Shown here: positions 1 through 64,000 of the stretch, one piece after another
How positions within the stretch are numbered: the stretch's first letter is position 1
How the letters are laid out: every line of letters begins with the position of its first letter
DNA from: Acidobacteria bacterium SCN 69-37
Lineage (GTDB): Bacteria; Acidobacteriota; Vicinamibacteria; Vicinamibacterales; SCN-69-37
Assembly: GCA_001724025.1 (NCBI GenBank)
Contig: MEDJ01000003.1
Coordinates: 1 to 64,000 of the forward strand
Length of the DNA stretch: 64,000 bases
Direction of reading: 5' to 3'
Translations under genes and position numbers: made by a program
Notes under the pieces: model-generated
What the model saw: only the letters and a program-made list of their open reading frames with translations
What the model was told of the DNA's origin: nothing
Database searches by the model: none

Positions 1-1
1 C

Positions 2-484
2 GTCGGCGCCGGGACGACCGAGCCCCCGGCCGTCCCGGCGCCGACGGATCGCGTGTCGGGAGACGCCCCCAGTCAGGAGAACCCATCGGCCGGGCCGGAC
101 GCCGTGGAGATCGACAACGTCAGGGTGCTGGTGCTCGACGGGCGTCGCGCGCGCGATCGCGAGGCGACGCTGAACCTCGGCGACGACGAGTTCGTGGCCG
201 TGGCCACAGCGGACGGATCGACCCTGGCGTCCTGGCCCTACGACGCCGTCACGGCCGCCACGTACGTGCACGCGCGCAATCCGCGGTGGGATCCGGCGCT
301 GGCGTCGCCGCCCGACAATCTCGATGTCGGCGGGGTGTTCCGATCGTCGCGCCATTACCTCACGCTGCAGAACGCCAGGACATTCGTGATCCTGCGGCTC
401 GAGGACATCAACGTCATCCGGGTGATTCGCGAAATCGAGGCCCGCACGGGCCTGACCATTCCGCGGACGAGTGCCGGCAATTGA
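2..484 (+). CDS. Hypothetical protein, 5' end outside the window
   Basis: The frame is open to the first bases of the window, so this is the C-terminal part of a longer protein. A GTG at 53 could be an internal start, but the Pro/Ala/Thr-rich stretch before it is in the same frame. About 35 residues of linker are followed by a compact domain of about 105 residues, with alternating hydrophobic stretches (VRVLVLDG, EFVAVATADG, YLTLQNARTFVILRL) and a C-terminal helix. This pattern resembles a small PH-like or beta-sandwich domain, but I do not recognise the family. It ends four bases before a TTG in the frame of the M28 peptidase gene, so the two may be co-transcribed. The function is unknown. 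Confidence 0.6.
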   Translation, partial: VGAGTTEPPAVPAPTDRVSGDAPSQENPSAGPDAVEIDNVRVLVLDGRRARDREATLNLGDDEFVAVATADGSTLASWPYDAVTAATYVHARNPRWDPALASPPDNLDVGGVFRSSRHYLTLQNARTFVILRLEDINVIRVIREIEARTGLTIPRTSAGN

Positions 485-555
485 TTCGTGATGGCCGTCG
501 CCCCACGATTTTCCCCGGCCTGACGCTCCGGGCTCTCGTGCCGCGCGGCGTGCTC

Positions 556-1938
556 ATGGGTATCGCACTGTCGTGCGGCGCGTGGCGACGCGCGTGCACG
601 ACCGCGTACCTGGCGATCGCGCTCGTCGTGGCGATGCCTGTGGTGGGCAGGGCACAGGACGGGCAGATTTCCGAGGCCTCGGTCCGCTCGCACATGTTCA
701 TGCTCGCGAGCGATGCGCTGCACGGCCGTGCCAGCGGAACGCGTGACGAGTGGATTGCGGCCACGTACGCCGCATCGCAGCTCATGCGCTGGGGGTTCGA
801 GCCCGTCGACGGTGCCGACGAGCTCGTGCAGACCATCGAGACCGATCGCGTGGAACTGGCGGCACCGCCGGCGCTGCACGTGGGATCGCACGCGTTCGAA
901 CACGGGCGCGACATGATCGTCCGGACCATCGGCACCACGCCCGTCAGCGGGCCGCTCGTGCGTTTCGTGCCCGGCGTCCCGATTCCCCCCGGTGCCGTCG
1001 TGCTCGTCATCGGGCCCGACCTGCCGTCGGCGGAGATCATCGGCGCCGCTGCCGCGGTGCTCGAGCCTGAAACGCCGGAGTTGCGCGCACGTTGGGCCGA
1101 GGCCGCCGCGGCCCTTCGTGCGACCGTGTCGTCGGGACCCTGGCGCGTGGCGCTCGATGCGCAGGCGTTCCTCGCGTTGTCACGTGAAGCCGCCGGTTCG
1201 GTCGTGCACCTCGACGCCATCACGCGCCCCGTACGGACGTGGAACGTGATCGCCCAGGTGCGTGGGAGGGATGAGGCCCGTGCCGACGAGGTCGTGCTGA
1301 TCAGCGCGCACCTCGATCACCTCGGCGTCCGTGGCGACGGGCCCGACACGATCTACAACGGCGCCGATGACGACGCGTCCGGGGTGACGGCGGTGCTGGA
1401 ACTGGCCCGGGCCATCGGTGAAGGGCGGCGTCCGCGACGCACGCTGATGGTGGCGCTGTTCGGCAGCGAAGAAACGGGCGGCGCCGGTTCGCGCGCGTTC
1501 GTCGAACGTCCGCCCGTGCCGCTGACGCACGTGGTGGCGAACCTGCAGTTCGAGATGATCGGCCGTCCGGATCCCGCGGTGCCGGCGGGCACGCTCTGGC
1601 TCACCGGGTTCGAGCGGTCGACGCTCGGTGCCGAGCTGGTGCGTCGGGGCGCCAGGCTCGTGGCCGATCCGCATCCCGATGAGCGGTTCTTCTTCCGATC
1701 CGACAACATCCGCCTGGCGAACCGGGGCGTGGTGGCGCACACGGTGTCGAGCTACGGCCTGCACGAGGATTACCACACACCGGCCGACGAGATTGCCCGC
1801 ATCGACTTCGCGCACATGACGCGGGCGATTGCGTCGATGCTGCGGCCGATTGCCTGGCTGCTCGACACGACGTTCGTGCCGGCCTGGCACGAGGACGGCC
1901 GGCCCGCGGGAACGGGGACCGCTGCCGATCGGCAGTGA
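556..1938 (+). CDS. Secreted M28-family zinc aminopeptidase
   Basis: This is a 460-residue exported metallopeptidase. The ATG at 556 is chosen because it places a signal peptide at the N-terminus: a basic GAWRR region, a hydrophobic core, then a VGRA-QDG cleavage-like site near residue 33. In-frame GTGs at 538 and 550 are alternatives. The M28 dinuclear-zinc signature is complete: SAHLDHLG near residue 250, NGADDDASG near 270, GSEETGG near 303, the FEMIG acidic residue near 332 and the final histidine in SYGLHEDYHTP near 405. M28 enzymes remove N-terminal amino acids or dipeptides. Here it probably scavenges peptides in the periplasm or outside the cell. A second peptidase gene (M20) follows on the same strand after about 100 bases. 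Confidence 0.88.
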   Translation: MGIALSCGAWRRACTTAYLAIALVVAMPVVGRAQDGQISEASVRSHMFMLASDALHGRASGTRDEWIAATYAASQLMRWGFEPVDGADELVQTIETDRVELAAPPALHVGSHAFEHGRDMIVRTIGTTPVSGPLVRFVPGVPIPPGAVVLVIGPDLPSAEIIGAAAAVLEPETPELRARWAEAAAALRATVSSGPWRVALDAQAFLALSREAAGSVVHLDAITRPVRTWNVIAQVRGRDEARADEVVLISAHLDHLGVRGDGPDTIYNGADDDASGVTAVLELARAIGEGRRPRRTLMVALFGSEETGGAGSRAFVERPPVPLTHVVANLQFEMIGRPDPAVPAGTLWLTGFERSTLGAELVRRGARLVADPHPDERFFFRSDNIRLANRGVVAHTVSSYGLHEDYHTPADEIARIDFAHMTRAIASMLRPIAWLLDTTFVPAWHEDGRPAGTGTAADRQ

Positions 1939-2041
1939 GCGGCGCCCGAAGGCTGCTCGAGGGGGTACACTTTCCGGGATCCGACAACCGGGCGACGACA
2001 TGCAGTCGTGGCCCGCATTGGTCCGGGAAAGAGACCCACGC

Positions 2042-3415
2042 ATGATCTCCGTCATCGACCACATCCAGACCAGCCGCGACCGCTATCTGGCCGAACTCGG
2101 CCAGTTCCTCGCCATCCCATCGATCAGCGCCCTGCCCGCCCATGCCGGCGACGTGCGTCGTTGCGCTGAGTGGCTCGGCGAAGAGATGCGCCGCATCGGC
2201 CTCGAGAACGTCGCGCTGATCGAGACGCCGGGCAATCCGGTCGTGTATGCCGACTGGCTGCACGCGGCCGACGCGCCCACGATCCTGTTCTACGGCCACT
2301 ACGATGTGCAGCCGGTCGACCCCGTCGATTTGTGGGAATCGCCGCCGTTCGACGCCACCGTGCGCGACGGCGAGATCTACGCGCGCGGCGCGGCCGACGA
2401 CAAGGGCCAGGTGTTCATGCACCTGAAGGCGATCGAGGCGTTCCTGAAGCAGACGGCGCGGCTGCCCGTGAACATCAAGCTGATCATCGAAGGCGAAGAA
2501 GAGGTCGGGTCGGCGCACCTCGATGATTTCGTGCGCGCGCAGAAGGATCGGCTCGCGGCCGACGTGGTCGTCATCTCCGATTCGGCGATGTTCGATCGCG
2601 GCGTGCCGTCGATCTGCTACGCGCTGCGCGGGCTCGCGTATTTCCAGATCGACGTGCGCGGCACGACGAGCGACCTGCACTCGGGCGTGTTCGGCGGCGC
2701 CGTGGCGAACCCCGCGATGGTGCTCGCGCAGATGCTCGCGCAGATGAAGGACAAGGGCGGGCGCATCAGGATTCCCGGGTTCTACGACGACGTGCTGCCG
2801 CTGTCGGAGGAGGAACGGAAGGCGTGGCAGGCACTGCCGTTCAACGAGAAGAAGTACCGGAAGGACCTCGGCGCGCCGAAGCTGGCGGGCGAGTCGGAGT
2901 ACAGCGTGCTCGAGCGCGTGTGGGCGCGGCCGACGTTCGAAGTGAACGGCCTGAACAGCGGCTTCACGGGTGACGGGGCCAAGACCGTCATTCCGGCCAC
3001 GGCCATGGCGAAGGTGAGCATGCGGCTCGTGCCGAACCAGGATCCGGACCGCGTTGCCGAGCTGTTCGAGGCACACGTGCGCAAGGTGGCGCCGAAGACC
3101 GTGACGGTCACGGTGACGCGGATGCACGGCGGCAAGCCGTGGATCACGAGCTACGACAACAGGTTCGTACAGGCGGCCGGTCGGGCGATTGAGCAGGGAT
3201 TCGGCAAATCGCCGGTCTTTTGTCGCGAAGGTGGATCCATTCCTGTCGTCTCGACGTTCCAGGAGCAGCTTGGCGTGCCGGCCGTGCTCTTCGGGGTCGG
3301 GCTGCCCGACGAGAATGCGCACGCGCCAAACGAGCGACTCGACCTCGAAAATTTTCACAACGGCATCGTGGCGTCCGCCTACCTCTATGACGAGATTGCA
3401 CGTGCCGGTCGGTAG
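2042..3415 (+). CDS. M20 family dipeptidase (cytosolic, CNDP/PepV-like)
   Basis: This 457-residue protein is predicted to hydrolyse dipeptides with two metal ions. Landmarks in order are FYGHYDVQ (first metal histidine, near residue 84), ARGAADDKGQ (bridging aspartate near 119), EGEEEVGS (catalytic Glu pair near 150), a DSAMF metal aspartate near 179, SDLHSGVFGG (dimerisation-domain histidine near 213) and the final metal histidine in ENAHAPNERL near 425. There is no signal peptide, so it should be cytosolic and could finish the digestion begun by the exported M28 enzyme upstream. The ATG at 2042 is preceded by a purine-rich GAAAGAGA. An in-frame ATG at 2000 would add 14 residues that look unlike the family. 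Family assignment is secure; the exact substrate is not. Confidence 0.9.
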   Translation: MISVIDHIQTSRDRYLAELGQFLAIPSISALPAHAGDVRRCAEWLGEEMRRIGLENVALIETPGNPVVYADWLHAADAPTILFYGHYDVQPVDPVDLWESPPFDATVRDGEIYARGAADDKGQVFMHLKAIEAFLKQTARLPVNIKLIIEGEEEVGSAHLDDFVRAQKDRLAADVVVISDSAMFDRGVPSICYALRGLAYFQIDVRGTTSDLHSGVFGGAVANPAMVLAQMLAQMKDKGGRIRIPGFYDDVLPLSEEERKAWQALPFNEKKYRKDLGAPKLAGESEYSVLERVWARPTFEVNGLNSGFTGDGAKTVIPATAMAKVSMRLVPNQDPDRVAELFEAHVRKVAPKTVTVTVTRMHGGKPWITSYDNRFVQAAGRAIEQGFGKSPVFCREGGSIPVVSTFQEQLGVPAVLFGVGLPDENAHAPNERLDLENFHNGIVASAYLYDEIARAGR

Positions 3416-3595
3416 GATGGTCACTTTCCCGAGGCATTGACGCGAAAGTCGTGACGATTGTGTGCGGCGGGGGACGGATTTGAAACGCGCGTGCCAATTC
3501 TGGTGCGCGTCGCGCCGGAGCTTCGCAATCGCGCGGCGCGATCATTTCCTGCCGACCCTCGATCCGATGACGGATCGGTGCGCGGTGGGCCGCCG

Positions 3596-3611
3596 TGGCA
3601 TGTAACCTGCA
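3596..3611 (+). promoter_or_regulatory. Sigma-54-type promoter ahead of first MASE1-GGDEF gene
   Basis: TGGCATGTAACCTGCA carries the invariant GG and GC of -24/-12 promoters with the required ten-base spacing, and lies 25 bases before the ATG at 3636. The sixth base departs from consensus (T for C) and the -12 half is CTGC rather than TTGC. A near-identical site occurs at the same distance from the next gene, which supports it. Confidence 0.5.
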
Positions 3612-3635
3612 GCCCGTGGGGCCCGGAATCTCGTA

Positions 3636-5075
3636 ATGTCCGCGTCTCTCGAGCCCCTCCGCGCCACCATCGTCCGACGCCCTCGTCTCTGCCTGCTGCT
3701 CTTCGCGCTGTACGTGGCCACCGGCGTGGCTGGCCTCAGCATCGGCCATGCACCGGCCGGCACCACGCTGATCTGGCTGCCGTCGGGCATTGCCCTCGGC
3801 GCGCTGTTGATTTTCGGCTACGCGATCTGGCCGGTCATCTTCACGGCCGCGATCCTCGTTCTGCTGCTGGCCGGTGCACCGGCGCCGGCCGTCTTCATGC
3901 TGGCCGCCGGACACACGGGCGAGGCGCTGCTGGCGGCGTACCTGGTGAACCGGTACGCCGACGGCCGGCACGCGTTGAGGAACTCGCGCAACAGCTTCCG
4001 GTTCACCGGCATGCTGCTGCTGGCGGCCGTGGCTGCCGGTGCGACGGTCAACGCCCTGACCGTCACCGTCACGGGCATGGCGCCGGCCACGGCCTATGGC
4101 GATGCGTGGCTGGCCCTCTGCCTCGGCAGCGTCGTCGGGATGCTGCTGGCCGCACCGCCCATCGTGCTCGTGAGCCAGGGAACGGTGATCTGGAAGGTTG
4201 GCCGCACCATCGAGACCATCGGCATGCTGTTCGCCGTGGCGATGACGGGCCTGCTGACCTTCTTCCATTTTCCCGTCGAACTGCGCGGCTACCCGAAGGA
4301 ACTGCTGTGCATGCCCGTGCTCCTGTGGGCCGCGTTCCGGCTCGGGCAGCGCGCGTCCGCCGTGGCCGTCATCGTCGTCGCGGCGTTTGCCGTGGCGGGG
4401 ACGCTGCTCGGGTACGGGCCGTTCGTGCGCCGTACGCCGTTCGACTCGCTGGTGATCGTGCAGTTGTTCGTGGCCTCGCTCGCGGTGATGACCACGGCGC
4501 TGGCCGCGCTGTCGGCCGATTACGAGGTGGCCGAGCGGCAGCTCGTGGAACTGGCCGTGACCGATCCGCTCACGGGGCTGGCGAACTACAGGCGGCTGCT
4601 CGAGGTGATGGCCGTCGAGGTCGCGCGCGCCGATCGACACGGCCGCCAGTTCGCCGTCGTGTTCTTCGACATGGACGGACTCAAGCGCATCAACGACGAA
4701 CTCGGCCACCTGACGGGCAGCCGTGCCGTCTGCCGGCTGGCCGCGACGCTCGGCGCGGCCCTGCGCACGACGGACACGGCGGCGCGTTACGGCGGCGACG
4801 AGTTCGTTGTCGTGCTGTCGGACACCGATTATCAGGGCGCCCGGCTCGTTGTCGAGCGCACGCACGAGCGGCTGGCCGAGGACCCGGACGTGCCGACGCT
4901 GTCGGTAAGCGCTGGCATTGCCGTATACCCCATCGATGGTCATACGCCGACGACGGTGCTGGCCGCGGCCGACAGGGCGCTGTACGCGAACAAGGCCGAA
5001 CGGGCGCTGGCGCGGCGTCGGGCCGCCGTGGACATCCGGGACGCCACGGGTCTCGTTGACACGGTTCGACGGTAA
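3636..5075 (+). CDS. MASE1-domain diguanylate cyclase (paralogue 1)
   Basis: This 479-residue inner-membrane protein is predicted to make cyclic di-GMP from two GTP. Residues 1-290 hold about eight hydrophobic segments typical of the MASE1 sensor, including the TTLIWLPSGIALG motif. A GGDEF domain follows (DPLTGLANYRRL, DMDGLKRINDELGH, YGGDEF near residue 386). The inhibitory I-site is intact: RTTD sits five residues before GGDEF, so product feedback is expected. No EAL or PilZ domain is attached. The next gene, 5187-6611, is a paralogue with the same layout and a matching promoter, so the pair probably arose by tandem duplication. The signal sensed by MASE1 domains is generally unknown. Confidence 0.9.
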   Translation: MSASLEPLRATIVRRPRLCLLLFALYVATGVAGLSIGHAPAGTTLIWLPSGIALGALLIFGYAIWPVIFTAAILVLLLAGAPAPAVFMLAAGHTGEALLAAYLVNRYADGRHALRNSRNSFRFTGMLLLAAVAAGATVNALTVTVTGMAPATAYGDAWLALCLGSVVGMLLAAPPIVLVSQGTVIWKVGRTIETIGMLFAVAMTGLLTFFHFPVELRGYPKELLCMPVLLWAAFRLGQRASAVAVIVVAAFAVAGTLLGYGPFVRRTPFDSLVIVQLFVASLAVMTTALAALSADYEVAERQLVELAVTDPLTGLANYRRLLEVMAVEVARADRHGRQFAVVFFDMDGLKRINDELGHLTGSRAVCRLAATLGAALRTTDTAARYGGDEFVVVLSDTDYQGARLVVERTHERLAEDPDVPTLSVSAGIAVYPIDGHTPTTVLAAADRALYANKAERALARRRAAVDIRDATGLVDTVRR

Positions 5076-5147
5076 GAACGGGGTGCCCCCGACCCGGTCC
5101 TGATTGCCGCAGGCGATCCGGCCGGCCGTGACATGGCGTGAGGTGCG

Positions 5148-5163
5148 TGGCACGCGACCTGCA
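5148..5163 (+). promoter_or_regulatory. Sigma-54-type promoter ahead of second MASE1-GGDEF gene
   Basis: TGGCACGCGACCTGCA matches the -24 box (TGGCACG) exactly, keeps GG-N10-GC, and ends 24 bases before the ATG at 5187. It shares the ACCTGCA core and the distance to the start codon with the site at 3596-3611. Confidence 0.55.
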
Positions 5164-5186
5164 CTGGCGACGGGCCAGGTCTGCCG

Positions 5187-6611
5187 ATGGCTCTCGCACG
5201 CATTCAGCGCCCCGCCGCCCTCTTCGTCGTATTCCTCGGATACGTCGCGTTCGGCTGGCTCGGTCTCCTGCCTGGTGGCGCGCTCACCGACGACACGGTG
5301 GTCATCTGGCCCGCCAGCGGCCTGGCGCTCGCGGCCATGCTCATCCGCGGCCGCGCCGCCGTCTGGTCCGCCGTCCTGGCGGGTGCGGTGGCCATGATGC
5401 TGGCCGCCACGGGAAACGCCCTCTTCTCGCTCGCGATGGCGGCCGGCCTGACGCTCGAGGCGGTGATCGGGTCGGCGCTCGTCGATCGATTCGCCCGCGG
5501 CACCGCCGTCTTCCAGCGTCCCGAGACGATCTTCCGCCTCGTGATCATCGTCGCCGCTGCTGCGGCCCCCGTGACGGCGACGACGGCCGCGATGGCCGCG
5601 GTGCTCGTCGGCCCGGCGGCCTGGTCGGACGCCGCGTACCTGTGGATGACCTGGTGGCTGGCCAGTGTGGCCGGCACGCTCGTCGCGGCGCCCCTGGTGC
5701 TGCTGTGGACCACGCAGCCGATCGGGCGGGTGGGCATCATCGAGGCCCTCGAGGCGATCGTGCTGCTGGCCGCGCTCACGGTCGTATCGCTGGCCGTGTT
5801 CGCGGGCCGGTTCCCGACCGGCGTCCAGAACTATCCGCTCGAATTCCTGTGTGTGCCGTTCCTGTTGTGGGCCGCGTTCCGCGAGGGACGACGAACGGTC
5901 TCGCTGGCGGCCGCTGTCCTCTGCGGTGTGGCGGCGTGGGGCACGATGCGTGGGTACGGCCCGTTCGTGCGCGACAGCCGGGCCGAGGCGATCGTGCTCG
6001 TCCAGGCCTACGTCGCCGTGATGGGGACGATGGCGGCCGTCATCGCAGCGGTCGTGGCCGAGCAGCGGCGTGCGGAAGCGCAGCTGCGCGAGCTGGCGAC
6101 CACGGACCCGCTGACCGGACTGGCCAATTACCGGCGGCTGCTCGAGGTCCTGCGCACGGAGATTGCCCGATCGAATCGTACGGGCCGCGCGTTTGCCGTG
6201 CTGTTCCTGGACATGAACGGCCTGAAGGCGATCAACGACAGGTTCGGCCACCTGGTGGGCAGCCGCGCGCTGTGCCGGCTGGCGGACACGCTCACCAGAT
6301 CGTGCCGCGCGATCGACACGCCCGCGCGATTCGGGGGCGACGAGTTCGCCATCGTGTTGCCCGAGACGCCCGAGGCCGGCGGCTACGTGCTGCTGCGGCG
6401 GATCGCCGAGCGGCTCGCCGGGAGTGCGGATCAGCCGCCGGTGAGCGTCAGCGGCGGCGTGGCCGTGTTCCCGCGCGACGGTGCATCGCCGACGCAGCTG
6501 CTGCGCGCAGCCGATCGGGTCCTGTACGAATCGCGGACGCGCACGGGCGTCTCCGGCCGGCGCGGGGCGACCGAAGCCGACGCCGAGGCGCCGCGCCGCA
6601 CGGGCACGTAG
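5187..6611 (+). CDS. MASE1-domain diguanylate cyclase (paralogue 2)
   Basis: A 474-residue paralogue of the preceding gene. It has an N-terminal multi-spanning MASE1 region (VIWPASGLALAAM), then a GGDEF domain with DPLTGLANYRRL, DMNGLKAINDRFGH and FGGDEF near residue 382. The I-site RAID lies five residues before GGDEF, so both catalysis and product inhibition should be intact. The C-terminal 30 residues are Arg/Ala-rich and unlike paralogue 1. It has its own sigma-54-like promoter, so the two cyclases can be switched on together or separately by an NtrC-type activator. The membrane halves have diverged more than the GGDEF halves, which suggests different input signals. Confidence 0.9.
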   Translation: MALARIQRPAALFVVFLGYVAFGWLGLLPGGALTDDTVVIWPASGLALAAMLIRGRAAVWSAVLAGAVAMMLAATGNALFSLAMAAGLTLEAVIGSALVDRFARGTAVFQRPETIFRLVIIVAAAAAPVTATTAAMAAVLVGPAAWSDAAYLWMTWWLASVAGTLVAAPLVLLWTTQPIGRVGIIEALEAIVLLAALTVVSLAVFAGRFPTGVQNYPLEFLCVPFLLWAAFREGRRTVSLAAAVLCGVAAWGTMRGYGPFVRDSRAEAIVLVQAYVAVMGTMAAVIAAVVAEQRRAEAQLRELATTDPLTGLANYRRLLEVLRTEIARSNRTGRAFAVLFLDMNGLKAINDRFGHLVGSRALCRLADTLTRSCRAIDTPARFGGDEFAIVLPETPEAGGYVLLRRIAERLAGSADQPPVSVSGGVAVFPRDGASPTQLLRAADRVLYESRTRTGVSGRRGATEADAEAPRRTGT

Positions 6612-6674
6612 CGTCGATTCCCCGGCTCGTGAGCCGCAGCCGTCGTCGGGTGACGCTTGTCGTACCATGACGCG

Positions 6675-8210
6675 ATGGCTGAGCCTCTCCAGTTCGCCCG
6701 CACCCCCGACGGCCGCGATCTCGTCCTCCTGCCGGCCCTGGCCAACCGCCACGGCCTGATTACCGGCGCCACGGGCACGGGCAAGACCGTCACGCTGCAG
6801 GTCCTGGCCGAGCGCTTCTCCGCCATTGGCGTGCCCACGTTCATGGCCGACGTGAAGGGCGATCTCGCCGGCCTCGCCGCGGCCGGGGTATCGTCGCCCA
6901 AACTCGAACAGCGGCTGACCGAGCACGGGCTGTCGGTACCCGCCTTCGGCGCCAGTCCCGTGACGTTCTGGGACGTCTTCGGCGAAGCCGGCCACCCGGT
7001 GCGCGCCACGATCTCGGACATGGGGCCGCTCGTGCTGAGCCGGCTCTTCAACCTGAACGAGACGCAGCGCGGCGTTCTCGCGATCGTCTTCAAGATTGCC
7101 GACGACGCGGGGCTGCTCCTGCTCGACAGCCGGGATCTGCGCGCGATGCTGCAGTTCGTGGGCGACAACGCGAAGTCGTTCACGACCGAATACGGCAACA
7201 TCTCGGTGGCGTCCATCGGCGCGATCCAGCGCGCGCTGCTCGCCGTGGACGAACAGGGCGGCGACAGGTTCTTCGGCGAGCCGATGCTGAACATCGACGA
7301 TCTCATCCAGACCGAGGGCGCGGGCCGCGGCATGGTGAACGTCCTGGCCGCCGATCGCCTGATGCAGGCCCCGAAGGTCTACGCCAGCTTCCTGCTCTGG
7401 ATGCTGGCCGAGCTGTTCGAGCGCCTGCCCGAGGCCGGCGATCCCGAGAAGCCGCGCCTGGTCTTCTTCTTCGACGAAGCGCACCTGCTGTTCGATGGCG
7501 CGTCGGAGGCGCTCGTCGACAAGATCGAGCAGGTGGTGCGCCTGATCCGATCGAAGGGCGTCGGCGTGTACTTCGTCACGCAGAACCCGCTCGACGTGCC
7601 GGACAAAGTGCTGGCGCAGCTCGGCAACCGCGTGCAGCACGCGCTGCGGGCATTCACGCCGCGCGATCAGAAGGCCGTCAGGACCGCTGCCGATACGCTG
7701 CGATCGAATCCCGCGTTCGAGACGCGGCAGGCGATCACGGAACTCGGCGTCGGCGAGGCGCTCGTCTCGTGCCTCGATGCGAAGGGGACGCCGACGATTG
7801 TCGAACGCGCCTGGATCGACGCGCCGGCGTCGCGCATCGGTCCGATCCTGCCGGGCGAGCGTGCGGCTGTGATCGCGGGATCGCTCGTCCGCGGCCACTA
7901 CGAGACCGCCATAGACAGGGAATCGGCTTACGAGATCCTGAAAGCGCGCGCGGCCGCGTCGGCCGATGGCACGGCCACGGCAGCGCCGGCAGGGAAGGGG
8001 AAGTCGGCGCCGGCAACTCCGCCACCCGCGTCGGGGGGAGCGGCCGGCGGGGCGCTCACCGATCTGCTGTTCGGATCGACGGGCCCGCGCGGCGGACGAC
8101 GCGAGGGCGTGATCGAATCGGCCGCGCGCAGCGCGGCCCGCAGCCTCGGATCGGGTCTCGGCCGATCGATCCTGCGCGGCATGTTCGGATCGCTCCTCGG
8201 GAAGAAGTGA
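6675..8210 (+). CDS. HerA-like / DUF853 (YjgR-type) P-loop ATPase
   Basis: A 511-residue cytoplasmic ATPase of the HerA-FtsK superfamily. Walker A is GATGTGKT near residues 29-36. The VKGDLAGLA segment follows, then Walker [15 protein letters not shown] near 260-272 and a C-terminal sensor-like region ([15 protein letters not shown]). The C-terminal 100 residues are a low-complexity Ala/Gly/Pro linker followed by a basic glycine-rich tail ([18 protein letters not shown]) that is typical of DUF853 proteins. HerA proteins translocate DNA with the NurA nuclease in archaea, but the bacterial YjgR branch has no settled role and no nurA-like gene lies nearby. The ATG at 6675 is preferred over a TTG at 6657 because the protein then starts [13 protein letters not shown], as in the family. 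Confidence 0.85.
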
Positions 8211-8287
8211 TCGCGTGGGGCTGCGCCCCATTCCTTCGGCGGCCTCGTTCCGGTAGGCTGATCGCTATCCGCACGAGGAGCATGGTC

Positions 8288-9640
8288 ATGAAGCGATCTT
8301 CACGTTTTGCCGTTCTCGCGGGGATCATGGCATGTGCAGCATCGATATCGATGCTGGCACAGGGCACGCAGGTCACCCCGCTCGATACCATCACCGCGTT
8401 CGTCCACGTCAACGCCGTCCCCATGGACACCGAGCGTGTCCTCGAGGACTGGACCGTCGTCGTCGGCAGTGGCAAGGTCGTGTCGATGGGGCCGTCGGCC
8501 GCCATCACGCCGCCGGCCGGGGCCACCATCATCGATGGCCGCGGCAAGTATCTGATGCCCGGCCTCACCGAGATGCACGGGCACCTGCCGCCGCCGGAAA
8601 CGTCCGATCCGGGGCTGGTCGATTCAGTGTTGTTCCTCTATGTCGCGAACGGGGTCACGACCGTGCGCGGCATGCAGGGCGCGCCGGGGCAGATCGCGCT
8701 GCGTGACCGTGCGGCGCGCAACGAGATCGTGGCCCCGACGCTGTTCCTGGCCGGTCCGGCGTTCAGTGGCGGCACGGTCAAGACGCCCGAGGAGGCCGAG
8801 GCGCGTGTCAAGGCGCAGCAGGCGGAGGGCTGGGATCTGATCAAGGTGCTCGGCGGCCTGTCGGTCGAGACGTACGACGCCATGGCGAAGACCGCCAGGT
8901 CGCTGTACTTCTCGTTCGCCGGGCACGTGCCGCAGGCCGTGGGCGTGGAGCACGCGCTGGCCAGCCGGCAGGAGACGATCGATCACCTCGACATGTACGC
9001 CGAGAACCTCGGCGGGACCGCCACGCCGGTGACCGACGCAGCCATCCGCGACATCGTCGAGAAGACCGTGAAGTCCGGCACCTGGAACGTGCCGACGCTG
9101 TACGTGTGGGAAACGCTGCGCGGCCCGGTGACGCTCGAGTCGCGCACGTCGCTGCCGGAACTGCGGTACCTGCCGCGGCAGCAGATTGCGCAGTGGACCA
9201 CCGCGCTCTCGAACCGGCTGAAGAGCCCGACCTTCGATGCCGAGGCGGCCGGGCACTACATCGAGAACCGCCAGCGGATCCTGAAGGCGCTCTCGGACGC
9301 GGGCGCGCGGATCCTGCTCGGCAGTGACGCGCCGCAGCAGTTCAACGTCCCGGGCTTCTCGATCCACCACGAGATGGCACGGATGGTCGACGCCGGGATG
9401 ACGCCGTATCAGGTGCTCCGGTCGGGGACGATCGACGTCGGTCGTCACTTCCGGTCGCGCGGCGATTTCGGATCCGTGGCGATCGGACACCGTGCCGACT
9501 TCATCCTGCTGTCGGCCAATCCGCTCGTCGATGTCGAAAATGTGCAGCGGCGTGAAGGTGTCATGCTCCGGGGGAGATGGATGCCCGAGGCCGAGATCCA
9601 GACGCGGCTCGATCAGATCGCGGCGACGTTCGCGAAATAG
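8288..9640 (+). CDS. Secreted metal-dependent amidohydrolase
   Basis: A 450-residue TIM-barrel hydrolase of the amidohydrolase superfamily (imidazolonepropionase-like/prolidase-like branch). The ATG at 8288 is chosen over the in-frame ATG at 8282 because GAGGAG (8275-8280) is seven bases from it. The result is a clear signal peptide ending near ISMLAQG. Metal and active-site landmarks are MHGH in the first strand, DLIKVLGG (Lys), FAGHVP and ETIDHLDMY (His) and LGSDAPQ (Asp). The C-terminal beta-sandwich returns in GHRADFILLSANPL. Relatives act on X-Pro dipeptides or cyclic amides, so exact specificity cannot be read here. Acidobacteria commonly carry many exported paralogues. Confidence 0.85.
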   Translation: MKRSSRFAVLAGIMACAASISMLAQGTQVTPLDTITAFVHVNAVPMDTERVLEDWTVVVGSGKVVSMGPSAAITPPAGATIIDGRGKYLMPGLTEMHGHLPPPETSDPGLVDSVLFLYVANGVTTVRGMQGAPGQIALRDRAARNEIVAPTLFLAGPAFSGGTVKTPEEAEARVKAQQAEGWDLIKVLGGLSVETYDAMAKTARSLYFSFAGHVPQAVGVEHALASRQETIDHLDMYAENLGGTATPVTDAAIRDIVEKTVKSGTWNVPTLYVWETLRGPVTLESRTSLPELRYLPRQQIAQWTTALSNRLKSPTFDAEAAGHYIENRQRILKALSDAGARILLGSDAPQQFNVPGFSIHHEMARMVDAGMTPYQVLRSGTIDVGRHFRSRGDFGSVAIGHRADFILLSANPLVDVENVQRREGVMLRGRWMPEAEIQTRLDQIAATFAK

Positions 9641-9700
9641 CGTCGGACCGCACAAAAAAAAGAACCTGCACCCTCCACGCTCTCGTCATATTCTGGTTAC

Positions 9701-9730
9701 ACGGCCCGCCATCGTCGGCGGGTCGTGTTT
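9701..9730 (+). terminator. Hairpin with short T-run between amidohydrolase and barrel genes
   Basis: ACGGCCCGCC (9701-9710) pairs with GGCGGGTCGT (9717-9726) with one mismatch, around a six-base loop, and is followed by GTTTT. It may end the amidohydrolase transcript, or act as an attenuator in the leader of the barrel gene, whose GGAGG lies only ten bases further on. Confidence 0.45.
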
Positions 9731-9749
9731 TGTGTGGAGGTAAGACAAC

Positions 9750-10229
9750 GTGCGTAATTCATTCGTGAAGATGGCCATCGCCAGCTTTGCGCTCGTCGGT
9801 GCCCTGGCGGCTCCGGCAGCGGCTCAGGACAGTGTGGGCGTCAACCTCACGTTCCTGCGCGACAGCGACGTCACCGGCACCGGGTTCCAACTCGATGCCG
9901 CGAAGGGGCTCACACCGAACGTGGCGGTGGTCGGCGAACTCGGCCTCAACCGCTTCGACGGCTTCACGCTGACGTCCTACCAGGCTGGCCTGCGGTTCCT
10001 GCCGTCGGTCCAGTCGTCGGTGCGGCCGTTCGTCCAGGCGCTGCTCGGTCTCGAGCACTGCTGCAGCAGCAACGCGTTCGCCTACCAGCTCGGCGGCGGC
10101 GTGGAGTTCCCGATCAACGAGCGCGTGAACGTGCGCGCCCAGTACGACTTCCGTCGGACCAGGTACGACGGCGAGGGGTACAACGCCAATCGTTTCGGCG
10201 TCGGTATCGTCCTGCCCCTCGGCAACTGA
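9750..10229 (+). CDS. Small outer-membrane beta-barrel protein
   Basis: A 159-residue exported protein with a GTG start at 9750, nine bases after a strong GGAGG. The signal peptide ends at AAPAAAQ. The mature part is made of alternating amphipathic strands (VGVNLTFLRD, YQAGLRFLP, VNVRAQYDFRRTRY, RFGVGIVLPL), consistent with an eight-stranded OmpA/OmpX-like porin domain. An adjacent Cys pair (EHCCSSN) lies in a predicted loop. No peptidoglycan-binding domain is present. It is bounded by hairpins on both sides and is probably transcribed alone. The fold class is likely; the function is unknown. Confidence 0.75.
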   Translation: MRNSFVKMAIASFALVGALAAPAAAQDSVGVNLTFLRDSDVTGTGFQLDAAKGLTPNVAVVGELGLNRFDGFTLTSYQAGLRFLPSVQSSVRPFVQALLGLEHCCSSNAFAYQLGGGVEFPINERVNVRAQYDFRRTRYDGEGYNANRFGVGIVLPLGN

Positions 10230-10252
10230 TAGTTCCCGTCTTCATACATGCA

Positions 10253-10282
10253 GGCGGACGCCCCTGGCGTCCGCCTTTTTTC
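10253..10282 (+). terminator. Strong rho-independent terminator
   Basis: There is a perfect ten-base-pair stem, GGCGGACGCC (10253-10262) with GGCGTCCGCC (10266-10275), a three-base loop and seven T residues (10276-10282). It sits 24 bases after the stop of the barrel gene. Confidence 0.92.
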
Positions 10283-10387
10283 GTGCTTTTTCCCGATCCG
10301 GCGTCCGCCCGACGCTTCATGGGCCCTTCACGCAAAAAAGACTGGATCTCCATTATTTGCTTCGTGTTAGACTGGCGCCTCCTCGTT

Positions 10388-11659
10388 ATGCGGCTGCGCG
10401 CTCTTGGCCTCGCCCTCGTCGTCCTCACCCCGATCGCGGGATGCCAGTCAGCTGCTGACGACGACGCGCGCCTGATGCGTGAGGACGTCCGGCTGGTCGT
10501 CGACGCGGTGACGACGCAGGACGTGGTGCCGCCCAGGGCGACATTCGCCGGCCTGCTCCGCCAGCAGCAGCTCACGCCGGAACTGGCCGACTCGGTGGTC
10601 GAGGCGATGCGCACGGTCTTCGATCCGCGACGCCTCCAGGCCAGTCAGACCTACTGGGTCACGCACACGATCGACGGACTCTTCCGCGAGTTCCGCTACC
10701 AGATCAACGCCGACGAACTGCTGCGGGTCGTGCTCCGGACTGAGGGCGACGCCACGCACGGCACGGCCCCGCGCTTCGATGCCGAGGTCGTGCGGCTGCC
10801 GAAGGAATATCAGCGCGCCGCGGTCTCGGCGCAGATCACACCGCAGACGAACTCGCTGATCCGGGCCTTCACGGCCCACGGCGAGAACCAGATTCTGCCG
10901 CTCGAACTGGCGAAGATCTTCTCGGGCGAAGTGGACTTCAACTCCGAGCTCCAGCAGGGCGACCGCTTCGACGTGCTGTTCGATCGCGCGGTCCGCAACG
11001 GCGAGTTCGTCGGCTATGGCGACATCGTTGCGGCCGTACTCGAAACCGGCGGCCGGCGGCTGACGGCGTATCGCTTCGCGGACGACGAGGGGAACGTCGG
11101 CTTCTACGACGAGGAAGGCCGGTCGCTCCGGCGCGCGTTCCTGAAGACGCCGCTGCCGTTCGACCCGCGCATCACCTCGGGCTTCTCGTACAACAGGTTC
11201 CACCCGGTGCACGGGATCCGGCGGCCGCACCTCGGGGTCGATTACGGTGCGCCCACCGGCACGCGCGTGCTGGCCGTGGCGAGCGGCGTGGTGACGTTCG
11301 CCGCCTGGTCGGGCGAGGCGGGCCGGCTGGTGAAGGTCAAGCACGCGGGCGGCTACGAGACGATGTACCTCCACCTGAGCGGGTTCGGCCAGGGCATCAA
11401 GCCCGGTGTGCGCATCGACCAGGGCCAGGTGCTCGGGTACGTCGGCATGACCGGCTCGGCCACCGGGCCGCACCTCGACTACCGCGTCACGAAGAACGGC
11501 ACGTACCTGAATCCGGTCACCGCGTTCAAGGGCATGCCGGCCGGGGAACCCATCGTCGGCGAGCGGATGGCCGAGTTCCAGCGCCTGCGCAACGAGGCCC
11601 GCGACCAGATGGCCGCGCAGCTCGTGACGCCCGTGACGACCACCGCCTCGGCAGACTAA
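10388..11659 (+). CDS. Lipoprotein M23 (LytM-type) peptidase, OapA/Csd3-like
   Basis: A 423-residue envelope protein. The N-terminus has a lipoprotein signal (MRLRALGLALVVLTPIAGC) with the lipidated Cys at 19. The middle region resembles the OapA/Csd3 beta-domain that shields or positions such enzymes (TYWVTHTIDGLFREFRY; FDVLFDRAVRNGEFVGYG). The C-terminal LytM domain starts at HPVHGIRRPHLGVDY (HxxxD zinc ligands) and continues through GVVTFAAWSG and MYLHLSGF to GPHLDYR. Family members cut peptidoglycan cross-links or activate amidases. The usual HxH reads HLD here, so a zinc ligand is Asp rather than His. The enzyme may still be active. The gene follows a strong terminator and so has its own promoter. 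Confidence 0.85.
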   Translation: MRLRALGLALVVLTPIAGCQSAADDDARLMREDVRLVVDAVTTQDVVPPRATFAGLLRQQQLTPELADSVVEAMRTVFDPRRLQASQTYWVTHTIDGLFREFRYQINADELLRVVLRTEGDATHGTAPRFDAEVVRLPKEYQRAAVSAQITPQTNSLIRAFTAHGENQILPLELAKIFSGEVDFNSELQQGDRFDVLFDRAVRNGEFVGYGDIVAAVLETGGRRLTAYRFADDEGNVGFYDEEGRSLRRAFLKTPLPFDPRITSGFSYNRFHPVHGIRRPHLGVDYGAPTGTRVLAVASGVVTFAAWSGEAGRLVKVKHAGGYETMYLHLSGFGQGIKPGVRIDQGQVLGYVGMTGSATGPHLDYRVTKNGTYLNPVTAFKGMPAGEPIVGERMAEFQRLRNEARDQMAAQLVTPVTTTASAD

Positions 11660-11709
11660 GATCCCGCCGACGGCCACATCCGGTCGTCCCCGTTGCCCGT
11701 CGTCATCCC

Positions 11710-12930
11710 ATGTCTGTACTGTTTCCCTTTCGGGCCCTGCGCCCGGCCCCTGCTGTTGCTGAGCGCGTGGCCTCGGTCCCGTACGACGTGATCGACGCCG
11801 CCGAGGCGCGCACGCTGGCCGCGGACAATCCGCTGAGTTTTCTGCACGTCACCAGGTCGGAGATCGATCTGCCTGCTGACGTCAGTCCCTACGACGCGTC
11901 GGTCTATGCGCGCGCGGTGGCCAATCTCGCGGCCCTCACCGCCGCGGCACCGCTCGTCGAGGATGACGAGCCGTCGCTGTACTGCTACAGGCTGCGGATG
12001 GGCGCGCACGAGCAGACGGGCGTGGCCGGCTGCTTTTCCGTCGACGAATACGATCGCGACCTGATCCGCAAGCACGAGAAGACGCGGCGCGAGAAGGAAG
12101 ACGATCGCACGCGGCACATCACCGAGCTGCGCGCGCAGACGGGACTGGTGTTCCTGACGTACGCCGCCAGTGACGCGGTCGCGGCCGTCACGGCGCGCGC
12201 GACGACTGGAGCGGCGCCCCTCTACGACTTCACCGCGCCCGATGGCGTCGTCCACACCGTCTGGCGCCTCGTCGGTGCCGAGCGCGAGGCGATGGTGGCC
12301 GCGTTTGCCGCGATCGACGTGCTCTACATTGCCGATGGACACCATCGCGCCGCCAGCGCGTCGCGCGCGGCCCGGGCGCTTGCGGCGGCCGACACGGCGA
12401 CCGACGAGTCCGCACGGTTCGTCGCGGTGGCGTTTCCCGACGACCAGATGCACATCCTGGCCTATAACCGGGTGGTGCACGATCTGGCCGGGCACACGCC
12501 GGCCTCACTTCTCGAGGCAATCGGGCAGGTGGCGTCCGTGTCGGCAGGCACGGCCGTGCCCGACGCGCCCGGGCAGGTGTCCATGTGGCTCGATGGCCGT
12601 TGGTACGCGATTGCGCTGCCGGCACCCGATGCCGGGGCTTCCCGCGCCGATTCACTGGACGTCGAGGTGCTGCAGCGGCGGATTCTCGAGCCGATCCTGC
12701 GGGTGGGCGATCCGCGGGTCGACAAGCGCATCGACTTCGTCGGCGGCATCCGCGGCACGGCCGAACTCGAGCGCCTGGTGAGCTCCGGCCGCGCGGCGGT
12801 GGCGTTTTCCCTGTATCCGGTCGGGATTGGCGATCTGATGGCCATCGCCGACGCCGGCGGCATCATGCCGCCCAAGTCCACCTGGTTCGAGCCCAAGCTG
12901 CGCGACGGCCTGCTGGTCCATCGCATATAG
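11710..12930 (+). CDS. DUF1015 family protein, possible serine-metabolism enzyme
   Basis: A 406-residue cytoplasmic protein of the DUF1015 family, at full family length. It starts MSVLFPFRALRP and VASVPYDVID, as family members do. Conserved-looking segments are NPLSFLHVTR, the charged RKHEKTRREKEDDR stretch near residue 120 and LYIADGHHRAAS near residue 207. The last resembles the DGHHR-type motif of ParB/sulfiredoxin-fold serine kinases (SerK, SbnI). The family is often found beside serine-biosynthesis genes, and serC lies 379 bases downstream here. A role in free-serine or phosphoserine metabolism is therefore a reasonable but unproven inference. The stop is followed within seven bases by a dispersed repeat. 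Confidence 0.8.
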   Translation: MSVLFPFRALRPAPAVAERVASVPYDVIDAAEARTLAADNPLSFLHVTRSEIDLPADVSPYDASVYARAVANLAALTAAAPLVEDDEPSLYCYRLRMGAHEQTGVAGCFSVDEYDRDLIRKHEKTRREKEDDRTRHITELRAQTGLVFLTYAASDAVAAVTARATTGAAPLYDFTAPDGVVHTVWRLVGAEREAMVAAFAAIDVLYIADGHHRAASASRAARALAAADTATDESARFVAVAFPDDQMHILAYNRVVHDLAGHTPASLLEAIGQVASVSAGTAVPDAPGQVSMWLDGRWYAIALPAPDAGASRADSLDVEVLQRRILEPILRVGDPRVDKRIDFVGGIRGTAELERLVSSGRAAVAFSLYPVGIGDLMAIADAGGIMPPKSTWFEPKLRDGLLVHRI

Positions 12931-12936
12931 ACATCA

Positions 12937-12965
12937 GGTACGACAGGTACGACGGGCGACAGGTG
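12937..12965 (+). repeat. 29-bp dispersed repeat, copy 1
   Basis: Begins GGTACGACAGGTACGACGGG, itself a partial tandem repeat of GGTACGAC. An exact 29/29 copy lies on the minus strand at 21749-21777. Both copies start six or so bases after a stop codon and read in the direction of that gene. Confidence 0.9.
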
Positions 12966-13019
12966 GGCCCCGACACTGCTTGGGGCCATCAATTGTTCAG
13001 AGGGTGCGCCGACAGGACG

Positions 13020-13292
13020 TCCGCTTCCGTGGCCTCATCGCCTCGTGGCCGCAGAGCCGTCCGTAGCTCCGTACCGTAGCCCCGCCACCCGCCGCACCCG
13101 GCCCAGACGTCCGCCCTCCGTGGCCTTGTAGCCCTCGTAGCCCGCGCCCCCCGCCCCCCGCCCAAGCCGTCCGCCTCAGTAGCCTTGTAGCCGCAGCCCG
13201 CAGCCGCGGCCCGTAGCCCCGTAGCCCCGCCGTAGCCCCGAGCGAAGCCTTCCCGCCTTCCGGCCTCCTCCCCGCCTGCAGCCTCCCAGCCT
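13020..13292 (+). repeat. GTAGCC-type degenerate repeat array ahead of serC
   Basis: GTAGCC and near variants (GTAGCCCC, TTGTAGCC, GCAGCC, GTCCGCC) recur more than ten times with irregular spacing. The array closes with GCAGCCTCCCAGCCTG just before the gene. The same closing motif and orientation occur ahead of the ABC ATPase gene at 27232. Confidence 0.8.
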
Positions 13293-13308
13293 GTATCATT
13301 GACGTCTT

Positions 13309-14397
13309 ATGTCTGCCCATCGCATCTATAACTTCTCTGCGGGGCCGGCGGTCTTGCCGGTTCCGGTGCTCGAAGAGGCTCAGCGCGATCTCCTGGCGCT
13401 TCCCGGTGTCGGTATGTCGGTGATGGAGATCAGTCACCGCTCGAAGCCGTTCGACGAGATCATCCATACGGCCGAGGCCAATCTCCGGCGGCTCGGCAGC
13501 GTGCCGGACGCCTACAAGGTGTTGTTCCTGCAGGGCGGGGCGAGCATGCAGTTCTCGTCCGTGCCGCTGAACCTGCTCACGGCCGGGGCGACCGGCGACT
13601 ACATCCTCACGGGCGACTGGTCGAAGAAGGCGCTGAAGGAAGCGAAGAAGGTGGGCGCAACGGCCGTGGCCGCGTCGACCGAGGACGGCGGCTTCAAGCG
13701 GATTCCGGCGCAGTCCGAGCTGACGCTCACGCCGGGGGCGGCGTACGTGCACATGACGTCGAACAACACGATCTTCGGCACGGAGTACGCCTACGTGCCG
13801 GAGACGGGTGACGTCCCGCTCGTCAACGACGCGTCGTCGGACATCTTCTCGCGGCCGATCGACGTGTCGAAGTTCGGGCTCATCTATGCCGGGGCCCAGA
13901 AGAACCTCGGCCCGTCGGGCGTGACGCTGGTGATCGTGCGCGAGGACCTGCTGGCGCGTTCGGCCGACTCGCTGCCGAGCATGCTCAACTACAAGACGAT
14001 GGCCGGCGCCGGGTCGCTGTACAACACGCCGCCCGTCTTCGGCATCTATATCCTGGGGCTCGTCCTGAAGTGGATGCTGGCGCAGGGCGGGCTCGAGGCG
14101 ATTGCGACGGTCAACGATCGCAAGGCGAAGACGCTCTACGACGAACTCGATCGGACGGAGTTCTGGCGTCCGCACGCCGAGCCCGGCAGCCGGTCGGCCA
14201 TGAACGTGACGTTCCGACTGCCGACCGAGGAACTCGAGAAGCAGTTCGTCAAGGAGGCCACCGCGGCCGGCTTCGACGGCCTGAAGGGCCATCGATCGGT
14301 CGGCGGACTTCGCGTGTCGATCTACAACGCGTTCCCCGAGGCCGGCGTGAACGCGCTCGTCGAGTTCATGCGCGAGTTCGAACGCAGGAACGGCTAG
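13309..14397 (+). CDS. serC: Phosphoserine aminotransferase
   Basis: A 362-residue class V aminotransferase that converts 3-phosphohydroxypyruvate and glutamate to phosphoserine, the second step of serine synthesis (also used in pyridoxal phosphate synthesis). It has the hallmark start IYNFSAGPAVLP, followed by MSVMEISHRSKPF, FLQGGASMQF and GDYILTGDWSKKA. The PLP-binding lysine is in YAGAQKNLGPSG near residue 195. GLKGHRSVGGLRVSIYNAFP at the C-terminus is also diagnostic. Length is standard. serA and serB are not in the window; the DUF1015 gene upstream is the only candidate partner. A repeat array directly precedes the gene. Confidence 0.97.
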   Translation: MSAHRIYNFSAGPAVLPVPVLEEAQRDLLALPGVGMSVMEISHRSKPFDEIIHTAEANLRRLGSVPDAYKVLFLQGGASMQFSSVPLNLLTAGATGDYILTGDWSKKALKEAKKVGATAVAASTEDGGFKRIPAQSELTLTPGAAYVHMTSNNTIFGTEYAYVPETGDVPLVNDASSDIFSRPIDVSKFGLIYAGAQKNLGPSGVTLVIVREDLLARSADSLPSMLNYKTMAGAGSLYNTPPVFGIYILGLVLKWMLAQGGLEAIATVNDRKAKTLYDELDRTEFWRPHAEPGSRSAMNVTFRLPTEELEKQFVKEATAAGFDGLKGHRSVGGLRVSIYNAFPEAGVNALVEFMREFERRNG

Positions 14398-14451
14398 ACG
14401 CGCGTCGCCTGCGGCCGGCGCGGGCGACACGCGTCTGGAACGGTCAGCGCG

Positions 14452-15795
14452 TTACACGGAGCCCGGCCGTCGTCGGCGCCGTCGGCGGCGACGATGGCCG
14501 GCGTGGTCGTCGGCCGGCCCTGACGAGGCCGGCGGCACGCCGTCCTCGTCTTCGCCCGCGGTCTCGCGGGCGTGCTTCCACTCGGCGACGATCTCCGGGG
14601 CGTTGCCGTAAATCTCGAGCCACACCAGGGCATCCGGGAACGCGGCGCGCGCCACCAGCGTGCGCGCAATGCGCTCGGGCAGGAGCGGATCGGAGAGCTT
14701 CGGCACGATCTGCGTGATGTGTCGGAGCGTCTCGAGATCGCGGCGCGCCACGGGCAGGATCCCGAAGTCGACGCGATCGCCGGGCGTGGTCGGCCGGCGT
14801 CGGCCGCGTCGCCCGGCGTCGCGTGGCGCCGGCGCCGATGAGGCGTCGGGCTGCCAGACACCCGTGGGCATCAGCAGGGCCGAGACCAGAATCGGGTTGG
14901 TCAGTTCCGGCGGGACCGACTCGTGGCGCTGGCGGTACCTGTCGAGTCGTTCCAGCCAGTCCCAGAACGCCTCGGGCGGCGACTTCAGCTCGGGCGTCAT
15001 CAGCTCGAGCAGGCGCGCGCGGCCCAGCGCGCGGAACGTCGCCTCGGCGTATCCCGATCGCAGGATCTTGTAGTACTCCTCGAGCAGCCGCGCCGGTGCG
15101 GCCGTGGCGATGAGCGCGCGGTGCTCGGCGATCGCCTCGCTCACGAGCGGATCGAGCTCGAAGCCGAGGCGGCTGGCCATCACGATCGCGCGCAGCATGC
15201 GCACGGGATCCTCGACGAAGCGCACGCGCGGATCGCCGATCGATCGCACGACCCGGCGTTCGAGATCCGAAAGGCCGCCGACGTAGTCGATGATGGCGTG
15301 CGTCTCGATGTCGTAGAACAGCCCGTTGATCGTGAAGTCGCGGCGGAACGCGTCTTCCTCCGGCGTCCCGAACGTGTTGTCGCGGTGGATCGGCCCCGAC
15401 GGCGCGCGCCCGCCCTCGACGTCCGGATCCGGGGAGCTCGCGACGATGACCGGCTCCTCGTGCCCGATCTCGTCGGCCTCGGCGTCCGAGACCTGGCGAC
15501 GGAACGTGGCCACCTCGATGGTCTTCGGACCGAACTTCACGTGCGCCAGCCGGAAGCGGCGTCCGATGATCCAGCAGTTGCGAAAGAGCTTCTTGACCTG
15601 GTACGGGTGCGCGCTCGTGCCGATGTCGAAGTCCTTCGGCCGACGGCCGAGGAGCAGATCGCGGACGCTGCCGCCGACCAGGTAGGCGGTGTGATGGTGT
15701 TCCTGCAGGCGATAGAGCACTTTCAGCGCGTCGGTATCGACCTGCTTCCGGGAGAGGGCGTGATCGGCCCGGGGGATGATGAGGGGGGGAGTCAC
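14452..15795 (-). CDS. pcnB: Poly(A) polymerase / CCA-adding family nucleotidyltransferase
   Basis: A 447-residue class II nucleotidyltransferase. The catalytic head shows LVGGSVRDLLLG near residue 39 and the metal-binding DFDIGTS near 55, then RRDFTINGLFYD and the RIMRAI-like segment DPVRMLRAIVMASRLGF. The central region matches PcnB-type poly(A) polymerases, which add 3' tails that mark RNA for decay, but a tRNA CCA-adding role cannot be excluded from sequence alone. The C-terminus ends in an acidic linker and a run of nine arginines, probably for RNA binding. The GTG start overlaps the polA stop as GTGA, so translation is coupled. It is the last gene of the polA-pcnB unit. Confidence 0.9.
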   Translation of the reverse strand: MTPPLIIPRADHALSRKQVDTDALKVLYRLQEHHHTAYLVGGSVRDLLLGRRPKDFDIGTSAHPYQVKKLFRNCWIIGRRFRLAHVKFGPKTIEVATFRRQVSDAEADEIGHEEPVIVASSPDPDVEGGRAPSGPIHRDNTFGTPEEDAFRRDFTINGLFYDIETHAIIDYVGGLSDLERRVVRSIGDPRVRFVEDPVRMLRAIVMASRLGFELDPLVSEAIAEHRALIATAAPARLLEEYYKILRSGYAEATFRALGRARLLELMTPELKSPPEAFWDWLERLDRYRQRHESVPPELTNPILVSALLMPTGVWQPDASSAPAPRDAGRRGRRRPTTPGDRVDFGILPVARRDLETLRHITQIVPKLSDPLLPERIARTLVARAAFPDALVWLEIYGNAPEIVAEWKHARETAGEDEDGVPPASSGPADDHAGHRRRRRRRRRPGSV

Positions 15796-18506
15796 GGTTT
15801 CGCTGCCTTCCAGTTCCGGCCAATGCCGACGTCGACGGTGAGCGGCACGGCCAGCGGGAATGCCCGTTCCATCGTGTCGCGAACCAGGCGGGCCACGTCG
15901 TCGGCGTCGGCCTCGGGCACCTCGAACAGCAGCTCGTCGTGGACGGTCAGGATCATACGGCTCGCCGCCGGCCGCGTCGCGTTGTACGACGCGAGCGCCG
16001 CCGAGACGGCAATCATCGCCTGCTTCAGCACGTCGGCTGCGGTGCCTTGAATCGGCATGTTCACGGTTTCACGCTCGGCCGCGGCGCGCACCTGGCCGTT
16101 GCGGCTCGTCAGCTCGGGCACGAGGCGCCGGCGGCCGGTGAGCGTGCGCACCACGCCGGTCTGGCGCGCGTCCTCGAGCGTGCGATCGATGTACTGACGA
16201 ACGGCGGGGAAGCCGGCGAAATAGGCGTCGATGAACGCCTGTGCCGCGCCGACGGGCACGCCGATGTCCTTTGCCAGGGTGAACGCGGTCTTCCCGTACA
16301 GGAGCGCGTAGTTGATGATCTTCGCGCGTCGGCGCAGTTCGTGCGGGTCGAGCGCGAGTGGACCGTCGGGCCCGCCGAAGACGCGCATGGCGGTCTGATC
16401 GTGGATGTCGAGCCCTTCGCGGAACGCGGCCGTCAGCGCCTCGTCGCCCGACAGGTGCGCGAGCACGCGCAGCTCGATCTGCGAGTAGTCGGCCGAGATC
16501 AGCACGCAGCCCGGCTCGGCGATGAACGCGGCGCGGATCTCGCGGCCGAGCGGCGTCCGGATCGGGATGTTCTGCAGGTTCGGATCGCTGCTGCTCAGCC
16601 GGCCCGTGGCCGCCACCGCCTGGTTGAACGTCGTGTGCACGCGCCCGGTATCGGGGTTGACGAGCGTCGGCAGGGCATCGACGTACGTGCCCTTCAGCTT
16701 CTGGATTTCGCGCCAGCGGAGCACGAGCGCCGGCATCTCGTGCACCAGCGCGAGATCCTCGAGCACCTCGCGGGCCGTCGAGACGACGCGCGTCTTGCCC
16801 GTCTTCTTCGTCGCCTGCAACTGGAGGCGCTCGAAGAGCACCTCCGCCAGCTGTTTGGGCGAGTTGATGTTGAACGCCCCGCCCGCCATCGCGTAGATGC
16901 GCGCGCTCAGATCGTCGAGCTCCGCCTGCATCGTCGTGCCGAGCGAGGCCAGCGCCGGCACGTCGATCTTCACGCCGTGCTGCTCGATGTCGGCGAGGAT
17001 GGGCACGAGCGGCAGCTCGATGTCGCGATAGACACCGTCGAGGCCTTCGGCGCGCAGCGACTCCGTGAGAGCGTCGGCGACGCGCAGCGGCAGTTCGGCG
17101 CGATCGGCGGCCACGGGCAGGAGCGAGGCCGGCGGTACCACGCCGAGCGCCACGGCTTTCGCGCCCTTGCCCTGGACCTCGTCGGGGCTCGTGGCGCGGT
17201 AGTTCGCGCGCTCGAGCGCGAGCGTCTCGAGCGAGTGACTCGATCCCGTGGCGTCGAGAAGGTAGCTGGCCAGCATCGTGTCGAGCGACAGGCCCGCGAC
17301 AGGGACGCCGTGGCGGCCCGCCGCGAGGATCAATGGCTTGAGATCGTGGCCGATCTTCGCGATGGCCGGGTCGGTCAGGATCGGGGCGAGCCGTACGAAA
17401 ACCTCGGCTTCCGGCAGGTTCGGCTGATCGCTCAGGCCCGTGTGGCCCATCGGCACATATCGTGCGGACCCCGGCGACGAGGCCAGGGCCAGACCGACGA
17501 CGTGCGCGCGCGTCGCGGATTCGCGGGTCTCGAGAATCGCGAGGCCCAGACGGCCGGACGTCCGGACCGCGGCAATCGCCTCGTCGAGGGCCGCGAGCGA
17601 GTCGACCACGCGGTCGTCGCGGTGCGACGTGGCGGCGCGCGGCGCGTACTCCTGCGTGAGCGACCGGAACCCGAGCGTCGAGAACAGCGCGAAGCAGCGC
17701 TCCTGCGAAGGGCCGCGGTAGCGCAGGGCGTCCGGATCGAAGTGGACCGGCACGTCCGTGCGGATGCGGGCCAGTTCGCGGCTCGCGCGGGCCGAGTCCG
17801 CGTGCGCGATGAGCGCCTCGCGGTAGCGCTTCTGAGTGAGTCCAGGCGCGGCCTCGAGCAGGGCGTCCAGCGTCCCGTGCCCATTGATCAGCTCGCGTGC
17901 GCCCTTCTCCCCGATGCCGGGCACGCCCTTGATGTTGTCGACGCTGTCGCCCATCAGCGCCAGCACGTCGACCACCTGATCGGGCCGCACGCCGAACTTC
18001 GTGACGACACCGTCGGCGTCGTACCAGGTGCCCTCGTCGCGCGGGTTGTAGACGCGGACGCCGGGACCGACGAGCTGATAGAAGTCCTTGTCACCCGTGA
18101 CCAGCGCCACGTCGAAGCCGGCCGCCTGCGCCTGCATCGCCAGCGTCCCGATCACGTCGTCGGCCTCGAACCGTTCGGAGGTGAGGATGGGGACGCCCAT
18201 GGCCTCGCAGGCTTCGTGGACGAACGGCACCTGCTCGACCAGGTCCGACGGCATCGGCGCGCGGTTGGCCTTGTAGTCGGCGGCCAGGTCGTCGCGGAAC
18301 GTCGGGCCGGCCAGGTCGAACGAGGCGGCGATGTACTCGGGCTGGTGGTCGGCCACCAGCTTGCGGAGCATGGTGACGAAGCCGAACACGGCGTTGGTGG
18401 ACCGGCCATCGGGCGCGGTCAGACCGCGAATGGCGTGGTAGGCCCGGTACATCTGCGAGCTGCCGTCAATCAGGAACAGGCGGGGCACGGAGAGGCAGGA
18501 TATCAT
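15792..18506 (-). CDS. polA: DNA polymerase I with degenerate proofreading domain
   Basis: A 904-residue polymerase for Okazaki-fragment processing and repair. The ATG at 18506 gives the usual N-terminus (RLFLIDGSSQMYRAYHAIRG) of the 5'-nuclease domain, which spans to about 290. Pol motifs are complete: ISADYSQIELR (A), RRRAKIINYALLYGKTAF (B) and LTVHDELLFEVP (C). Between them, the 3'-5' exonuclease region seems inactive. The DTE of motif I reads as ILE within LAILETRES. Motif II (GHDLKPLIL) lacks the usual aspartate. Motif III tyrosine is replaced (VAADRAE). This resembles the polymerases of Thermus and Bacillus. The start is eight bases from that of the divergent lipoprotein gene, and pcnB follows with a four-base overlap. 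Confidence 0.96.
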   Translation of the reverse strand: MISCLSVPRLFLIDGSSQMYRAYHAIRGLTAPDGRSTNAVFGFVTMLRKLVADHQPEYIAASFDLAGPTFRDDLAADYKANRAPMPSDLVEQVPFVHEACEAMGVPILTSERFEADDVIGTLAMQAQAAGFDVALVTGDKDFYQLVGPGVRVYNPRDEGTWYDADGVVTKFGVRPDQVVDVLALMGDSVDNIKGVPGIGEKGARELINGHGTLDALLEAAPGLTQKRYREALIAHADSARASRELARIRTDVPVHFDPDALRYRGPSQERCFALFSTLGFRSLTQEYAPRAATSHRDDRVVDSLAALDEAIAAVRTSGRLGLAILETRESATRAHVVGLALASSPGSARYVPMGHTGLSDQPNLPEAEVFVRLAPILTDPAIAKIGHDLKPLILAAGRHGVPVAGLSLDTMLASYLLDATGSSHSLETLALERANYRATSPDEVQGKGAKAVALGVVPPASLLPVAADRAELPLRVADALTESLRAEGLDGVYRDIELPLVPILADIEQHGVKIDVPALASLGTTMQAELDDLSARIYAMAGGAFNINSPKQLAEVLFERLQLQATKKTGKTRVVSTAREVLEDLALVHEMPALVLRWREIQKLKGTYVDALPTLVNPDTGRVHTTFNQAVAATGRLSSSDPNLQNIPIRTPLGREIRAAFIAEPGCVLISADYSQIELRVLAHLSGDEALTAAFREGLDIHDQTAMRVFGGPDGPLALDPHELRRRAKIINYALLYGKTAFTLAKDIGVPVGAAQAFIDAYFAGFPAVRQYIDRTLEDARQTGVVRTLTGRRRLVPELTSRNGQVRAAAERETVNMPIQGTAADVLKQAMIAVSAALASYNATRPAASRMILTVHDELLFEVPEADADDVARLVRDTMERAFPLAVPLTVDVGIGRNWKAAKP

Positions 18507-18513
18507 TCGCCAG

Positions 18514-19404
18514 ATGCGCGCCTGGCCGTCCGTGGTGACAGTCCGCCTGCGTCCGTCCGACGTGGCATCCCGCCTGGCGGCGCGGCTCCCAGCGCGGAAA
18601 TCGCCAGGCGTCGGACGTGCGTGGATGCTGGCCTGCGTGGTCGGTCTGGGGCTCGTGGCGGCGGCCGGGTGTACCAATCCGCTGGCCCGGCAGTACGAAT
18701 ACGACGAGCAGCTCTACCTGGGCGTCGACGGCTCGGCCGAGCTGGTCATCAATGCCTCGATTCCCGCGTTCGTGGCGCTGCGGGGGCTGCCGCTCGATCC
18801 CGATCCGACCGTGCCTGTCGACCGCGACCGTGTCCGCCAGCTCTTCAGCGACCCGGCGTGCGGGCAGGTGACGGTCAATCGTCCGTGGACGCGTCACGGT
18901 CGCCGCTTCGTCCAGGTCGTGCTCGAGCAGGACGACGTGCAGCAGTTCGCGCGGTGCGGGCCGACGGCCTGGTCCACTTACAGCTTCGAGCGCGTGGCAG
19001 CTGAAGAGGGAGGCGAGGAGGTCCAGTACTCCCAGGTCGTGGGGCCGCCCACGGCCGGCGATCCCGGACCGGTGAACTGGACGGGCGAGGAGCTCGTCGG
19101 CTTCAAGCTGCACCTGCCGAGCCGGATTCTCTACCACAACGTCCGTCGCCTCGAAGATGGCGCCCCCGGCACGGCCGACCGCGGCAACATCCTGACGTTC
19201 GAGCAGACGCTGGCCGACCGTCGCGCGGGCCGCGAACTCCACATGGAGGTGCGGATGCTCGGTCAGTCGATCCTCAACAGGGCGCTGTGGCTGTTTGCTG
19301 GTGCCTTCGCCGCCGCCATCGCGTTGCTGCTGGCGATCGTGTGGGGGGTGATCCGGAAAGCCAGGCGATCAAGTCAGAAGTTGGAAATCAGAAGTCAGAA
19401 GTGA
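18514..19404 (+). CDS. Membrane-anchored lipoprotein of unknown function
   Basis: A 296-residue protein. A hydrophobic segment ending in LVAAAGC makes a lipoprotein signal (Cys near residue 53 with this start). The stretch LYLGVDGSAELVINASIPAFVALRG and the Cys-bearing middle region follow. A single transmembrane helix near 255-280 (LWLFAGAFAAAIALLLAIVWGV) is followed by a basic tail. In-frame starts at GTG 18562 or ATG 18625 would shorten the unusually long N-terminus and leave room for a polA/lipoprotein divergent promoter. The last 11 codons are made of the GAAGTCAGAAGT-type repeat, so the true ancestral C-terminus may have been replaced. I do not recognise the family. Confidence 0.75.
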   Translation: MRAWPSVVTVRLRPSDVASRLAARLPARKSPGVGRAWMLACVVGLGLVAAAGCTNPLARQYEYDEQLYLGVDGSAELVINASIPAFVALRGLPLDPDPTVPVDRDRVRQLFSDPACGQVTVNRPWTRHGRRFVQVVLEQDDVQQFARCGPTAWSTYSFERVAAEEGGEEVQYSQVVGPPTAGDPGPVNWTGEELVGFKLHLPSRILYHNVRRLEDGAPGTADRGNILTFEQTLADRRAGRELHMEVRMLGQSILNRALWLFAGAFAAAIALLLAIVWGVIRKARRSSQKLEIRSQK

Positions 19405-19497
19405 TGGGAAGTTGGAAGTTCGAGCTTCGAAGTTCGAACTTCCAACTTCTAGCTTTCCCGCACTTCTGACTTCGTACTTCTCACTTCTGACTTGTGC
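19370..19497. repeat. GAAGTCA-type array with perfect hairpin between convergent genes
   Basis: Direct repeats of (A)GAAGTCA/GAAGTTG run rightward to about 19420 and then appear inverted (CACTTCTGACTTC) to about 19493. At the centre, GAAGTTGGAAGTTCGA (19408-19423) pairs perfectly with 19434-19449 around a ten-base loop. The array covers the 3' end of the lipoprotein gene and reaches to within 14 bases of the end of the minus-strand gene. A related array lies at 52954-53022. Confidence 0.85.
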
Positions 19498-19510
19498 GCC
19501 TGGCTTAACC

Positions 19511-21544
19511 TTATTGGCTTCCCGCCAGCCTGATGTCCTGGACTTTCTTCTCGCCGTTGCCGATCGCGATCGGGATCGACGCGTGGGCGAGCTGCTCGAG
19601 AAAGGCCGGGTCGTACCATTCGCCGGGTTCGACATCGGTGACGGCCGTCAGCCGGTACTCGCCCGGCGGCAGGCCGCGGAACGTGAAGCGGCCGTCGGTG
19701 CCCGGGCGCGTGGCGGCAATCCGCCGCGCCTGGGGCTGCCAGTACCGCGTCTCGGCAGGAAAGACGATGATCGTGAAGTCCGACGTCGGACCGCCGGACG
19801 TGTCCTGGATCGTGCCCGTCAGTTCCTGGACCTTGTCCGTGTAGGTCAGGATCACGTTCTGCAGGTTCTGGTTCGGGCCGATGTCGATGGGGTCGTCGAG
19901 CAGATCGCGCCCGTTGGACATCGCCGACGCGAGCTGCCACGAGCCCGATCCCGCAGCCGCCATCTGATCCAGCAGGATGCCGCCGCCACGTCCCGGCGCG
20001 CCCCGGCCGCCGCCGGCCATGGTCGCGGTCAGCGTGTAGCGCCCCGGTGACACGCCCGGAATCGCGAACCGGCCGTTGGCGTCGGCCGTCACCGGCGGCA
20101 GGCCGCCCATCTCGAATGCCTGCGCGCCGCGACTGGCCAGCGCAATGCGGACGACGGAGAGGTCGGCCGGTGGCGTGGCGGTGCCCTCGAACCGGACCTG
20201 ACCGGAGATGGTCATGCCGGGCTGCAGCGTGAGGACGATGTCGGGCAGCGGCTGGCCGTTGACCGAGAGATCGGTCACGGCCCACAGGACCTGGCTGACA
20301 GGCCCCTGGCCGGGACCGCGTCCCCGGCCCGTCGTCGCCGCGGCCGTCGTGGCGTCGCGCAGCGTGGCCCGCGCCTGCAGCGAGTAGGCGCCGGGCGTGA
20401 CGTTTTCGAAGCTGAACCGGCCATCACCGCCGACGCGCGCCATCATGTTGCCCAGCCCCGGTACCGTGGACGTGCCGCTCGCGCTGCGGGGGACCAGCGC
20501 GACCTGCGTGGCCGGCGGCAGGTTGCCGGTCGTCGTCACGATGAGGCCGCCGACCCGCGTGGTCGGCACCTGCTGGAGCCGGAAGTCGACACCCGCGCGT
20601 TCCTCCCCGGCGTTGACGGTGATTGCGACGGCCGCATCCGGATCCGTCGTCCCCGGGAAGTAGACGGGCGCATAGGCCGCCGGCTGCTCCTGTTCGTACG
20701 TGGCCATCTGCCGCTGCAGTTGCGCGAGGCGCGCGGTGGCGGCGCTGCCCTGGCCCGCGGCCGCCTGCGGGAGCGCCGGGTTCACGCCACTCGCCTGCAA
20801 CTGCTGCATGAGGCTCGCGATTTCGCTGGCCAGCGCCTGCCGCGCGTCGCCGACGTTCAGGTTCCGCGGCGCCGCATTGACGATGTACTCGCCGGGCTGG
20901 AGCTGGAAGATGCGGTACATGCCGCGGTCGTCGGTCTGATCCTGTCCGGCCTGCTGCAGTCGTCGTTCGCCTGTCTGCATCACGAAGCGCAGGGCGCGCA
21001 CCGGCGTACCGGCCGCCGGCTCGCCGTGTTCGTCGACGACGATGCCGGTGATGACGGCGCCGCGGGGAAGGGCGAGGCGCAGGTCGTCGAGCGTCTGGCC
21101 CTCGGTGATCTGGATCGGCGTGCCCGGCCGGCCCGCGCGTTTGGCGCCGTAGGCGATGTCGACGAAGCCGGATTTCGAGGCCGTCAGGGTGAACCGGCCT
21201 GCCGGCAGCGCGTTGAACGTGAAGCGGCCCTGATCGTCGGTGAGCACCGACCGTCCGCCGCGCAGTTCGGGCGCCGCGAGACTGACGCGTGCGCGCCGGA
21301 CCGGCGTGCCCGCGCCCTCGACCACGACCAGGCCCGAGACGGTCGCCGAGCCCACGGCCGTCTGCGCCGCCGTATCGCGGATCGGCGCGCCGCCCATACC
21401 GCGTCCGCCGAACGGGCCCCCGCCCGGCGCGGGCCCCTGGCCGCCGCGCGGGCCCTGTTGTCCGATCACCGGCGTGGCCGCCAGCGCGAGCGTGAGGGCC
21501 AGCGACAGGCCGAGACCGAGTCGTCGTGAAGCGCGCACAATCAT
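19511..21544 (-). CDS. Large secreted protein with carboxypeptidase-regulatory-like domains
   Basis: A 677-residue exported protein with a signal peptide (basic RASRRLG, hydrophobic core, cleavage near VIGQQG). A Gly/Pro-rich linker (GPRGGQGPAPGGG) is followed by several transthyretin-like/CarboxypepD_reg beta-sandwich repeats. Each has the pattern ISGxV, then DxxGRFxFxxLPxGRYTLTA, for example DDQGRFTFNALPAGRFTL, DDRGMYRIFQLQPGEYIV and DGRFTFRGLPPGEYRL. Such proteins are abundant in acidobacteria and resemble the N-terminal modules of TonB-dependent receptors, but no barrel or catalytic domain is visible. A surface or periplasmic carbohydrate/protein-binding role is a guess. It is monocistronic, ending convergently with the lipoprotein gene. 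Confidence 0.85.
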   Translation of the reverse strand: MIVRASRRLGLGLSLALTLALAATPVIGQQGPRGGQGPAPGGGPFGGRGMGGAPIRDTAAQTAVGSATVSGLVVVEGAGTPVRRARVSLAAPELRGGRSVLTDDQGRFTFNALPAGRFTLTASKSGFVDIAYGAKRAGRPGTPIQITEGQTLDDLRLALPRGAVITGIVVDEHGEPAAGTPVRALRFVMQTGERRLQQAGQDQTDDRGMYRIFQLQPGEYIVNAAPRNLNVGDARQALASEIASLMQQLQASGVNPALPQAAAGQGSAATARLAQLQRQMATYEQEQPAAYAPVYFPGTTDPDAAVAITVNAGEERAGVDFRLQQVPTTRVGGLIVTTTGNLPPATQVALVPRSASGTSTVPGLGNMMARVGGDGRFSFENVTPGAYSLQARATLRDATTAAATTGRGRGPGQGPVSQVLWAVTDLSVNGQPLPDIVLTLQPGMTISGQVRFEGTATPPADLSVVRIALASRGAQAFEMGGLPPVTADANGRFAIPGVSPGRYTLTATMAGGGRGAPGRGGGILLDQMAAAGSGSWQLASAMSNGRDLLDDPIDIGPNQNLQNVILTYTDKVQELTGTIQDTSGGPTSDFTIIVFPAETRYWQPQARRIAATRPGTDGRFTFRGLPPGEYRLTAVTDVEPGEWYDPAFLEQLAHASIPIAIGNGEKKVQDIRLAGSQ

Positions 21545-21650
21545 GAGTTCGTCAGCCGCCTCGCATAGTTACGCCCGGACGGCGCGGCAGGTTTCGGGGC
21601 GCGCCACCAATCCGCCGGTTGTCACCGAAGTGTCACGGCGCCCCGGGAAT

Positions 21651-21730
21651 CAGCCCCTGGGGCTGAAGCCCCAGGGCTCCGAAGATCGACCACGTTACTG
21701 TCGGAGCCCCGGGGCTTCAGCCCCGGGGGG
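21651..21730. repeat. Pair of inverted REP-like palindromes
   Basis: Copy A (21651-21682, core CTGGGGCTGAAGCCCCAG) and copy B (21701-21730, core CCCCGGGGCTTCAGCCCC) are each palindromic and lie in inverted order around an 18-base spacer, like a BIME. Each keeps a GGAGCCC or GGGCTCC shoulder. Further single copies lie at 26958, 49795, 52887 and 57347. Confidence 0.9.
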
Positions 21731-21748
21731 CACCTCGCTGTGAAGCGT

Positions 21749-21777
21749 CACCTGTCGCCCGTCGTACCTGTCGTACC
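21749..21777 (-). repeat. 29-bp dispersed repeat, copy 2
   Basis: On the minus strand this is identical over 29 bases to 12937-12965. It begins six bases after the stop codon of the ZIP transporter gene, in the same direction as that gene. Confidence 0.9.
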
Positions 21778-21782
21778 CGAAA

Positions 21783-22526
21783 TCAAAGAATGGCGATCGT
21801 GGCGATACCCGCGCCAATCAGCAGGACCTGGCGTACGGCGCTGCTGTCGAGCTGGCCGCTGTGCAGACTCGGGATCAGGTCGGCCATGGCCACGTACAGG
21901 AAGTTGCCGGCCGCGAACGCGAGCACGAACGGCACCAGCGCCGGCGTCTGGGCGCCGAACGCCAGCATCATCGCGGCGCCGACGACGCCGCCGGCTGCCG
22001 AGGTGATGTTGAGGAGGAGCGCGCGGCGTCGCGACAGACCGGCCGACAGCAGGACGGCGAAGTCGCCGGCCTCCTGCGGGATCTCGTGCGCGACCACGGC
22101 CACGGCGGCGCTCACGCCGAGCGGGATCGACGTCATCGTGGCCGCGGCAATGACGACGCCGTCGACGAACGTGTGGACGGCATCGCCGAGGATGACGAGC
22201 GGCACCGTGCTCCGGTGGACGTGGCAGCCCTCCTCCTCGTGACAGTGCCGCCACAGGACGGCCTTCTCGAGGATGAAGAACGTGATGATGCCGACGAGCA
22301 TCGTCGTCAGGGCCGCCGAGGGCGCGAGGACCTCGAGCGCTTCGGGCACCAGGTGCAGCAGCGACGCGCCGAGCAGCGTGCCGACCGCGTAGGACACCAG
22401 CCACGGCACGACGCGTCGGCGCACGTCCTGCTTGAACACGAGGACGACCGACGCGACCATCAGGCCGACGAGGCTGCCGGCGACCGACAGACCGAGACTG
22501 AACAACCAGACATGCACGGCGAGCAT
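21783..22526 (-). CDS. ZIP family metal transporter
   Basis: A 247-residue inner-membrane protein with about eight hydrophobic segments. It has the two ZIP metal-binding helices: LGDAVHTFVDGVVIAAA (helix IV) and VAHEIPQEAGDFAVLLSAG (helix V). A cytosolic His/Cys loop (WRHCHEEEGCHVH) lies between helices III and IV and probably binds or senses metal. ZIP proteins bring zinc, iron or related divalent ions into the cytosol. An ATG at 22526 and a GTG at 22517 are both possible starts. The ATG lies one base after the stop of the upstream minus-strand gene, so the two form an operon. Confidence 0.92.
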   Translation of the reverse strand: MLAVHVWLFSLGLSVAGSLVGLMVASVVLVFKQDVRRRVVPWLVSYAVGTLLGASLLHLVPEALEVLAPSAALTTMLVGIITFFILEKAVLWRHCHEEEGCHVHRSTVPLVILGDAVHTFVDGVVIAAATMTSIPLGVSAAVAVVAHEIPQEAGDFAVLLSAGLSRRRALLLNITSAAGGVVGAAMMLAFGAQTPALVPFVLAFAAGNFLYVAMADLIPSLHSGQLDSSAVRQVLLIGAGIATIAIL

Positions 22527-22527
22527 C

Positions 22528-23070
22528 CTAGCGCGGCTTCCGGGCTTCGAAGTACGACACGCCGTCGACGGTGCCGAGCGCGCGGGCCGCCAGACCGCCG
22601 GCGGCTTCCAGCCAGGGCACGATGCGGTCGGGGGCCACGGCAGAGGGGCGCCGGCCGAACCAGCCCGTCGACGAGCGACCCTCGATCACGACGACGCGCC
22701 CGCCGCCGCGCAGCCGGGCGAACGCATCGTGCGCGAGCGCCGCGCGCGTGGCGTCGTCGAGCGTCAGGAGATCGACGTGCAGCACTACCACATCGTGGTC
22801 GCCGGCAGTATCGGGGAGACGCAGCGGACCGGCAGGCAGATCGATCGTCTCCAGGAAGACGCCGGCCTTGGCGGCCGCGGCCTCGTACGCGGCGCGGCTG
22901 TCGGCGGACAGCGCGATGAGGGTCTGTCCGTTCAAGCCGGTGGTGCGCGCGAGTTCGGCAACCACGTCGGGATCCGGATGTCCGGCCACCAGCACGCGGT
23001 TACCGGCGCGTGCGCCGATCATGGCCAGGGCGGTCTGATGAGGTGGCGTGGCCTTCTTGAACAGTCCCAT
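22528..23070 (-). CDS. Rossmann-like protein, possibly a SAM-methyltransferase relative
   Basis: A 180-residue cytoplasmic protein starting MGLFKKATPPHQTALAMIG. It has a glycine-containing first strand region (RAGNRVLVAGHPDPDVVAELA), a second strand with an acidic-like position (GQTLIALSAD), HDVVVLHVDLL and a later RLRGGGRVVVIEG strand. This order fits the class I methyltransferase fold, but the cofactor motif is weak, so catalytic activity is uncertain. The stop is one base before the ZIP transporter start (TAGGATG), so the two are translationally coupled. The gene diverges from ino1 with 27 bases between start codons. Confidence 0.7.
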   Translation of the reverse strand: MGLFKKATPPHQTALAMIGARAGNRVLVAGHPDPDVVAELARTTGLNGQTLIALSADSRAAYEAAAAKAGVFLETIDLPAGPLRLPDTAGDHDVVVLHVDLLTLDDATRAALAHDAFARLRGGGRVVVIEGRSSTGWFGRRPSAVAPDRIVPWLEAAGGLAARALGTVDGVSYFEARKPR

Positions 23071-23089
23071 GCACTCAAGATGATATAGT
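23057..23089 (+). promoter_or_regulatory. Possible sigma-70 promoter of ino1
   Basis: TTGAAC (23057-23062) is followed after 18 bases by TGATAT, or after 21 by TATAGT (23084-23089), in the most AT-rich stretch of the area. If correct, the transcript starts only a few bases before the GTG. The -35 lies inside the divergent gene. Confidence 0.3.
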
Positions 23090-23097
23090 TTCGGTTC

Positions 23098-24411
23098 GTG
23101 ACAACTGGTCTCAACATCGCTCCTGCCGGCGGCAAGCTCGGCATACTGCTCGTAGGTCTTGGCGCGGTCAGCACGACGACCATCGCTGGCGTGATGGCCA
23201 TCCGCAAGGGACTGGCCAAGCCGATTGGCTCCCTGACGCAGATGGGAACGATCCGCCTCGGGAAACGTACCGAGAGCCGGACGCCGGCCATCCGCGACTT
23301 CGTGCCATTGGCCGGCCTCGATGACATCGTGTTCGGCGGCTGGGACATCTTCGAGGATGACTGTTACGAGGCGGCCAAGACCGCCGGCGTGCTCGATGCC
23401 CCGCTGCTCGAGGCCATCAAGGACGAACTGTCGGCGGTCAAGCCGATGTCCGCGGTCTTCGACAGGCAGTACGTCAAGCGGCTCGACGGTCCCAACGTCA
23501 AGAAGGGCAAGAACAAGAAGGATCTCGCCGAGCAGCTGATCGCCGACATCCGGAAGTTCAAGGCCGACAACGGGCTCGACCGCGTGGTGCTCCTCTGGTG
23601 CGGCAGCACGGAGATCTTCCTGACCGAATCGCCGGCGCACAAGTCGCTGGCGGCCTTCGAGAAGGGACTCGAAGAGAGCGACCCGACGATTCCGTCAAGC
23701 ATGATTTACGCGTACGCGGCCATCCACGAGGGGCTCGCCTACGCCAACGCGGCGCCGAACCTGAGCGCCGACATCCCGGCCCTGATGGAGCTGGCGCAGA
23801 AGACCGGTGCGCCGCTGGCCGGCAAGGACCTCAAGACCGGCCAGACGCTGATCAAGACGATCATCGCGCCGGGACTCAAGGCGCGCCTGATCGGCGTCGA
23901 GGGGTGGTATTCCACCAACATCCTCGGGAACCGCGACGGCGAGGTGCTCGACGATCCGGAGTCGTTCAAGACGAAGGAGGAGAGCAAGAAGTCGGTGCTC
24001 GACTACATCCTCCAGCCGAACCTCTATCCGGAGCTCTACGAGGCGCTGCACCACGTGGTGCGCATCAACTACTACAAGCCGCGCGGCGACGCCAAGGAAG
24101 GCTGGGACAACATCGACCTGGTCGGGTGGCTCGGCTACAAGATGCAGTTGAAGGTGAACTTCCTCTGCCGCGACAGCATCCTGGCCGCCCCGATCGTCCT
24201 CGACGTGGCGCTGTTCATGGACCTGGCCAAGCGCGCCGGCATGACCGGCATCCAGGAGTGGCTCTCGTTCTACTTCAAGAGCCCGATGCACGCGCCAGGC
24301 CTCTACCCGGAGCACGACCTGTTCATTCAGTCGATGAAGCTGAAGAACACGCTGCGCTACATGAAGGGCGAGGAACTGATCACGCACCTCGGCCGCGAGT
24401 ACTACGACTGA
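23098..24411 (+). CDS. ino1: Myo-inositol-1-phosphate synthase
   Basis: A 437-residue NAD-dependent enzyme that isomerises glucose 6-phosphate to myo-inositol 1-phosphate. The dinucleotide fold starts with GILLVGLGAVSTTTIAGV. Family landmarks follow: FGGWDIFEDDCYEAA, the NAD-binding LWCGSTEIF, and the catalytic core GKDLKTGQTLIKT, GVEGWYSTNILGNRDG and NYYKPRGDAKEGWDNIDL. Size is normal for the bacterial/archaeal form. The start is GTG at 23098, since upstream frames close. In this setting inositol phosphate may feed phospholipids or osmolytes. A small membrane-protein gene follows after three bases in the same operon. Confidence 0.96.
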   Translation: MTTGLNIAPAGGKLGILLVGLGAVSTTTIAGVMAIRKGLAKPIGSLTQMGTIRLGKRTESRTPAIRDFVPLAGLDDIVFGGWDIFEDDCYEAAKTAGVLDAPLLEAIKDELSAVKPMSAVFDRQYVKRLDGPNVKKGKNKKDLAEQLIADIRKFKADNGLDRVVLLWCGSTEIFLTESPAHKSLAAFEKGLEESDPTIPSSMIYAYAAIHEGLAYANAAPNLSADIPALMELAQKTGAPLAGKDLKTGQTLIKTIIAPGLKARLIGVEGWYSTNILGNRDGEVLDDPESFKTKEESKKSVLDYILQPNLYPELYEALHHVVRINYYKPRGDAKEGWDNIDLVGWLGYKMQLKVNFLCRDSILAAPIVLDVALFMDLAKRAGMTGIQEWLSFYFKSPMHAPGLYPEHDLFIQSMKLKNTLRYMKGEELITHLGREYYD

Positions 24412-24414
24412 CGC

Positions 24415-24885
24415 ATGAGCCGGCTCCAGGCGGCGCTCCTTGGTGGCCTGTTCATCGGCGTCGTCTCCGGCCTGCCGATCGTCGGCGCAGCCAATGCCTG
24501 CTGCTGCCTGTGGGTCGTCTCCGGCGGCGTGCTGACGACGTACCTCAGGCAGCAGGGCTTGACAACGCCCCTGCCGCCGGCTGAGGCGGCGCTGTCGGGG
24601 TTGGTGGCCGGCATCGTCGGGGCCGTGCTGATGATCGGGCTCTCGATGGCGCTGTTCCTGGCCTCGGGCTCGTCCTTCGAAGGCATCGTCAGGCAGACAC
24701 TGGAGTTGTATCCGGAGGCTCCCGCGGACGTTCAGGATCGCGCCCTCGCTTTTGCGGCAGGGCCGGCGCCCGCCCTGGTCATGGCCTTCGTGATGGTTCC
24801 GACGTACGCGATCGTCAGCATGGTCGGCTCCCTGCTGGCCCTGCTGTTCTTCCGCACACCATCCGCGCCGGCCGCCCAGGCGTGA
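24415..24885 (+). CDS. Small four-helix membrane protein, function unknown
   Basis: A 156-residue protein with about four hydrophobic segments: near 7-27, 29-42, 59-83 and 117-145. Three consecutive cysteines ([12 protein letters not shown]) sit at the end of the first hairpin, in or near the membrane. A more polar central loop ([19 protein letters not shown]) separates the helices. It begins three bases after the ino1 stop, so the two are co-translated. The link to an inositol-phosphate enzyme suggests a role in lipid or envelope metabolism, but this is only context. I do not recognise a named family with certainty. Confidence 0.75.
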
Positions 24886-24922
24886 TGCGCCCGGACCGGT
24901 CGGTGCGTCGCGAGGCGCATCG

Positions 24923-26887
24923 ATGTCGACCGAAAAGGCCCCAGAAATCAACGCCCTCCTGACCGAGGGCCGCGTGTTCCCCCCGTCGCCCGAGTGGCGG
25001 ACCACCGCGCACGTCACCGATCCCGCCATCTACGACCGTGCGGACGCCGACCCCGAGGCCTTCTGGGCCGAGTGCGCCGGCGCGCTCGACTGGATGTCCC
25101 CCTGGACCCGCGTGCTCGACTGGCAGCCGCCGCATGCCCGGTGGTTCGTCGACGGCAAGTTGAACGCGTGCGCCAACTGCGTCGACCGCCACCTGTCGAC
25201 CGCACGCCGCAACAAGGCCGCGATCGTCTGGGAAGGTGAGCCCGGCGATCGTCGCACGCTGACCTACTTCGACCTGTATCGCGACGTCTGCCGCTTCGCC
25301 AACGTGCTGCGATCGCTCGGCGTGAAGAAGGGCGACCGCGTGGCGATCTACCTGCCCGTGATTCCCGAGGCAGCCATCGCGATGCTCGCCTGCGCGCGGA
25401 TCGGCGCCGTGCACAACGTCGTGTTCGGCGGCTTCAGCGCCGAGGCACTGCGCGATCGCATCAACGATGCGCAGGCCACGGTGCTCATCACGGCCGATGG
25501 CGGCTTCCGCCGCGGCCAGATCGTGCCGCTCAAGCAGATGGCCGACGAGGCGCTGAAGGACACGCCGTCGATCCAGCACGTCGTCATTGTCCAGCGCCGG
25601 CCCGGTGAGTCGTTCCCGGTACACGTGAAGGAAGGGCGCGATCACTGGTACCACAGGCTGATGCAGGACGCCCTGGCCGTGGCCGAGCCCGAGCCGATGG
25701 ATGCCGAGGACATGCTGTTCGTCCTCTATACCTCGGGCACGACCGGCAAGCCGAAAGGGATCGTGCACACGACCGGCGGGTTCCTGACCGGCGTCCACGC
25801 CACGACGCGCCTGGTCTTCGACCTGCGCGACGAGGACGTGTACTGGTGCACGGCCGACGTCGGCTGGGTGACGGGACACAGCTACGTCGTCTATGGACCG
25901 CTCAGCAACGGCGCCACCGTCATGCTCTACGAGGGCGCGCCCGACTGGCCGGAACGCGATCGCTTCTGGCGCATCATCGAGGAGCACGGCGTCACGATTC
26001 TCTACACCGCGCCCACGGCCATCCGCGCGTTCATGCGCTGGGGCACCGAGTGGCCCGCGCGCCGCGATCTGAGTTCGCTGCGGCTGCTCGGATCGGTCGG
26101 CGAGCCGATCAATCCCGAAGCGTGGATGTGGTACCACGAGTACATCGGTCGCGGCCGGTGTCCGGTGGTCGACACCTGGTGGCAGACGGAGACGGGACAC
26201 ATCCTGATTTCGCCGCTGCCGGGCATCACGGCCACGCGGCCCGGATCGGCGACGAAGCCGTTCCCCGGCATTTCGCCCGAGATCCGGACGGCATCCGGAG
26301 AGGTGGTGTCGACGGGCGGCGGCCTGCTCGCCCTCACGCGGCCCTGGCCGGGCATGCTGCGCGGCATCTACGGCGATCCCGAGCGGTACGTCTCGCAGTA
26401 CTTCAGCAAGTGGGCCGACGGCGCGTACTTCACCGGCGATGGCGCGCGCGTCGACGAGGAAGGCAATTACTGGTTCCTCGGGCGCGTCGACGACGTGCTG
26501 AACGTGGCGGGACACCGGATCGGGACGATGGAAGTCGAGAGTGCGCTGGTGGATCACCCGAAGGTGGCCGAGGCCGCGGTCGTGGGGCGCGCGCACGAGA
26601 TCAAGGGGCAGGCCGTGGCCGCCTTCGTCACGCTGAAGGAAGGCGTGGCTGCCGGTCCGGCGCTGATGGACGAGCTCAAGGAGCACGTCGTGAAGAAGAT
26701 CGGCCCCATCGCCCGGCCCGATCAGGTGCTGTTCGCGGCCGACCTGCCCAAGACCCGATCGGGCAAGATCATGCGGCGGCTCCTGCGCGACATCGCGGAC
26801 GGCAAGGCCCTGGGCGATACCACGACCCTGGCCGACCCGCAGGTGGTCGCGAAGCTGAAGGACGAGTACGAGACGATCGAAGGGTAG
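24923..26887 (+). CDS. acs: Acetyl-CoA synthetase
   Basis: A 654-residue AMP-forming synthetase that activates acetate. Landmarks in order are the N-terminal cap ([28 protein letters not shown]), the P-loop-like [18 protein letters not shown] near 271, [16 protein letters not shown], the substrate-pocket [10 protein letters not shown] (Trp as in acetate-specific enzymes), the hinge [17 protein letters not shown] and the C-terminal [16 protein letters not shown], whose lysine is the usual acetylation site. Full family length. It follows the ino1 operon after 37 bases and may be read from it or from its own promoter. Downstream is a repeat-rich gap. Confidence 0.96.
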
Positions 26888-26957
26888 GTAGGAGCGGCGG
26901 CGGGCTGCACGGCTGCACGGTTGCGCGGCGGCACGGCCGCAGGCGGCGGGCGAACTT

Positions 26958-26985
26958 CGGAGCCCCGGGTCTTCAGACCCGGGGA
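26958..26985. repeat. REP-like palindrome, single copy
   Basis: The core AGCCCCGGGTCTTCAGACCC continues into GGGGAC, giving a near-perfect palindrome centred on CTTCAG. Compensating changes relative to the 21701 copy (T and A across the stem) keep pairing intact, which argues for selection on structure. Confidence 0.85.
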
Positions 26986-27089
26986 CTGCCCGGGAACCGA
27001 TGGCGGTCCTGCTGCGTCAAAGACCAAGGTTCCCGGGTCGGCGTCTTGTTCAGGGCGGCGGGTGGTCGGTGGTCGGCATTCAGAGCGCC

Positions 27090-27219
27090 GTAGCCTTGTC
27101 GCCTGGTGGCCTTGCCCGGTAGCCGAGTCCCCAGTCGTCCGTGGTCCAGTCGTAGCCTAGTAGCCTTGTTTGTCTCGTAGCCTTGTCGCCTTCTCCCAGC
27201 CCGCAGCCTCCCAGCCTTC
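27090..27219 (+). repeat. GTAGCC-type array ahead of the ABC ATPase gene
   Basis: GTAGCCTTGTCGCC, GTAGCCTAGTAGCCTTG and similar units recur. The array ends CGCAGCCTCCCAGCCTTC, nearly the same closing motif as ahead of serC. It lies on the strand of the downstream gene. Confidence 0.8.
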
Positions 27220-27231
27220 TTCGAGGTATCC

Positions 27232-27918
27232 ATGGCCCTGATTGAAACCGTCGACCTGTGGAAGACCTACCAGATGGGGGCCGAAGAAGTGCATGCGCTT
27301 CGCGGGGTCTCCATCCAGATTGCCCGGGGCGAGTACGTCGCCATCATGGGCCCGTCGGGGTCGGGCAAGTCGACGCTGATGAATCTCATCGGCTGTCTGG
27401 ACACGCCGTCGAAGGGCAGTTACCTGCTCAACGACAAGCAGGTCAGCGCGATGAACGACGACGAACTCGCGCGGATCAGGAACGAGGAAATCGGGTTCGT
27501 CTTCCAGACGTTCAACCTGCTGCCGCGCGCCACGGCCCTGCACAACGTCGAGCTGCCGCTCATCTATGCCGGCGTGCCCGCCAGGGACCGATCGGTCCGC
27601 GCCAACGAGGCGCTCGACAAGGTCGAGCTCGGCGATCGCAAGGGCCATCGTCCCAACCAGATGTCGGGTGGTCAGCGTCAGCGCGTGGCCATTGCGCGTG
27701 CGCTCGTCAACAACCCGTCGATCCTGCTGGCCGACGAGCCGACGGGCAACCTCGACTCGCGGACGGGCGTCGAGATCATGGCGCTGTTCCAGCGCCTGCA
27801 CGACGCGGGCAACACGATCGTCCTCGTCACGCACGAACCCGACGTGGCCGCGTACGCGCAGCGCACCATCCACATCCGCGACGGCCAGGTGGAGAAGGAC
27901 ACGGCGCAGGCCGCGTAA
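27232..27918 (+). CDS. MacB/LolD-type ABC transporter ATPase without its permease
   Basis: A 228-residue ATP-binding subunit with Walker A GPSGSGKS near residue 39, Q-loop [21 protein letters not shown], signature [15 protein letters not shown] near 143, Walker [13 protein letters not shown] and H-loop [11 protein letters not shown]. The [12 protein letters not shown] start and the [12 protein letters not shown] segment place it in the MacB/LolD branch, which works with FtsX-like permeases in lipoprotein sorting or efflux. No permease is found within several kilobases, so it must partner with one encoded elsewhere. The start codon follows a GAGG. A small hypothetical gene lies 32 bases downstream on the same strand. 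Confidence 0.92.
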
Positions 27919-27950
27919 CGGGGACGCGCCCGACGGCGGATCTCGAAACG

Positions 27951-28217
27951 ATGCGTGTGCCGTTCGAGGAGTTGACGGTCTCGGTCGTCACGCCGCAGAT
28001 GCTCTACCGACGTCCCCCTCCGCCCCGCCGGCAGCCTGGCGATCCCAGCCTGTATCGCGCCATCGCGGCGGTCTGGGAGACCGGTCGCCGGTTGCGTCCC
28101 ACGCGCCACTTTCCGGCAGGCGTTCATCGCCACGCGACCATCGAGTCGATGAACCGGCAGCGCGAGGCGTGGGACGATGAGTACTTCCGCGCGATCAGGG
28201 CCAGCAGGCCGCGCTGA
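27951..28217 (+). CDS. Small hypothetical protein
   Basis: An 88-residue protein starting MRVPFEELTVSVVTPQMLYRR, with a proline-rich patch (RRPPPPRRQPGD) and a basic C-terminal half ending in REAWDDEYFRAIRASRPR. There is no signal peptide, membrane segment or known motif. It lies 32 bases after the ABC ATPase on the same strand and ends six bases before the convergent lysine-rich gene. The coding case rests on frame, spacing and codon use typical of the region. It is a short gene and could be spurious. Confidence 0.5.
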   Translation: MRVPFEELTVSVVTPQMLYRRPPPPRRQPGDPSLYRAIAAVWETGRRLRPTRHFPAGVHRHATIESMNRQREAWDDEYFRAIRASRPR

Positions 28218-28223
28218 GCGAGA

Positions 28224-28418
28224 TCACTTCTTCTTCGCGCCCTTCTTTGCGGTCTTCTTCACGCTCTTCCTGACGGCCTTTGCGACTGACGTCTTCGTCG
28301 CCTTCTTCACCGTCTTCTTCGCGGCCGTCTTCTTTGCGGTCGTCGCGGCGCTCTTCCTGGATACCTTCTTCGTCCCCTTCGCGCTGCGGTGGGTCGTGCG
28401 TTGAGCCTTCTTCGCCAT
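28224..28418 (-). CDS. Lysine-rich histone H1-like nucleoid protein
   Basis: A 64-residue, very basic protein starting MAKKAQRTTHRSAKG. Nearly all of it is Lys, Ala, Thr, Ser, Arg and Val in short KKT/KKA/AKK repeats, with no acidic residue. This composition matches bacterial histone H1-like C-terminal-tail proteins (Hc1, AlgP and KTKK types) that bind and compact DNA. An AAAGGA sits upstream of the ATG at 28418; no longer N-terminal extension looks real. It ends convergently with the small hypothetical gene, six bases apart. A general DNA- or RNA-binding role is likely; specificity is unlikely. Confidence 0.8.
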   Translation of the reverse strand: MAKKAQRTTHRSAKGTKKVSRKSAATTAKKTAAKKTVKKATKTSVAKAVRKSVKKTAKKGAKKK

Positions 28419-28795
28419 CGTGTGAGTCCTTTCGCCGAACGATCTGCCGATGTTTTTTCGACGTTCACGAAAACGTCGCGCCACAGTACCACAGGCCGTC
28501 ACGACCTGTCCGGTGTTGGTGACACACGACGCGTTCGTACCGTACACGCGCACTGGACGATCCGTGCCTCGTCGAGCGACCGCGCAAATATCTGTCGCAT
28601 AGCGATATCAGAAGGATGGACGCGCGACGCCCATGCCACCAGCTCTTCGAACCTCAGCCACGTCGCAGCCGATCCACGGCGACCGGGATCTTGCGGTCCG
28701 TCAGCTGACCGGAAAACCACAGCGCCGCGGCCGGGGTGCTCCCGGGGTGATCGGGCGCGTCTTCGCGCCAGCCCAACCCGCTATCATGTCTCGGT
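28419..28795. other. Intergenic region upstream of histone-like and FHA-GGDEF genes
   Basis: 377 bases hold the divergent upstream regions of both genes. A small hairpin (CGACGTT 28459-28465 with AACGTCG 28472-28478) lies next to a T6 run (28453-28458) and reads as hairpin plus A-run on the minus strand, so it does not look like a terminator for either gene. The stretch around 28590-28615 is relatively AT-rich and could hold a promoter. No convincing gene or tRNA is seen. Confidence 0.45.
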
Positions 28796-29701
28796 ATGGG
28801 GGACGAACGCACCGACGAGACCTTCATCATCACCGAGATGCCGGCGCACGCACCCCCGACGCCGGTTCGGCGCGCGTACGTCGTCGTCGTGGCCGGTCAC
28901 GGCATGGGCGAGGTCTTCGCGCTCGATCGCACCCTGACGGTGGGCCGCGGTGACGACGCGGATGTGCGCGTCCCGGATACGGGCATTTCACGCCGGCACG
29001 CGCGATTCGTCGTCACCGGCGATCACGTGATCGTCGAGGATCTGGGATCGACGAACGGCACGTTCGTCAATGGTCGTCGCGTGAGCGGCCAGAGCATCCT
29101 GGCCGATGGTGACAGACTCCAGTTCGGCACGTTAACGGTCCTGCGGTTCGAGGCCCGGGGTGAGGCCGACGAAGCGTTCCAGCGCCGGATGTTCGAGTCG
29201 GCCTCGCGTGATGCGCTGACCGGCACGCTCAACACACGCTATTTCGTGGAACGCCTCGATGCCGAGGTCGCACACGCCTCGCGTCACGGCGCGCACCTGT
29301 CGCTGCTCCTGTTCGACATCGACGCGTTCAAGGCGGTCAACGATACGTACGGACATCCGGCCGGCGACCGCGTGCTGTGTGGCGTGGCAGCCGTCGCCGC
29401 GGCAACAGTGCAGCCCGATGGCGTGCTGGGCCGCTACGGCGGCGACGAGTTCGCCGTCATCGTCAGGTCGGCCGGCGCGTCGGCGGCGGTCGAGCTGGCG
29501 GAACGCCTGCGCGAGGCGATCGCGACGGAGCCGTTCGACGCGAACGAGACGACCGTATCGGTGACGGTCAGCGTCGGCGTCGCGTCGATCGGACCGGCGC
29601 GGACGCTGACGGGCGCCGCGCTCATCGCCCTCGCCGACGAGGCGCTCTATCGCGCGAAGCGCGGTGGCCGCAATCGCGTCGAGGTGGACGGGATCCCCTG
29701 A
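28796..29701 (+). CDS. FHA-domain diguanylate cyclase
   Basis: A 301-residue cytoplasmic protein. An FHA domain at about 28-115 (LTVGRGDDADVRV, ISRRHARF, DLGSTNGTFVNG) would bind a phosphothreonine peptide. The GGDEF domain follows (SRDALTGTLNTRYF, FDIDAFKAVNDTYGH, YGGDEF near 219). The position five residues before GGDEF lacks RxxD, so the inhibitory I-site is absent, unlike the two MASE1 cyclases in this window. FHA-GGDEF fusions link Ser/Thr kinase signalling to cyclic di-GMP. No kinase gene is adjacent. Monocistronic as far as can be seen. Confidence 0.9.
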   Translation: MGDERTDETFIITEMPAHAPPTPVRRAYVVVVAGHGMGEVFALDRTLTVGRGDDADVRVPDTGISRRHARFVVTGDHVIVEDLGSTNGTFVNGRRVSGQSILADGDRLQFGTLTVLRFEARGEADEAFQRRMFESASRDALTGTLNTRYFVERLDAEVAHASRHGAHLSLLLFDIDAFKAVNDTYGHPAGDRVLCGVAAVAAATVQPDGVLGRYGGDEFAVIVRSAGASAAVELAERLREAIATEPFDANETTVSVTVSVGVASIGPARTLTGAALIALADEALYRAKRGGRNRVEVDGIP

Positions 29702-29758
29702 CGAGGCTCGTTCGTCGAGGCGCGACCGAGATCTCGACGCGGTGACGCTGCGCCGCGC

Positions 29759-31228
29759 TCAGGTCAGCGGTCGCGCGATCCGCGCGGCCAGGCGTTCGAT
29801 TTCACGTCGTTCGTGGGCGCCGATGAATCCGGTGAACCACAGCACTGCCCCATAGGTCAGCGTCGTCACCACGCCCCGCAGCAGCAGGCCCGCGATCGTT
29901 CCCGCGGGAAGGGGCACGATGGATCCGGCCACCAGCCACGCGGTCGCGCCGGCGACAGCAATCCGCCCGAGCCGGCCCCACTCGTACGGCACGGGATACA
30001 CGCGCCGGGAAAAGGCGGTGGCCACCACGGCCAGGAGGGCGTACGACGCGGTGGCCGCCCACGCCGCGCCCATCATGCCGAAGCGCGGCACCAGGATCAG
30101 GTTCGCGATCACGTTGACCGTGGCCGCGCCGCCCGTCGCAATCGGATACGCCTTCGTCCGCTTCGTGATGATGAGGCCGATCGATCCGACCATATACAGC
30201 CCCTGCCCGAGCACGGCGAGCGCCGCCCACGGCGTCACGCGCGCGGCGTCGTGGAACTCGGGGGCCGTGAACAGGCGGACCGCGTCATCACCCAGCACGC
30301 ACACGCCCGTGACGAGCAGCACCAGGCCTGCGATGACGTAGGTCGAGAGCACGGCGAGCGTCCGTCGCGCCTCGGTCTCGTGCATGATCGAGAGCGCGAA
30401 CGGCAGCCACGCCGACTCGAACGCCGTGAGCGCCAGGCCGAGGGCCAGGCCGAAATTCGCGCCGACGCTGTAGAGCCCGACCTCGGCGAGCGTGCCATAC
30501 ACCTTCAGGATGTAGCGATCCGTCAGGCCGAGCACCAGTTGCGCGAAGCCGTGGACGAGGCGCGGCAGACCGAAGCGCAGCGCGTCGACGAGGTTCACGC
30601 GGGAGAACATCGGCCGGATGAGCGAGACGAACATCGGCAGCAGGATGAGTCCCCCGACCGCGGTCACGATCAGGTCGGCGACGACGACGCCGATCACGCC
30701 CATGTCGGCCCACACGACCAGCAGCAGCCGCGCGACGACGGCGGTGGTGAGACGGGCCACGTTCAGCGCGACGAACCTGGCCGATCGCTCGCGGACGCGG
30801 AGCACCTGGATCGGGATCACGAACACGCTCGACGCGAACACGTTCACGAGCGTGAGGATCACGAGTCGGCCGGCCTGCGGTTCGGCGAACAACTGCGTCC
30901 CGATCCAGCCAGAGGCGACGATGCCCGCGGCGCACAGCACACCATTGGCCGCCAGCAGGAAGAAGCAGATCGTGCTCGCCAGCCGCCGTCGTCCGGCATC
31001 GTCGGTGGCGTCGACGAAGAGCCGCATGAATGCGACGTCGAGCCCCCAGCGGCCGGCCACGCGGGCGACGAGATCGACGAGCACCAGCAGGTTCAGGATG
31101 CCGTAGTCGGACGGCGTCAGGTGTCGCGTGAGGATGGGCAGGAGCAGCAGCGACGCGATGGCCGTGGCGCCGTCGCCGATCCCGTAGATCAGCAGGTGCT
31201 TGAAGAAGCGCGAGAGCCGTTCGCGCAT
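29759..31228 (-). CDS. Polysaccharide flippase (Wzx/MATE-like)
   Basis: A 489-residue integral membrane protein with about 12-14 hydrophobic segments. It begins MRERLSRFFKHLLIYGIGD and continues LPILTRHLTPSDYGILNLL, the typical N-terminus of polysaccharide-transport proteins of the MOP superfamily. The motif WGLDVAFMRLF and alternating helix pattern continue to the C-terminus. It should flip lipid-linked sugar repeat units across the inner membrane. The genes upstream on the same strand encode glycan-related enzymes. The start codon lies two bases from the end of a MITE-like element that fills the whole gap to the upstream gene. Confidence 0.88.
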   Translation of the reverse strand: MRERLSRFFKHLLIYGIGDGATAIASLLLLPILTRHLTPSDYGILNLLVLVDLVARVAGRWGLDVAFMRLFVDATDDAGRRRLASTICFFLLAANGVLCAAGIVASGWIGTQLFAEPQAGRLVILTLVNVFASSVFVIPIQVLRVRERSARFVALNVARLTTAVVARLLLVVWADMGVIGVVVADLIVTAVGGLILLPMFVSLIRPMFSRVNLVDALRFGLPRLVHGFAQLVLGLTDRYILKVYGTLAEVGLYSVGANFGLALGLALTAFESAWLPFALSIMHETEARRTLAVLSTYVIAGLVLLVTGVCVLGDDAVRLFTAPEFHDAARVTPWAALAVLGQGLYMVGSIGLIITKRTKAYPIATGGAATVNVIANLILVPRFGMMGAAWAATASYALLAVVATAFSRRVYPVPYEWGRLGRIAVAGATAWLVAGSIVPLPAGTIAGLLLRGVVTTLTYGAVLWFTGFIGAHERREIERLAARIARPLT

Positions 31229-31229
31229 T

Positions 31230-31395
31230 TAGTGGCCTGTCCTCGCCATATGTACGGCGCCTTCCTCGCGGGGCATCCCGATCCGCGGCGTTGCTCCTCC
31301 CTTGCGAACAGGCCTGGTTCGTGCGGTCGTCGCGCCTTGCGCCTCGGGCGCCGCGCGTCTGAAGCCGCTGCACATCCGGCAAGGACAGGCCACTA
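31230..31395. mobile_element. 166-bp MITE-like element with 18-bp terminal inverted repeats
   Basis: TAGTGGCCTGTCCTCGCC (31230-31247) is the inverted match of GGCAAGGACAGGCCACTA (31378-31395), 17 of 18 positions. Both ends are TA, as expected for TA-targeting elements of the IS630/Tc1 type. There is no coding capacity. The element fills the gap between two minus-strand genes exactly: its TAG is the stop codon of the upstream gene, and the flippase ATG is two bases beyond the other end. Confidence 0.6.
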
Positions 31396-33444
31396 GCGTG
31401 CCCCGCGTACCCAGAGATTGCGGAATCGACGCCAGTCGCGCGCGCTGGTCGTCCAGTCGCAGAAGATCGCGATCCCGTCGACGAGCCGGACGTCACGCTG
31501 CACGCTGGCGATCGCGTACTCGAGCGCCGGGAAATAGTGCGGCAGATCCTCGACGTCGAGGTGCCGGTACACGCGAAGCGGCCGCGCATTCGTGAACGTG
31601 CCGACGCCCAGCAGGTACTGCACGTGCGCCGACGCCGGTACCGCCTTCCACGCGGCGATGTGCGTGAGCTGCTCGATGAGGCTCGCACGGAACGTGGCCG
31701 CATCGGCAATCGACGTGTCGTAGTGGAGCAGCGACAGCTGATCGACGCACGTTGCCAGCGCCGCGGCCTCGTCGCACGAGTGCTTCTGTTTCCAGCTGGC
31801 GACGGGACCGGCAGTCGACGGGATGACACTCGAGAGGAACGCATCGGGCAGGCGCTCGCGCAGCCGGCGATGGAAGTCCACGTGCCGCGCGCCGTACTCG
31901 TCGGCCCCTTCGCCGGCACGCGGCAGCTGCTTTTCCCTGATCACGTACTCGCTGCTGGCCAGGATGAACTCGAAGTCGAGGTGCAGGCCCGGCACGCCGA
32001 GCGTCTCGATCAGCCGTGCCGCTTCGTCGATGGCGCGATCGACCCACTGTCGATCGTCGAGGTGCACGGTCAGATGCTGCAGCCCGCCGAGCCACGGCAG
32101 CACGACCAGATTGGGGGCAATCGTGCGCAGCTGATCCACGGTCCGCCGTGCGGTGTCGGACGAGGCGTAGGCCGGCACACGGCCGTCGGATTGGAACGGC
32201 CCGGCGAACAGGTACGCGTAGCGAACGCCGTGATCGTGGAGGCGCGTGGCCAGGCGATGAAGATCCGCGTCCGTCAGACGACGCGTGGGCCTGGCCGGAT
32301 CGTGGCCGCGCAGGAACAGGCTGTTCGTCCAGACGGCATTGTGCTGGCCGTGGCGCGTGTGCCCGTCACGGGCGTCGGCGGACGGCAGGTAGACGAGCGG
32401 ATCGACAGGGCTGCCGTGTACGCGGACCTCGAAGTGCAGGTGCGGGCCCGAGCTCCGGCCCGTACCGCCCAGGCAGCCGACCGGTTCGTCATCGTCCACC
32501 GGACGGCCCTCGGCCACGACGATGTCGGCGAGGTGCGCGTAGACGGTGGCCAGGCCGCCGCCATGGTGCAGCACCACGACGTTGCCGTACGCGGGCATCC
32601 AGTCGGCGAACAGCACGTGGCCGGCAGCCGCGGCACGGACGGGCGTGCCTTGCGCCGCGCGGACGTCCAGGCCGGCGTGCAGGCGTCCGTGGCGCAGGCC
32701 GAAGCGATCGCCCACGGTCCCGTGCACGGTCCCGTGCACGGGCCAGTGCAGTCCGGAGGCCGGCGTGTGGACGGCGTGCGTGTCCGAGAAGTCCGCGATG
32801 CGGCTCTTGATGATCTGGCCGATCGCGGCGCTGTCGGCCGCCACCTGATCTGCGTCCCGGACCAGATAGCGGAGCCGCGCGCGGACGTGCCGGGCCACGC
32901 GTACCGGCCACGACGTGCCGGCCACCGTGTCGAACGTGGCGCTGGCGGCGTAGGCCGCTCGTGCGACAGCTTCGCGTGCGTGCTGTCTGACATCGAAGAT
33001 CCTGTGACGCCACGTTGCGGGGCCCGTGCGCACGGCCGCGTGCGTCGTGAGATTCAAGCCGAGCCGTCGCGCTTCCTGTGCGATGCGCCGGACGTGATAC
33101 GGCGAACTCACAGCGGCGATGCGGCGCCAGCGGCCGCGGCCGAGGCGTGCCGTCGACAGCAGCGCCGCGCGTGTGGACGTGCCGTGATCGTCGGCGATGA
33201 TGGCCTCGACGGGCACGCCACGTTCGACGAGGAGCGCCCGCATCATCCGCGCCTCGGATCCCCGCGTGTCGCAGCTGCCGCTGCACAGGATGACGGGCGC
33301 GATCCTTTCGTCGTACAGGACCGCGGCCGCCTCGACGCGCGTGCGCATCGTCAGGCTCGGTTCGTGCGGCCAGATGCCGGCGCCGAAGACCAGCACGACG
33401 TCGGCGGCTTCGGCGACAGGCGATGCGGCGCGCGGGCGCGTCAT
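31393..33444 (-). CDS. Three-part fusion: DUF218 (YdcF/SanA-like), M23 peptidase, glycosidase-like barrel
   Basis: A 683-residue protein. Residues 10-150 are a DUF218 domain (VVLVFGAGIWP, SGSCDTRGSEARMM, SSPYHVRRIAQEA), the family of SanA/ElyC envelope proteins. Residues 230-360 are a LytM M23 domain with an intact zinc site (GRLHAGLDV, VYAHLADI, SGPHLHFEV). Residues 400-683 look like a TIM-barrel glycosidase, with GLHLDFEFI resembling the DxxDxDxE strand of GH18-like enzymes. No signal peptide or membrane segment is visible, which is odd for envelope enzymes. ATG overlaps the stop of the methyltransferase gene (ATGA). The TAG stop is part of the adjoining 166-bp element, so the C-terminus may be altered. 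Confidence 0.8.
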   Translation of the reverse strand: MTRPRAASPVAEAADVVLVFGAGIWPHEPSLTMRTRVEAAAVLYDERIAPVILCSGSCDTRGSEARMMRALLVERGVPVEAIIADDHGTSTRAALLSTARLGRGRWRRIAAVSSPYHVRRIAQEARRLGLNLTTHAAVRTGPATWRHRIFDVRQHAREAVARAAYAASATFDTVAGTSWPVRVARHVRARLRYLVRDADQVAADSAAIGQIIKSRIADFSDTHAVHTPASGLHWPVHGTVHGTVGDRFGLRHGRLHAGLDVRAAQGTPVRAAAAGHVLFADWMPAYGNVVVLHHGGGLATVYAHLADIVVAEGRPVDDDEPVGCLGGTGRSSGPHLHFEVRVHGSPVDPLVYLPSADARDGHTRHGQHNAVWTNSLFLRGHDPARPTRRLTDADLHRLATRLHDHGVRYAYLFAGPFQSDGRVPAYASSDTARRTVDQLRTIAPNLVVLPWLGGLQHLTVHLDDRQWVDRAIDEAARLIETLGVPGLHLDFEFILASSEYVIREKQLPRAGEGADEYGARHVDFHRRLRERLPDAFLSSVIPSTAGPVASWKQKHSCDEAAALATCVDQLSLLHYDTSIADAATFRASLIEQLTHIAAWKAVPASAHVQYLLGVGTFTNARPLRVYRHLDVEDLPHYFPALEYAIASVQRDVRLVDGIAIFCDWTTSARDWRRFRNLWVRGAR

Positions 33445-34259
33445 GTCTTCACCGCCCAGGCCGCCACGTAGTGTCCCGTGATCGCCCGCAGCGGCCAGTG
33501 TTCGAGCCGTTCGCACGCGGCCACCGCGCGCGTGAAGGCCGACCGCCATCCGTCGCCGGCCGTGCGATCCACGAGCCGCGCGACGCGCACGGCCACCAGG
33601 CGCGGGCAGTGCTCCACGTACGTCAGCGCCCTGACGTCGAACCCGCAGGCGTCCAGCATCCGGCGGAGTGTCCGGCCGCTGCAGCTCCGGCCCACGCGGT
33701 ACGGCACCAGACCGATCCGGTGGAGCAGCGCGAACGGCAGGCGGTTGCGAACGGCCACCAGCGGATTCGTCTCGTTGTCGAGCGTGATGAGCAGGCCGCC
33801 GCCAGGGCGCAGGATCCGGTGGATCTCGACCAGCGCGCGGGGGATATCGTCGCGCGAGTCGAAATGATCGAGCGTCGAGATCGACACGATCGCGTCGAAC
33901 GCGTCGTCGGCGTAGGGCAGGTGGCGCACGTCACCGGCCGTCGCGTCGAACGTCGGGTGCCTGTCACGCGCCGCGCGGGCGATGACGGGCGAGATGTCGA
34001 GGCCGGAGACCCGTCCAGCGCACAGCGACAACGTCTCGAAGAGGCCGTCAGAGACGGCTTCGTCGAACGTATCGGTCTTGAGCAGGCGCGCCGGCCGCGT
34101 GGCGGTCAGCCAGCGGCGGACGAGCGCGGCGTTGCGGCGATCGCAGCACGCGCGCCACAGCGCGTCCGGTCGGTCCGCTGTCCAGGCCGTGCCGACATCG
34201 TCCCAGTACTGCGCGGCATCCGCGCGATCCAGCCCGTCACCGGCGGCGGCTGAACTCAT
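33441..34259 (-). CDS. Class I SAM-dependent methyltransferase
   Basis: A 272-residue methyltransferase. The motif I region is of the KTDTFDEAVSDG type, followed by VSGLDISP (motif II acidic), TAGDVRHLPYADDAFDAIVSIS (motifs III-IV) and HRILRPGGGLLITLDN (post-motif). The C-terminal third (RSCSGRTLRRMLDACGF) matches glycan- or lipid-cluster methyltransferases. The start at 34259 overlaps the upstream FAD-protein stop by ATGA, and the stop overlaps the fusion gene start in the same way, so three genes are tightly coupled. It probably methylates a sugar or lipid intermediate of the surface-glycan cluster; the substrate is not readable. Confidence 0.88.
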   Translation of the reverse strand: MSSAAAGDGLDRADAAQYWDDVGTAWTADRPDALWRACCDRRNAALVRRWLTATRPARLLKTDTFDEAVSDGLFETLSLCAGRVSGLDISPVIARAARDRHPTFDATAGDVRHLPYADDAFDAIVSISTLDHFDSRDDIPRALVEIHRILRPGGGLLITLDNETNPLVAVRNRLPFALLHRIGLVPYRVGRSCSGRTLRRMLDACGFDVRALTYVEHCPRLVAVRVARLVDRTAGDGWRSAFTRAVAACERLEHWPLRAITGHYVAAWAVKT

Positions 34260-35830
34260 GGTTTGCCGCACGTGGCCGGGACCTTGCGATCCGTCGCCAC
34301 GCGGCGCGGCACGAGGCGGCCGTCCTCCCCGATGCCATCGGCCGACGACGCCTCGATGTACTCCGCGTCGTTGTTCACGCGCCAGACGTCGAACGTCCGC
34401 TGCCGGGCCTGGATGTTCTGCGCGGTCAGCATCGCCGTCATCATCGCGTGATCCTGGTTGTTGTACCGGTGCATGCCGTTCCGGCCAACGAGGTGCAGCG
34501 TGGGGAAGCGATCCTCGAGTGCCTGCCGGATCCGCGCCAGCCCCTCACGGTACCCGTCGTCGTAGACCGGGTAGGCCTGACGCTGGCGGATCACGCACCC
34601 GTCGAGGATGTCCTCGCGCGTGGCCAGACCGACGTGAATCAGTTCGTCGGTGGCAAGCGCGATCAGGTCTTCGTCGGTCCGCGTCCACAGGTCGTCGTGT
34701 TCGAAGCAGAAGTACTCGAGGCCGTAGGACGCGACGGCGTCGCCGGGCACCATCTCCGGCGACCAGGCGCCGAAGTTCTGGATGCGGCCCACGCGCACGC
34801 GCGGGTCGTGGACGTAGATCCACTGATCGGCGAGCGACGTCGTGGCGCGCGCGATCAGCGCGACGATCAGGAAGTCGCGGTATCGCAGATCGGCGGCCGC
34901 GGTGCGGACCTCATCCGGCATCGGGGGATCGAGCGTGCGCACCAGATCGCGCAGCGGTGCCGAGGAAATCACGTGGCCGGCGTGAAGCGTCTCGGCCCGG
35001 CCGGCCTCGTCGACGTGCGTGATGTGCCACAGGTTGTCGTCATCGAGGCGACAGGCCACCACGCGACGCCCGAGTTCGATCCGGCCGCCCTGGCGCGTGA
35101 CCTGATCCGCGCACGCCTCCCACATCATGCCGGGTCCGAGCCGCGGATAGAGGAACTGCTGTGTGAGCGTCGTGATCGTCTCCGCGTCGTGGCGCTGCCA
35201 GGTGGCGGGACGGAAGGCGTCGGTAATTGCCGAGGCCAGCGACAGCCCCTTGATCCGCTGCGCGGCCCAGTCGGCCGAGATGTCCCGGCAGTCCATGCCC
35301 CAGACCTTCTCGGTGTAGGTCTTGAAGAAGATCTCGAAGAGCCGCTGACCGAACGCGTTCGTCACCCAGTCCTGGAAGCTGACGGCCGGGAGCGTCGGCG
35401 CGAGGCGCGCCTTGATGAACGAGGCGATACAGCGGAACGTTTCGGCCGGGCCCAGTTTGCTGAAGGCATCGGCCGGACGCAGCGGGTACTGGAAGAACTG
35501 TCCGCGATAGAAGATGCGCGAGGCGCGGGGGCGTGTGAGGAGATCGGGGCCGAGCAGCTGGCGCCAGAAGTCGACGACTTCCGCGGACTTCGAGAAGAAC
35601 CGGTGTCCGCCGATGTCGAACCGGAAGTCCTTGTACCGGACCGTGCGCGAGATGCCGCCGACATAGTGGGGATCGGCCTCGATCACCGTCACCGGGTGGC
35701 CGGCGGCCGTCAGTCTGTGCGCGGCCGTCAGACCGGCGGGGCCGGCGCCGATGATCGCGACGGTCTTGCGTATGTCCGGGGGCGCCTGTCCGGAATGCGG
35801 CAGGGGCCGGGTGCCATAATGACCGTGCAT
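34256..35830 (-). CDS. FAD-dependent oxidoreductase of glycan-cluster type (UDP-galactopyranose-mutase-like)
   Basis: A 524-residue flavoprotein with an N-terminal FAD-binding motif, VAIIGAGPAGLTAAHRL, near residue 25. VIEADPHYVGGISRTVRYKDFRFDIGGHRFFSKS follows the fold of the amine-oxidase/UDP-galactopyranose mutase/phytoene-desaturase class. A conserved central stretch is FFKTYTEKVWGMDCRDISADW, and the C-terminal dinucleotide part ends near HRYNNQDHAMMTAMLTA. This subgroup occurs in exopolysaccharide loci, so the substrate is probably a nucleotide sugar or polyprenyl-linked sugar. The start ATG at 35830 shares the tetranucleotide CATG with the start of the divergent gene. It heads a three-gene ATGA-linked operon. 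Confidence 0.88.
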   Translation of the reverse strand: MHGHYGTRPLPHSGQAPPDIRKTVAIIGAGPAGLTAAHRLTAAGHPVTVIEADPHYVGGISRTVRYKDFRFDIGGHRFFSKSAEVVDFWRQLLGPDLLTRPRASRIFYRGQFFQYPLRPADAFSKLGPAETFRCIASFIKARLAPTLPAVSFQDWVTNAFGQRLFEIFFKTYTEKVWGMDCRDISADWAAQRIKGLSLASAITDAFRPATWQRHDAETITTLTQQFLYPRLGPGMMWEACADQVTRQGGRIELGRRVVACRLDDDNLWHITHVDEAGRAETLHAGHVISSAPLRDLVRTLDPPMPDEVRTAAADLRYRDFLIVALIARATTSLADQWIYVHDPRVRVGRIQNFGAWSPEMVPGDAVASYGLEYFCFEHDDLWTRTDEDLIALATDELIHVGLATREDILDGCVIRQRQAYPVYDDGYREGLARIRQALEDRFPTLHLVGRNGMHRYNNQDHAMMTAMLTAQNIQARQRTFDVWRVNNDAEYIEASSADGIGEDGRLVPRRVATDRKVPATCGKP

Positions 35831-38036
35831 GACGTCGATTCCGTTGAGGAACGACCCCGGCCGATCGGCGATCGATCCGGACGTCGCATGCTGCATTCCG
35901 ATCCGCGAATGGGCCGTCATCCTGCCGCTGGCCGTCCTGCTGGCCATCGCGGCGACGTGGCCGTTGACCGGTTACATTAGTACACTCGTGCCCGCCGGGG
36001 GAACCGACTCCACGTTGAATACGTGGATCATGGCCTGGGCGGCCCAGCGCCTGCCGCACGGCCTCGCCGGATTCTGGACCCCGCCCGCCTTCTATCCCTA
36101 CCCGTCGTCACTCGCGTATTCGGAGAACCTGCTCGGCGTCTCGGTGTTCGTCGCTCCGATCCTCTGGGCCGGTGGCGGGACGACGCTGATGTACAACGTC
36201 GCGTTCCTGCTCGCGTACGTGGTGAGCGCGATTGGCGCCTATCTGCTTGGCCGCCACGTCACCGGATCGCGCGCGGCCGCCGCTATCGGCGCGCTCGCGT
36301 TCGTCATGATGCCCTACCGGATCGCGCAGGCCGGCCACCTGCAGGTGCAGTGGATCGGCTGGATGGCCATCGCGTTCTGGGCGCTGCTGCGCGGCCTGCA
36401 GCGGCCGTCGTGGAGCGCGCTGATCGTGTTCGTGGCGGCGTCGGTGCTGCAGGTGCTCTCGAACGGATACGCCGCATTCCAGCTCGCGATCGGCGCCGCG
36501 ATCATCGCGCCGTGGGCACTGTGGACCGGCGCCCGCCGGTCGCCGCGGCTGATCGGCACGCTGGTCGTGGCGGGAGCGCTCGTGCTGCTGGCCCTGGCGC
36601 CGGTCTTCTCGGCCTATCAGCAGGTGTGGGCCGATCGCGGGCCCGCGACGGCAGAGACGCTCGCCAACGCCGCCGACGTGGCCACCTACCTCAGCGTCGA
36701 CGCGTCGCTGCCGGACGCCCGCTGGCTGCCGGGGATTCCGCAGCCGGAAGGACGGTTGTTCCCAGGCGTGGCCACGACGGGCCTGGCCCTGCTGGCGCTG
36801 CTGCCCGCGTTCGGTCACCGGCTTCCGCGCGTGACGCCCCGGCAGATGACCGCACTGTTCGTCGTCCTGGCCGTTGTCGCGCTGCTCGTGTCTCTCGGCC
36901 CCGAGCCGGCCGCGTGGGGAAGACGTCTGCCTGTGCCGTCGTTGTATGCGCGACTGGCCGAGTGGGTGCCGCTGTTCCAGATCGTCCGCGTGCCCGCGCG
37001 ATTCGGCGCCCTCGTGCTGCTGGCCGTCGCGATCCTCGCGGCTGCCGGGGCGGCCCGCGTGCTGGCCGGTGGTTCGCGGCGTGCGCGTGTCGTCGCGATC
37101 GCGGCGATCGGCGTGCTGATGCTCGCGGAAGGCTTTCCGGCAGCACGCACGATGCGCACGGGCGTTCCGGCGCTGATCGCCGACGAACGCGAGGCGTATG
37201 CGTGGCTCGCGAACCAGCCGAGCGGTGCACTGCTCGAGTTGCCGATCGGCGGATCGGCGCAGGTCGACTTCGGCATGCTCGCGCAGCACGCGGCCCTGGT
37301 CCACGGCCACCCGATCGTCAACGGCCTCAGTCGCATCACCACGCCGCTCCAGGAAGTGCTCGGCGGATCCGCCTCGCCGCTGGCGTATCCGGATCGACAG
37401 GCCGGCGTGCTCCCGATGCTCCAGGGACTCGGTGTCCGGTATGTCATCGTGCGGCCCTCGCGGTTCGTGGACCCCGCATTTGCGGCCAACACCCTCGACG
37501 CGCTCCAGGCCGATCCGCGTGTGGCCGGGTTCCGCGCCTTCGGCGACGTCCACGTCCTGTGGCTGGCGCCTGACGATCCGTCGACTGCCGCCTCGCCGAT
37601 CGAGGCTGTGCCACCTGGCGCCTTCACCCTGACCGCCTCGGTCAACGACGATCGCCTGTCGTGGATCGTGGATGGGGACCCGGACTCGCGCTGGTTGTCG
37701 GGGCGACCCCAGGACGGCCACGAGTGGCTCGCGCTCACCTTCGACAGGCCGCGCGACGTGGCGCGGCTCGGCGTCACCGTGACCGACCGCAGCCTGGGCG
37801 ACTATCCGCGCGGTCTGCGCATCGAGTCGACGAGGGGAGGCGAGGCGCCGCGCGTGCTGTTCGACGGCAGCGTGCTGGCGGCGCTCGGCCGCGCCATCCT
37901 GGCGGCGCCCACGCGGCCCGTCATGTCCCTCGATCTGCCGCCCAACGAGTCGACGACGATGACGCTGCGACAGACGGGGACGACCGAGTCCTGGTACTGG
38001 TCGATCGACGAACTCCAGGTATGGACACGACAGTGA
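35829..38036 (+). CDS. Multi-spanning GT-C-like membrane protein with C-terminal discoidin-like domain
   Basis: A 735-residue protein with about 11 hydrophobic segments in residues 30-450, then a soluble C-terminal region. The first large periplasmic loop has the acidic GGTDSTLNTWIMAW motif followed by AFYPYPSSLAYSEN, as in GT-C fold glycosyltransferases and related hypothetical proteins. After the last helix there is an alpha/beta segment (ADEREAYAWLANQPSGALLELPIGG). The final 120 residues (DGDPDSRWLSGRPQDGHEWLALTFD) resemble an F5/8 type C (discoidin) sugar-binding sandwich. A role in adding sugars to a lipid or glycan at the outer face is likely. It overlaps the following GT2 gene by 16 bases. 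Confidence 0.75.
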   Translation: MTSIPLRNDPGRSAIDPDVACCIPIREWAVILPLAVLLAIAATWPLTGYISTLVPAGGTDSTLNTWIMAWAAQRLPHGLAGFWTPPAFYPYPSSLAYSENLLGVSVFVAPILWAGGGTTLMYNVAFLLAYVVSAIGAYLLGRHVTGSRAAAAIGALAFVMMPYRIAQAGHLQVQWIGWMAIAFWALLRGLQRPSWSALIVFVAASVLQVLSNGYAAFQLAIGAAIIAPWALWTGARRSPRLIGTLVVAGALVLLALAPVFSAYQQVWADRGPATAETLANAADVATYLSVDASLPDARWLPGIPQPEGRLFPGVATTGLALLALLPAFGHRLPRVTPRQMTALFVVLAVVALLVSLGPEPAAWGRRLPVPSLYARLAEWVPLFQIVRVPARFGALVLLAVAILAAAGAARVLAGGSRRARVVAIAAIGVLMLAEGFPAARTMRTGVPALIADEREAYAWLANQPSGALLELPIGGSAQVDFGMLAQHAALVHGHPIVNGLSRITTPLQEVLGGSASPLAYPDRQAGVLPMLQGLGVRYVIVRPSRFVDPAFAANTLDALQADPRVAGFRAFGDVHVLWLAPDDPSTAASPIEAVPPGAFTLTASVNDDRLSWIVDGDPDSRWLSGRPQDGHEWLALTFDRPRDVARLGVTVTDRSLGDYPRGLRIESTRGGEAPRVLFDGSVLAALGRAILAAPTRPVMSLDLPPNESTTMTLRQTGTTESWYWSIDELQVWTRQ

Positions 38037-39037
38037 ACGTCGTCCAGATCATCGTGCCTGCGCACAACGCCGCGCAGACGATCGACGCCTGTCTGCAGCC
38101 GCTGTTGGGCAGTTCCCATCTCGCGCCACGCGTGCTCGTGGTCGACGATGGATCGACGGATGACACGGCCGACAGGGCGGAACGCTGCGGCGCGGCCGTG
38201 TTGAGGCTGACGGGGCCGCTCGGGCCGGCTGCGGCGCGCAATGCTGGCGTGGCCGCCACGACGGCGCCCGTGATCCTGTTCATCGATGCCGATGTGGTGG
38301 CCTCGCCCGAGGCCGTCGAGCGGATCGTCACCGTGTTCGACAGGCATCCGGAGGCGGCCGCGGCTTTCGGGTCGTACGACGACCGGCCGCCGGCGCGCAA
38401 CGTCGTCTCGCTGTTCAAGAACCTGCTGCACCACTTCGTGCACCAGCAGGCCGACGAACGCAGCGCATCGTTCTGGGCGGGATTCGGAGCCATCCGTCGC
38501 GAGGCGTTCGAGGCGGTCGGCGGATTCGCGGCCGACAGGTACCGGCGGCCCAGCATCGAGGACATCGAGCTCGGGGCGCGCCTCTGGCGTGCCGGCCGGC
38601 CCGTCGTCGTCGTGCGGGACGCGCAGGTGACGCACCTGAAGCGCTGGTCGCTCAGGCAACTGGTGGCCACCGACGTACGCCAGCGCGCGTATCCCTGGTC
38701 GGAACTGCTGGTGCGCGGGGAAGCGCCGGGCGGCGATCTGAATCTGCGTGCCGGCGACCGCGTGGCGGCGATCGCCGCCTGGATGGGGCTCGCGGGACTT
38801 GTGGTGGCGCTGACGGGCGCGTGGCCCGTGGGCGCGACGATCGCGGCGTGCGCGCTGGCGACGATCGTGATCCTCAATCGCCGGCTGTACGCAGGCTTCG
38901 CCCGGGTCGGCGGCTGGCCGTTCGCGATCGCCGCTGTGGCGCTGCACGCCGGCTACTACCTCTACAGTTCCGCAACGTTCGGGATCTGCCTGCTGCGTCA
39001 CGCCTGGCGCGGCCGCCAGATCGCAGGCAGTCGGTAG
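38021..39037 (+). CDS. Family 2 glycosyltransferase with C-terminal membrane helices
   Basis: A 338-residue enzyme. The GT-A core shows VQIIVPAHNAAQTI, VVDDGSTDDTAD, ARNAGVA and the metal-binding LFIDADVV near residue 81. The acceptor side has AGFGAIRREAFEAVGGF and SIEDIELGARL. Two to three hydrophobic segments near 245-320 anchor it. It starts within the previous gene (16-base overlap), so the two are translationally coupled, and the GT-C-like protein and this enzyme probably act on the same lipid-linked intermediate. Donor and acceptor sugars are unknown. Confidence 0.9.
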   Translation: MDTTVNVVQIIVPAHNAAQTIDACLQPLLGSSHLAPRVLVVDDGSTDDTADRAERCGAAVLRLTGPLGPAAARNAGVAATTAPVILFIDADVVASPEAVERIVTVFDRHPEAAAAFGSYDDRPPARNVVSLFKNLLHHFVHQQADERSASFWAGFGAIRREAFEAVGGFAADRYRRPSIEDIELGARLWRAGRPVVVVRDAQVTHLKRWSLRQLVATDVRQRAYPWSELLVRGEAPGGDLNLRAGDRVAAIAAWMGLAGLVVALTGAWPVGATIAACALATIVILNRRLYAGFARVGGWPFAIAAVALHAGYYLYSSATFGICLLRHAWRGRQIAGSR

Positions 39038-39097
39038 TTGGCGGCGGGCGGCGGGCGGCCGCCCCCCAACAGTCGTCGAGTAAACTAGAAGGCTGTC

Positions 39098-40372
39098 ATG
39101 AGCACCTTCCAGAGTCTTTCTGCCGCCGATGCCGCCAGTCTGTCCCAGCAACTCCAGGCCCGCTACGACGCGTTCAAGGCGCGGGGCCTGAAGCTCGACA
39201 TGACGCGCGGCAAGCCCTCGTCGGCCCAGCTCGACCTGGCCAGTGCCATGCTCGACCTGCCGGGCGCCGGCGACTTCACCGCGGCTGACGGCACCGACAC
39301 GCGCAACTACGGCGGCGTCGACGGCCTGCCCGAGATGAAGGCGATCGTCGCGGCCCTGCTCGAGACGGATCCGGCCAACGTGATCGTGGGCGGGAACTCG
39401 AGCCTGCAGATGATGCACGACACCATCGTCCGCGCGCTGCTGCACGGCGTCCCGGACGGGGCAGGACCGTGGAGCCGCGGGGCGGTGAAGTTCCTGTGCC
39501 CGAGCCCCGGCTACGATCGGCACTTCGCCATCTGCGAACACTTCGGCATCGAGATGATCGTCGTCGACATGGACGACAACGGTCCGGACCTGGCCCAGGT
39601 GCAGAAGCTCGTGGCCGCCGACGCCGCGATCAAGGGTATGTGGTGCGTGCCCAAGTACAGCAACCCGACGGGCATCACCTACAGCGACGAGGTGGTACGG
39701 GCGCTGGCCTCGATGAAGACCGCGGCACCCGACTTCCGGATCTTCTGGGACAACGCGTACGTCGTCCACGATCTGTTCGACACGACCGATCCGCTGCTCA
39801 ACATCCTGCGCGTGGCGGCCGAGGCCGGCCACCCGAACCGCCCGCTCGTGTTCGCGTCCACGTCGAAGATTTCGCTCGCCGGCGCGGGCATCGCGGCCAT
39901 GGCGGCCAGTTCCGCCAATGTGGCCGACGCCAGGCGGCACATCGGCATCCAGACGATCGGGCCCGACAAGGTCAACCAGCTGCGCCACATCCGTTTCTTC
40001 AAGGACCTGGCCGGCATCCGCGCGCACATGGCGCGACACGCGGCCCTGCTGCGACCCAAGTTCGAGGCCGTCGATCGCGTGTTCACGCAGGAACTCGGCG
40101 GCAAGGGCATCGCGACGTGGACGAAGCCGCGCGGCGGGTACTTCGTGAGCCTCGACACGCTCGACGGCTGCGCCGCCGACGTGGTCCGCCTGGCCGATGC
40201 GGCCGGCGTGAAGCTGACGGGCGCCGGGGCCACCTATCCGCGGCAGAAGGATCCGCGCGACCGCAACCTGCGCATGGCGCCGTCGCTGCCGCCGGCCGAT
40301 CAGGTGGCGCTGGCGATGGAGGTCGTGGCTGTCTGCGTGCAGCTCGCCAGTCTGCGGGCGCTGACGAAGTGA
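39098..40372 (+). CDS. PLP-dependent aminotransferase, subgroup Ic aspartate-aminotransferase type
   Basis: A 424-residue fold-type I aminotransferase. It starts LSAADAASLSQQLQARYDAF and LDMTRGKPSSAQLDL, as in the subgroup Ic aspartate aminotransferases. NYGGVDGLPEMKAIVAALL and VGGNSSLQMMHD follow. The cofactor-contacting CVPKYSNPTGITYSDEVV and FWDNAYVVHD come next, and the Schiff-base lysine is in STSKISLAGAG near residue 255. It probably exchanges amino groups between aspartate and 2-oxoglutarate, although related enzymes accept alanine or aromatic amino acids. It is preceded by a TAAACT-like -10 (39080-39085) and is probably the first gene of a short unit with the ABC ATPase. Confidence 0.9.
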   Translation: MSTFQSLSAADAASLSQQLQARYDAFKARGLKLDMTRGKPSSAQLDLASAMLDLPGAGDFTAADGTDTRNYGGVDGLPEMKAIVAALLETDPANVIVGGNSSLQMMHDTIVRALLHGVPDGAGPWSRGAVKFLCPSPGYDRHFAICEHFGIEMIVVDMDDNGPDLAQVQKLVAADAAIKGMWCVPKYSNPTGITYSDEVVRALASMKTAAPDFRIFWDNAYVVHDLFDTTDPLLNILRVAAEAGHPNRPLVFASTSKISLAGAGIAAMAASSANVADARRHIGIQTIGPDKVNQLRHIRFFKDLAGIRAHMARHAALLRPKFEAVDRVFTQELGGKGIATWTKPRGGYFVSLDTLDGCAADVVRLADAAGVKLTGAGATYPRQKDPRDRNLRMAPSLPPADQVALAMEVVAVCVQLASLRALTK

Positions 40373-40415
40373 GCTCGGGGCGACGCGGCTGCAAGGCCAC
40401 GAGGATGACCGGACC

Positions 40416-41237
40416 GTGCGCGTGAGCGCCCCTCTGCTCGACTACCAGAACGTGTCGGTCTATCGGGGCGACACGCTCGCGCTCGACGGCGTGTCGCTGC
40501 GCGTGGCCGTCGGCGAACACGTGGCCATCCTCGGCCCGAACGGCTGCGGCAAGTCGACGCTCATCAAGACGTTCACGCGCGAGTGCTATCCGGCGTCGGG
40601 CCGGGGCGAGTCGTCCCTGCGCATCCTCGGCCGGCAGGCGTGGGACGTCAACGAACTGCGCCGCATGCTCGGGATCGTCACCAACGACCTGGTCGATCAG
40701 TGCACACGCGGCATGTCGAGCGATTTCGCCGAACTGCCGCGGCGCGTCACGGCGCGCGACACGGTCATCTCCGGCTTCTTCTCGAGCATCGGCGTGTGGG
40801 CGCACCACGACGTGACGCCGGCGATGCGGGAGACGGCCGATGCGCTGCTCGCGCGGCTCGGCGTGGCGCACCTGGCCGATCGGCTCCTGACGCAGATGTC
40901 GTCAGGCGAGGTCAGGCGCGTGGTCATTGCCCGCGCCCTCGTGCACGACCCGTCGTCGCTGGTGCTCGACGAGCCGACCAACAGCCTGGACCTGCGCGCC
41001 ATGCGCGACCTGCGCGGCGCCGTGCGCACCATCGCGCAGTCCGGACTCAGCGTGGTGATGGTGACGCATCACCTGGCCGACATCATCCCGGAGATCGCGC
41101 GCGTCATCCTGATCAAGCGCGGGCGTGTCGTCGATGACGGGCCGAAGGACGCACTGCTCACCTCGGCGCGGCTGACGGACCTGTTCGAGATGCCCATCGA
41201 GGTCGTCAGGCGCGGCGATCTCTACCACGCCTGGTAG
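40416..41237 (+). CDS. Stand-alone ABC ATPase (ModF/YlmA-like)
   Basis: A 273-residue ATP-binding protein with Walker A GPNGCGKS near residue 44, signature MSSGEVRRVVIARAL near 162, Walker B LVLDEPTNSLD and H-loop VTHHLADI. A longer insert (GIVTNDLVDQCTRGMSSDFAELP) before VTARDTVISGFFSS places it with the COG1119-type proteins, which work without a dedicated permease in the same operon. No membrane gene is adjacent. Its job may be regulatory or it may serve a remote transporter. GTG at 40416 is used; GTG at 40422 is an alternative, giving MSAPLLDY. It follows the aminotransferase by 43 bases. Confidence 0.88.
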   Translation: MRVSAPLLDYQNVSVYRGDTLALDGVSLRVAVGEHVAILGPNGCGKSTLIKTFTRECYPASGRGESSLRILGRQAWDVNELRRMLGIVTNDLVDQCTRGMSSDFAELPRRVTARDTVISGFFSSIGVWAHHDVTPAMRETADALLARLGVAHLADRLLTQMSSGEVRRVVIARALVHDPSSLVLDEPTNSLDLRAMRDLRGAVRTIAQSGLSVVMVTHHLADIIPEIARVILIKRGRVVDDGPKDALLTSARLTDLFEMPIEVVRRGDLYHAW

Positions 41238-41267
41238 ACACACCGCCACACCCAGGCGCGGCCGGTC

Positions 41268-42227
41268 TCAGGGACGACGGTCGACCCGGACGACCCGCGT
41301 CCCGTCCATTTCGCAGACGTAGCGCACGTCGGTGTTGGCCGCCAGCCCGATGACGTACTCGGTGCGCGTGTCCGTCGCGCTGAGCGACGCGGCATCGAAC
41401 GTGACCTGACGGCCGCGGTCGTCGCGTGCGGCTCCGACGCAGGCGCGGACCGCGCCCGACGGAAACTCCAGCCGGCGATCCGCGCCAGCCACGCGGCCGC
41501 GATCGTCGTACACGTACGTCACGGCGCTGCCGTCACAGCGATAGGTGAGATGACGATCGTTGTCGAAGCGATCGACGCCGGGACCCGAGACCACGGTGTC
41601 GCCCGGCGTTTCGGGCAGGCGATCGAAGCTCCAGAACACGAGGCCATTCGCGTCGCCGCGCGCTGCGTCGAGCGCGCGAGCCTGGCAGTCGAGCGATCGG
41701 GTGAGCCGCGACGGGGCCGCCGGCGTCACGGGCGCCGCGGGCTGCGCCTGCGCACTGGTTCCGAGCGTCCGCTCGCGGAACTCGGCCGACCGCGTGATCC
41801 CCAGGATGACGTCGGCGTACCGGCGCTGCTCGACGAGCGGGAGGAAGCCCTCGACGCCGCCGCTGTCGGGCGCGCGGTCGAGCAGCCGCTGGTAGAACCG
41901 CTCGAGCAGTTGTGCCGCGTCCAGGCGCTCCTGCCCCCGGCGGAACTCCACGCCGGAGACCAGGCCGTTGACCTGGGTGGCGAGGTTGCCGCGCTGGATG
42001 TCGGCCGTGGTGCGGCTGATCTCGGCGGCCGTGCCGTCGCGATCGAGCACCGCCCGGTACAGGCGCGTGGCAATCGTCTGAGCTTCCTCGCGCGAATAGC
42101 TGTCGCGGGCCTGCGGCGTCGTGGTTGCCTGGCGGTTGCCCCGCTGGGGCGTGGCCTGCACGAACGACGCGCCGAGCATGACGGCGGTGGCGACGATCAG
42201 CGCGCGAGAGATCGTGGACGTCTTCAT
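41268..42227 (-). CDS. Exported DUF4214-domain protein
   Basis: A 319-residue secreted protein. The start at ATG 42227 is chosen because GAGGA lies five bases upstream; an in-frame ATG at 42239 lacks a ribosome site. The signal peptide ends near FVQATPQ. Residues 45-140 contain two DUF4214-like helical repeats (ATRLYRAVLDRDGTAAEI; FYQRLLDRAPDSGGVEGFL), a module seen in surface and phycobilisome-linker-like proteins. The C-terminal half has a possible beta-rich domain (HLTYRCDGSAVTYVYDD, TRTEYVIGLAANTDVRYVC) with four cysteines. The function is unknown. It ends convergently with the ABC ATPase. Confidence 0.8.
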   Translation of the reverse strand: MKTSTISRALIVATAVMLGASFVQATPQRGNRQATTTPQARDSYSREEAQTIATRLYRAVLDRDGTAAEISRTTADIQRGNLATQVNGLVSGVEFRRGQERLDAAQLLERFYQRLLDRAPDSGGVEGFLPLVEQRRYADVILGITRSAEFRERTLGTSAQAQPAAPVTPAAPSRLTRSLDCQARALDAARGDANGLVFWSFDRLPETPGDTVVSGPGVDRFDNDRHLTYRCDGSAVTYVYDDRGRVAGADRRLEFPSGAVRACVGAARDDRGRQVTFDAASLSATDTRTEYVIGLAANTDVRYVCEMDGTRVVRVDRRP

Positions 42228-42294
42228 TTCAATCCTCATGTTCAGGGAGGTGGCGGGCAGAGCCGGCCACCTCGAGTTCGAAGCCGGCAGGAAC

Positions 42295-43167
42295 CTAGAA
42301 TCGCAGGCCCTGGAGGTACGTGATGCTGGCCTTCAGGCTGTCGAACGGCGAGGCCGCGGCGTCGTGTTCGACGAAGTAGTGCGTGATGCCGGCCTGGCCC
42401 GACTGCGCGAAGATGCGCGCCCACTCGACGCTGTCGCCGCCGACGTCGGCGATGTCGGACATCATCTGATCGATCGGGACCGACGCGCCCTGCCCGGACC
42501 GCTTGCGCAGGCCCTTGACGTGCACCATCGGGAACCGGCCCGGGTACTTCGCAAAGTATGCGAGCGGATCCTGGCCGGCGGCCGTGATCCAGGCGAGGTC
42601 CAGTTCGAAGGCGACGAGCGCGGGATCGCAGCGCTCGAGCAGCAGGTCGAACGGCAGCTGCCCCGACGCGGTGGGCGCGAACTCGAAGTGGTGGTTGTGG
42701 TACGCCATGCGGAGTCCGGCGGCCTTGGCCGTCTCGCCCGCGCGATTGAGCGTGTCGGCCACGCGCGCCCAGATGTCCGGCTGGCTGCGTGCCGCATCGT
42801 CGAGCCACGGCAGGACGATGTACTGATGACCGATGACGCGGCTGGCCTCGATCACCTGCGGCAGCCGATCCGTGATGGTGGCGAGATCGATGTGCGTCGA
42901 CGGCGACGTGAGGCCGTGGCGATCGAGCAGCGCGCGAATCTGCTGCGGCGTGCGATCGAAGTAGCCTGCGAATTCGACCTCGCGGAAGCCCAGCGCCGCC
43001 ACGCGCGCCACGGTCCCGTCGACGTCCTTCGCCATCGCGTCGCGGACCGTGTAGAGCTGCACGCCGATGCGGTCGAGCCGGCGCGACTGGCTCGCCTGCG
43101 CCATGCCCGAGGCGAGGACCACGCCCGCCCCTACCTGTCCCAGGAACTGCCGACGATCGATCGTCAT
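42295..43167 (-). CDS. Tat-exported sugar phosphate isomerase/epimerase-like protein
   Basis: A 290-residue xylose-isomerase-like TIM barrel. The N-terminus MTIDRRQFLGQVGAG has the twin-arginine motif and a hydrophobic run, so it should be exported folded. AGGAGA lies six bases before the ATG at 43167. The barrel shows IGVQLYTVRD, EVEFAGYFDRT, STHIDLATI, MAYHNHHFEF (metal histidines), VAFELDLAWI and MVHVKGL, which provide the usual Glu/Asp/His metal ligands. Exported members are common in acidobacteria and planctomycetes, where they act on unidentified sugars. It lies downstream of nothing obvious on the same strand and is probably monocistronic. Confidence 0.9.
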   Translation of the reverse strand: MTIDRRQFLGQVGAGVVLASGMAQASQSRRLDRIGVQLYTVRDAMAKDVDGTVARVAALGFREVEFAGYFDRTPQQIRALLDRHGLTSPSTHIDLATITDRLPQVIEASRVIGHQYIVLPWLDDAARSQPDIWARVADTLNRAGETAKAAGLRMAYHNHHFEFAPTASGQLPFDLLLERCDPALVAFELDLAWITAAGQDPLAYFAKYPGRFPMVHVKGLRKRSGQGASVPIDQMMSDIADVGGDSVEWARIFAQSGQAGITHYFVEHDAAASPFDSLKASITYLQGLRF

Positions 43168-43300
43168 GGATGTCTCCTGTGCCCCACGATAAACCCGTCC
43201 GCGATGGACCGTCGATCCCCCCGGGACCGGCCCCCGGGGACGTCGCCAGCGGCGGGAGCATCCCACGGCGACCCGGAATGGCGGAGAATACCATGTCGCC

Positions 43301-45061
43301 GTGCCGCCTTCCGCTGCTCCCACGCCAACCTCGCATCGCGCCGGGCCCGGCCTGATTGCGTTGCTCCGGCCCTACCTCCCGCTCGTCGGCCTCATCATCG
43401 GGGCGACGGCGGTGGCCAACGCGCTGAGCCTGATCGTGCCGCGCATCATCGCGCGGGCGATCGACGACTTCGGCGCCGGGCAGATCGCGCCGGTGTCGCT
43501 CGCCCTCGAGCTCGGGGCGATTGCCGCCGGCGTGTTCGCGTTCACGTACCTGCAGAACGCCGCGCAGGTCCACGCGTCGGAGCGGGTCGCGCGTGACCTG
43601 CGGTCGCGCGTGGTCGACCGGCTGTCGACGCAGAGCCTGGCCTACGTCCAGCGCGTTACCACCGCGACGCTGCTGACCAACCTCACGGCCGACGTGGACG
43701 CCGTGAAGCTGTTCGTCTCGCAGGCCGTGGGCGCACTCATCTCGTCCGTGTTCCTCATCGTCGGCGCCAGCGGGCTGCTGCTGGCGATCGACTGGAAGCT
43801 CGGCCTGGTCGTGCTGGCCGTGCTGCCCGTGATCGGCGTGACGTTCCAGGTGGTGCTGGCCCGGGTCCGGCGGCTGTTCGGTCAGGCACAGCGGGCGATC
43901 GATCGCCTGAACCGCGTCATCAACGAGAGCGTCCTCGGCGCGGCGCTGGTGCGGCTGGTCGACTCGCAGGCGGTCGAGTATCGCAAGTTCGTCGCGGCCA
44001 ACGACGACGCGCGCCGGATCAGCCTCGGCATCCTCCGCCTGTTCTCCGGGCTGATCCCGGCCGTGGTCTTCCTGACCAACCTGGCGACGCTCGCGATTCT
44101 CGTGCTGGGCGGCCGGTTCGTCATCGGCGGCGAGATGACGCTCGGCGACTTCACGGCCTTCAACGCGTACCTCGCGATCCTGATCTTCCCGGTGATCGTG
44201 ATCGGCTTCATGAGCAACGTCATCGCGCAGGCGTCGGTCGCCTACGCGCGCATCGGCGCCGTGCTCTCCGCGTCGGTGCCGGGCCATGCGGGCCAGGTGG
44301 CCGTGGACCTGCGGGGTGACGTGCGGCTCGAGAACGTCGACCTGACGCTCGGGGGCCGGCCCGTGTTGAAGGGCGTGTCGGTGAACGCCGCAGCCGGCAC
44401 CCGCACCGCGATCATCGGTCCCACCGCGGCGGGCAAGACGCAGATGCTCTACCTGCTCGCCGGACTGCTCGACCCGACGGCCGGCCACATCAGCTACGAC
44501 GGCCGCGATCTGCGCGAGTACGACACCGCGGCCCTGCACCGGCAGATCGGCCTGGTCTTCCAGGACCCGACGCTGTTCAACCTGACGCTGCGCGAGAACA
44601 TCGCCTTCAGCCGGGCGGTGAGCGAGGCGGCGCTCATGCGGGCCATCGAGACGGCGGAATTGACCGCGTTCATCGATCGGCTGCCGCAGGGGCTCGACAC
44701 GATCGTCTCGGAGCGCGGCACGAGCCTGTCTGGCGGGCAGAAGCAGCGCATCATGCTGGCGCGCGCCCTGGCACTCGAGCCGCGCGTGCTCCTGCTCGAC
44801 GACTTCACCGCGCGCGTCGATCCGACGACCGAACGCGCCATCCTCGAGAACGTCCGCCGCCACTACCCGGGACTGACCCTGATTTCCGTGACGCAGAAGA
44901 TCGCGCCCGTCGAGGACTACGATCAAATCGTCCTGCTCATGGAAGGCGAAGTCCTCGCGACGGGGACGCACGCCCACCTGCTCGCCACCAGCCCCGAATA
45001 CGCCCAGATCCATGACTCCCAGCGCAGCACCAGCCACTACGAATCCGTACGCACTCGGTAG
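43301..45061 (+). CDS. Heterodimeric ABC exporter, degenerate-site subunit
   Basis: A 586-residue half-transporter: six transmembrane helices in residues 20-305, then an ATPase domain. Walker A is GPTAAGKT and the signature LSGGQ is normal. The catalytic Walker B glutamate is replaced by Asp (LLLDDFTARVD) and the switch histidine by Gln (LISVTQK). This is the pattern of the non-hydrolysing site in TM287/288- and BmrCD-type exporters. The GTG start at 43301 is the only in-frame start near a ribosome site. It overlaps the partner gene by 50 bases. The substrate is probably a lipid, drug or peptide; no substrate gene is adjacent. Confidence 0.92.
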   Translation: MPPSAAPTPTSHRAGPGLIALLRPYLPLVGLIIGATAVANALSLIVPRIIARAIDDFGAGQIAPVSLALELGAIAAGVFAFTYLQNAAQVHASERVARDLRSRVVDRLSTQSLAYVQRVTTATLLTNLTADVDAVKLFVSQAVGALISSVFLIVGASGLLLAIDWKLGLVVLAVLPVIGVTFQVVLARVRRLFGQAQRAIDRLNRVINESVLGAALVRLVDSQAVEYRKFVAANDDARRISLGILRLFSGLIPAVVFLTNLATLAILVLGGRFVIGGEMTLGDFTAFNAYLAILIFPVIVIGFMSNVIAQASVAYARIGAVLSASVPGHAGQVAVDLRGDVRLENVDLTLGGRPVLKGVSVNAAAGTRTAIIGPTAAGKTQMLYLLAGLLDPTAGHISYDGRDLREYDTAALHRQIGLVFQDPTLFNLTLRENIAFSRAVSEAALMRAIETAELTAFIDRLPQGLDTIVSERGTSLSGGQKQRIMLARALALEPRVLLLDDFTARVDPTTERAILENVRRHYPGLTLISVTQKIAPVEDYDQIVLLMEGEVLATGTHAHLLATSPEYAQIHDSQRSTSHYESVRTR

Positions 45062-46808
45062 GCGGACGGGCGCCGAACCGGCCGTCAGCCTGGCGGGCGC
45101 CGTCCGCCGGCTCTGGCCCCTGATGGCCGGCGAGCGTCGCCGCGTCGTCGTCGCGTTCGGTGCGACGATCGTCTCGTCGGCGACCACGCTGCTGACACCG
45201 ATCGTGATTGCGCGCGCCGTCGACACGGCCATGAGCGCCGGCGATTTCGGCGGCGTGCTGCGGCTGGCGGGCGTGCTGTTGGCCGCGTATCTCGTGGGAC
45301 TCGTCGCGTCGTACGTGCAGACGCAGCAGATGGGCACCGTCGGCCGCCAGGTGCTCTTCAACCTGCGCAACGCCCTGTTCACCAGGCTGCAGGCGCTGCC
45401 CGTCGACTTCTTCCACCAGAACCGCGCGGGCGACCTGATCTCGCGCATCAACAACGACACCGACAAGCTGAACCAGTTCTTTTCCCAGGCCCTCGTGCAG
45501 CTGGCCGGCAACCTGATCATGATGACCGGCGCGGCCATCGCGATGGTCTCGCTCAACGTCAGGCTGGGCGCCGCCGCGCTCGTGCCCGCCGTCGGGGTGC
45601 TGCTGCTGACGCGCGCGGCAGGCGGGTGGGTGCGACGCCGCAACCGCGCCAGCCTCGACGCCCTCGGCGATCTCAGCGGCGAGGTGCAGGAGAGCATCAG
45701 CAATTTCCGCGTGATCCTGGCGTTCGATCGTGTCGATCACTTCCGCGATCAGTTCGCCGTCGTCAACGACCGCAACTGCACGGCGGCCGTCCGCGCCGGA
45801 CTGGCGTCGAGCGTGTTCATCCCGATCTACGGGCTGGCGCTGAACGCGGCGCAAATCGTCGTACTGGCGTTCGGGTTCGCCCTGGTCTCCGGCGGCGCCG
45901 CGTCGGTGGGCCTGCTGATCGGCTTCCTGATCTACGTCAACAACTTCTACATGCCGCTGCGTCAGCTGGCCGTGATCTGGTCGTCGTTCCAGATGGCCAT
46001 GGCCAGCATCGATCGTATCTCCGAGGTGCTCGCGCTCGAGTCCAACCTGCCGCAATTGCCGCCCGAGCCCGTACCGTCAGGGCCGGCGGACGCCGTGCTC
46101 GCCTTCGATCACGTGTCGTTCGCGTATGCCGGCGGGGCGCCGGTGCTCGAAGACGTGACGTTCGCGCTCGAGCGCGGCCGCACCTATGCGTTCGTCGGGC
46201 CGACGGGCGGCGGCAAGACCACCACCGCGTCGCTGATGGCGCGGCTCTACGATCCGGACGCCGGGCGCGTGCTGCTCGATGGCCGCGATATCCGTTCGTA
46301 TGCGCCTGACGAGCGCACGCGGCGCATCGGGTTCATCCTCCAGGAACCATTCCTCTTCACCGGAACCGTTCGCGACAACATCGTGTACGGCAGCGACGAC
46401 CTCATGGCCCTCGACGACGCCGGACTCGAGGCGCGCCTCGAGGCGCGGCGGCTGCAGGGGCTGCTGGCGCGATTCGAGCAGGGACTCGAGACGCCCGTCA
46501 CCACGGCGGGTGACGGCGTGAGCCTGGGGCAGAAGCAGCTCGTGGCGTTCATGCGCGCCGTGCTGCGCGATCCCGACGTGCTGATTCTCGACGAGGCCAC
46601 GGCGAACATCGACACCGTGACCGAGCAGCTGCTCGAGCAGATCCTCGAGTCGCTGCCGGCGTCGACGACGAAGATCATCATCGCGCACCGGCTCAACACG
46701 ATCGAGAACGCCGACGAGATCTTCTTCGTCAACGGCGGCACGCTCACGCGGGCCGGATCCATGGCCCGTGCGCTCGATCTGCTGCTGCACGACAGGCGGG
46801 ACAGCTGA
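45012..46808 (+). CDS. Heterodimeric ABC exporter, catalytic subunit
   Basis: A 598-residue half-transporter with six transmembrane helices in residues 25-335 and an ATPase domain. Walker A is GPTGGGKT, Walker B VLILDEATANID and the H-loop IIIAHRLNT, all consensus. Its signature is degenerate (VSLGQKQL rather than LSGGQ). Paired with the previous protein, this gives one complete site (its Walker motifs plus the partner LSGGQ) and one degenerate site. The start lies 50 bases inside the upstream gene, which fixes stoichiometry by coupled translation. It is the end of the two-gene unit; the next gene is convergent. Confidence 0.93.
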   Translation: MTPSAAPATTNPYALGRRTGAEPAVSLAGAVRRLWPLMAGERRRVVVAFGATIVSSATTLLTPIVIARAVDTAMSAGDFGGVLRLAGVLLAAYLVGLVASYVQTQQMGTVGRQVLFNLRNALFTRLQALPVDFFHQNRAGDLISRINNDTDKLNQFFSQALVQLAGNLIMMTGAAIAMVSLNVRLGAAALVPAVGVLLLTRAAGGWVRRRNRASLDALGDLSGEVQESISNFRVILAFDRVDHFRDQFAVVNDRNCTAAVRAGLASSVFIPIYGLALNAAQIVVLAFGFALVSGGAASVGLLIGFLIYVNNFYMPLRQLAVIWSSFQMAMASIDRISEVLALESNLPQLPPEPVPSGPADAVLAFDHVSFAYAGGAPVLEDVTFALERGRTYAFVGPTGGGKTTTASLMARLYDPDAGRVLLDGRDIRSYAPDERTRRIGFILQEPFLFTGTVRDNIVYGSDDLMALDDAGLEARLEARRLQGLLARFEQGLETPVTTAGDGVSLGQKQLVAFMRAVLRDPDVLILDEATANIDTVTEQLLEQILESLPASTTKIIIAHRLNTIENADEIFFVNGGTLTRAGSMARALDLLLHDRRDS

Positions 46809-46846
46809 CGACGCGCGGCGCGTCGACGCTGTCCGTGTCGCGGGCG

Positions 46847-47371
46847 TCAGTCCTCGTCGAGGTGATCGACGTCGAGGTCCACCATCAGTTCGCCGGCCAG
46901 GGCTTCGAGGTCGGCGCGCAGCGTGTCCAGGCTGACGCCGGCCGGCACGCGTACGTGCGCCCGCGCCCGGAAGAGCAGTTCGCCGGTCATCGGCGCACTG
47001 GTGACATCGGTCTCGAGCTCCTCGATGTTGACGTGCTGTGCCGCCAGGGCCCGCGAAATGTCGTGGACGATGCCCGGGTGATCGTGGCCGACGAGATCGA
47101 CGCGCAGGGTCTGGCCGGCGCGGGTCTCGGGATCGGCGGCCTGTTCCACGACCACCGTCAGGCCGTCGCCAATCGCGCGCAGCCGCGTCGCCAGGTCGTC
47201 GGCGCGTCCGATCTCGACGCTCACGCGCAGCAGGCCCGCGAACTTGCCGGCCAGCCGTGCCATCCGGCTCTCTTCCCAGTTGGCGCCGGCGGCGCGGACC
47301 TGTTCGGCCAGGGCCTCGACGATTCGCGGCCTGTCGTCGGCGATCACGGTCAGGACGAGCGATCTGCGCAT
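46847..47371 (-). CDS. GcvR-like double ACT-domain regulator
   Basis: A 174-residue protein made of two ACT domains: MRRSLVLTVIADDRPRIVEALAEQV with NWEESRMARLAGKFAGLL, and TLRVDLVGHDHPGIVHDISRALA with VNIEELETDVTSAPMTG. This matches GcvR and related glycine-cleavage regulators. The ATG at 47371 is preceded by GGAGG at eight bases. ACT domains bind amino acids, so it may sense glycine or serine, but no gcv gene is in the window. It may equally be a stand-alone ACT protein with another partner. Confidence 0.88.
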   Translation of the reverse strand: MRRSLVLTVIADDRPRIVEALAEQVRAAGANWEESRMARLAGKFAGLLRVSVEIGRADDLATRLRAIGDGLTVVVEQAADPETRAGQTLRVDLVGHDHPGIVHDISRALAAQHVNIEELETDVTSAPMTGELLFRARAHVRVPAGVSLDTLRADLEALAGELMVDLDVDHLDED

Positions 47372-47484
47372 CAGGTGTCCTCCCGGCGCGTCGTGTCCCC
47401 TGGGGCGGAAAGGGCGCGCCGGGAGCAGTGTAATGCGGGCAGCGCCAGAGCGCGCGGTATGAAAAAATCGATAGAATCGGACGC

Positions 47485-47835
47485 GTGCGTGGACTGCTGG
47501 TGGCCCTTCTCCTGTGCGCGGTGATTGCGGCCGCACCGCCTGCGGCCGCGGCCGACGACGTCGAGATTCTCGTGGGGACCGTCACGAAGATCGACGACGA
47601 GTTCACGCGGATGACCATCACCTGGACCATTGACGGCGAGACGCGGTCGGAAGAGGTCGCAATCAGCCAGGCGACGTCGATCACGCGCGACGGCGTGGGC
47701 GTGCCGCGGTCGGAGGTGGCGGTCGGGGTGGCCGTGACCGTGCTCGCGATGGAGAACCCGTACCTGATCCTCGACGTGCTCGAGGCCACCGACATCCTGC
47801 TCGGACGTCAGGACGTCCACCTGCTCTTCCAGTAA
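47485..47835 (+). CDS. Small exported beta-rich protein
   Basis: A 116-residue protein with a signal peptide (RGLLVALLLCAVIAAAPPAAA) and a short mature part of alternating strands (VEILVGTVTKIDDEFTRMTITW, EEVAISQATSITRDG, GVAVTVLAMENPYLILDVLEA). The arrangement resembles a small OB- or SH3-like metal/ligand-binding domain such as DUF5666-type proteins, but I cannot assign a family. GTG at 47485 is used. Its upstream region starts within the ACT-protein leader, so the two genes diverge and share a promoter region of about 110 bases containing an AAAAAATCGATAGAAT stretch. Confidence 0.7.
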   Translation: MRGLLVALLLCAVIAAAPPAAAADDVEILVGTVTKIDDEFTRMTITWTIDGETRSEEVAISQATSITRDGVGVPRSEVAVGVAVTVLAMENPYLILDVLEATDILLGRQDVHLLFQ

Positions 47836-47878
47836 CGGCCTGTCCTTTCCTGTCACACCCCGGAACGATGCTGGGGGC

Positions 47879-48070
47879 ATGGCGAAACACGCGACCACAG
47901 GACGGACCACCACGATCATCGTGAACCTGGCGATCTATCGTGCGGCACGGCGCGATCCGGCGGGGACCGGCGATTCGACAGGCCGGCGGCTGATCGCGCT
48001 GCGGCTGCCGTCTCCCCGCGCCCTGGCGCATCGTCGGCGCATGCTCGCGCACCTGGCCACGCAGGCGTAG
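47879..48070 (+). CDS. Doubtful small basic protein
   Basis: A 63-residue reading frame starting MAKHATTGRTTTIIVNLAIYRAARRDP, with a GGGGG just before the ATG. It is arginine- and alanine-rich with no recognisable motif. It lies between the small exported protein and the lactate permease on the same strand. It is kept because start, ribosome site and position are plausible, but it may be a chance frame in GC-rich DNA. Confidence 0.3.
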   Translation: MAKHATTGRTTTIIVNLAIYRAARRDPAGTGDSTGRRLIALRLPSPRALAHRRRMLAHLATQA

Positions 48071-48149
48071 ATGCGGTTCGCCGGACGGCGGCCAGGGCGG
48101 CACGCTGTATGATCCGCGCGGTTTCTGAACCACAGTTTCCGGCGGCCTT

Positions 48150-49784
<1,635 letters not shown>

Positions 49785-49794
49785 AGACGCGTCG

Positions 49795-49823
49795 GTCCCC
49801 GAGGCTGAAGCCCCGGGGCTCCG
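49795..49823. repeat. REP-like palindrome, single copy
   Basis: Core GAGGCTGAAGCCCCGGGGCT, in the intergenic space after lctP. Preceded by ACGCGTCGGTCCCC and followed by GATCGTCTCAG, flanks it shares with the copy at 52887. Confidence 0.88.
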
Positions 49824-49916
49824 ATCGTCTCAGTTCTCAGGTGTTTCCGTCCGTTGCTTCTTTTTCGGGCCTCGCCGAGTCCTCCGTGGATATAATCCGT
49901 CAGCCCACGGCAATCT

Positions 49917-50387
49917 ATGGCAGCTCCTGCTGGCTCGTCATTCGACGAACTCGTGTTCGCGATCTATCGAGCTGCCGAGTCCCCCTCGGCCTGGAAGGAT
50001 TGTCTGGATCGCATCCGCGGTGCGCTCGACGGTACGGGTATCTCGCTGATGCATCACGACGCCGAGTTCCAGCAGCGGAGTGTCGTTGCGCACGAGGGCT
50101 TCGACGAGCAGAGCTTCGTGCGCTATCGCGACTACTATCACCAAGTGGATCCATGGGGGCAGGCGTTGCGCCATATCGACCTGTCGGCCGGGCGTGTCGT
50201 CGAGGGCTGCGAGATCGTCGCGCCTGCCGATGTGCGGCGCAGCGAGTACTACGCGGACTTCGGCAGATACATCGGATCGGCGCAGTCGCTGTTTGGCGCC
50301 ATCGAAACCGATGAGAAGCGGACGGCGCTCATCATCGTGCTGCGGGGCCCCGCAGGGGTGAGGGAACCGCGCGCCGCCGGCGGCTGA
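49917..50387 (+). CDS. Truncated LuxR-type regulator: sensor domain only
   Basis: 156 residues that align by eye with the N-terminal sensor half of the next gene: FDELVFAIYRAAESPSAWKDCLDRI against LLELIRLAYAAALDERQWPEFLNAL, and YYHQVDPWGQAL against YFHQIDPWATSE. There is no DNA-binding HTH. Homology stops near LIIVLRGPAG, after which the frame ends in a Gly/Arg-rich tail and TGA. The frame then runs on, in phase, into the start of the complete gene. It could be a decayed duplicate or a free-standing ligand-binding partner. A TATAAT at 49891-49896 lies 20 bases before the ATG. Confidence 0.65.
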   Translation: MAAPAGSSFDELVFAIYRAAESPSAWKDCLDRIRGALDGTGISLMHHDAEFQQRSVVAHEGFDEQSFVRYRDYYHQVDPWGQALRHIDLSAGRVVEGCEIVAPADVRRSEYYADFGRYIGSAQSLFGAIETDEKRTALIIVLRGPAGVREPRAAGG

Positions 50388-50426
50388 CGTCCCGAACTGC
50401 GCGACCGTCCACTGCTGTCCCAGGCC

Positions 50427-51578
50427 ATGCCTCGCCATACCGACTTCACGGACGCCCGGCTGCTCGAACTCATTCGCCTGGCCTACGCCGCAGCGTTGGA
50501 TGAGCGGCAATGGCCGGAGTTCCTCAACGCGCTTCCTGACGTCTTCGGCGGGACGGCTGCGTTGCTGCTGCAGCACGACATGATCGGGCGGGGGCAGGTC
50601 AACTGGTCGTCCAATCTCGAGCCGGACGAACTCGGGCGCTATCAGGCGTACTTCCACCAGATCGACCCGTGGGCGACCAGTGAACACGCGCGGCGGCGGG
50701 CGGTCGCGGGCTCGGTGCTGCCCGACGAGGCCCTGCTGTCGCGTACCGAGCTGAAGCGAACCGAGTTTTTCGGCTTTGTCGAACGGAACGAGATGGCGCG
50801 GGTGATGGTCTCGATGGCGAACCGGGATGCCGAGCTGATCTCGTGTCTGTCGGTCTATCGTGGCGAGCGAGACGCGTCGTTCGAGGATGGGAGCGGGGCG
50901 TTCATGCGGGCGCTGCTGCCGCACGTGGCGCAGGCGCTGCGCGTGCACAACCGGCTGACCGGACTGGTATCACGCATGACCGCGGCAGCTGAAGCGCTCG
51001 ACCAATTGTCGATGGCCGTGTTCTTCGTGAATGGCGACGGCCGCGTCGCGCTGATGAATCGATCTGGCGAGCACCTGGTGGCCGCGCGGAACGGCCTGCA
51101 GTTCAACGATGGCGAACTGCGGGCCGAGACCGCCGACGCGACGCGTCAGCTCCGCACGGCCATCGCCGATGCGCGCGCCCTGGCCCGCGACGGCCGGCTG
51201 GCGACAGTCAGCTACCTGACCTTGCCACGGCGGTCGGACTGCCGGCCGCTCCACGTGCGTATCGTGCCGATCGACGCCTCCCGCCGCGTGAGTGCCCTGC
51301 CTGTTCCGGACGCCGCCGTCGCGTGCCTGTTCGTGACCGATCCCGGCGCGGAAACGGCAGCCGTTCGCGCGGAGGCGCTGCGGATGTTCTTTCAGTTGAC
51401 GCCGGCTGAAGTGCGCGTGGCGACAAGACTCGCCGAGGGGCTCACGCCGAACGAGGTAGCGGACGTCCTCGGTCTCACGCGCAACACCGTTCGCTGGTAT
51501 GTCAAGCAGATCTGCGCCAAGGTGGGCGCCTCCACGCAGGCGCAGCTCATGCGGGTGATGCAGTCCGTCGCGCCGTAG
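50427..51578 (+). CDS. LuxR-family transcriptional regulator (LuxR solo)
   Basis: A 383-residue regulator. Residues 1-180 are a sensor domain shared with the preceding truncated gene. A PAS-like segment at about 185-300 (LDQLSMAVFFVNGDGRVALMNRSGEHL) follows. The C-terminal GerE/LuxR helix-turn-helix is complete (FFQLTPAEVRVATRLAEGLTPNEVADVLGLTRNTVRWYVKQICAKVG). No luxI-type synthase or receiver domain is seen, so the inducer is unknown. It is followed after 280 bases by two small genes on the same strand that may be its targets. The ribosome site before the ATG at 50427 is weak. Confidence 0.88.
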   Translation: MPRHTDFTDARLLELIRLAYAAALDERQWPEFLNALPDVFGGTAALLLQHDMIGRGQVNWSSNLEPDELGRYQAYFHQIDPWATSEHARRRAVAGSVLPDEALLSRTELKRTEFFGFVERNEMARVMVSMANRDAELISCLSVYRGERDASFEDGSGAFMRALLPHVAQALRVHNRLTGLVSRMTAAAEALDQLSMAVFFVNGDGRVALMNRSGEHLVAARNGLQFNDGELRAETADATRQLRTAIADARALARDGRLATVSYLTLPRRSDCRPLHVRIVPIDASRRVSALPVPDAAVACLFVTDPGAETAAVRAEALRMFFQLTPAEVRVATRLAEGLTPNEVADVLGLTRNTVRWYVKQICAKVGASTQAQLMRVMQSVAP

Positions 51579-51858
51579 CCGAGCGCGCCCTTCCCCCGTG
51601 CTGGAGGTTCCCTCGGGGTATCGCGACTGCGGCCAAACCTGAGTCAGGCGCCCACACCATTCGCGCTTGGTCGAGGCCCGACCAGGTATCAGCCAGGGAC
51701 GACGGCCTTCCAGGAGTCGCGAGTCCGCTGATGCCTCCCATGTGGGAGGTGATTGCCGGAAAACGAGCGGCTAATCTTCGCGACGGTTCCTGTCTACCGG
51801 AGGCGTCGTCGTCCTCGCGCCGCCTCCTTGATCGCATGGATCGATTTGGAGGTGTCCA

Positions 51859-52176
51859 ATGGCTCGCATTCACGTTCCGGCAAACGTCACGGTCACAACC
51901 CACTCTGATGTTCAGTCGCCTGCGGCTGGTGGCGGCGAGGCGATTCTGCCGGGAACTGCCGGCTTGCACGCGGCCGCGGGCGGTTGCGCAGGAGAGTGGG
52001 CCAAGGCAATCGGTCTGATCAATGCTCCTGCGCATCAGAACACGCTGGTGATCCGCGGCAACTGGTCCGACGTCAGTGCGGCTTATCAAAAGGGCAAGCA
52101 GTGTCGCCCCGACCTTGTCAGTGTCGATCTCTACGACAGCCCCGTGCTGGTATGCGCCCCGTACATCGCCTGCTGA
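51859..52176 (+). CDS. Small Cys-bearing protein of unknown function
   Basis: A 105-residue protein with a strong GGAGG seven bases before the ATG, so translation is expected to be efficient. It starts MARIHVPANVTVTTHSDVQSP, has no signal peptide, and contains four cysteines (GGCAGEW, KQCRPD, VCAPYIAC), three near the C-terminus. Codon use is less GC-biased than in neighbouring genes, which suggests recent acquisition. It sits 12 bases before the next exported Cys-rich protein and downstream of the LuxR-type regulator. I do not recognise it; a peptide precursor or periplasmic partner are both open possibilities. Confidence 0.65.
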   Translation: MARIHVPANVTVTTHSDVQSPAAGGGEAILPGTAGLHAAAGGCAGEWAKAIGLINAPAHQNTLVIRGNWSDVSAAYQKGKQCRPDLVSVDLYDSPVLVCAPYIAC

Positions 52177-52188
52177 GGGAGATCACAA

Positions 52189-52815
52189 ATGCGCAGGGGA
52201 CTTCTCGTCAGTCTGACGGTGATCGTGGCGTTCGGCGCGGTCGTCGGTGTTGCTGAGCAGGGCTCCAAGATTCAGGTGCTGCAGGCGTCATGGTCCGACG
52301 GCACGGCCGCCGTCGACGTTCGTCAGCAGGTCGCACAAGCCTGTGACGGCCTCACGGCCTGCACCGCGCCCGTGAACTCGCTCTCGTTGCCTCTGCCGAG
52401 CGGGCGCAGAGTCGTGAAGTCTCTCAGTGTGACCTACCGTTGCGGCTCGAGAACCATGACCGCGGCCAGCCGGGAGTACCTCAACTTCCGGCTTGACTGC
52501 GGTTCAGATTCCGCTCAGCCGACCACCCTCATTGATTTCCGGGTGGACCAGGGGCCCAGCTGCGACAGTCTCGGCGGTAGTGAGCAGATGTTGCTTCCTG
52601 CCGGCTACAACTATTGCTGGCATCATGTGTTCGAGTTCAGCCAGGCAGGCAACTCGTCGTCGACCGTTGCCCGTCTGGGCAACGGGATCTCGGTTGACTG
52701 GCACGTCGCTCCCGGCGGATTTCCGTGTCCGACGTTCGGAGGGAGGGGCTGGATGGAGAAGGTGTTCATCGTGGCCGGGAGCCTGCCGGGTGAGTCGTGT
52801 CCGGTGCGGCCATAG
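52189..52815 (+). CDS. Exported Cys-rich lectin-like protein
   Basis: A 208-residue protein with a signal peptide (MRRGLLVSLTVIVAFGAVVGVA). The mature part begins with VLQASWSDGTAAVDVRQQV, ACDGLTACTAPVNS and LSVTYRCG. This pattern resembles SUEL-type (galactose/rhamnose-binding lectin) domains, in which C-D-G-x-x-x-C and a final Y-x-C-G recur. The second half has three more cysteines (GPSCDSLGG, YNYCWHHVFEF, FPCPTFGG). GGGAGA precedes the ATG. It follows the 105-residue gene by 12 bases, so they form an operon. A secreted sugar-binding role is possible but rests on motif similarity alone. Confidence 0.65.
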   Translation: MRRGLLVSLTVIVAFGAVVGVAEQGSKIQVLQASWSDGTAAVDVRQQVAQACDGLTACTAPVNSLSLPLPSGRRVVKSLSVTYRCGSRTMTAASREYLNFRLDCGSDSAQPTTLIDFRVDQGPSCDSLGGSEQMLLPAGYNYCWHHVFEFSQAGNSSSTVARLGNGISVDWHVAPGGFPCPTFGGRGWMEKVFIVAGSLPGESCPVRP

Positions 52816-52886
52816 GGGCCACATCTCCGCGTTCCGCCAGCGCGCATCACGCAGGCAGCCTCATGGCAGGCGAGCGGTACGCGTCG

Positions 52887-52915
52887 GTCCCCGAGGCTGA
52901 AGCCTCGGGGCTCCG
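52887..52915. repeat. REP-like palindrome, single copy
   Basis: GTCCCCGAGGCTGAAGCCTC continues CGGGGCTCCG. It shares the ACGCGTCGGTCCCC left flank with the 49795 copy, and GGATCCGATCGTCTCAG follows about 20 bases on, so the shared unit is longer than the palindrome. Confidence 0.88.
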
Positions 52916-52953
52916 GCCGTCCGTCCGCCTCGGGGATCCGATCGTCTCAGGTC

Positions 52954-53019
52954 GAACTTCTGACTTCTGACTTCTCACTCTCCCGAACTTCTGGCTTCTG
53001 TCTTCTGGCTTCTCACTTC

Positions 53020-53022
<3 letters not shown>
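52954..53022 (-). repeat. GAAGTCA-type array after the mutase gene
   Basis: On the minus strand: GAGAAGTGAGAAGCCAGAAG, then more AGAAGNCAGAAGT units. It starts at the TGA stop of the methylmalonyl-CoA mutase gene and reads in its direction, as the 19370 array does for its lipoprotein gene. Confidence 0.85.
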
Positions 53023-54606
<1,584 letters not shown>

Positions 54607-54710
54607 TCCGCGCGACGTGTTTCTACAATGCGCGCAGTTCACGCCCGTGGCCGACACCCACTGCCTGCCCCGCACGTTTTCCGGCCCCACGCTTCGACAG
54701 TGAGGTTCTC

Positions 54711-55004
54711 ATGGATGCGCTCATGAACCAGTTGGCTCGAGAGATGACGGACGCGATCGCCGCGGTCGTGGCGAACGATCCGGCCATCGAAGCGTGCCGG
54801 GAGAAGGCGCGGGCCGCTGGTCTCGACATGCGCGTGTCGCTCGAGACCGTGATCGGCTTCGCGGATCGGGCCTCGGCCGGCAAGGCCGGGACCCGGACCC
54901 GCCAGTCGCCGCGCACGACCTTCGAGATCAGCGCGAACGACAAACGGTTCCTCAAGTCCCTCCGGATTGCCTCCGATCAGGCGACCGAAAAGGAAGTCGA
55001 GTAG
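54711..55004 (+). CDS. Small hypothetical protein (97 residues)
   Basis: Starts MDALMNQLAREMTDAIAAVVAND, with GAGG six bases upstream of the ATG. A helical N-terminal half is followed by RTRQSPRTTFEISANDKRFLKSLRIASD, a basic C-terminal segment. There is no signal peptide or metal site. It diverges from the mutase gene and converges on gpmA. Its TAG stop is part of a hairpin that also holds the gpmA stop. The function is unknown. Confidence 0.65.
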   Translation: MDALMNQLAREMTDAIAAVVANDPAIEACREKARAAGLDMRVSLETVIGFADRASAGKAGTRTRQSPRTTFEISANDKRFLKSLRIASDQATEKEVE

Positions 55005-55027
55005 GGGCGCGTCGCCCCTACTTTTTT
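55001..55027. terminator. Hairpin terminator holding the stop codons of both convergent genes
   Basis: GTAGGGGCG (55001-55009) pairs with CGCCCCTAC (55013-55021) around a three-base loop and is followed by T6 (55022-55027) on the plus strand. The left TAG ends the 97-residue gene; read from the right, the other TAG ends gpmA. On the minus strand the hairpin lacks a T-run. Confidence 0.85.
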
Positions 55028-55761
55028 GCCTGATTGGCGACGGCGTCGGCCGCGCGCTTCGCGGCCTCCGGATCGCCCAGGTAGTAGTGGCGGATCGGCT
55101 TCAGGTTGTCGTCGAGTTCGTACACCAGCGGAATCGCCGTCGGGATGTTCAGGTCGACGATGTCGGCGTCCGAGATCCCGTCGAGGTACTTCACCAGCGC
55201 GCGCAGGCTGTTGCCGTGCGCAGCGATGAGCACGCGCTTGCCGGCCCTGACCTCGGGGGCAATCGTCGACTCCCAGTACGGGACGAACCGCGCGATCGTC
55301 TCCTTGAGCGATTCGGTGGCCGGCAGTTCGGCATCCGTCAGCCCGGCGTAGCGCGGGTCGTGGGCCGGGTGGCGCGGATCGGCGCGGTCGAGCGGCGGGG
55401 GTGGCGTGTCGAAGCTGCGGCGCCAGATCTTCGTCTGGGCCTCACCGTGCTGCGCGGCGGTCTCGGCCTTGTTCAGGCCCTGCAGCGCGCCGTAATGCCG
55501 CTCGTTGAGCCGCCAGTTCCTGGTGACGGGAATCCACAGCTGATCCAGGGCATCGAGCGCCAGCCAGCAGGTGCGGATGGCGCGCTTGAGCACTGAGGTG
55601 AAGGCCACGTCGAAGACGTAGCCCTCCTGGCGCAGCAGTTCGCCGGCCGCCTTCGCTTCGCCGAGCCCCTTCTCGCTCAGATCGACGTCGGTCCAGCCGG
55701 TGAACCGGTTCTCGTGGTTCCAGGTGCTTTCGCCGTGACGGAGCAGGACGACTTTGTACAT
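55018..55761 (-). CDS. gpmA: 2,3-bisphosphoglycerate-dependent phosphoglycerate mutase
   Basis: A 247-residue glycolytic enzyme interconverting 3- and 2-phosphoglycerate. The catalytic RHGES box ([20 protein letters not shown]) is at residues 8-12, and the second histidine is in [34 protein letters not shown] and the loop [15 protein letters not shown] are family-specific. Standard length. It follows eno on the same strand, so two consecutive steps of lower glycolysis are encoded together. Its TAG stop comes from the hairpin shared with the convergent gene. No upstream promoter is visible in the palindrome-filled gap. Confidence 0.96.
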
Positions 55762-55788
55762 GGTGATGTTCCCGTGTGATGTCTGTCA

Positions 55789-55808
55789 GGGCGACGCGTG
55801 CGTCGCCC
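55789..55808. repeat. GGGCGACGC palindrome, partial copy
   Basis: GGGCGACGC (55789-55797) and GCGTCGCCC (55800-55808) form a perfect 9-bp stem around GT. It lacks the outer GTA/TAC of the 55841 copy and lies in the leader of gpmA. Confidence 0.85.
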
Positions 55809-55840
55809 CGGCGAATTCACGATGGTTGACGTCGCGATTT

Positions 55841-57490
<1,650 letters not shown>

Positions 57491-57492
57491 TT

Positions 57493-59313
57493 ATGCCCCG
57501 CTGCGTTCCCGTCCTCGCCGCGCTCGTCTGTGCTGTCGCGTTGTCCGATGACGCCACCGCGCAGGTGTCGACCCCGGCGCCACCGGTCCGCGTCCAGGCG
57601 TCGGCCGGCCTCGTGTCCGGCGTGATCGGCGTCGTGACCGACGAGGCCGGAACCGGCATCGGCGGCGCCAGCATCCTCGCCATGGGCGCCACGCTTGCCG
57701 TGGTCCGGACCGACGACGCCGGTTACTTCCGTCTCGAGCTGACACCAGGCCCCTACATCCTGCGCGCGACGCGCGATGGCTACGTCTCGACCTATCGCGA
57801 GGCCGTCCACGTCCGGACCGATGCCCCGCTCGTGCGGACCATCACCCTGCTGCGGTCGTCCGACGACGGCGACGTGGTCCTGGCATCGGTCACGCGGCCG
57901 ATCGAGCACGTGGATGTCGACGCGCCGGCTGATGCCGATCCGATCGTGCCGAGCGATACGGCCTGGCGCCTGCGGCACCTGCCGCGGACGGTGCTCCGCG
58001 ACGAGACGCCGTCGGCGTGGGGGCGTGAGGAGCGCCGCGCTGCGCGTCGCCTGGACGCGTTGTCGCCGCTGCCCGACATCACCGGCCGCGTGGAGTTGAT
58101 CACGACCAGCGCCCTGGCCGCGTCCGGCGAACTGCCGGCCGTCGACTGGCCGCGCGGCGTGGCCTACGTCGTGCTGGGCGCGCCGGTGGGGACGCACGGC
58201 GACTGGAGCGTGCGCGCCTCGCTGGCCGGTGGCGAAACCGCGGCCTGGACGCTGGCGGCCGAGTACGCGTCGCGCACCGATCAGCGGCATGCCTTCCGCG
58301 CCGGTGTGTCGCACAGCGCCCAGACATTCTCCGATCCCACGCTGCGGCACTCGCTGGCGGCCATCGACACCGTGCGCCACGTGGGCGGCGTCCACGCGGC
58401 CGATGTCTGGACCGTCGGGCGCGGGCTCGAGATCGATTCGCGCCTCCGCGTGGAGCGGTACGAGTACCTCGCCGATCCCATGGTGTTCAGCGGCCGTCTC
58501 GGCGTCCGCCAGCAGGTCGGTGCCCGGTTCGTGCTGGTGGCCACGGCCTCGCCGCACATGGTGGCCCCGGGGGCCGATCAGTTCACGCCCCCCGCTTCGG
58601 CCGGGGTCTGGCTGCCGCCCGAGCGGACCTTTTCGTCGCTCCGCGGCGACGTCCTGCGTCCCGAGCGCGTCAACGCGTACGACGCCGGCGTCGACGCCGT
58701 CCTCGGCCGTGTGGCCGGTGCCACGACTGACGTCGTGCTGCGCGTGCGTCGCATCCGCGAGCAGTCGATCAACCAGCTCGCGACGATCTTCGGCCTCGAC
58801 GACGTCAGCCAGGTGGGGCACTACTACATGTCATCGCCCGGCGACGTGGCCCTCGACGGCTGGCTGATCGGGCTGGCCGGGGACCTGACGCCGTACGTCC
58901 ACGCGGCCGTGGACTATCGCACGGCCGCCGCCGCCTGGACGCCGGGCGTCGGTCGTCTCCCGCTGCGGCGCGTCGCGCCCTCGGCCGCGCGCACCGAGGC
59001 GGAGCAGCTGCACGACGTGACGGCCACCGTCGAGGCCACGGTGCCGTCGACGGCCACGCGCGTGAGCCTGGCCGTGCGCATCAATTCGGCGTTCAGCCGC
59101 CAGGATCGGCTCACGCCGGGATCCGGCGCCCGGTTCGCCCTGGAGATCCGGCAGCAGTTGCCCGGGCGGCCGTTCGGCGGCAGCGAATTGAACCTGCTGT
59201 GGTCGGCGCGCACGCTGATGCACGAGTTCGAGACCGCGGGCGGCTTCTACGACGAACTGCTCACCGTGGCCCCGCCGGTCAGGCTGACGTGCGGCCTGCA
59301 GATGCGTTTCTGA
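57493..59313 (+). CDS. Outer-membrane protein: regulatory-like domain plus TonB-receptor-like barrel
   Basis: A 606-residue exported protein. ATG at 57493 lies six bases after GAGAGGG. The signal peptide ends near DATAQ. Residues 45-120 form a CarboxypepD_reg-like module (ASAGLVSGVIGVVTDEAGTGIGGASI; GYFRLELTPGPYIL). There is no clear plug domain. The rest is rich in alternating strands (WSVRASLAGGETAAWTLAAEY; SRLRVERYEYLA; LNLLWSARTLMHEF) and ends LQMRF, the terminal Phe of outer-membrane barrels. TonB-receptor-like but shorter than usual. The histidine kinase gene starts 19 bases later, so they may be co-transcribed. Confidence 0.8.
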   Translation: MPRCVPVLAALVCAVALSDDATAQVSTPAPPVRVQASAGLVSGVIGVVTDEAGTGIGGASILAMGATLAVVRTDDAGYFRLELTPGPYILRATRDGYVSTYREAVHVRTDAPLVRTITLLRSSDDGDVVLASVTRPIEHVDVDAPADADPIVPSDTAWRLRHLPRTVLRDETPSAWGREERRAARRLDALSPLPDITGRVELITTSALAASGELPAVDWPRGVAYVVLGAPVGTHGDWSVRASLAGGETAAWTLAAEYASRTDQRHAFRAGVSHSAQTFSDPTLRHSLAAIDTVRHVGGVHAADVWTVGRGLEIDSRLRVERYEYLADPMVFSGRLGVRQQVGARFVLVATASPHMVAPGADQFTPPASAGVWLPPERTFSSLRGDVLRPERVNAYDAGVDAVLGRVAGATTDVVLRVRRIREQSINQLATIFGLDDVSQVGHYYMSSPGDVALDGWLIGLAGDLTPYVHAAVDYRTAAAAWTPGVGRLPLRRVAPSAARTEAEQLHDVTATVEATVPSTATRVSLAVRINSAFSRQDRLTPGSGARFALEIRQQLPGRPFGGSELNLLWSARTLMHEFETAGGFYDELLTVAPPVRLTCGLQMRF

Positions 59314-59332
59314 TCGACGGGATCCGGACGAC

Positions 59333-62230
59333 GTGCTGACTCCCGCGCCCAAACGTCTTCGGTCGCTGCTCCGCGTTGCGCTGCCGGTCATGGTGGCCGC
59401 GGCCCTCGTGTCGCTGGCCGTCATCAACATCGCGCTCGTCAAGACGTGGGAAGGCGAGGTCGAGGACGGCGTCCTGTGGCGCCAGGAGGGCACCAATGTC
59501 GTGGCCGTCGAGGTGGCGGCCGGACACGCCGGGGCCCGCGCCGGCATCGAGCCGCGCGACGTGCTGCTGACCATCGACGGCGCCGAGGTGACGAGCGTCG
59601 CCGATGTCTGGCGCCGCGATGGCGAGGCCCCTGTCGGGCGGGCGCGCACGTACGTCCTCGGTCGCGCCTCGGCCGACGTGCCGGTGGTGATCACGCTCGA
59701 GGCGCCGCCGGCCGTCAACCAGGCGCTCTACTATTCGCTCGCGCTCGTCGGGATTCTCGCGGTCATCGTCGGCGCGTCCGTCAGGCTGCGGCGGCCGCAC
59801 GACCAGGCGACGCTGCACTTCTTCTGGTTGACGGTGGCGTTCTTCGGCGCGCTGGCGTTCACGGCGAGCGGCCGGTACGACCGCGTCGACTACGTCTTCG
59901 ACTGGGCGGACGTCGTTGCGCGGCTGCTGCTGCCGCCGCTCTTCCTGCACTTCGCACTGGTCTTTCCGGATCGGCCCAACGCGTGGGTCCGTACCCTCGC
60001 GGGCAAGACGTGCCTCGTGCTGATGTACGCCCCGGCGGCCATCATCGGGCTGACGCGCGTCGCCGCCGTCCGCGGGCTCGTCGACGACGCGCTGGTCACC
60101 GGCGTGCTCGGCTGGACCGAGACGACGGCCTACGCGTATCTCGGCGTGTGCCTGCTGGCCGGCCTGGCGTTGATGACCACGGCCCTGCGCCGCCTGCGAT
60201 CCGTAACGGCCAAGCGGCAGCTGCGCTGGATCGTGTGGGGATCGGCGGTCGGCGCCGTGCCCTTCGTGCTCTTCTACGTCCTGCCCCTGCTGGTCGGGGC
60301 GTCCGTGCCGTACGGCGATTACACGGCGGTGCTGCTCGGCTGCGTGCCGCTGGCGTTCGCGTCGGCGCTCGTGCGCTACAGGCTGATGGACATCGAGGTC
60401 ATCATCAAGAAGGGCCTCGTCGTGGCTGCGGTCGTGCTGCTGCTGGCGGCCATCTACAACGGCACGCTCATTCTCGTGGGCGCTCTGCTCGGGACCGACA
60501 ACGACTCGGGCAGCTTCTGGGCCCTGCTCGCCACGCTCATCGTCGCGCTGGTGGCGCCCACGCTGTGGACGTCGATCCAGAACGCCCTCGATCGCCTCTA
60601 CTATCGCGACCGCTACGACTATCGCCGTGCGCTGGTCGCGTTCGCGCGCGAACTCAACAGCGATCTGGATCTCGATCGTCTGAGCCGGCGGCTCGTCGAG
60701 CGTGTGCGCGAGACGCTGGGCGTCGATCGCATCACGCTGTTCCTGTCGTCGGGCCCGGCGACGGCGCAGCGCTTCCGGCCGTTCACGACGTCAGGCTCCG
60801 AGACGCCCTCCGGGCGCGTGGTCGAGCCGTCGTCGACGCTCGGGGCCCGGCTGTCGCTCGGCCAGACCGTCGTCCTGGGAGATCCGGCGGCCACGCGCCG
60901 GCTGCCGCCACACGAGATTGCCGCGTGGCGCGAAGCCGGGCTGAACGGCTTCGTCCCGTGTGTGTCGAGCGAAGTGACGATTGCGGCGATCGCGTTCGGC
61001 CACCGGCCGCACGGCGAACCGCTCAACAGCGAGGACATCGCGCTGCTCGGCGCCGTGGCCGCGCAGGCCGCCACCGCGCTCGAGAACGCGCGCCTCTACA
61101 ACGAGCTCAGCGCGAAGGCGAGCGAGATCGAGCGGCTCCGGCAGTTCAGCGACAGCGTCGTCGAATCGCTCAGCGACGGGCTGGTGGTCGTCGATCTCGA
61201 CGATCGCGTGCTGCGGTGGAACCGGCGGATGGAAGCGCTCGTCGGCGCCGATCGTCCGCACGTGATCGGCCGCGACCTGGCCGATCTGTTCAGCCGGTCC
61301 TTCGTCGAGGGCCTGCAGGCCGCGCGACGCGAGTCGCCCTCGGACGCCACCATGTATCGCGTGCCGCTCGATATCGGGGCCGGGGCCGACCGGCGGCAAC
61401 TGCTGGTGAACACCGCCATCGCGCCGTTCCAGACCGCCGAGGGCGTGCAGGCCGGCTGGATCATCGTCATCGAGGACGTGACCGATCGCGCGAATCTCGA
61501 GGAACAGCTGCGGCTGTCGGAGAAGATGGCCGCGATCGGACTGCTGGCCGCCGGCGTGGCGCACGAGGTGAACACGCCGCTGACGGGAATCTCGAGCTTC
61601 ACGCAGATGCTGCTCGATCGTGCCGCGCCCGAGGATGCGGCCACGCCGCTGCTGGAGAAGATCGAACAACAGACGTTCCGTGCGGCGAAGATCGTCAACA
61701 GCCTGCTGAACCTGTCACGTCCGTCGGGCGGCGAGATGCGTGTGATCGACCTGAACGGGGCCATTGCCGATGTACTGGCGCTGCTCGAGCACCAGTTCCG
61801 CACCCAGCGCGTGCAGGTGCGGCGACACCTCGAGGGGCCGTCCGTGCTGGTCCACGGCGTCGAGTACAAGCTCCAGCAGGTGTTCCTCAACCTGTTCCTC
61901 AACGCGCGCGATGCCATGCCGCGCGGCGGCTGGCTGTCGGTTACCACGGCCGTCAGCGACAATCAGGCGCTGGTGGAAGTGGCCGACACGGGCATCGGGA
62001 TCCCGACCGAGAACCTGGCGCGCATCTACGATCCGTTCTTCACCACCAAGGTCGAGGGGCGCGGAACCGGGCTCGGCCTGTCTGTCACGTACGGCATCGT
62101 GCAGGAGCATGGTGGTACGCTGACCTGCGAGAGCGACTCCCAGCAGGGAACGCGCTTCCGCCTCGTCCTGCCGCTTGCCGAGCCGGCCGAGGTGCACGAA
62201 CACGACGTCCCCAGCGCGACCGGCGCCTGA
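59333..62230 (+). CDS. Membrane sensor histidine kinase with PDZ, GAF and PAS domains
   Basis: A 965-residue kinase. It has an N-terminal helix (about 14-36), a PDZ-like periplasmic domain (about 45-115, HAGARAGIEPRDVLLTIDG), about seven more transmembrane helices (to about 400), a GAF-like domain (LDRLSRRLVERVRETLGVDRITLF, about 440-590) and a PAS domain (about 600-725). It ends with the kinase core: H-box AAGVAHEVNTPL near 740, N-box NLFLNARDAMP, G-boxes DTGIGIP and GTGLGLS. It should phosphorylate the NtrC-type regulator encoded ten bases after its stop. A PDZ domain suggests that it senses envelope proteins. GTG at 59333 is used. Confidence 0.9.
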   Translation: MLTPAPKRLRSLLRVALPVMVAAALVSLAVINIALVKTWEGEVEDGVLWRQEGTNVVAVEVAAGHAGARAGIEPRDVLLTIDGAEVTSVADVWRRDGEAPVGRARTYVLGRASADVPVVITLEAPPAVNQALYYSLALVGILAVIVGASVRLRRPHDQATLHFFWLTVAFFGALAFTASGRYDRVDYVFDWADVVARLLLPPLFLHFALVFPDRPNAWVRTLAGKTCLVLMYAPAAIIGLTRVAAVRGLVDDALVTGVLGWTETTAYAYLGVCLLAGLALMTTALRRLRSVTAKRQLRWIVWGSAVGAVPFVLFYVLPLLVGASVPYGDYTAVLLGCVPLAFASALVRYRLMDIEVIIKKGLVVAAVVLLLAAIYNGTLILVGALLGTDNDSGSFWALLATLIVALVAPTLWTSIQNALDRLYYRDRYDYRRALVAFARELNSDLDLDRLSRRLVERVRETLGVDRITLFLSSGPATAQRFRPFTTSGSETPSGRVVEPSSTLGARLSLGQTVVLGDPAATRRLPPHEIAAWREAGLNGFVPCVSSEVTIAAIAFGHRPHGEPLNSEDIALLGAVAAQAATALENARLYNELSAKASEIERLRQFSDSVVESLSDGLVVVDLDDRVLRWNRRMEALVGADRPHVIGRDLADLFSRSFVEGLQAARRESPSDATMYRVPLDIGAGADRRQLLVNTAIAPFQTAEGVQAGWIIVIEDVTDRANLEEQLRLSEKMAAIGLLAAGVAHEVNTPLTGISSFTQMLLDRAAPEDAATPLLEKIEQQTFRAAKIVNSLLNLSRPSGGEMRVIDLNGAIADVLALLEHQFRTQRVQVRRHLEGPSVLVHGVEYKLQQVFLNLFLNARDAMPRGGWLSVTTAVSDNQALVEVADTGIGIPTENLARIYDPFFTTKVEGRGTGLGLSVTYGIVQEHGGTLTCESDSQQGTRFRLVLPLAEPAEVHEHDVPSATGA

Positions 62231-62260
62231 GCCGTCCGCGTGCGCACGCAGACAGTGCCG

Positions 62261-63697
62261 ATGTCCGACACCCAGGTCACCGTTCTCATCATCGACGACG
62301 AGGAAATCATCCGTGAGGCGCTCGAGGCGCTGCTCACGGCCGACGGCTATGGCGTGCGCACCGCCGCGACGGCGGCCGAGGGCTTGGCCGGGCTCGGGCA
62401 GGCGCCTGTCGACGTCGACGTCGTCCTGCTCGACCTGATGCTGCCGGATCGCAACGGCCTGGACGTGCTCGACGACATCAGGCGCGTCGACGAGGAACTG
62501 CCGGTCGTGATGATCACCGCGTTCGGCACCATCGAGAGTGCGATTGCCGCGACGAAGCAGGGCGCATTCCACTACTTCACGAAGCCGTTCAAGAACGACG
62601 ACGTCCTGGTCGTGCTGCGCAACGCGGTGGAGCGGCGTCGCCTGGTGCGCGAGAATCGCGCGCTGCGCGATCAGTTGCTGTCCGACTCGCACCGCTTCGA
62701 TGATCTGATCGGCGGCAGCCGTCCCATCCGCGCCGTGTACGACCTGATCGCCAGGGCGGCGCCGAGCCGCGCCACGGTCCTGATCCAGGGCGAGAGCGGC
62801 ACGGGCAAGGAACTGGTGGCGCGCGCGTTCCATCGTCGATCGGCGCGTGCGGACAAGCCGTTCGTCACGGTCAATTCCGGCAACCTGCCGCCCGATCTGC
62901 TCGAGTCGAACCTGTTCGGGCACGTGAAGGGCGCGTTCACCGGTGCCGTGTTCCCGAAGAAGGGGCTGTTCGAGATTGCCGACAAGGGGACGATCTTCTT
63001 CGACGAGATCGGCAACGTGCCGCTCGATACGCAGGCCAAGCTGCTGCGCGTCATCCAGGAACGCGAGTTCATGCGGCTCGGCGGCGTCGACACGATCAAG
63101 GTGGACGTGCGGATCATCGCGGCCACCAACGCGGATCTGAAGGCGCTCGTGAAGGAGGGCCGGTTCCGCGAGGATCTGTTCTATCGCCTGAACGTCATCC
63201 TCGTCCCGCTGCCGCCGCTGCGCGATCGCAAGGACGACATCTCGCTGCTGGTGCAGCATTTCCTCGACAAGTTCACCGAGGAGAGCCGCAAGCTGTCGAT
63301 GATTGTGACGCCTGAGGCGATGGACCGCCTGATGGCGTATGACTGGCCCGGCAACATCCGCGAACTGGAGAACGTGATCGAACGTGCGGTCGTGTTGTGC
63401 GGCGAGCGGGAGATCGACGTCGACCTGATTCCGGATCACGTGGGCGCCGGCGAGGTCGTCGAGGTGCCTGATGTGGTCATTCCGGCTGACGGGATCCACT
63501 TCCGCGAGGTGATGATCGGGCACGAGCGTCGCTACATCGAGGCCGCGCTCGAGGCTGCCGGCGGCGTCCAGAAGCGCGCCGCCGAACTCCTGCACATCAA
63601 GGCCACCACGCTCAACGAGATGATCAAGCGCTACGACATCCTGCCGCGGCGCCGGAAAACCGGCGACACGGACGGCGGCGGCGACGAGATCGACTGA
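62261..63697 (+). CDS. NtrC-family sigma-54-dependent response regulator
   Basis: A 478-residue regulator. The receiver domain ([20 protein letters not shown]; phosphorylated Asp in VVLLDLMLP; Lys in HYFTKPF) is followed by the AAA+ domain with Walker A GESGTGKE, the sigma-54-contacting GAFTGA loop and Walker [11 protein letters not shown]. The C-terminal Fis-type helix-turn-helix is near [33 protein letters not shown] at 62261 is preferred over GTG at 62240. It can activate only sigma-54 promoters, and two candidate sites in this window lie upstream of the MASE1-GGDEF genes. It forms an operon with the kinase. Confidence 0.94.
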
Positions 63698-63731
63698 TGC
63701 GACGTCGTCTCCGTCTTCGGAGGCGAGGGGC

Positions 63732-64000
63732 TCAGTCCGGATCAGTCGGGGCGATCCACCAGTCGCGCCAGTCGGGCAGCACGCCGTGTTCCTGCCACGT
63801 CGCCCCGTTGTCGACGCCCGCACCGACCAGCATGTCCACACTCTGACCGTCGGTGAACAGGACGATATCGATCGAGTGTCCCTGACAGTTGCGGCCACCA
63901 GGCTTGCGCTCGAGCCCGGCGCCACGGTTGGCGAAGGCCCAGGCGACACGTCGTGTGATCTCGAACGCGCCGCAATCGCCAGCCATCGAGACACCGCGTC
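63732..64000 (-). CDS. Hypothetical protein, 5' end outside the window
   Basis: The minus-strand frame is open to the window edge. An internal ATG at 63986 would give 84 residues starting MAGDCGAFEITRRVAWAF, but the frame continues upstream (RGVS). Visible motifs are NRGAGLERKPGGRNCQG, HSIDIVLFTDGQSVDMLVGAG and WQEHGVLPDWRDWWIAP. Two cysteines and the Asp/His pattern give no clear family. It converges with the response-regulator gene, 34 bases apart. The function is unknown. Confidence 0.6.
   Translation of the reverse strand, partial: RGVSMAGDCGAFEITRRVAWAFANRGAGLERKPGGRNCQGHSIDIVLFTDGQSVDMLVGAGVDNGATWQEHGVLPDWRDWWIAPTDPD

Follow-up and report, generated by a model that had tools for sequence, protein, structure and literature searches.

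Putative sigma-54 promoters ahead of a tandem pair of MASE1 diguanylate cyclase genes in an acidobacterial genome

Tandem cyclase genes and their upstream sites

The two tandem cyclase genes located in the window (the whole stretch of DNA analysed here, 64 kb in length) probably have sigma-54 promoters, as read from their DNA and that of their relatives. Because such promoters would place the output of cyclic di-GMP (c-di-GMP) under a sigma-54 activator, the cell probably requires a protein of this class to make the signal. Our conviction derives from the position of the sites and their conservation in relatives; the sigma-54-like promoters proposed by the first-pass annotation are further upheld by the presence of RpoN in the genome and by high ranks of both upstream regions under a matrix built from flagellar sites.

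Gene 1 (479 aa; 3636..5075, forward strand) and gene 2 (474 aa; 5187..6611, forward strand) were assigned from domain matches and alignment. Both proteins match MASE1 (PF05231; 8.4e-33 for gene 1 and 1.8e-36 for gene 2) and GGDEF (PF00990; 1.4e-35 and 4.2e-34, respectively) above the curated cut-offs, confirming the earlier reading as tandem MASE1 diguanylate cyclases, and the domain search found no PAS or EAL domain in either. The GGDEF motif is intact in both sequences in the alignment, with an RxxD motif seen by eye five residues ahead of it in gene 1, and both proteins are predicted to be c-di-GMP-making enzymes (diguanylate cyclases). They are about 44% identical, with 103 of 288 residues shared in the MASE1 part (36%) and 92 of 161 in the GGDEF part (57%), and gene 2 appears to be an old paralogue of gene 1. 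The pair represents two of the seven GGDEF genes of the genome, and is flanked on the same strand by genes assigned from domain matches to an M20 peptidase (2042..3415, upstream) and a HerA-like ATPase (6675..8210, downstream).

Each cyclase gene is preceded on the forward strand by a TGGCAY-type site of the -24/-12 kind, TGGCATGTAACCTGCA at 3596..3611 for gene 1 (10 of 12 consensus letters; conserved ahead of orthologous starts) and TGGCACGCGACCTGCA at 5148..5163 for gene 2 (11 of 12; also found ahead of gene 2 in the relative G001). The exact GG-N10-GC spacing noted at first pass is present in both, and the distances of 25 and 24 bases to the ATG are as counted there, if the A of the ATG is included (24 and 23 bases lie between). 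With +1 assumed to lie 12 nt 3' of the C in GC, the 5' leaders would span ~14 nt for gene 1 (3622..3635) and ~13 nt for gene 2 (5174..5186). No Shine-Dalgarno-like 4-mer occurs within 20 bases before the start of gene 1, and a simple consensus scan found no sigma-70-like promoter on the forward strand at 3400–5260.

Frequency of comparable sites in the genome

GG-N10-GC alone occurs 11,473 times in 1,034,286 sampled strand-positions of the genome (one per 90), and 219 of 414 called genes have it at least once in the 80 bases that precede them, so the spacing by itself is no evidence. When 10 or more of the 12 consensus letters are required in addition to GG and GC, 20 sites are left in the sampled strand-positions (about 170 by extrapolation to the whole genome), and such sites lie within 80 bases upstream of six of the 414 genes, two of which are the cyclase pair; the genes were called by a simple script, and the sample was partly picked around activator, GGDEF and PilZ genes. 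The concern raised at first pass, that many equally good matches may exist in GC-rich DNA of this genome, is hence partly justified for single sites. When the 100 nt ahead of each gene were shuffled with dinucleotides preserved, a site at least as good and ending no more than 40 nt from the start appeared in 14 (gene 1) and 2 (gene 2) of 20,000 shuffles.

Searches with bare patterns were less discriminating. The two sites are the only matches to TGGCAYGNNACCTGCA with up to two mismatches in the 64 kb, and at least two matches were yielded by 25 of 100 shuffles in a search of this type. With up to one mismatch, the core consensus has 16 matches in the genome versus 33 for the reversed control, and 36 versus 66 over the four genomes that carry the cyclases; since the reversed controls are commoner than the pattern, the bare scan shows no enrichment and is not used as evidence. 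A matrix derived solely from eight flagellar sites in these genomes places the upstream DNA of the two cyclase genes 6th and 10th among 436 genes. The six cyclase sites described below score 5.2–11.9 with this matrix, as against 17.6–20.2 for its own flagellar sites.

Conservation in relatives

Orthologues of the cyclases were found in three of 13 family relatives (G001, G003, and G005), with 55–63% protein identity for gene 1. Six of the seven cyclase genes in the four genomes (genes 1 and 2 of the window, genes 1 and 2 of G001, the gene of G003, and gene 1 of G005) keep the site 15–26 nt ahead of the start, with 9–11 of 12 consensus letters overall and 9–10 in the relatives. The seventh, gene 2 of G005, overlaps gene 1 (ATGA) and has no site of at least 7/12 in the preceding 120 bases. 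GG and GC at N10 are invariant in all six sites, as are A10 and C11, which lie outside the sigma-54 consensus, and the -12 element is CTGC or ATGC, compared with TTGC at the flagellar sites. By eye, the 16-mer is the sole well-conserved block of the aligned non-coding upstream DNA; the earlier contrast between diverged membrane segments and kept promoters thus holds for the 16-mer core only, the remaining upstream DNA having also diverged. The consensus of these sites, drawn from the cyclase sites themselves, occurs without mismatch five times in the four genomes, always before a cyclase, and the sixth cyclase site differs by one mismatch. Inspection by eye also revealed an M20 peptidase-like sequence preceding the cyclase in G001 and G003, and a HerA-like ATPase-like sequence directly 3' of the single cyclase gene in G003.

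Among the distant MASE1-GGDEF relatives L040, L041, L042, L081, and L083, whose starts were estimated from alignments, no site of at least 8/12 was found except for one of 8/12 in L040. The five other GGDEF genes of the genome (L181–L185) have no match of at least 9/12 near the open-frame start, a test weakened by frames longer than the gene. A near-start scan of PilZ loci gave output for four of seven, three being removed by the GC filter. One PilZ gene (C22) with a good site was set aside, its best match in six relatives being 36% identical, which leaves it with no close orthologue and no footprint.

Sigma-54 machinery and candidate activators

The genome has one match to RpoN (2.6e-64) and 28 to sigma-54 activators, 23 of them strong. 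A flagellar NtrC-type regulator of REC-AAA-Fis architecture, encoded divergently from a run of flagellar rod, fliE, and fliF genes, has a sigma-54-like site of its own in all four cyclase genomes and in G007, and the first flagellar rod gene has one in the same five genomes; these conserved sites serve as positive controls. A FliA/WhiG-type sigma gene, a further positive control, carries a site in all seven genomes examined, and because these include three without a fliF match, it gives no support for a flagella-only regulon.

Joint activation of the pair by one NtrC-type regulator, considered likely at first pass, was not substantiated, as no convincing shared enhancer-like element emerged and five of the 23 strong activators fit the cyclase distribution. 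These five, obtained by comparing all 23 with 86 domain matches of six relatives (seven genomes in total), are the flagellar regulator, one activator each at C11 and C12, and the C23 pair. The flagellar regulator has reciprocal best matches in G001, G003, and G005 and none in G002, G004, and G006; among its best 25 matches listed, the cut-off of no named equivalog was reached. We regard it as the best candidate for the activator of the cyclases, at somewhat under an even chance. In the family, fliF was found in five of 14 genomes, and the cyclases occur in four of those five and in none of the other nine (Fisher 0.005, uncorrected for kinship); the four cyclase genomes may form one clade, so that the co-occurrence may represent a single event. 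G007 is the family genome with fliF and without cyclase orthologues, and such orthologues are likewise absent from 12 fliF-positive genomes of the wider order.

An expectation-maximization (EM) search of the six cyclase upstream regions at three widths, each palindromic or not, remained within 12 shuffles at five of the six settings, and the plain 18-mer, at 43.5, narrowly exceeded the highest null score of 42.7, which came from runs with fewer starts. All three palindrome widths beat eight of eight shuffles for the four flagellar regions alone and for the flagellar and cyclase regions combined, with null runs that were less optimised and flagellar regions that are related to each other. Because of this weak null and the relatedness, the cyclase regions were scored with the three motifs obtained from the flagellar regions alone, with 386 other gene starts as background (18 tests). 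One palindrome gave p values of 0.008 in G003, where by eye the match coincides with the peptidase gene's end, and 0.010 in G005, with 0.085, 0.48, 0.75, and 0.82 for the four regions left, and the remaining two palindromes gave 0.109 or worse in all six. No convincing enhancer-like element common to the cyclase regions, or to the cyclase and flagellar regions, was found.

Alternative explanations

The sites may be sigma-54 promoters served by another regulator of the same distribution, above all the C23 pair, two short AAA activators encoded divergently within a locus for polysaccharide export (G000:C23, ~77.5–80.2 kb). We consider this reading rather unlikely. The pair has reciprocal best matches in G001, G003, and G005, whereas its identity in G002, G004, and G006 does not exceed 46%; its neighbours match Poly_export and Wzz/GNVR, and c-di-GMP commonly drives polysaccharide synthesis; with this activator, the cyclases would serve matrix production rather than motility. 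It lies, however, on a different contig from the cyclases and, in the genomes scanned, is not consistently accompanied by a sigma-54-like site.

Alternatively, the 16-mer may be an operator of some other regulator that resembles a -24/-12 element, with a sigma-70-type promoter or read-through accounting for transcription. The invariant A10 and C11 and the moderate single-site scores are in keeping with an operator, whereas the invariant GG and GC at exactly N10, the scan without a sigma-70-like promoter, and a location so close to the start codon, which fits a promoter better than an upstream operator, make it improbable. Chance resemblance of functionless sites in a window of 69% GC draws on the equally good sites expected genome-wide and on the excess of reversed patterns; it is already disfavoured by conservation, and we judge it very improbable, since position and core are kept at six of seven starts despite the divergence of the paralogues and of the gene 1 orthologues.

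Proposed mechanism

Sigma-54 promoters generally need an AAA+ activator for transcription, and FlbD is one of the regulators of RpoN-dependent flagellar regulons. In the proposed mechanism, RNA polymerase holding RpoN would transcribe each cyclase gene from its own -24/-12 promoter and yield an mRNA whose leader is very short, and the activator requirement would imply that the two membrane-bound cyclases are made only while the activator is on. The activator would most likely be the flagellar REC-AAA-Fis regulator, itself under a sigma-54-like promoter, such that the motility programme would produce its own c-di-GMP input, with cyclase activity set by membrane signals via MASE1. The sites, their conservation, RpoN, the conserved flagellar sigma-54-like sites, and the co-occurrence with fliF are read from the sequences, whereas use of the sites in vivo, the start points, the identity of the activator, and the effect on c-di-GMP are what we infer in this scheme. 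A still more tentative and rather doubtful extension is that the flagellar regulator, via sigma-54, turns on both the flagellum and a c-di-GMP module comprising the MASE1 cyclase pair and one or more PilZ receptors; the putative promoter of one PilZ receptor gene matches the first flagellar rod gene's at 14 of 16 bases.

If true, the motility programme would equip itself with a brake or a surface-response system, expressed from sigma-54 transcripts that are nearly leaderless. The scheme offers a testable c-di-GMP wiring, in which two of the seven GGDEF genes should stay silent unless a sigma-54 activator is active. If that activator is the flagellar one, a single programme would make both motility and the signal that commonly ends it. 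The conserved sites also provide a first matrix for sigma-54 promoters of the family.

Comparison with known systems

PMC9765219 gives the -24/-12 consensus as TGGCACG-N4-TTGC(T/A) and describes a site, characterised by mutation, with CTGCT as its -12 element; the CTGCA of the cyclase sites is close to this. The present system resembles the promoters described there in GG-N10-GC, the TGGYAY and TGCA elements, RpoN, and the many AAA+ activators, and departs from the consensus in the CTGC or ATGC of the -12 element and the invariant AC preceding it (PMC9765219). Unlike usual sigma-54 promoters, the cyclase start codons follow just 15–26 nt past the site, implying leaders of ~5–16 nt, provided that transcription begins at the usual distance.

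Among the titles and abstract beginnings listed by searches of open-licence literature, none reported sigma-54 promoters ahead of a MASE1 cyclase pair. A passage of PMC3162934 about identifying such promoters names the Escherichia coli diguanylate cyclase genes yeaJ and yhjK and associates them with a predicted one; compared with these, the window has a MASE1 pair, two tandem promoters, and conservation across genomes. E. coli DgcE is also a MASE1 cyclase, and its activator genes rdcA and rdcB belong to the FlhDC flagellar regulon (PMC6510439), which provides a precedent for a MASE1 cyclase tied to a motility programme. The window cyclases share MASE1 and GGDEF with DgcE as it is described there, but gave no match to PAS or EAL, and the link would here consist in sigma-54-driven transcription of the cyclase genes themselves.

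RpoN-dependent flagellar regulons use FlrC, FleR, or FlgR-type regulators, as outlined in PMC3930126 and PMC13432727, and the flagellar activators of Helicobacter pylori and Campylobacter jejuni work without an activator-binding site nearby (PMC3930126). In common with these systems as outlined there, the present genome has a REC-AAA regulator alongside flagellar genes and sigma-54-type promoters, and the two cyclases are candidate members of such a regulon.

Sigma-54-type sites of the tandem cyclase genes

The two MASE1–GGDEF cyclase genes (gene 1, 3636–5075; gene 2, 5187–6611; both assigned by domain matches) encode proteins of 44% identity. Each ATG is preceded by a 16-mer of the sigma-54 −24/−12 type (GG-N10-GC), TGGCATGTAACCTGCA ending 24 bases ahead of gene 1 and TGGCACGCGACCTGCA ending 23 bases ahead of gene 2, in agreement with the twin sites proposed in the first-pass annotation. 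A longer in-frame start of gene 1 is impossible because a stop codon lies within its site. Assuming that +1 is 12 nt past the C of GC, the predicted leaders are 5–16 nt long in all six site-bearing cyclase genes of the window and its relatives. A Shine–Dalgarno-like 4-mer precedes the start in none of these six, versus 114 of 288 called genes, a weak comparison as the six are homologous; near-leaderless translation of the cyclase genes is possible on this sequence evidence. For the third GGDEF gene of the window (29201–29677; frame of 316 aa), the region around the open-frame start holds no sigma-54-like site matching at least 9/12 consensus letters. An open frame of 1695 aa on the minus strand (3144–8231) runs antisense over both cyclases; it is absent from the gene calls and is probably a high-GC artefact.

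Frequency and conservation of the sites

The bare GG-N10-GC pattern occurs once per 90 positions in the genome sample, 219 of 414 genes have it in their upstream 80 bases, and position-blind genome scans gave no excess over the reversed pattern. The concern that equally good sites might be common was borne out in part for single sites: 20 of at least 10/12 in 1,034,286 strand-positions extrapolate to ~170 per genome. Yet just 6/414 genes carry such a site within the upstream 80 bases, two of them being the cyclases. This sample (517,503 bases; simple-script gene calls) was partly picked around activator, GGDEF, and PilZ genes. In a −24/−12 matrix scan of 436 genes, with the flagellar cluster left out of the ranking, the cyclase upstream regions came 6th and 10th; as the matrix draws on eight flagellar sites alone, it is independent of the cyclase sites.

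Cyclases matching at E 1e-60 or better were found in 4/14 family genomes, the window's own included. Relative G001 has both genes, each with a separate site (gene 2 is apparently divided between two contigs), G003 has a single gene with a site, and G005 has two overlapping genes (ATGA) behind one site, no site of at least 7/12 being found within 120 bases before its gene 2. The site is accordingly present for six of seven genes, 15–26 nt from the start, and by eye is the sole well-conserved block of the aligned non-coding DNA. Shuffled 100-nt upstream regions reached the observed score, per 20,000, 14 and 2 times for window genes 1 and 2, 321 and 12 times for G001 genes 1 and 2, 173 times for G003, and 44 times for G005 gene 1; the six tests are non-independent because the promoters are homologous. 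G2, G3, A5, A10, C11, T13, G14, C15, and A16 are invariant across the six sites, A10 and C11 not being part of the sigma-54 consensus. Each gene resembles its own type (1 or 2) in the other genomes more closely than it does the other type, so the duplication probably predates the split of the four genomes.

Sigma-54 machinery and candidate activators

The window's genome has one match to the RpoN DNA-binding domain (2.6e-64) and 28 activator-domain matches, of which 23 are strong. The activator on contig C18 (REC-AAA-Fis) is arranged divergently to a set of genes with matches to Flg_bb_rod, Flg_bbr_C, and FliE, and to fliF. The first rod gene was named flgB by position, its G001 Flg_bb_rod match (20.6) being just below the cut-off of 20.7. 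Sigma-54-like sites lie upstream of both this activator and the rod gene in all four cyclase genomes, and also in G007, a fliF-positive genome without the cyclases whose rod gene was named by eye. The main conserved blocks of the intergenic region are, by eye, the two sites. Such a site also precedes a FliA/WhiG-type sigma gene in the window's genome and in 6/6 relatives examined; the TIGR02479 score of this gene, 188.6 bits, is slightly below the cut-off of 189.6. Together, these controls indicate that the same criteria can pick out sigma-54-like sites in these genomes.

No activator-domain match of the genome lies near the cyclases, the single one on their contig being at 62705. That activator gene (62261–63697; domain match, C3:62705–63199) has reciprocal best matches in all six compared genomes and adjoins a 947-aa gene and, by eye, a run of glycosyltransferase-like genes.

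The proposed joint activation by one NtrC-type regulator found no backing in motif searches, which gave no convincing enhancer shared among the cyclase regions or between them and the flagellar ones. Enhancer-free function is described for the flagellar activators in H. pylori and C. jejuni (PMC3930126). Five of the 23 strong activators (C11, C12, the flagellar C18, and a pair on C23) find reciprocal best matches in the cyclase-bearing G001, G003, and G005 and none in G002, G004, and G006. The C11 activator adjoins glutamate synthase-like and PII-like genes (named by eye), and the C23 pair lies within a polysaccharide export locus. The latter are divergent AAA activators (C23, about 77485–80214; L207:9485–12214) with an orthologous pair in G001, G003, and G005; the loop contains GSFTGA, and no REC domain is seen by eye. 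A single-domain response regulator gene near the C12 activator (C12:34817; L164:1022–1444) has an almost sigma-54-like site that lacks the GC, TGGCACGCACGTTGAA.

Within the family, fliF occurs in 5/14 genomes, the cyclases being in four of these five and in none of the other nine; the wider order (46 genomes) adds 12 fliF-positive genomes that lack a close orthologue of the cyclases, the best match in each having an E-value of 2.6e-32 or worse. A PilZ gene on contig C13 (L339:6044–6679) has the site TGGCATTCCTCTTGCC (L175:1316–1331), identical to the flgB site in 14/16 bases (positions 2–15). Among the 436 sampled genes, no flagellar-type site beyond the flagellar cluster is better, the stretch having been included because of this site. 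Judged from sequence, the PilZ site, the co-occurrence with fliF, and the C18 distribution make a flagellar c-di-GMP regulon our best, still tentative, guess for where the cyclases would belong.

Elsewhere on C13 (75689; L229:1501) and in G001 (C145:27824; L234:1501), with similar flanks, a sigma-54-like site precedes a short frame with one hydrophobic stretch, possibly a small membrane peptide gene as read by eye.

Comparison with known systems

Control of a PilZ gene by flagellar regulators is already known from flgZ (PMC3913639), E. coli cyclase genes are named where sigma-54 promoters are identified (PMC3162934), and good descriptions exist of sigma-54 regulons for flagella (PMC3930126, PMC13432727). 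Also known is DgcE, a MASE1 cyclase with activator genes in the flagellar regulon (PMC6510439). The probable promoters of the cyclase pair are a new and well-conserved case of a known sort.
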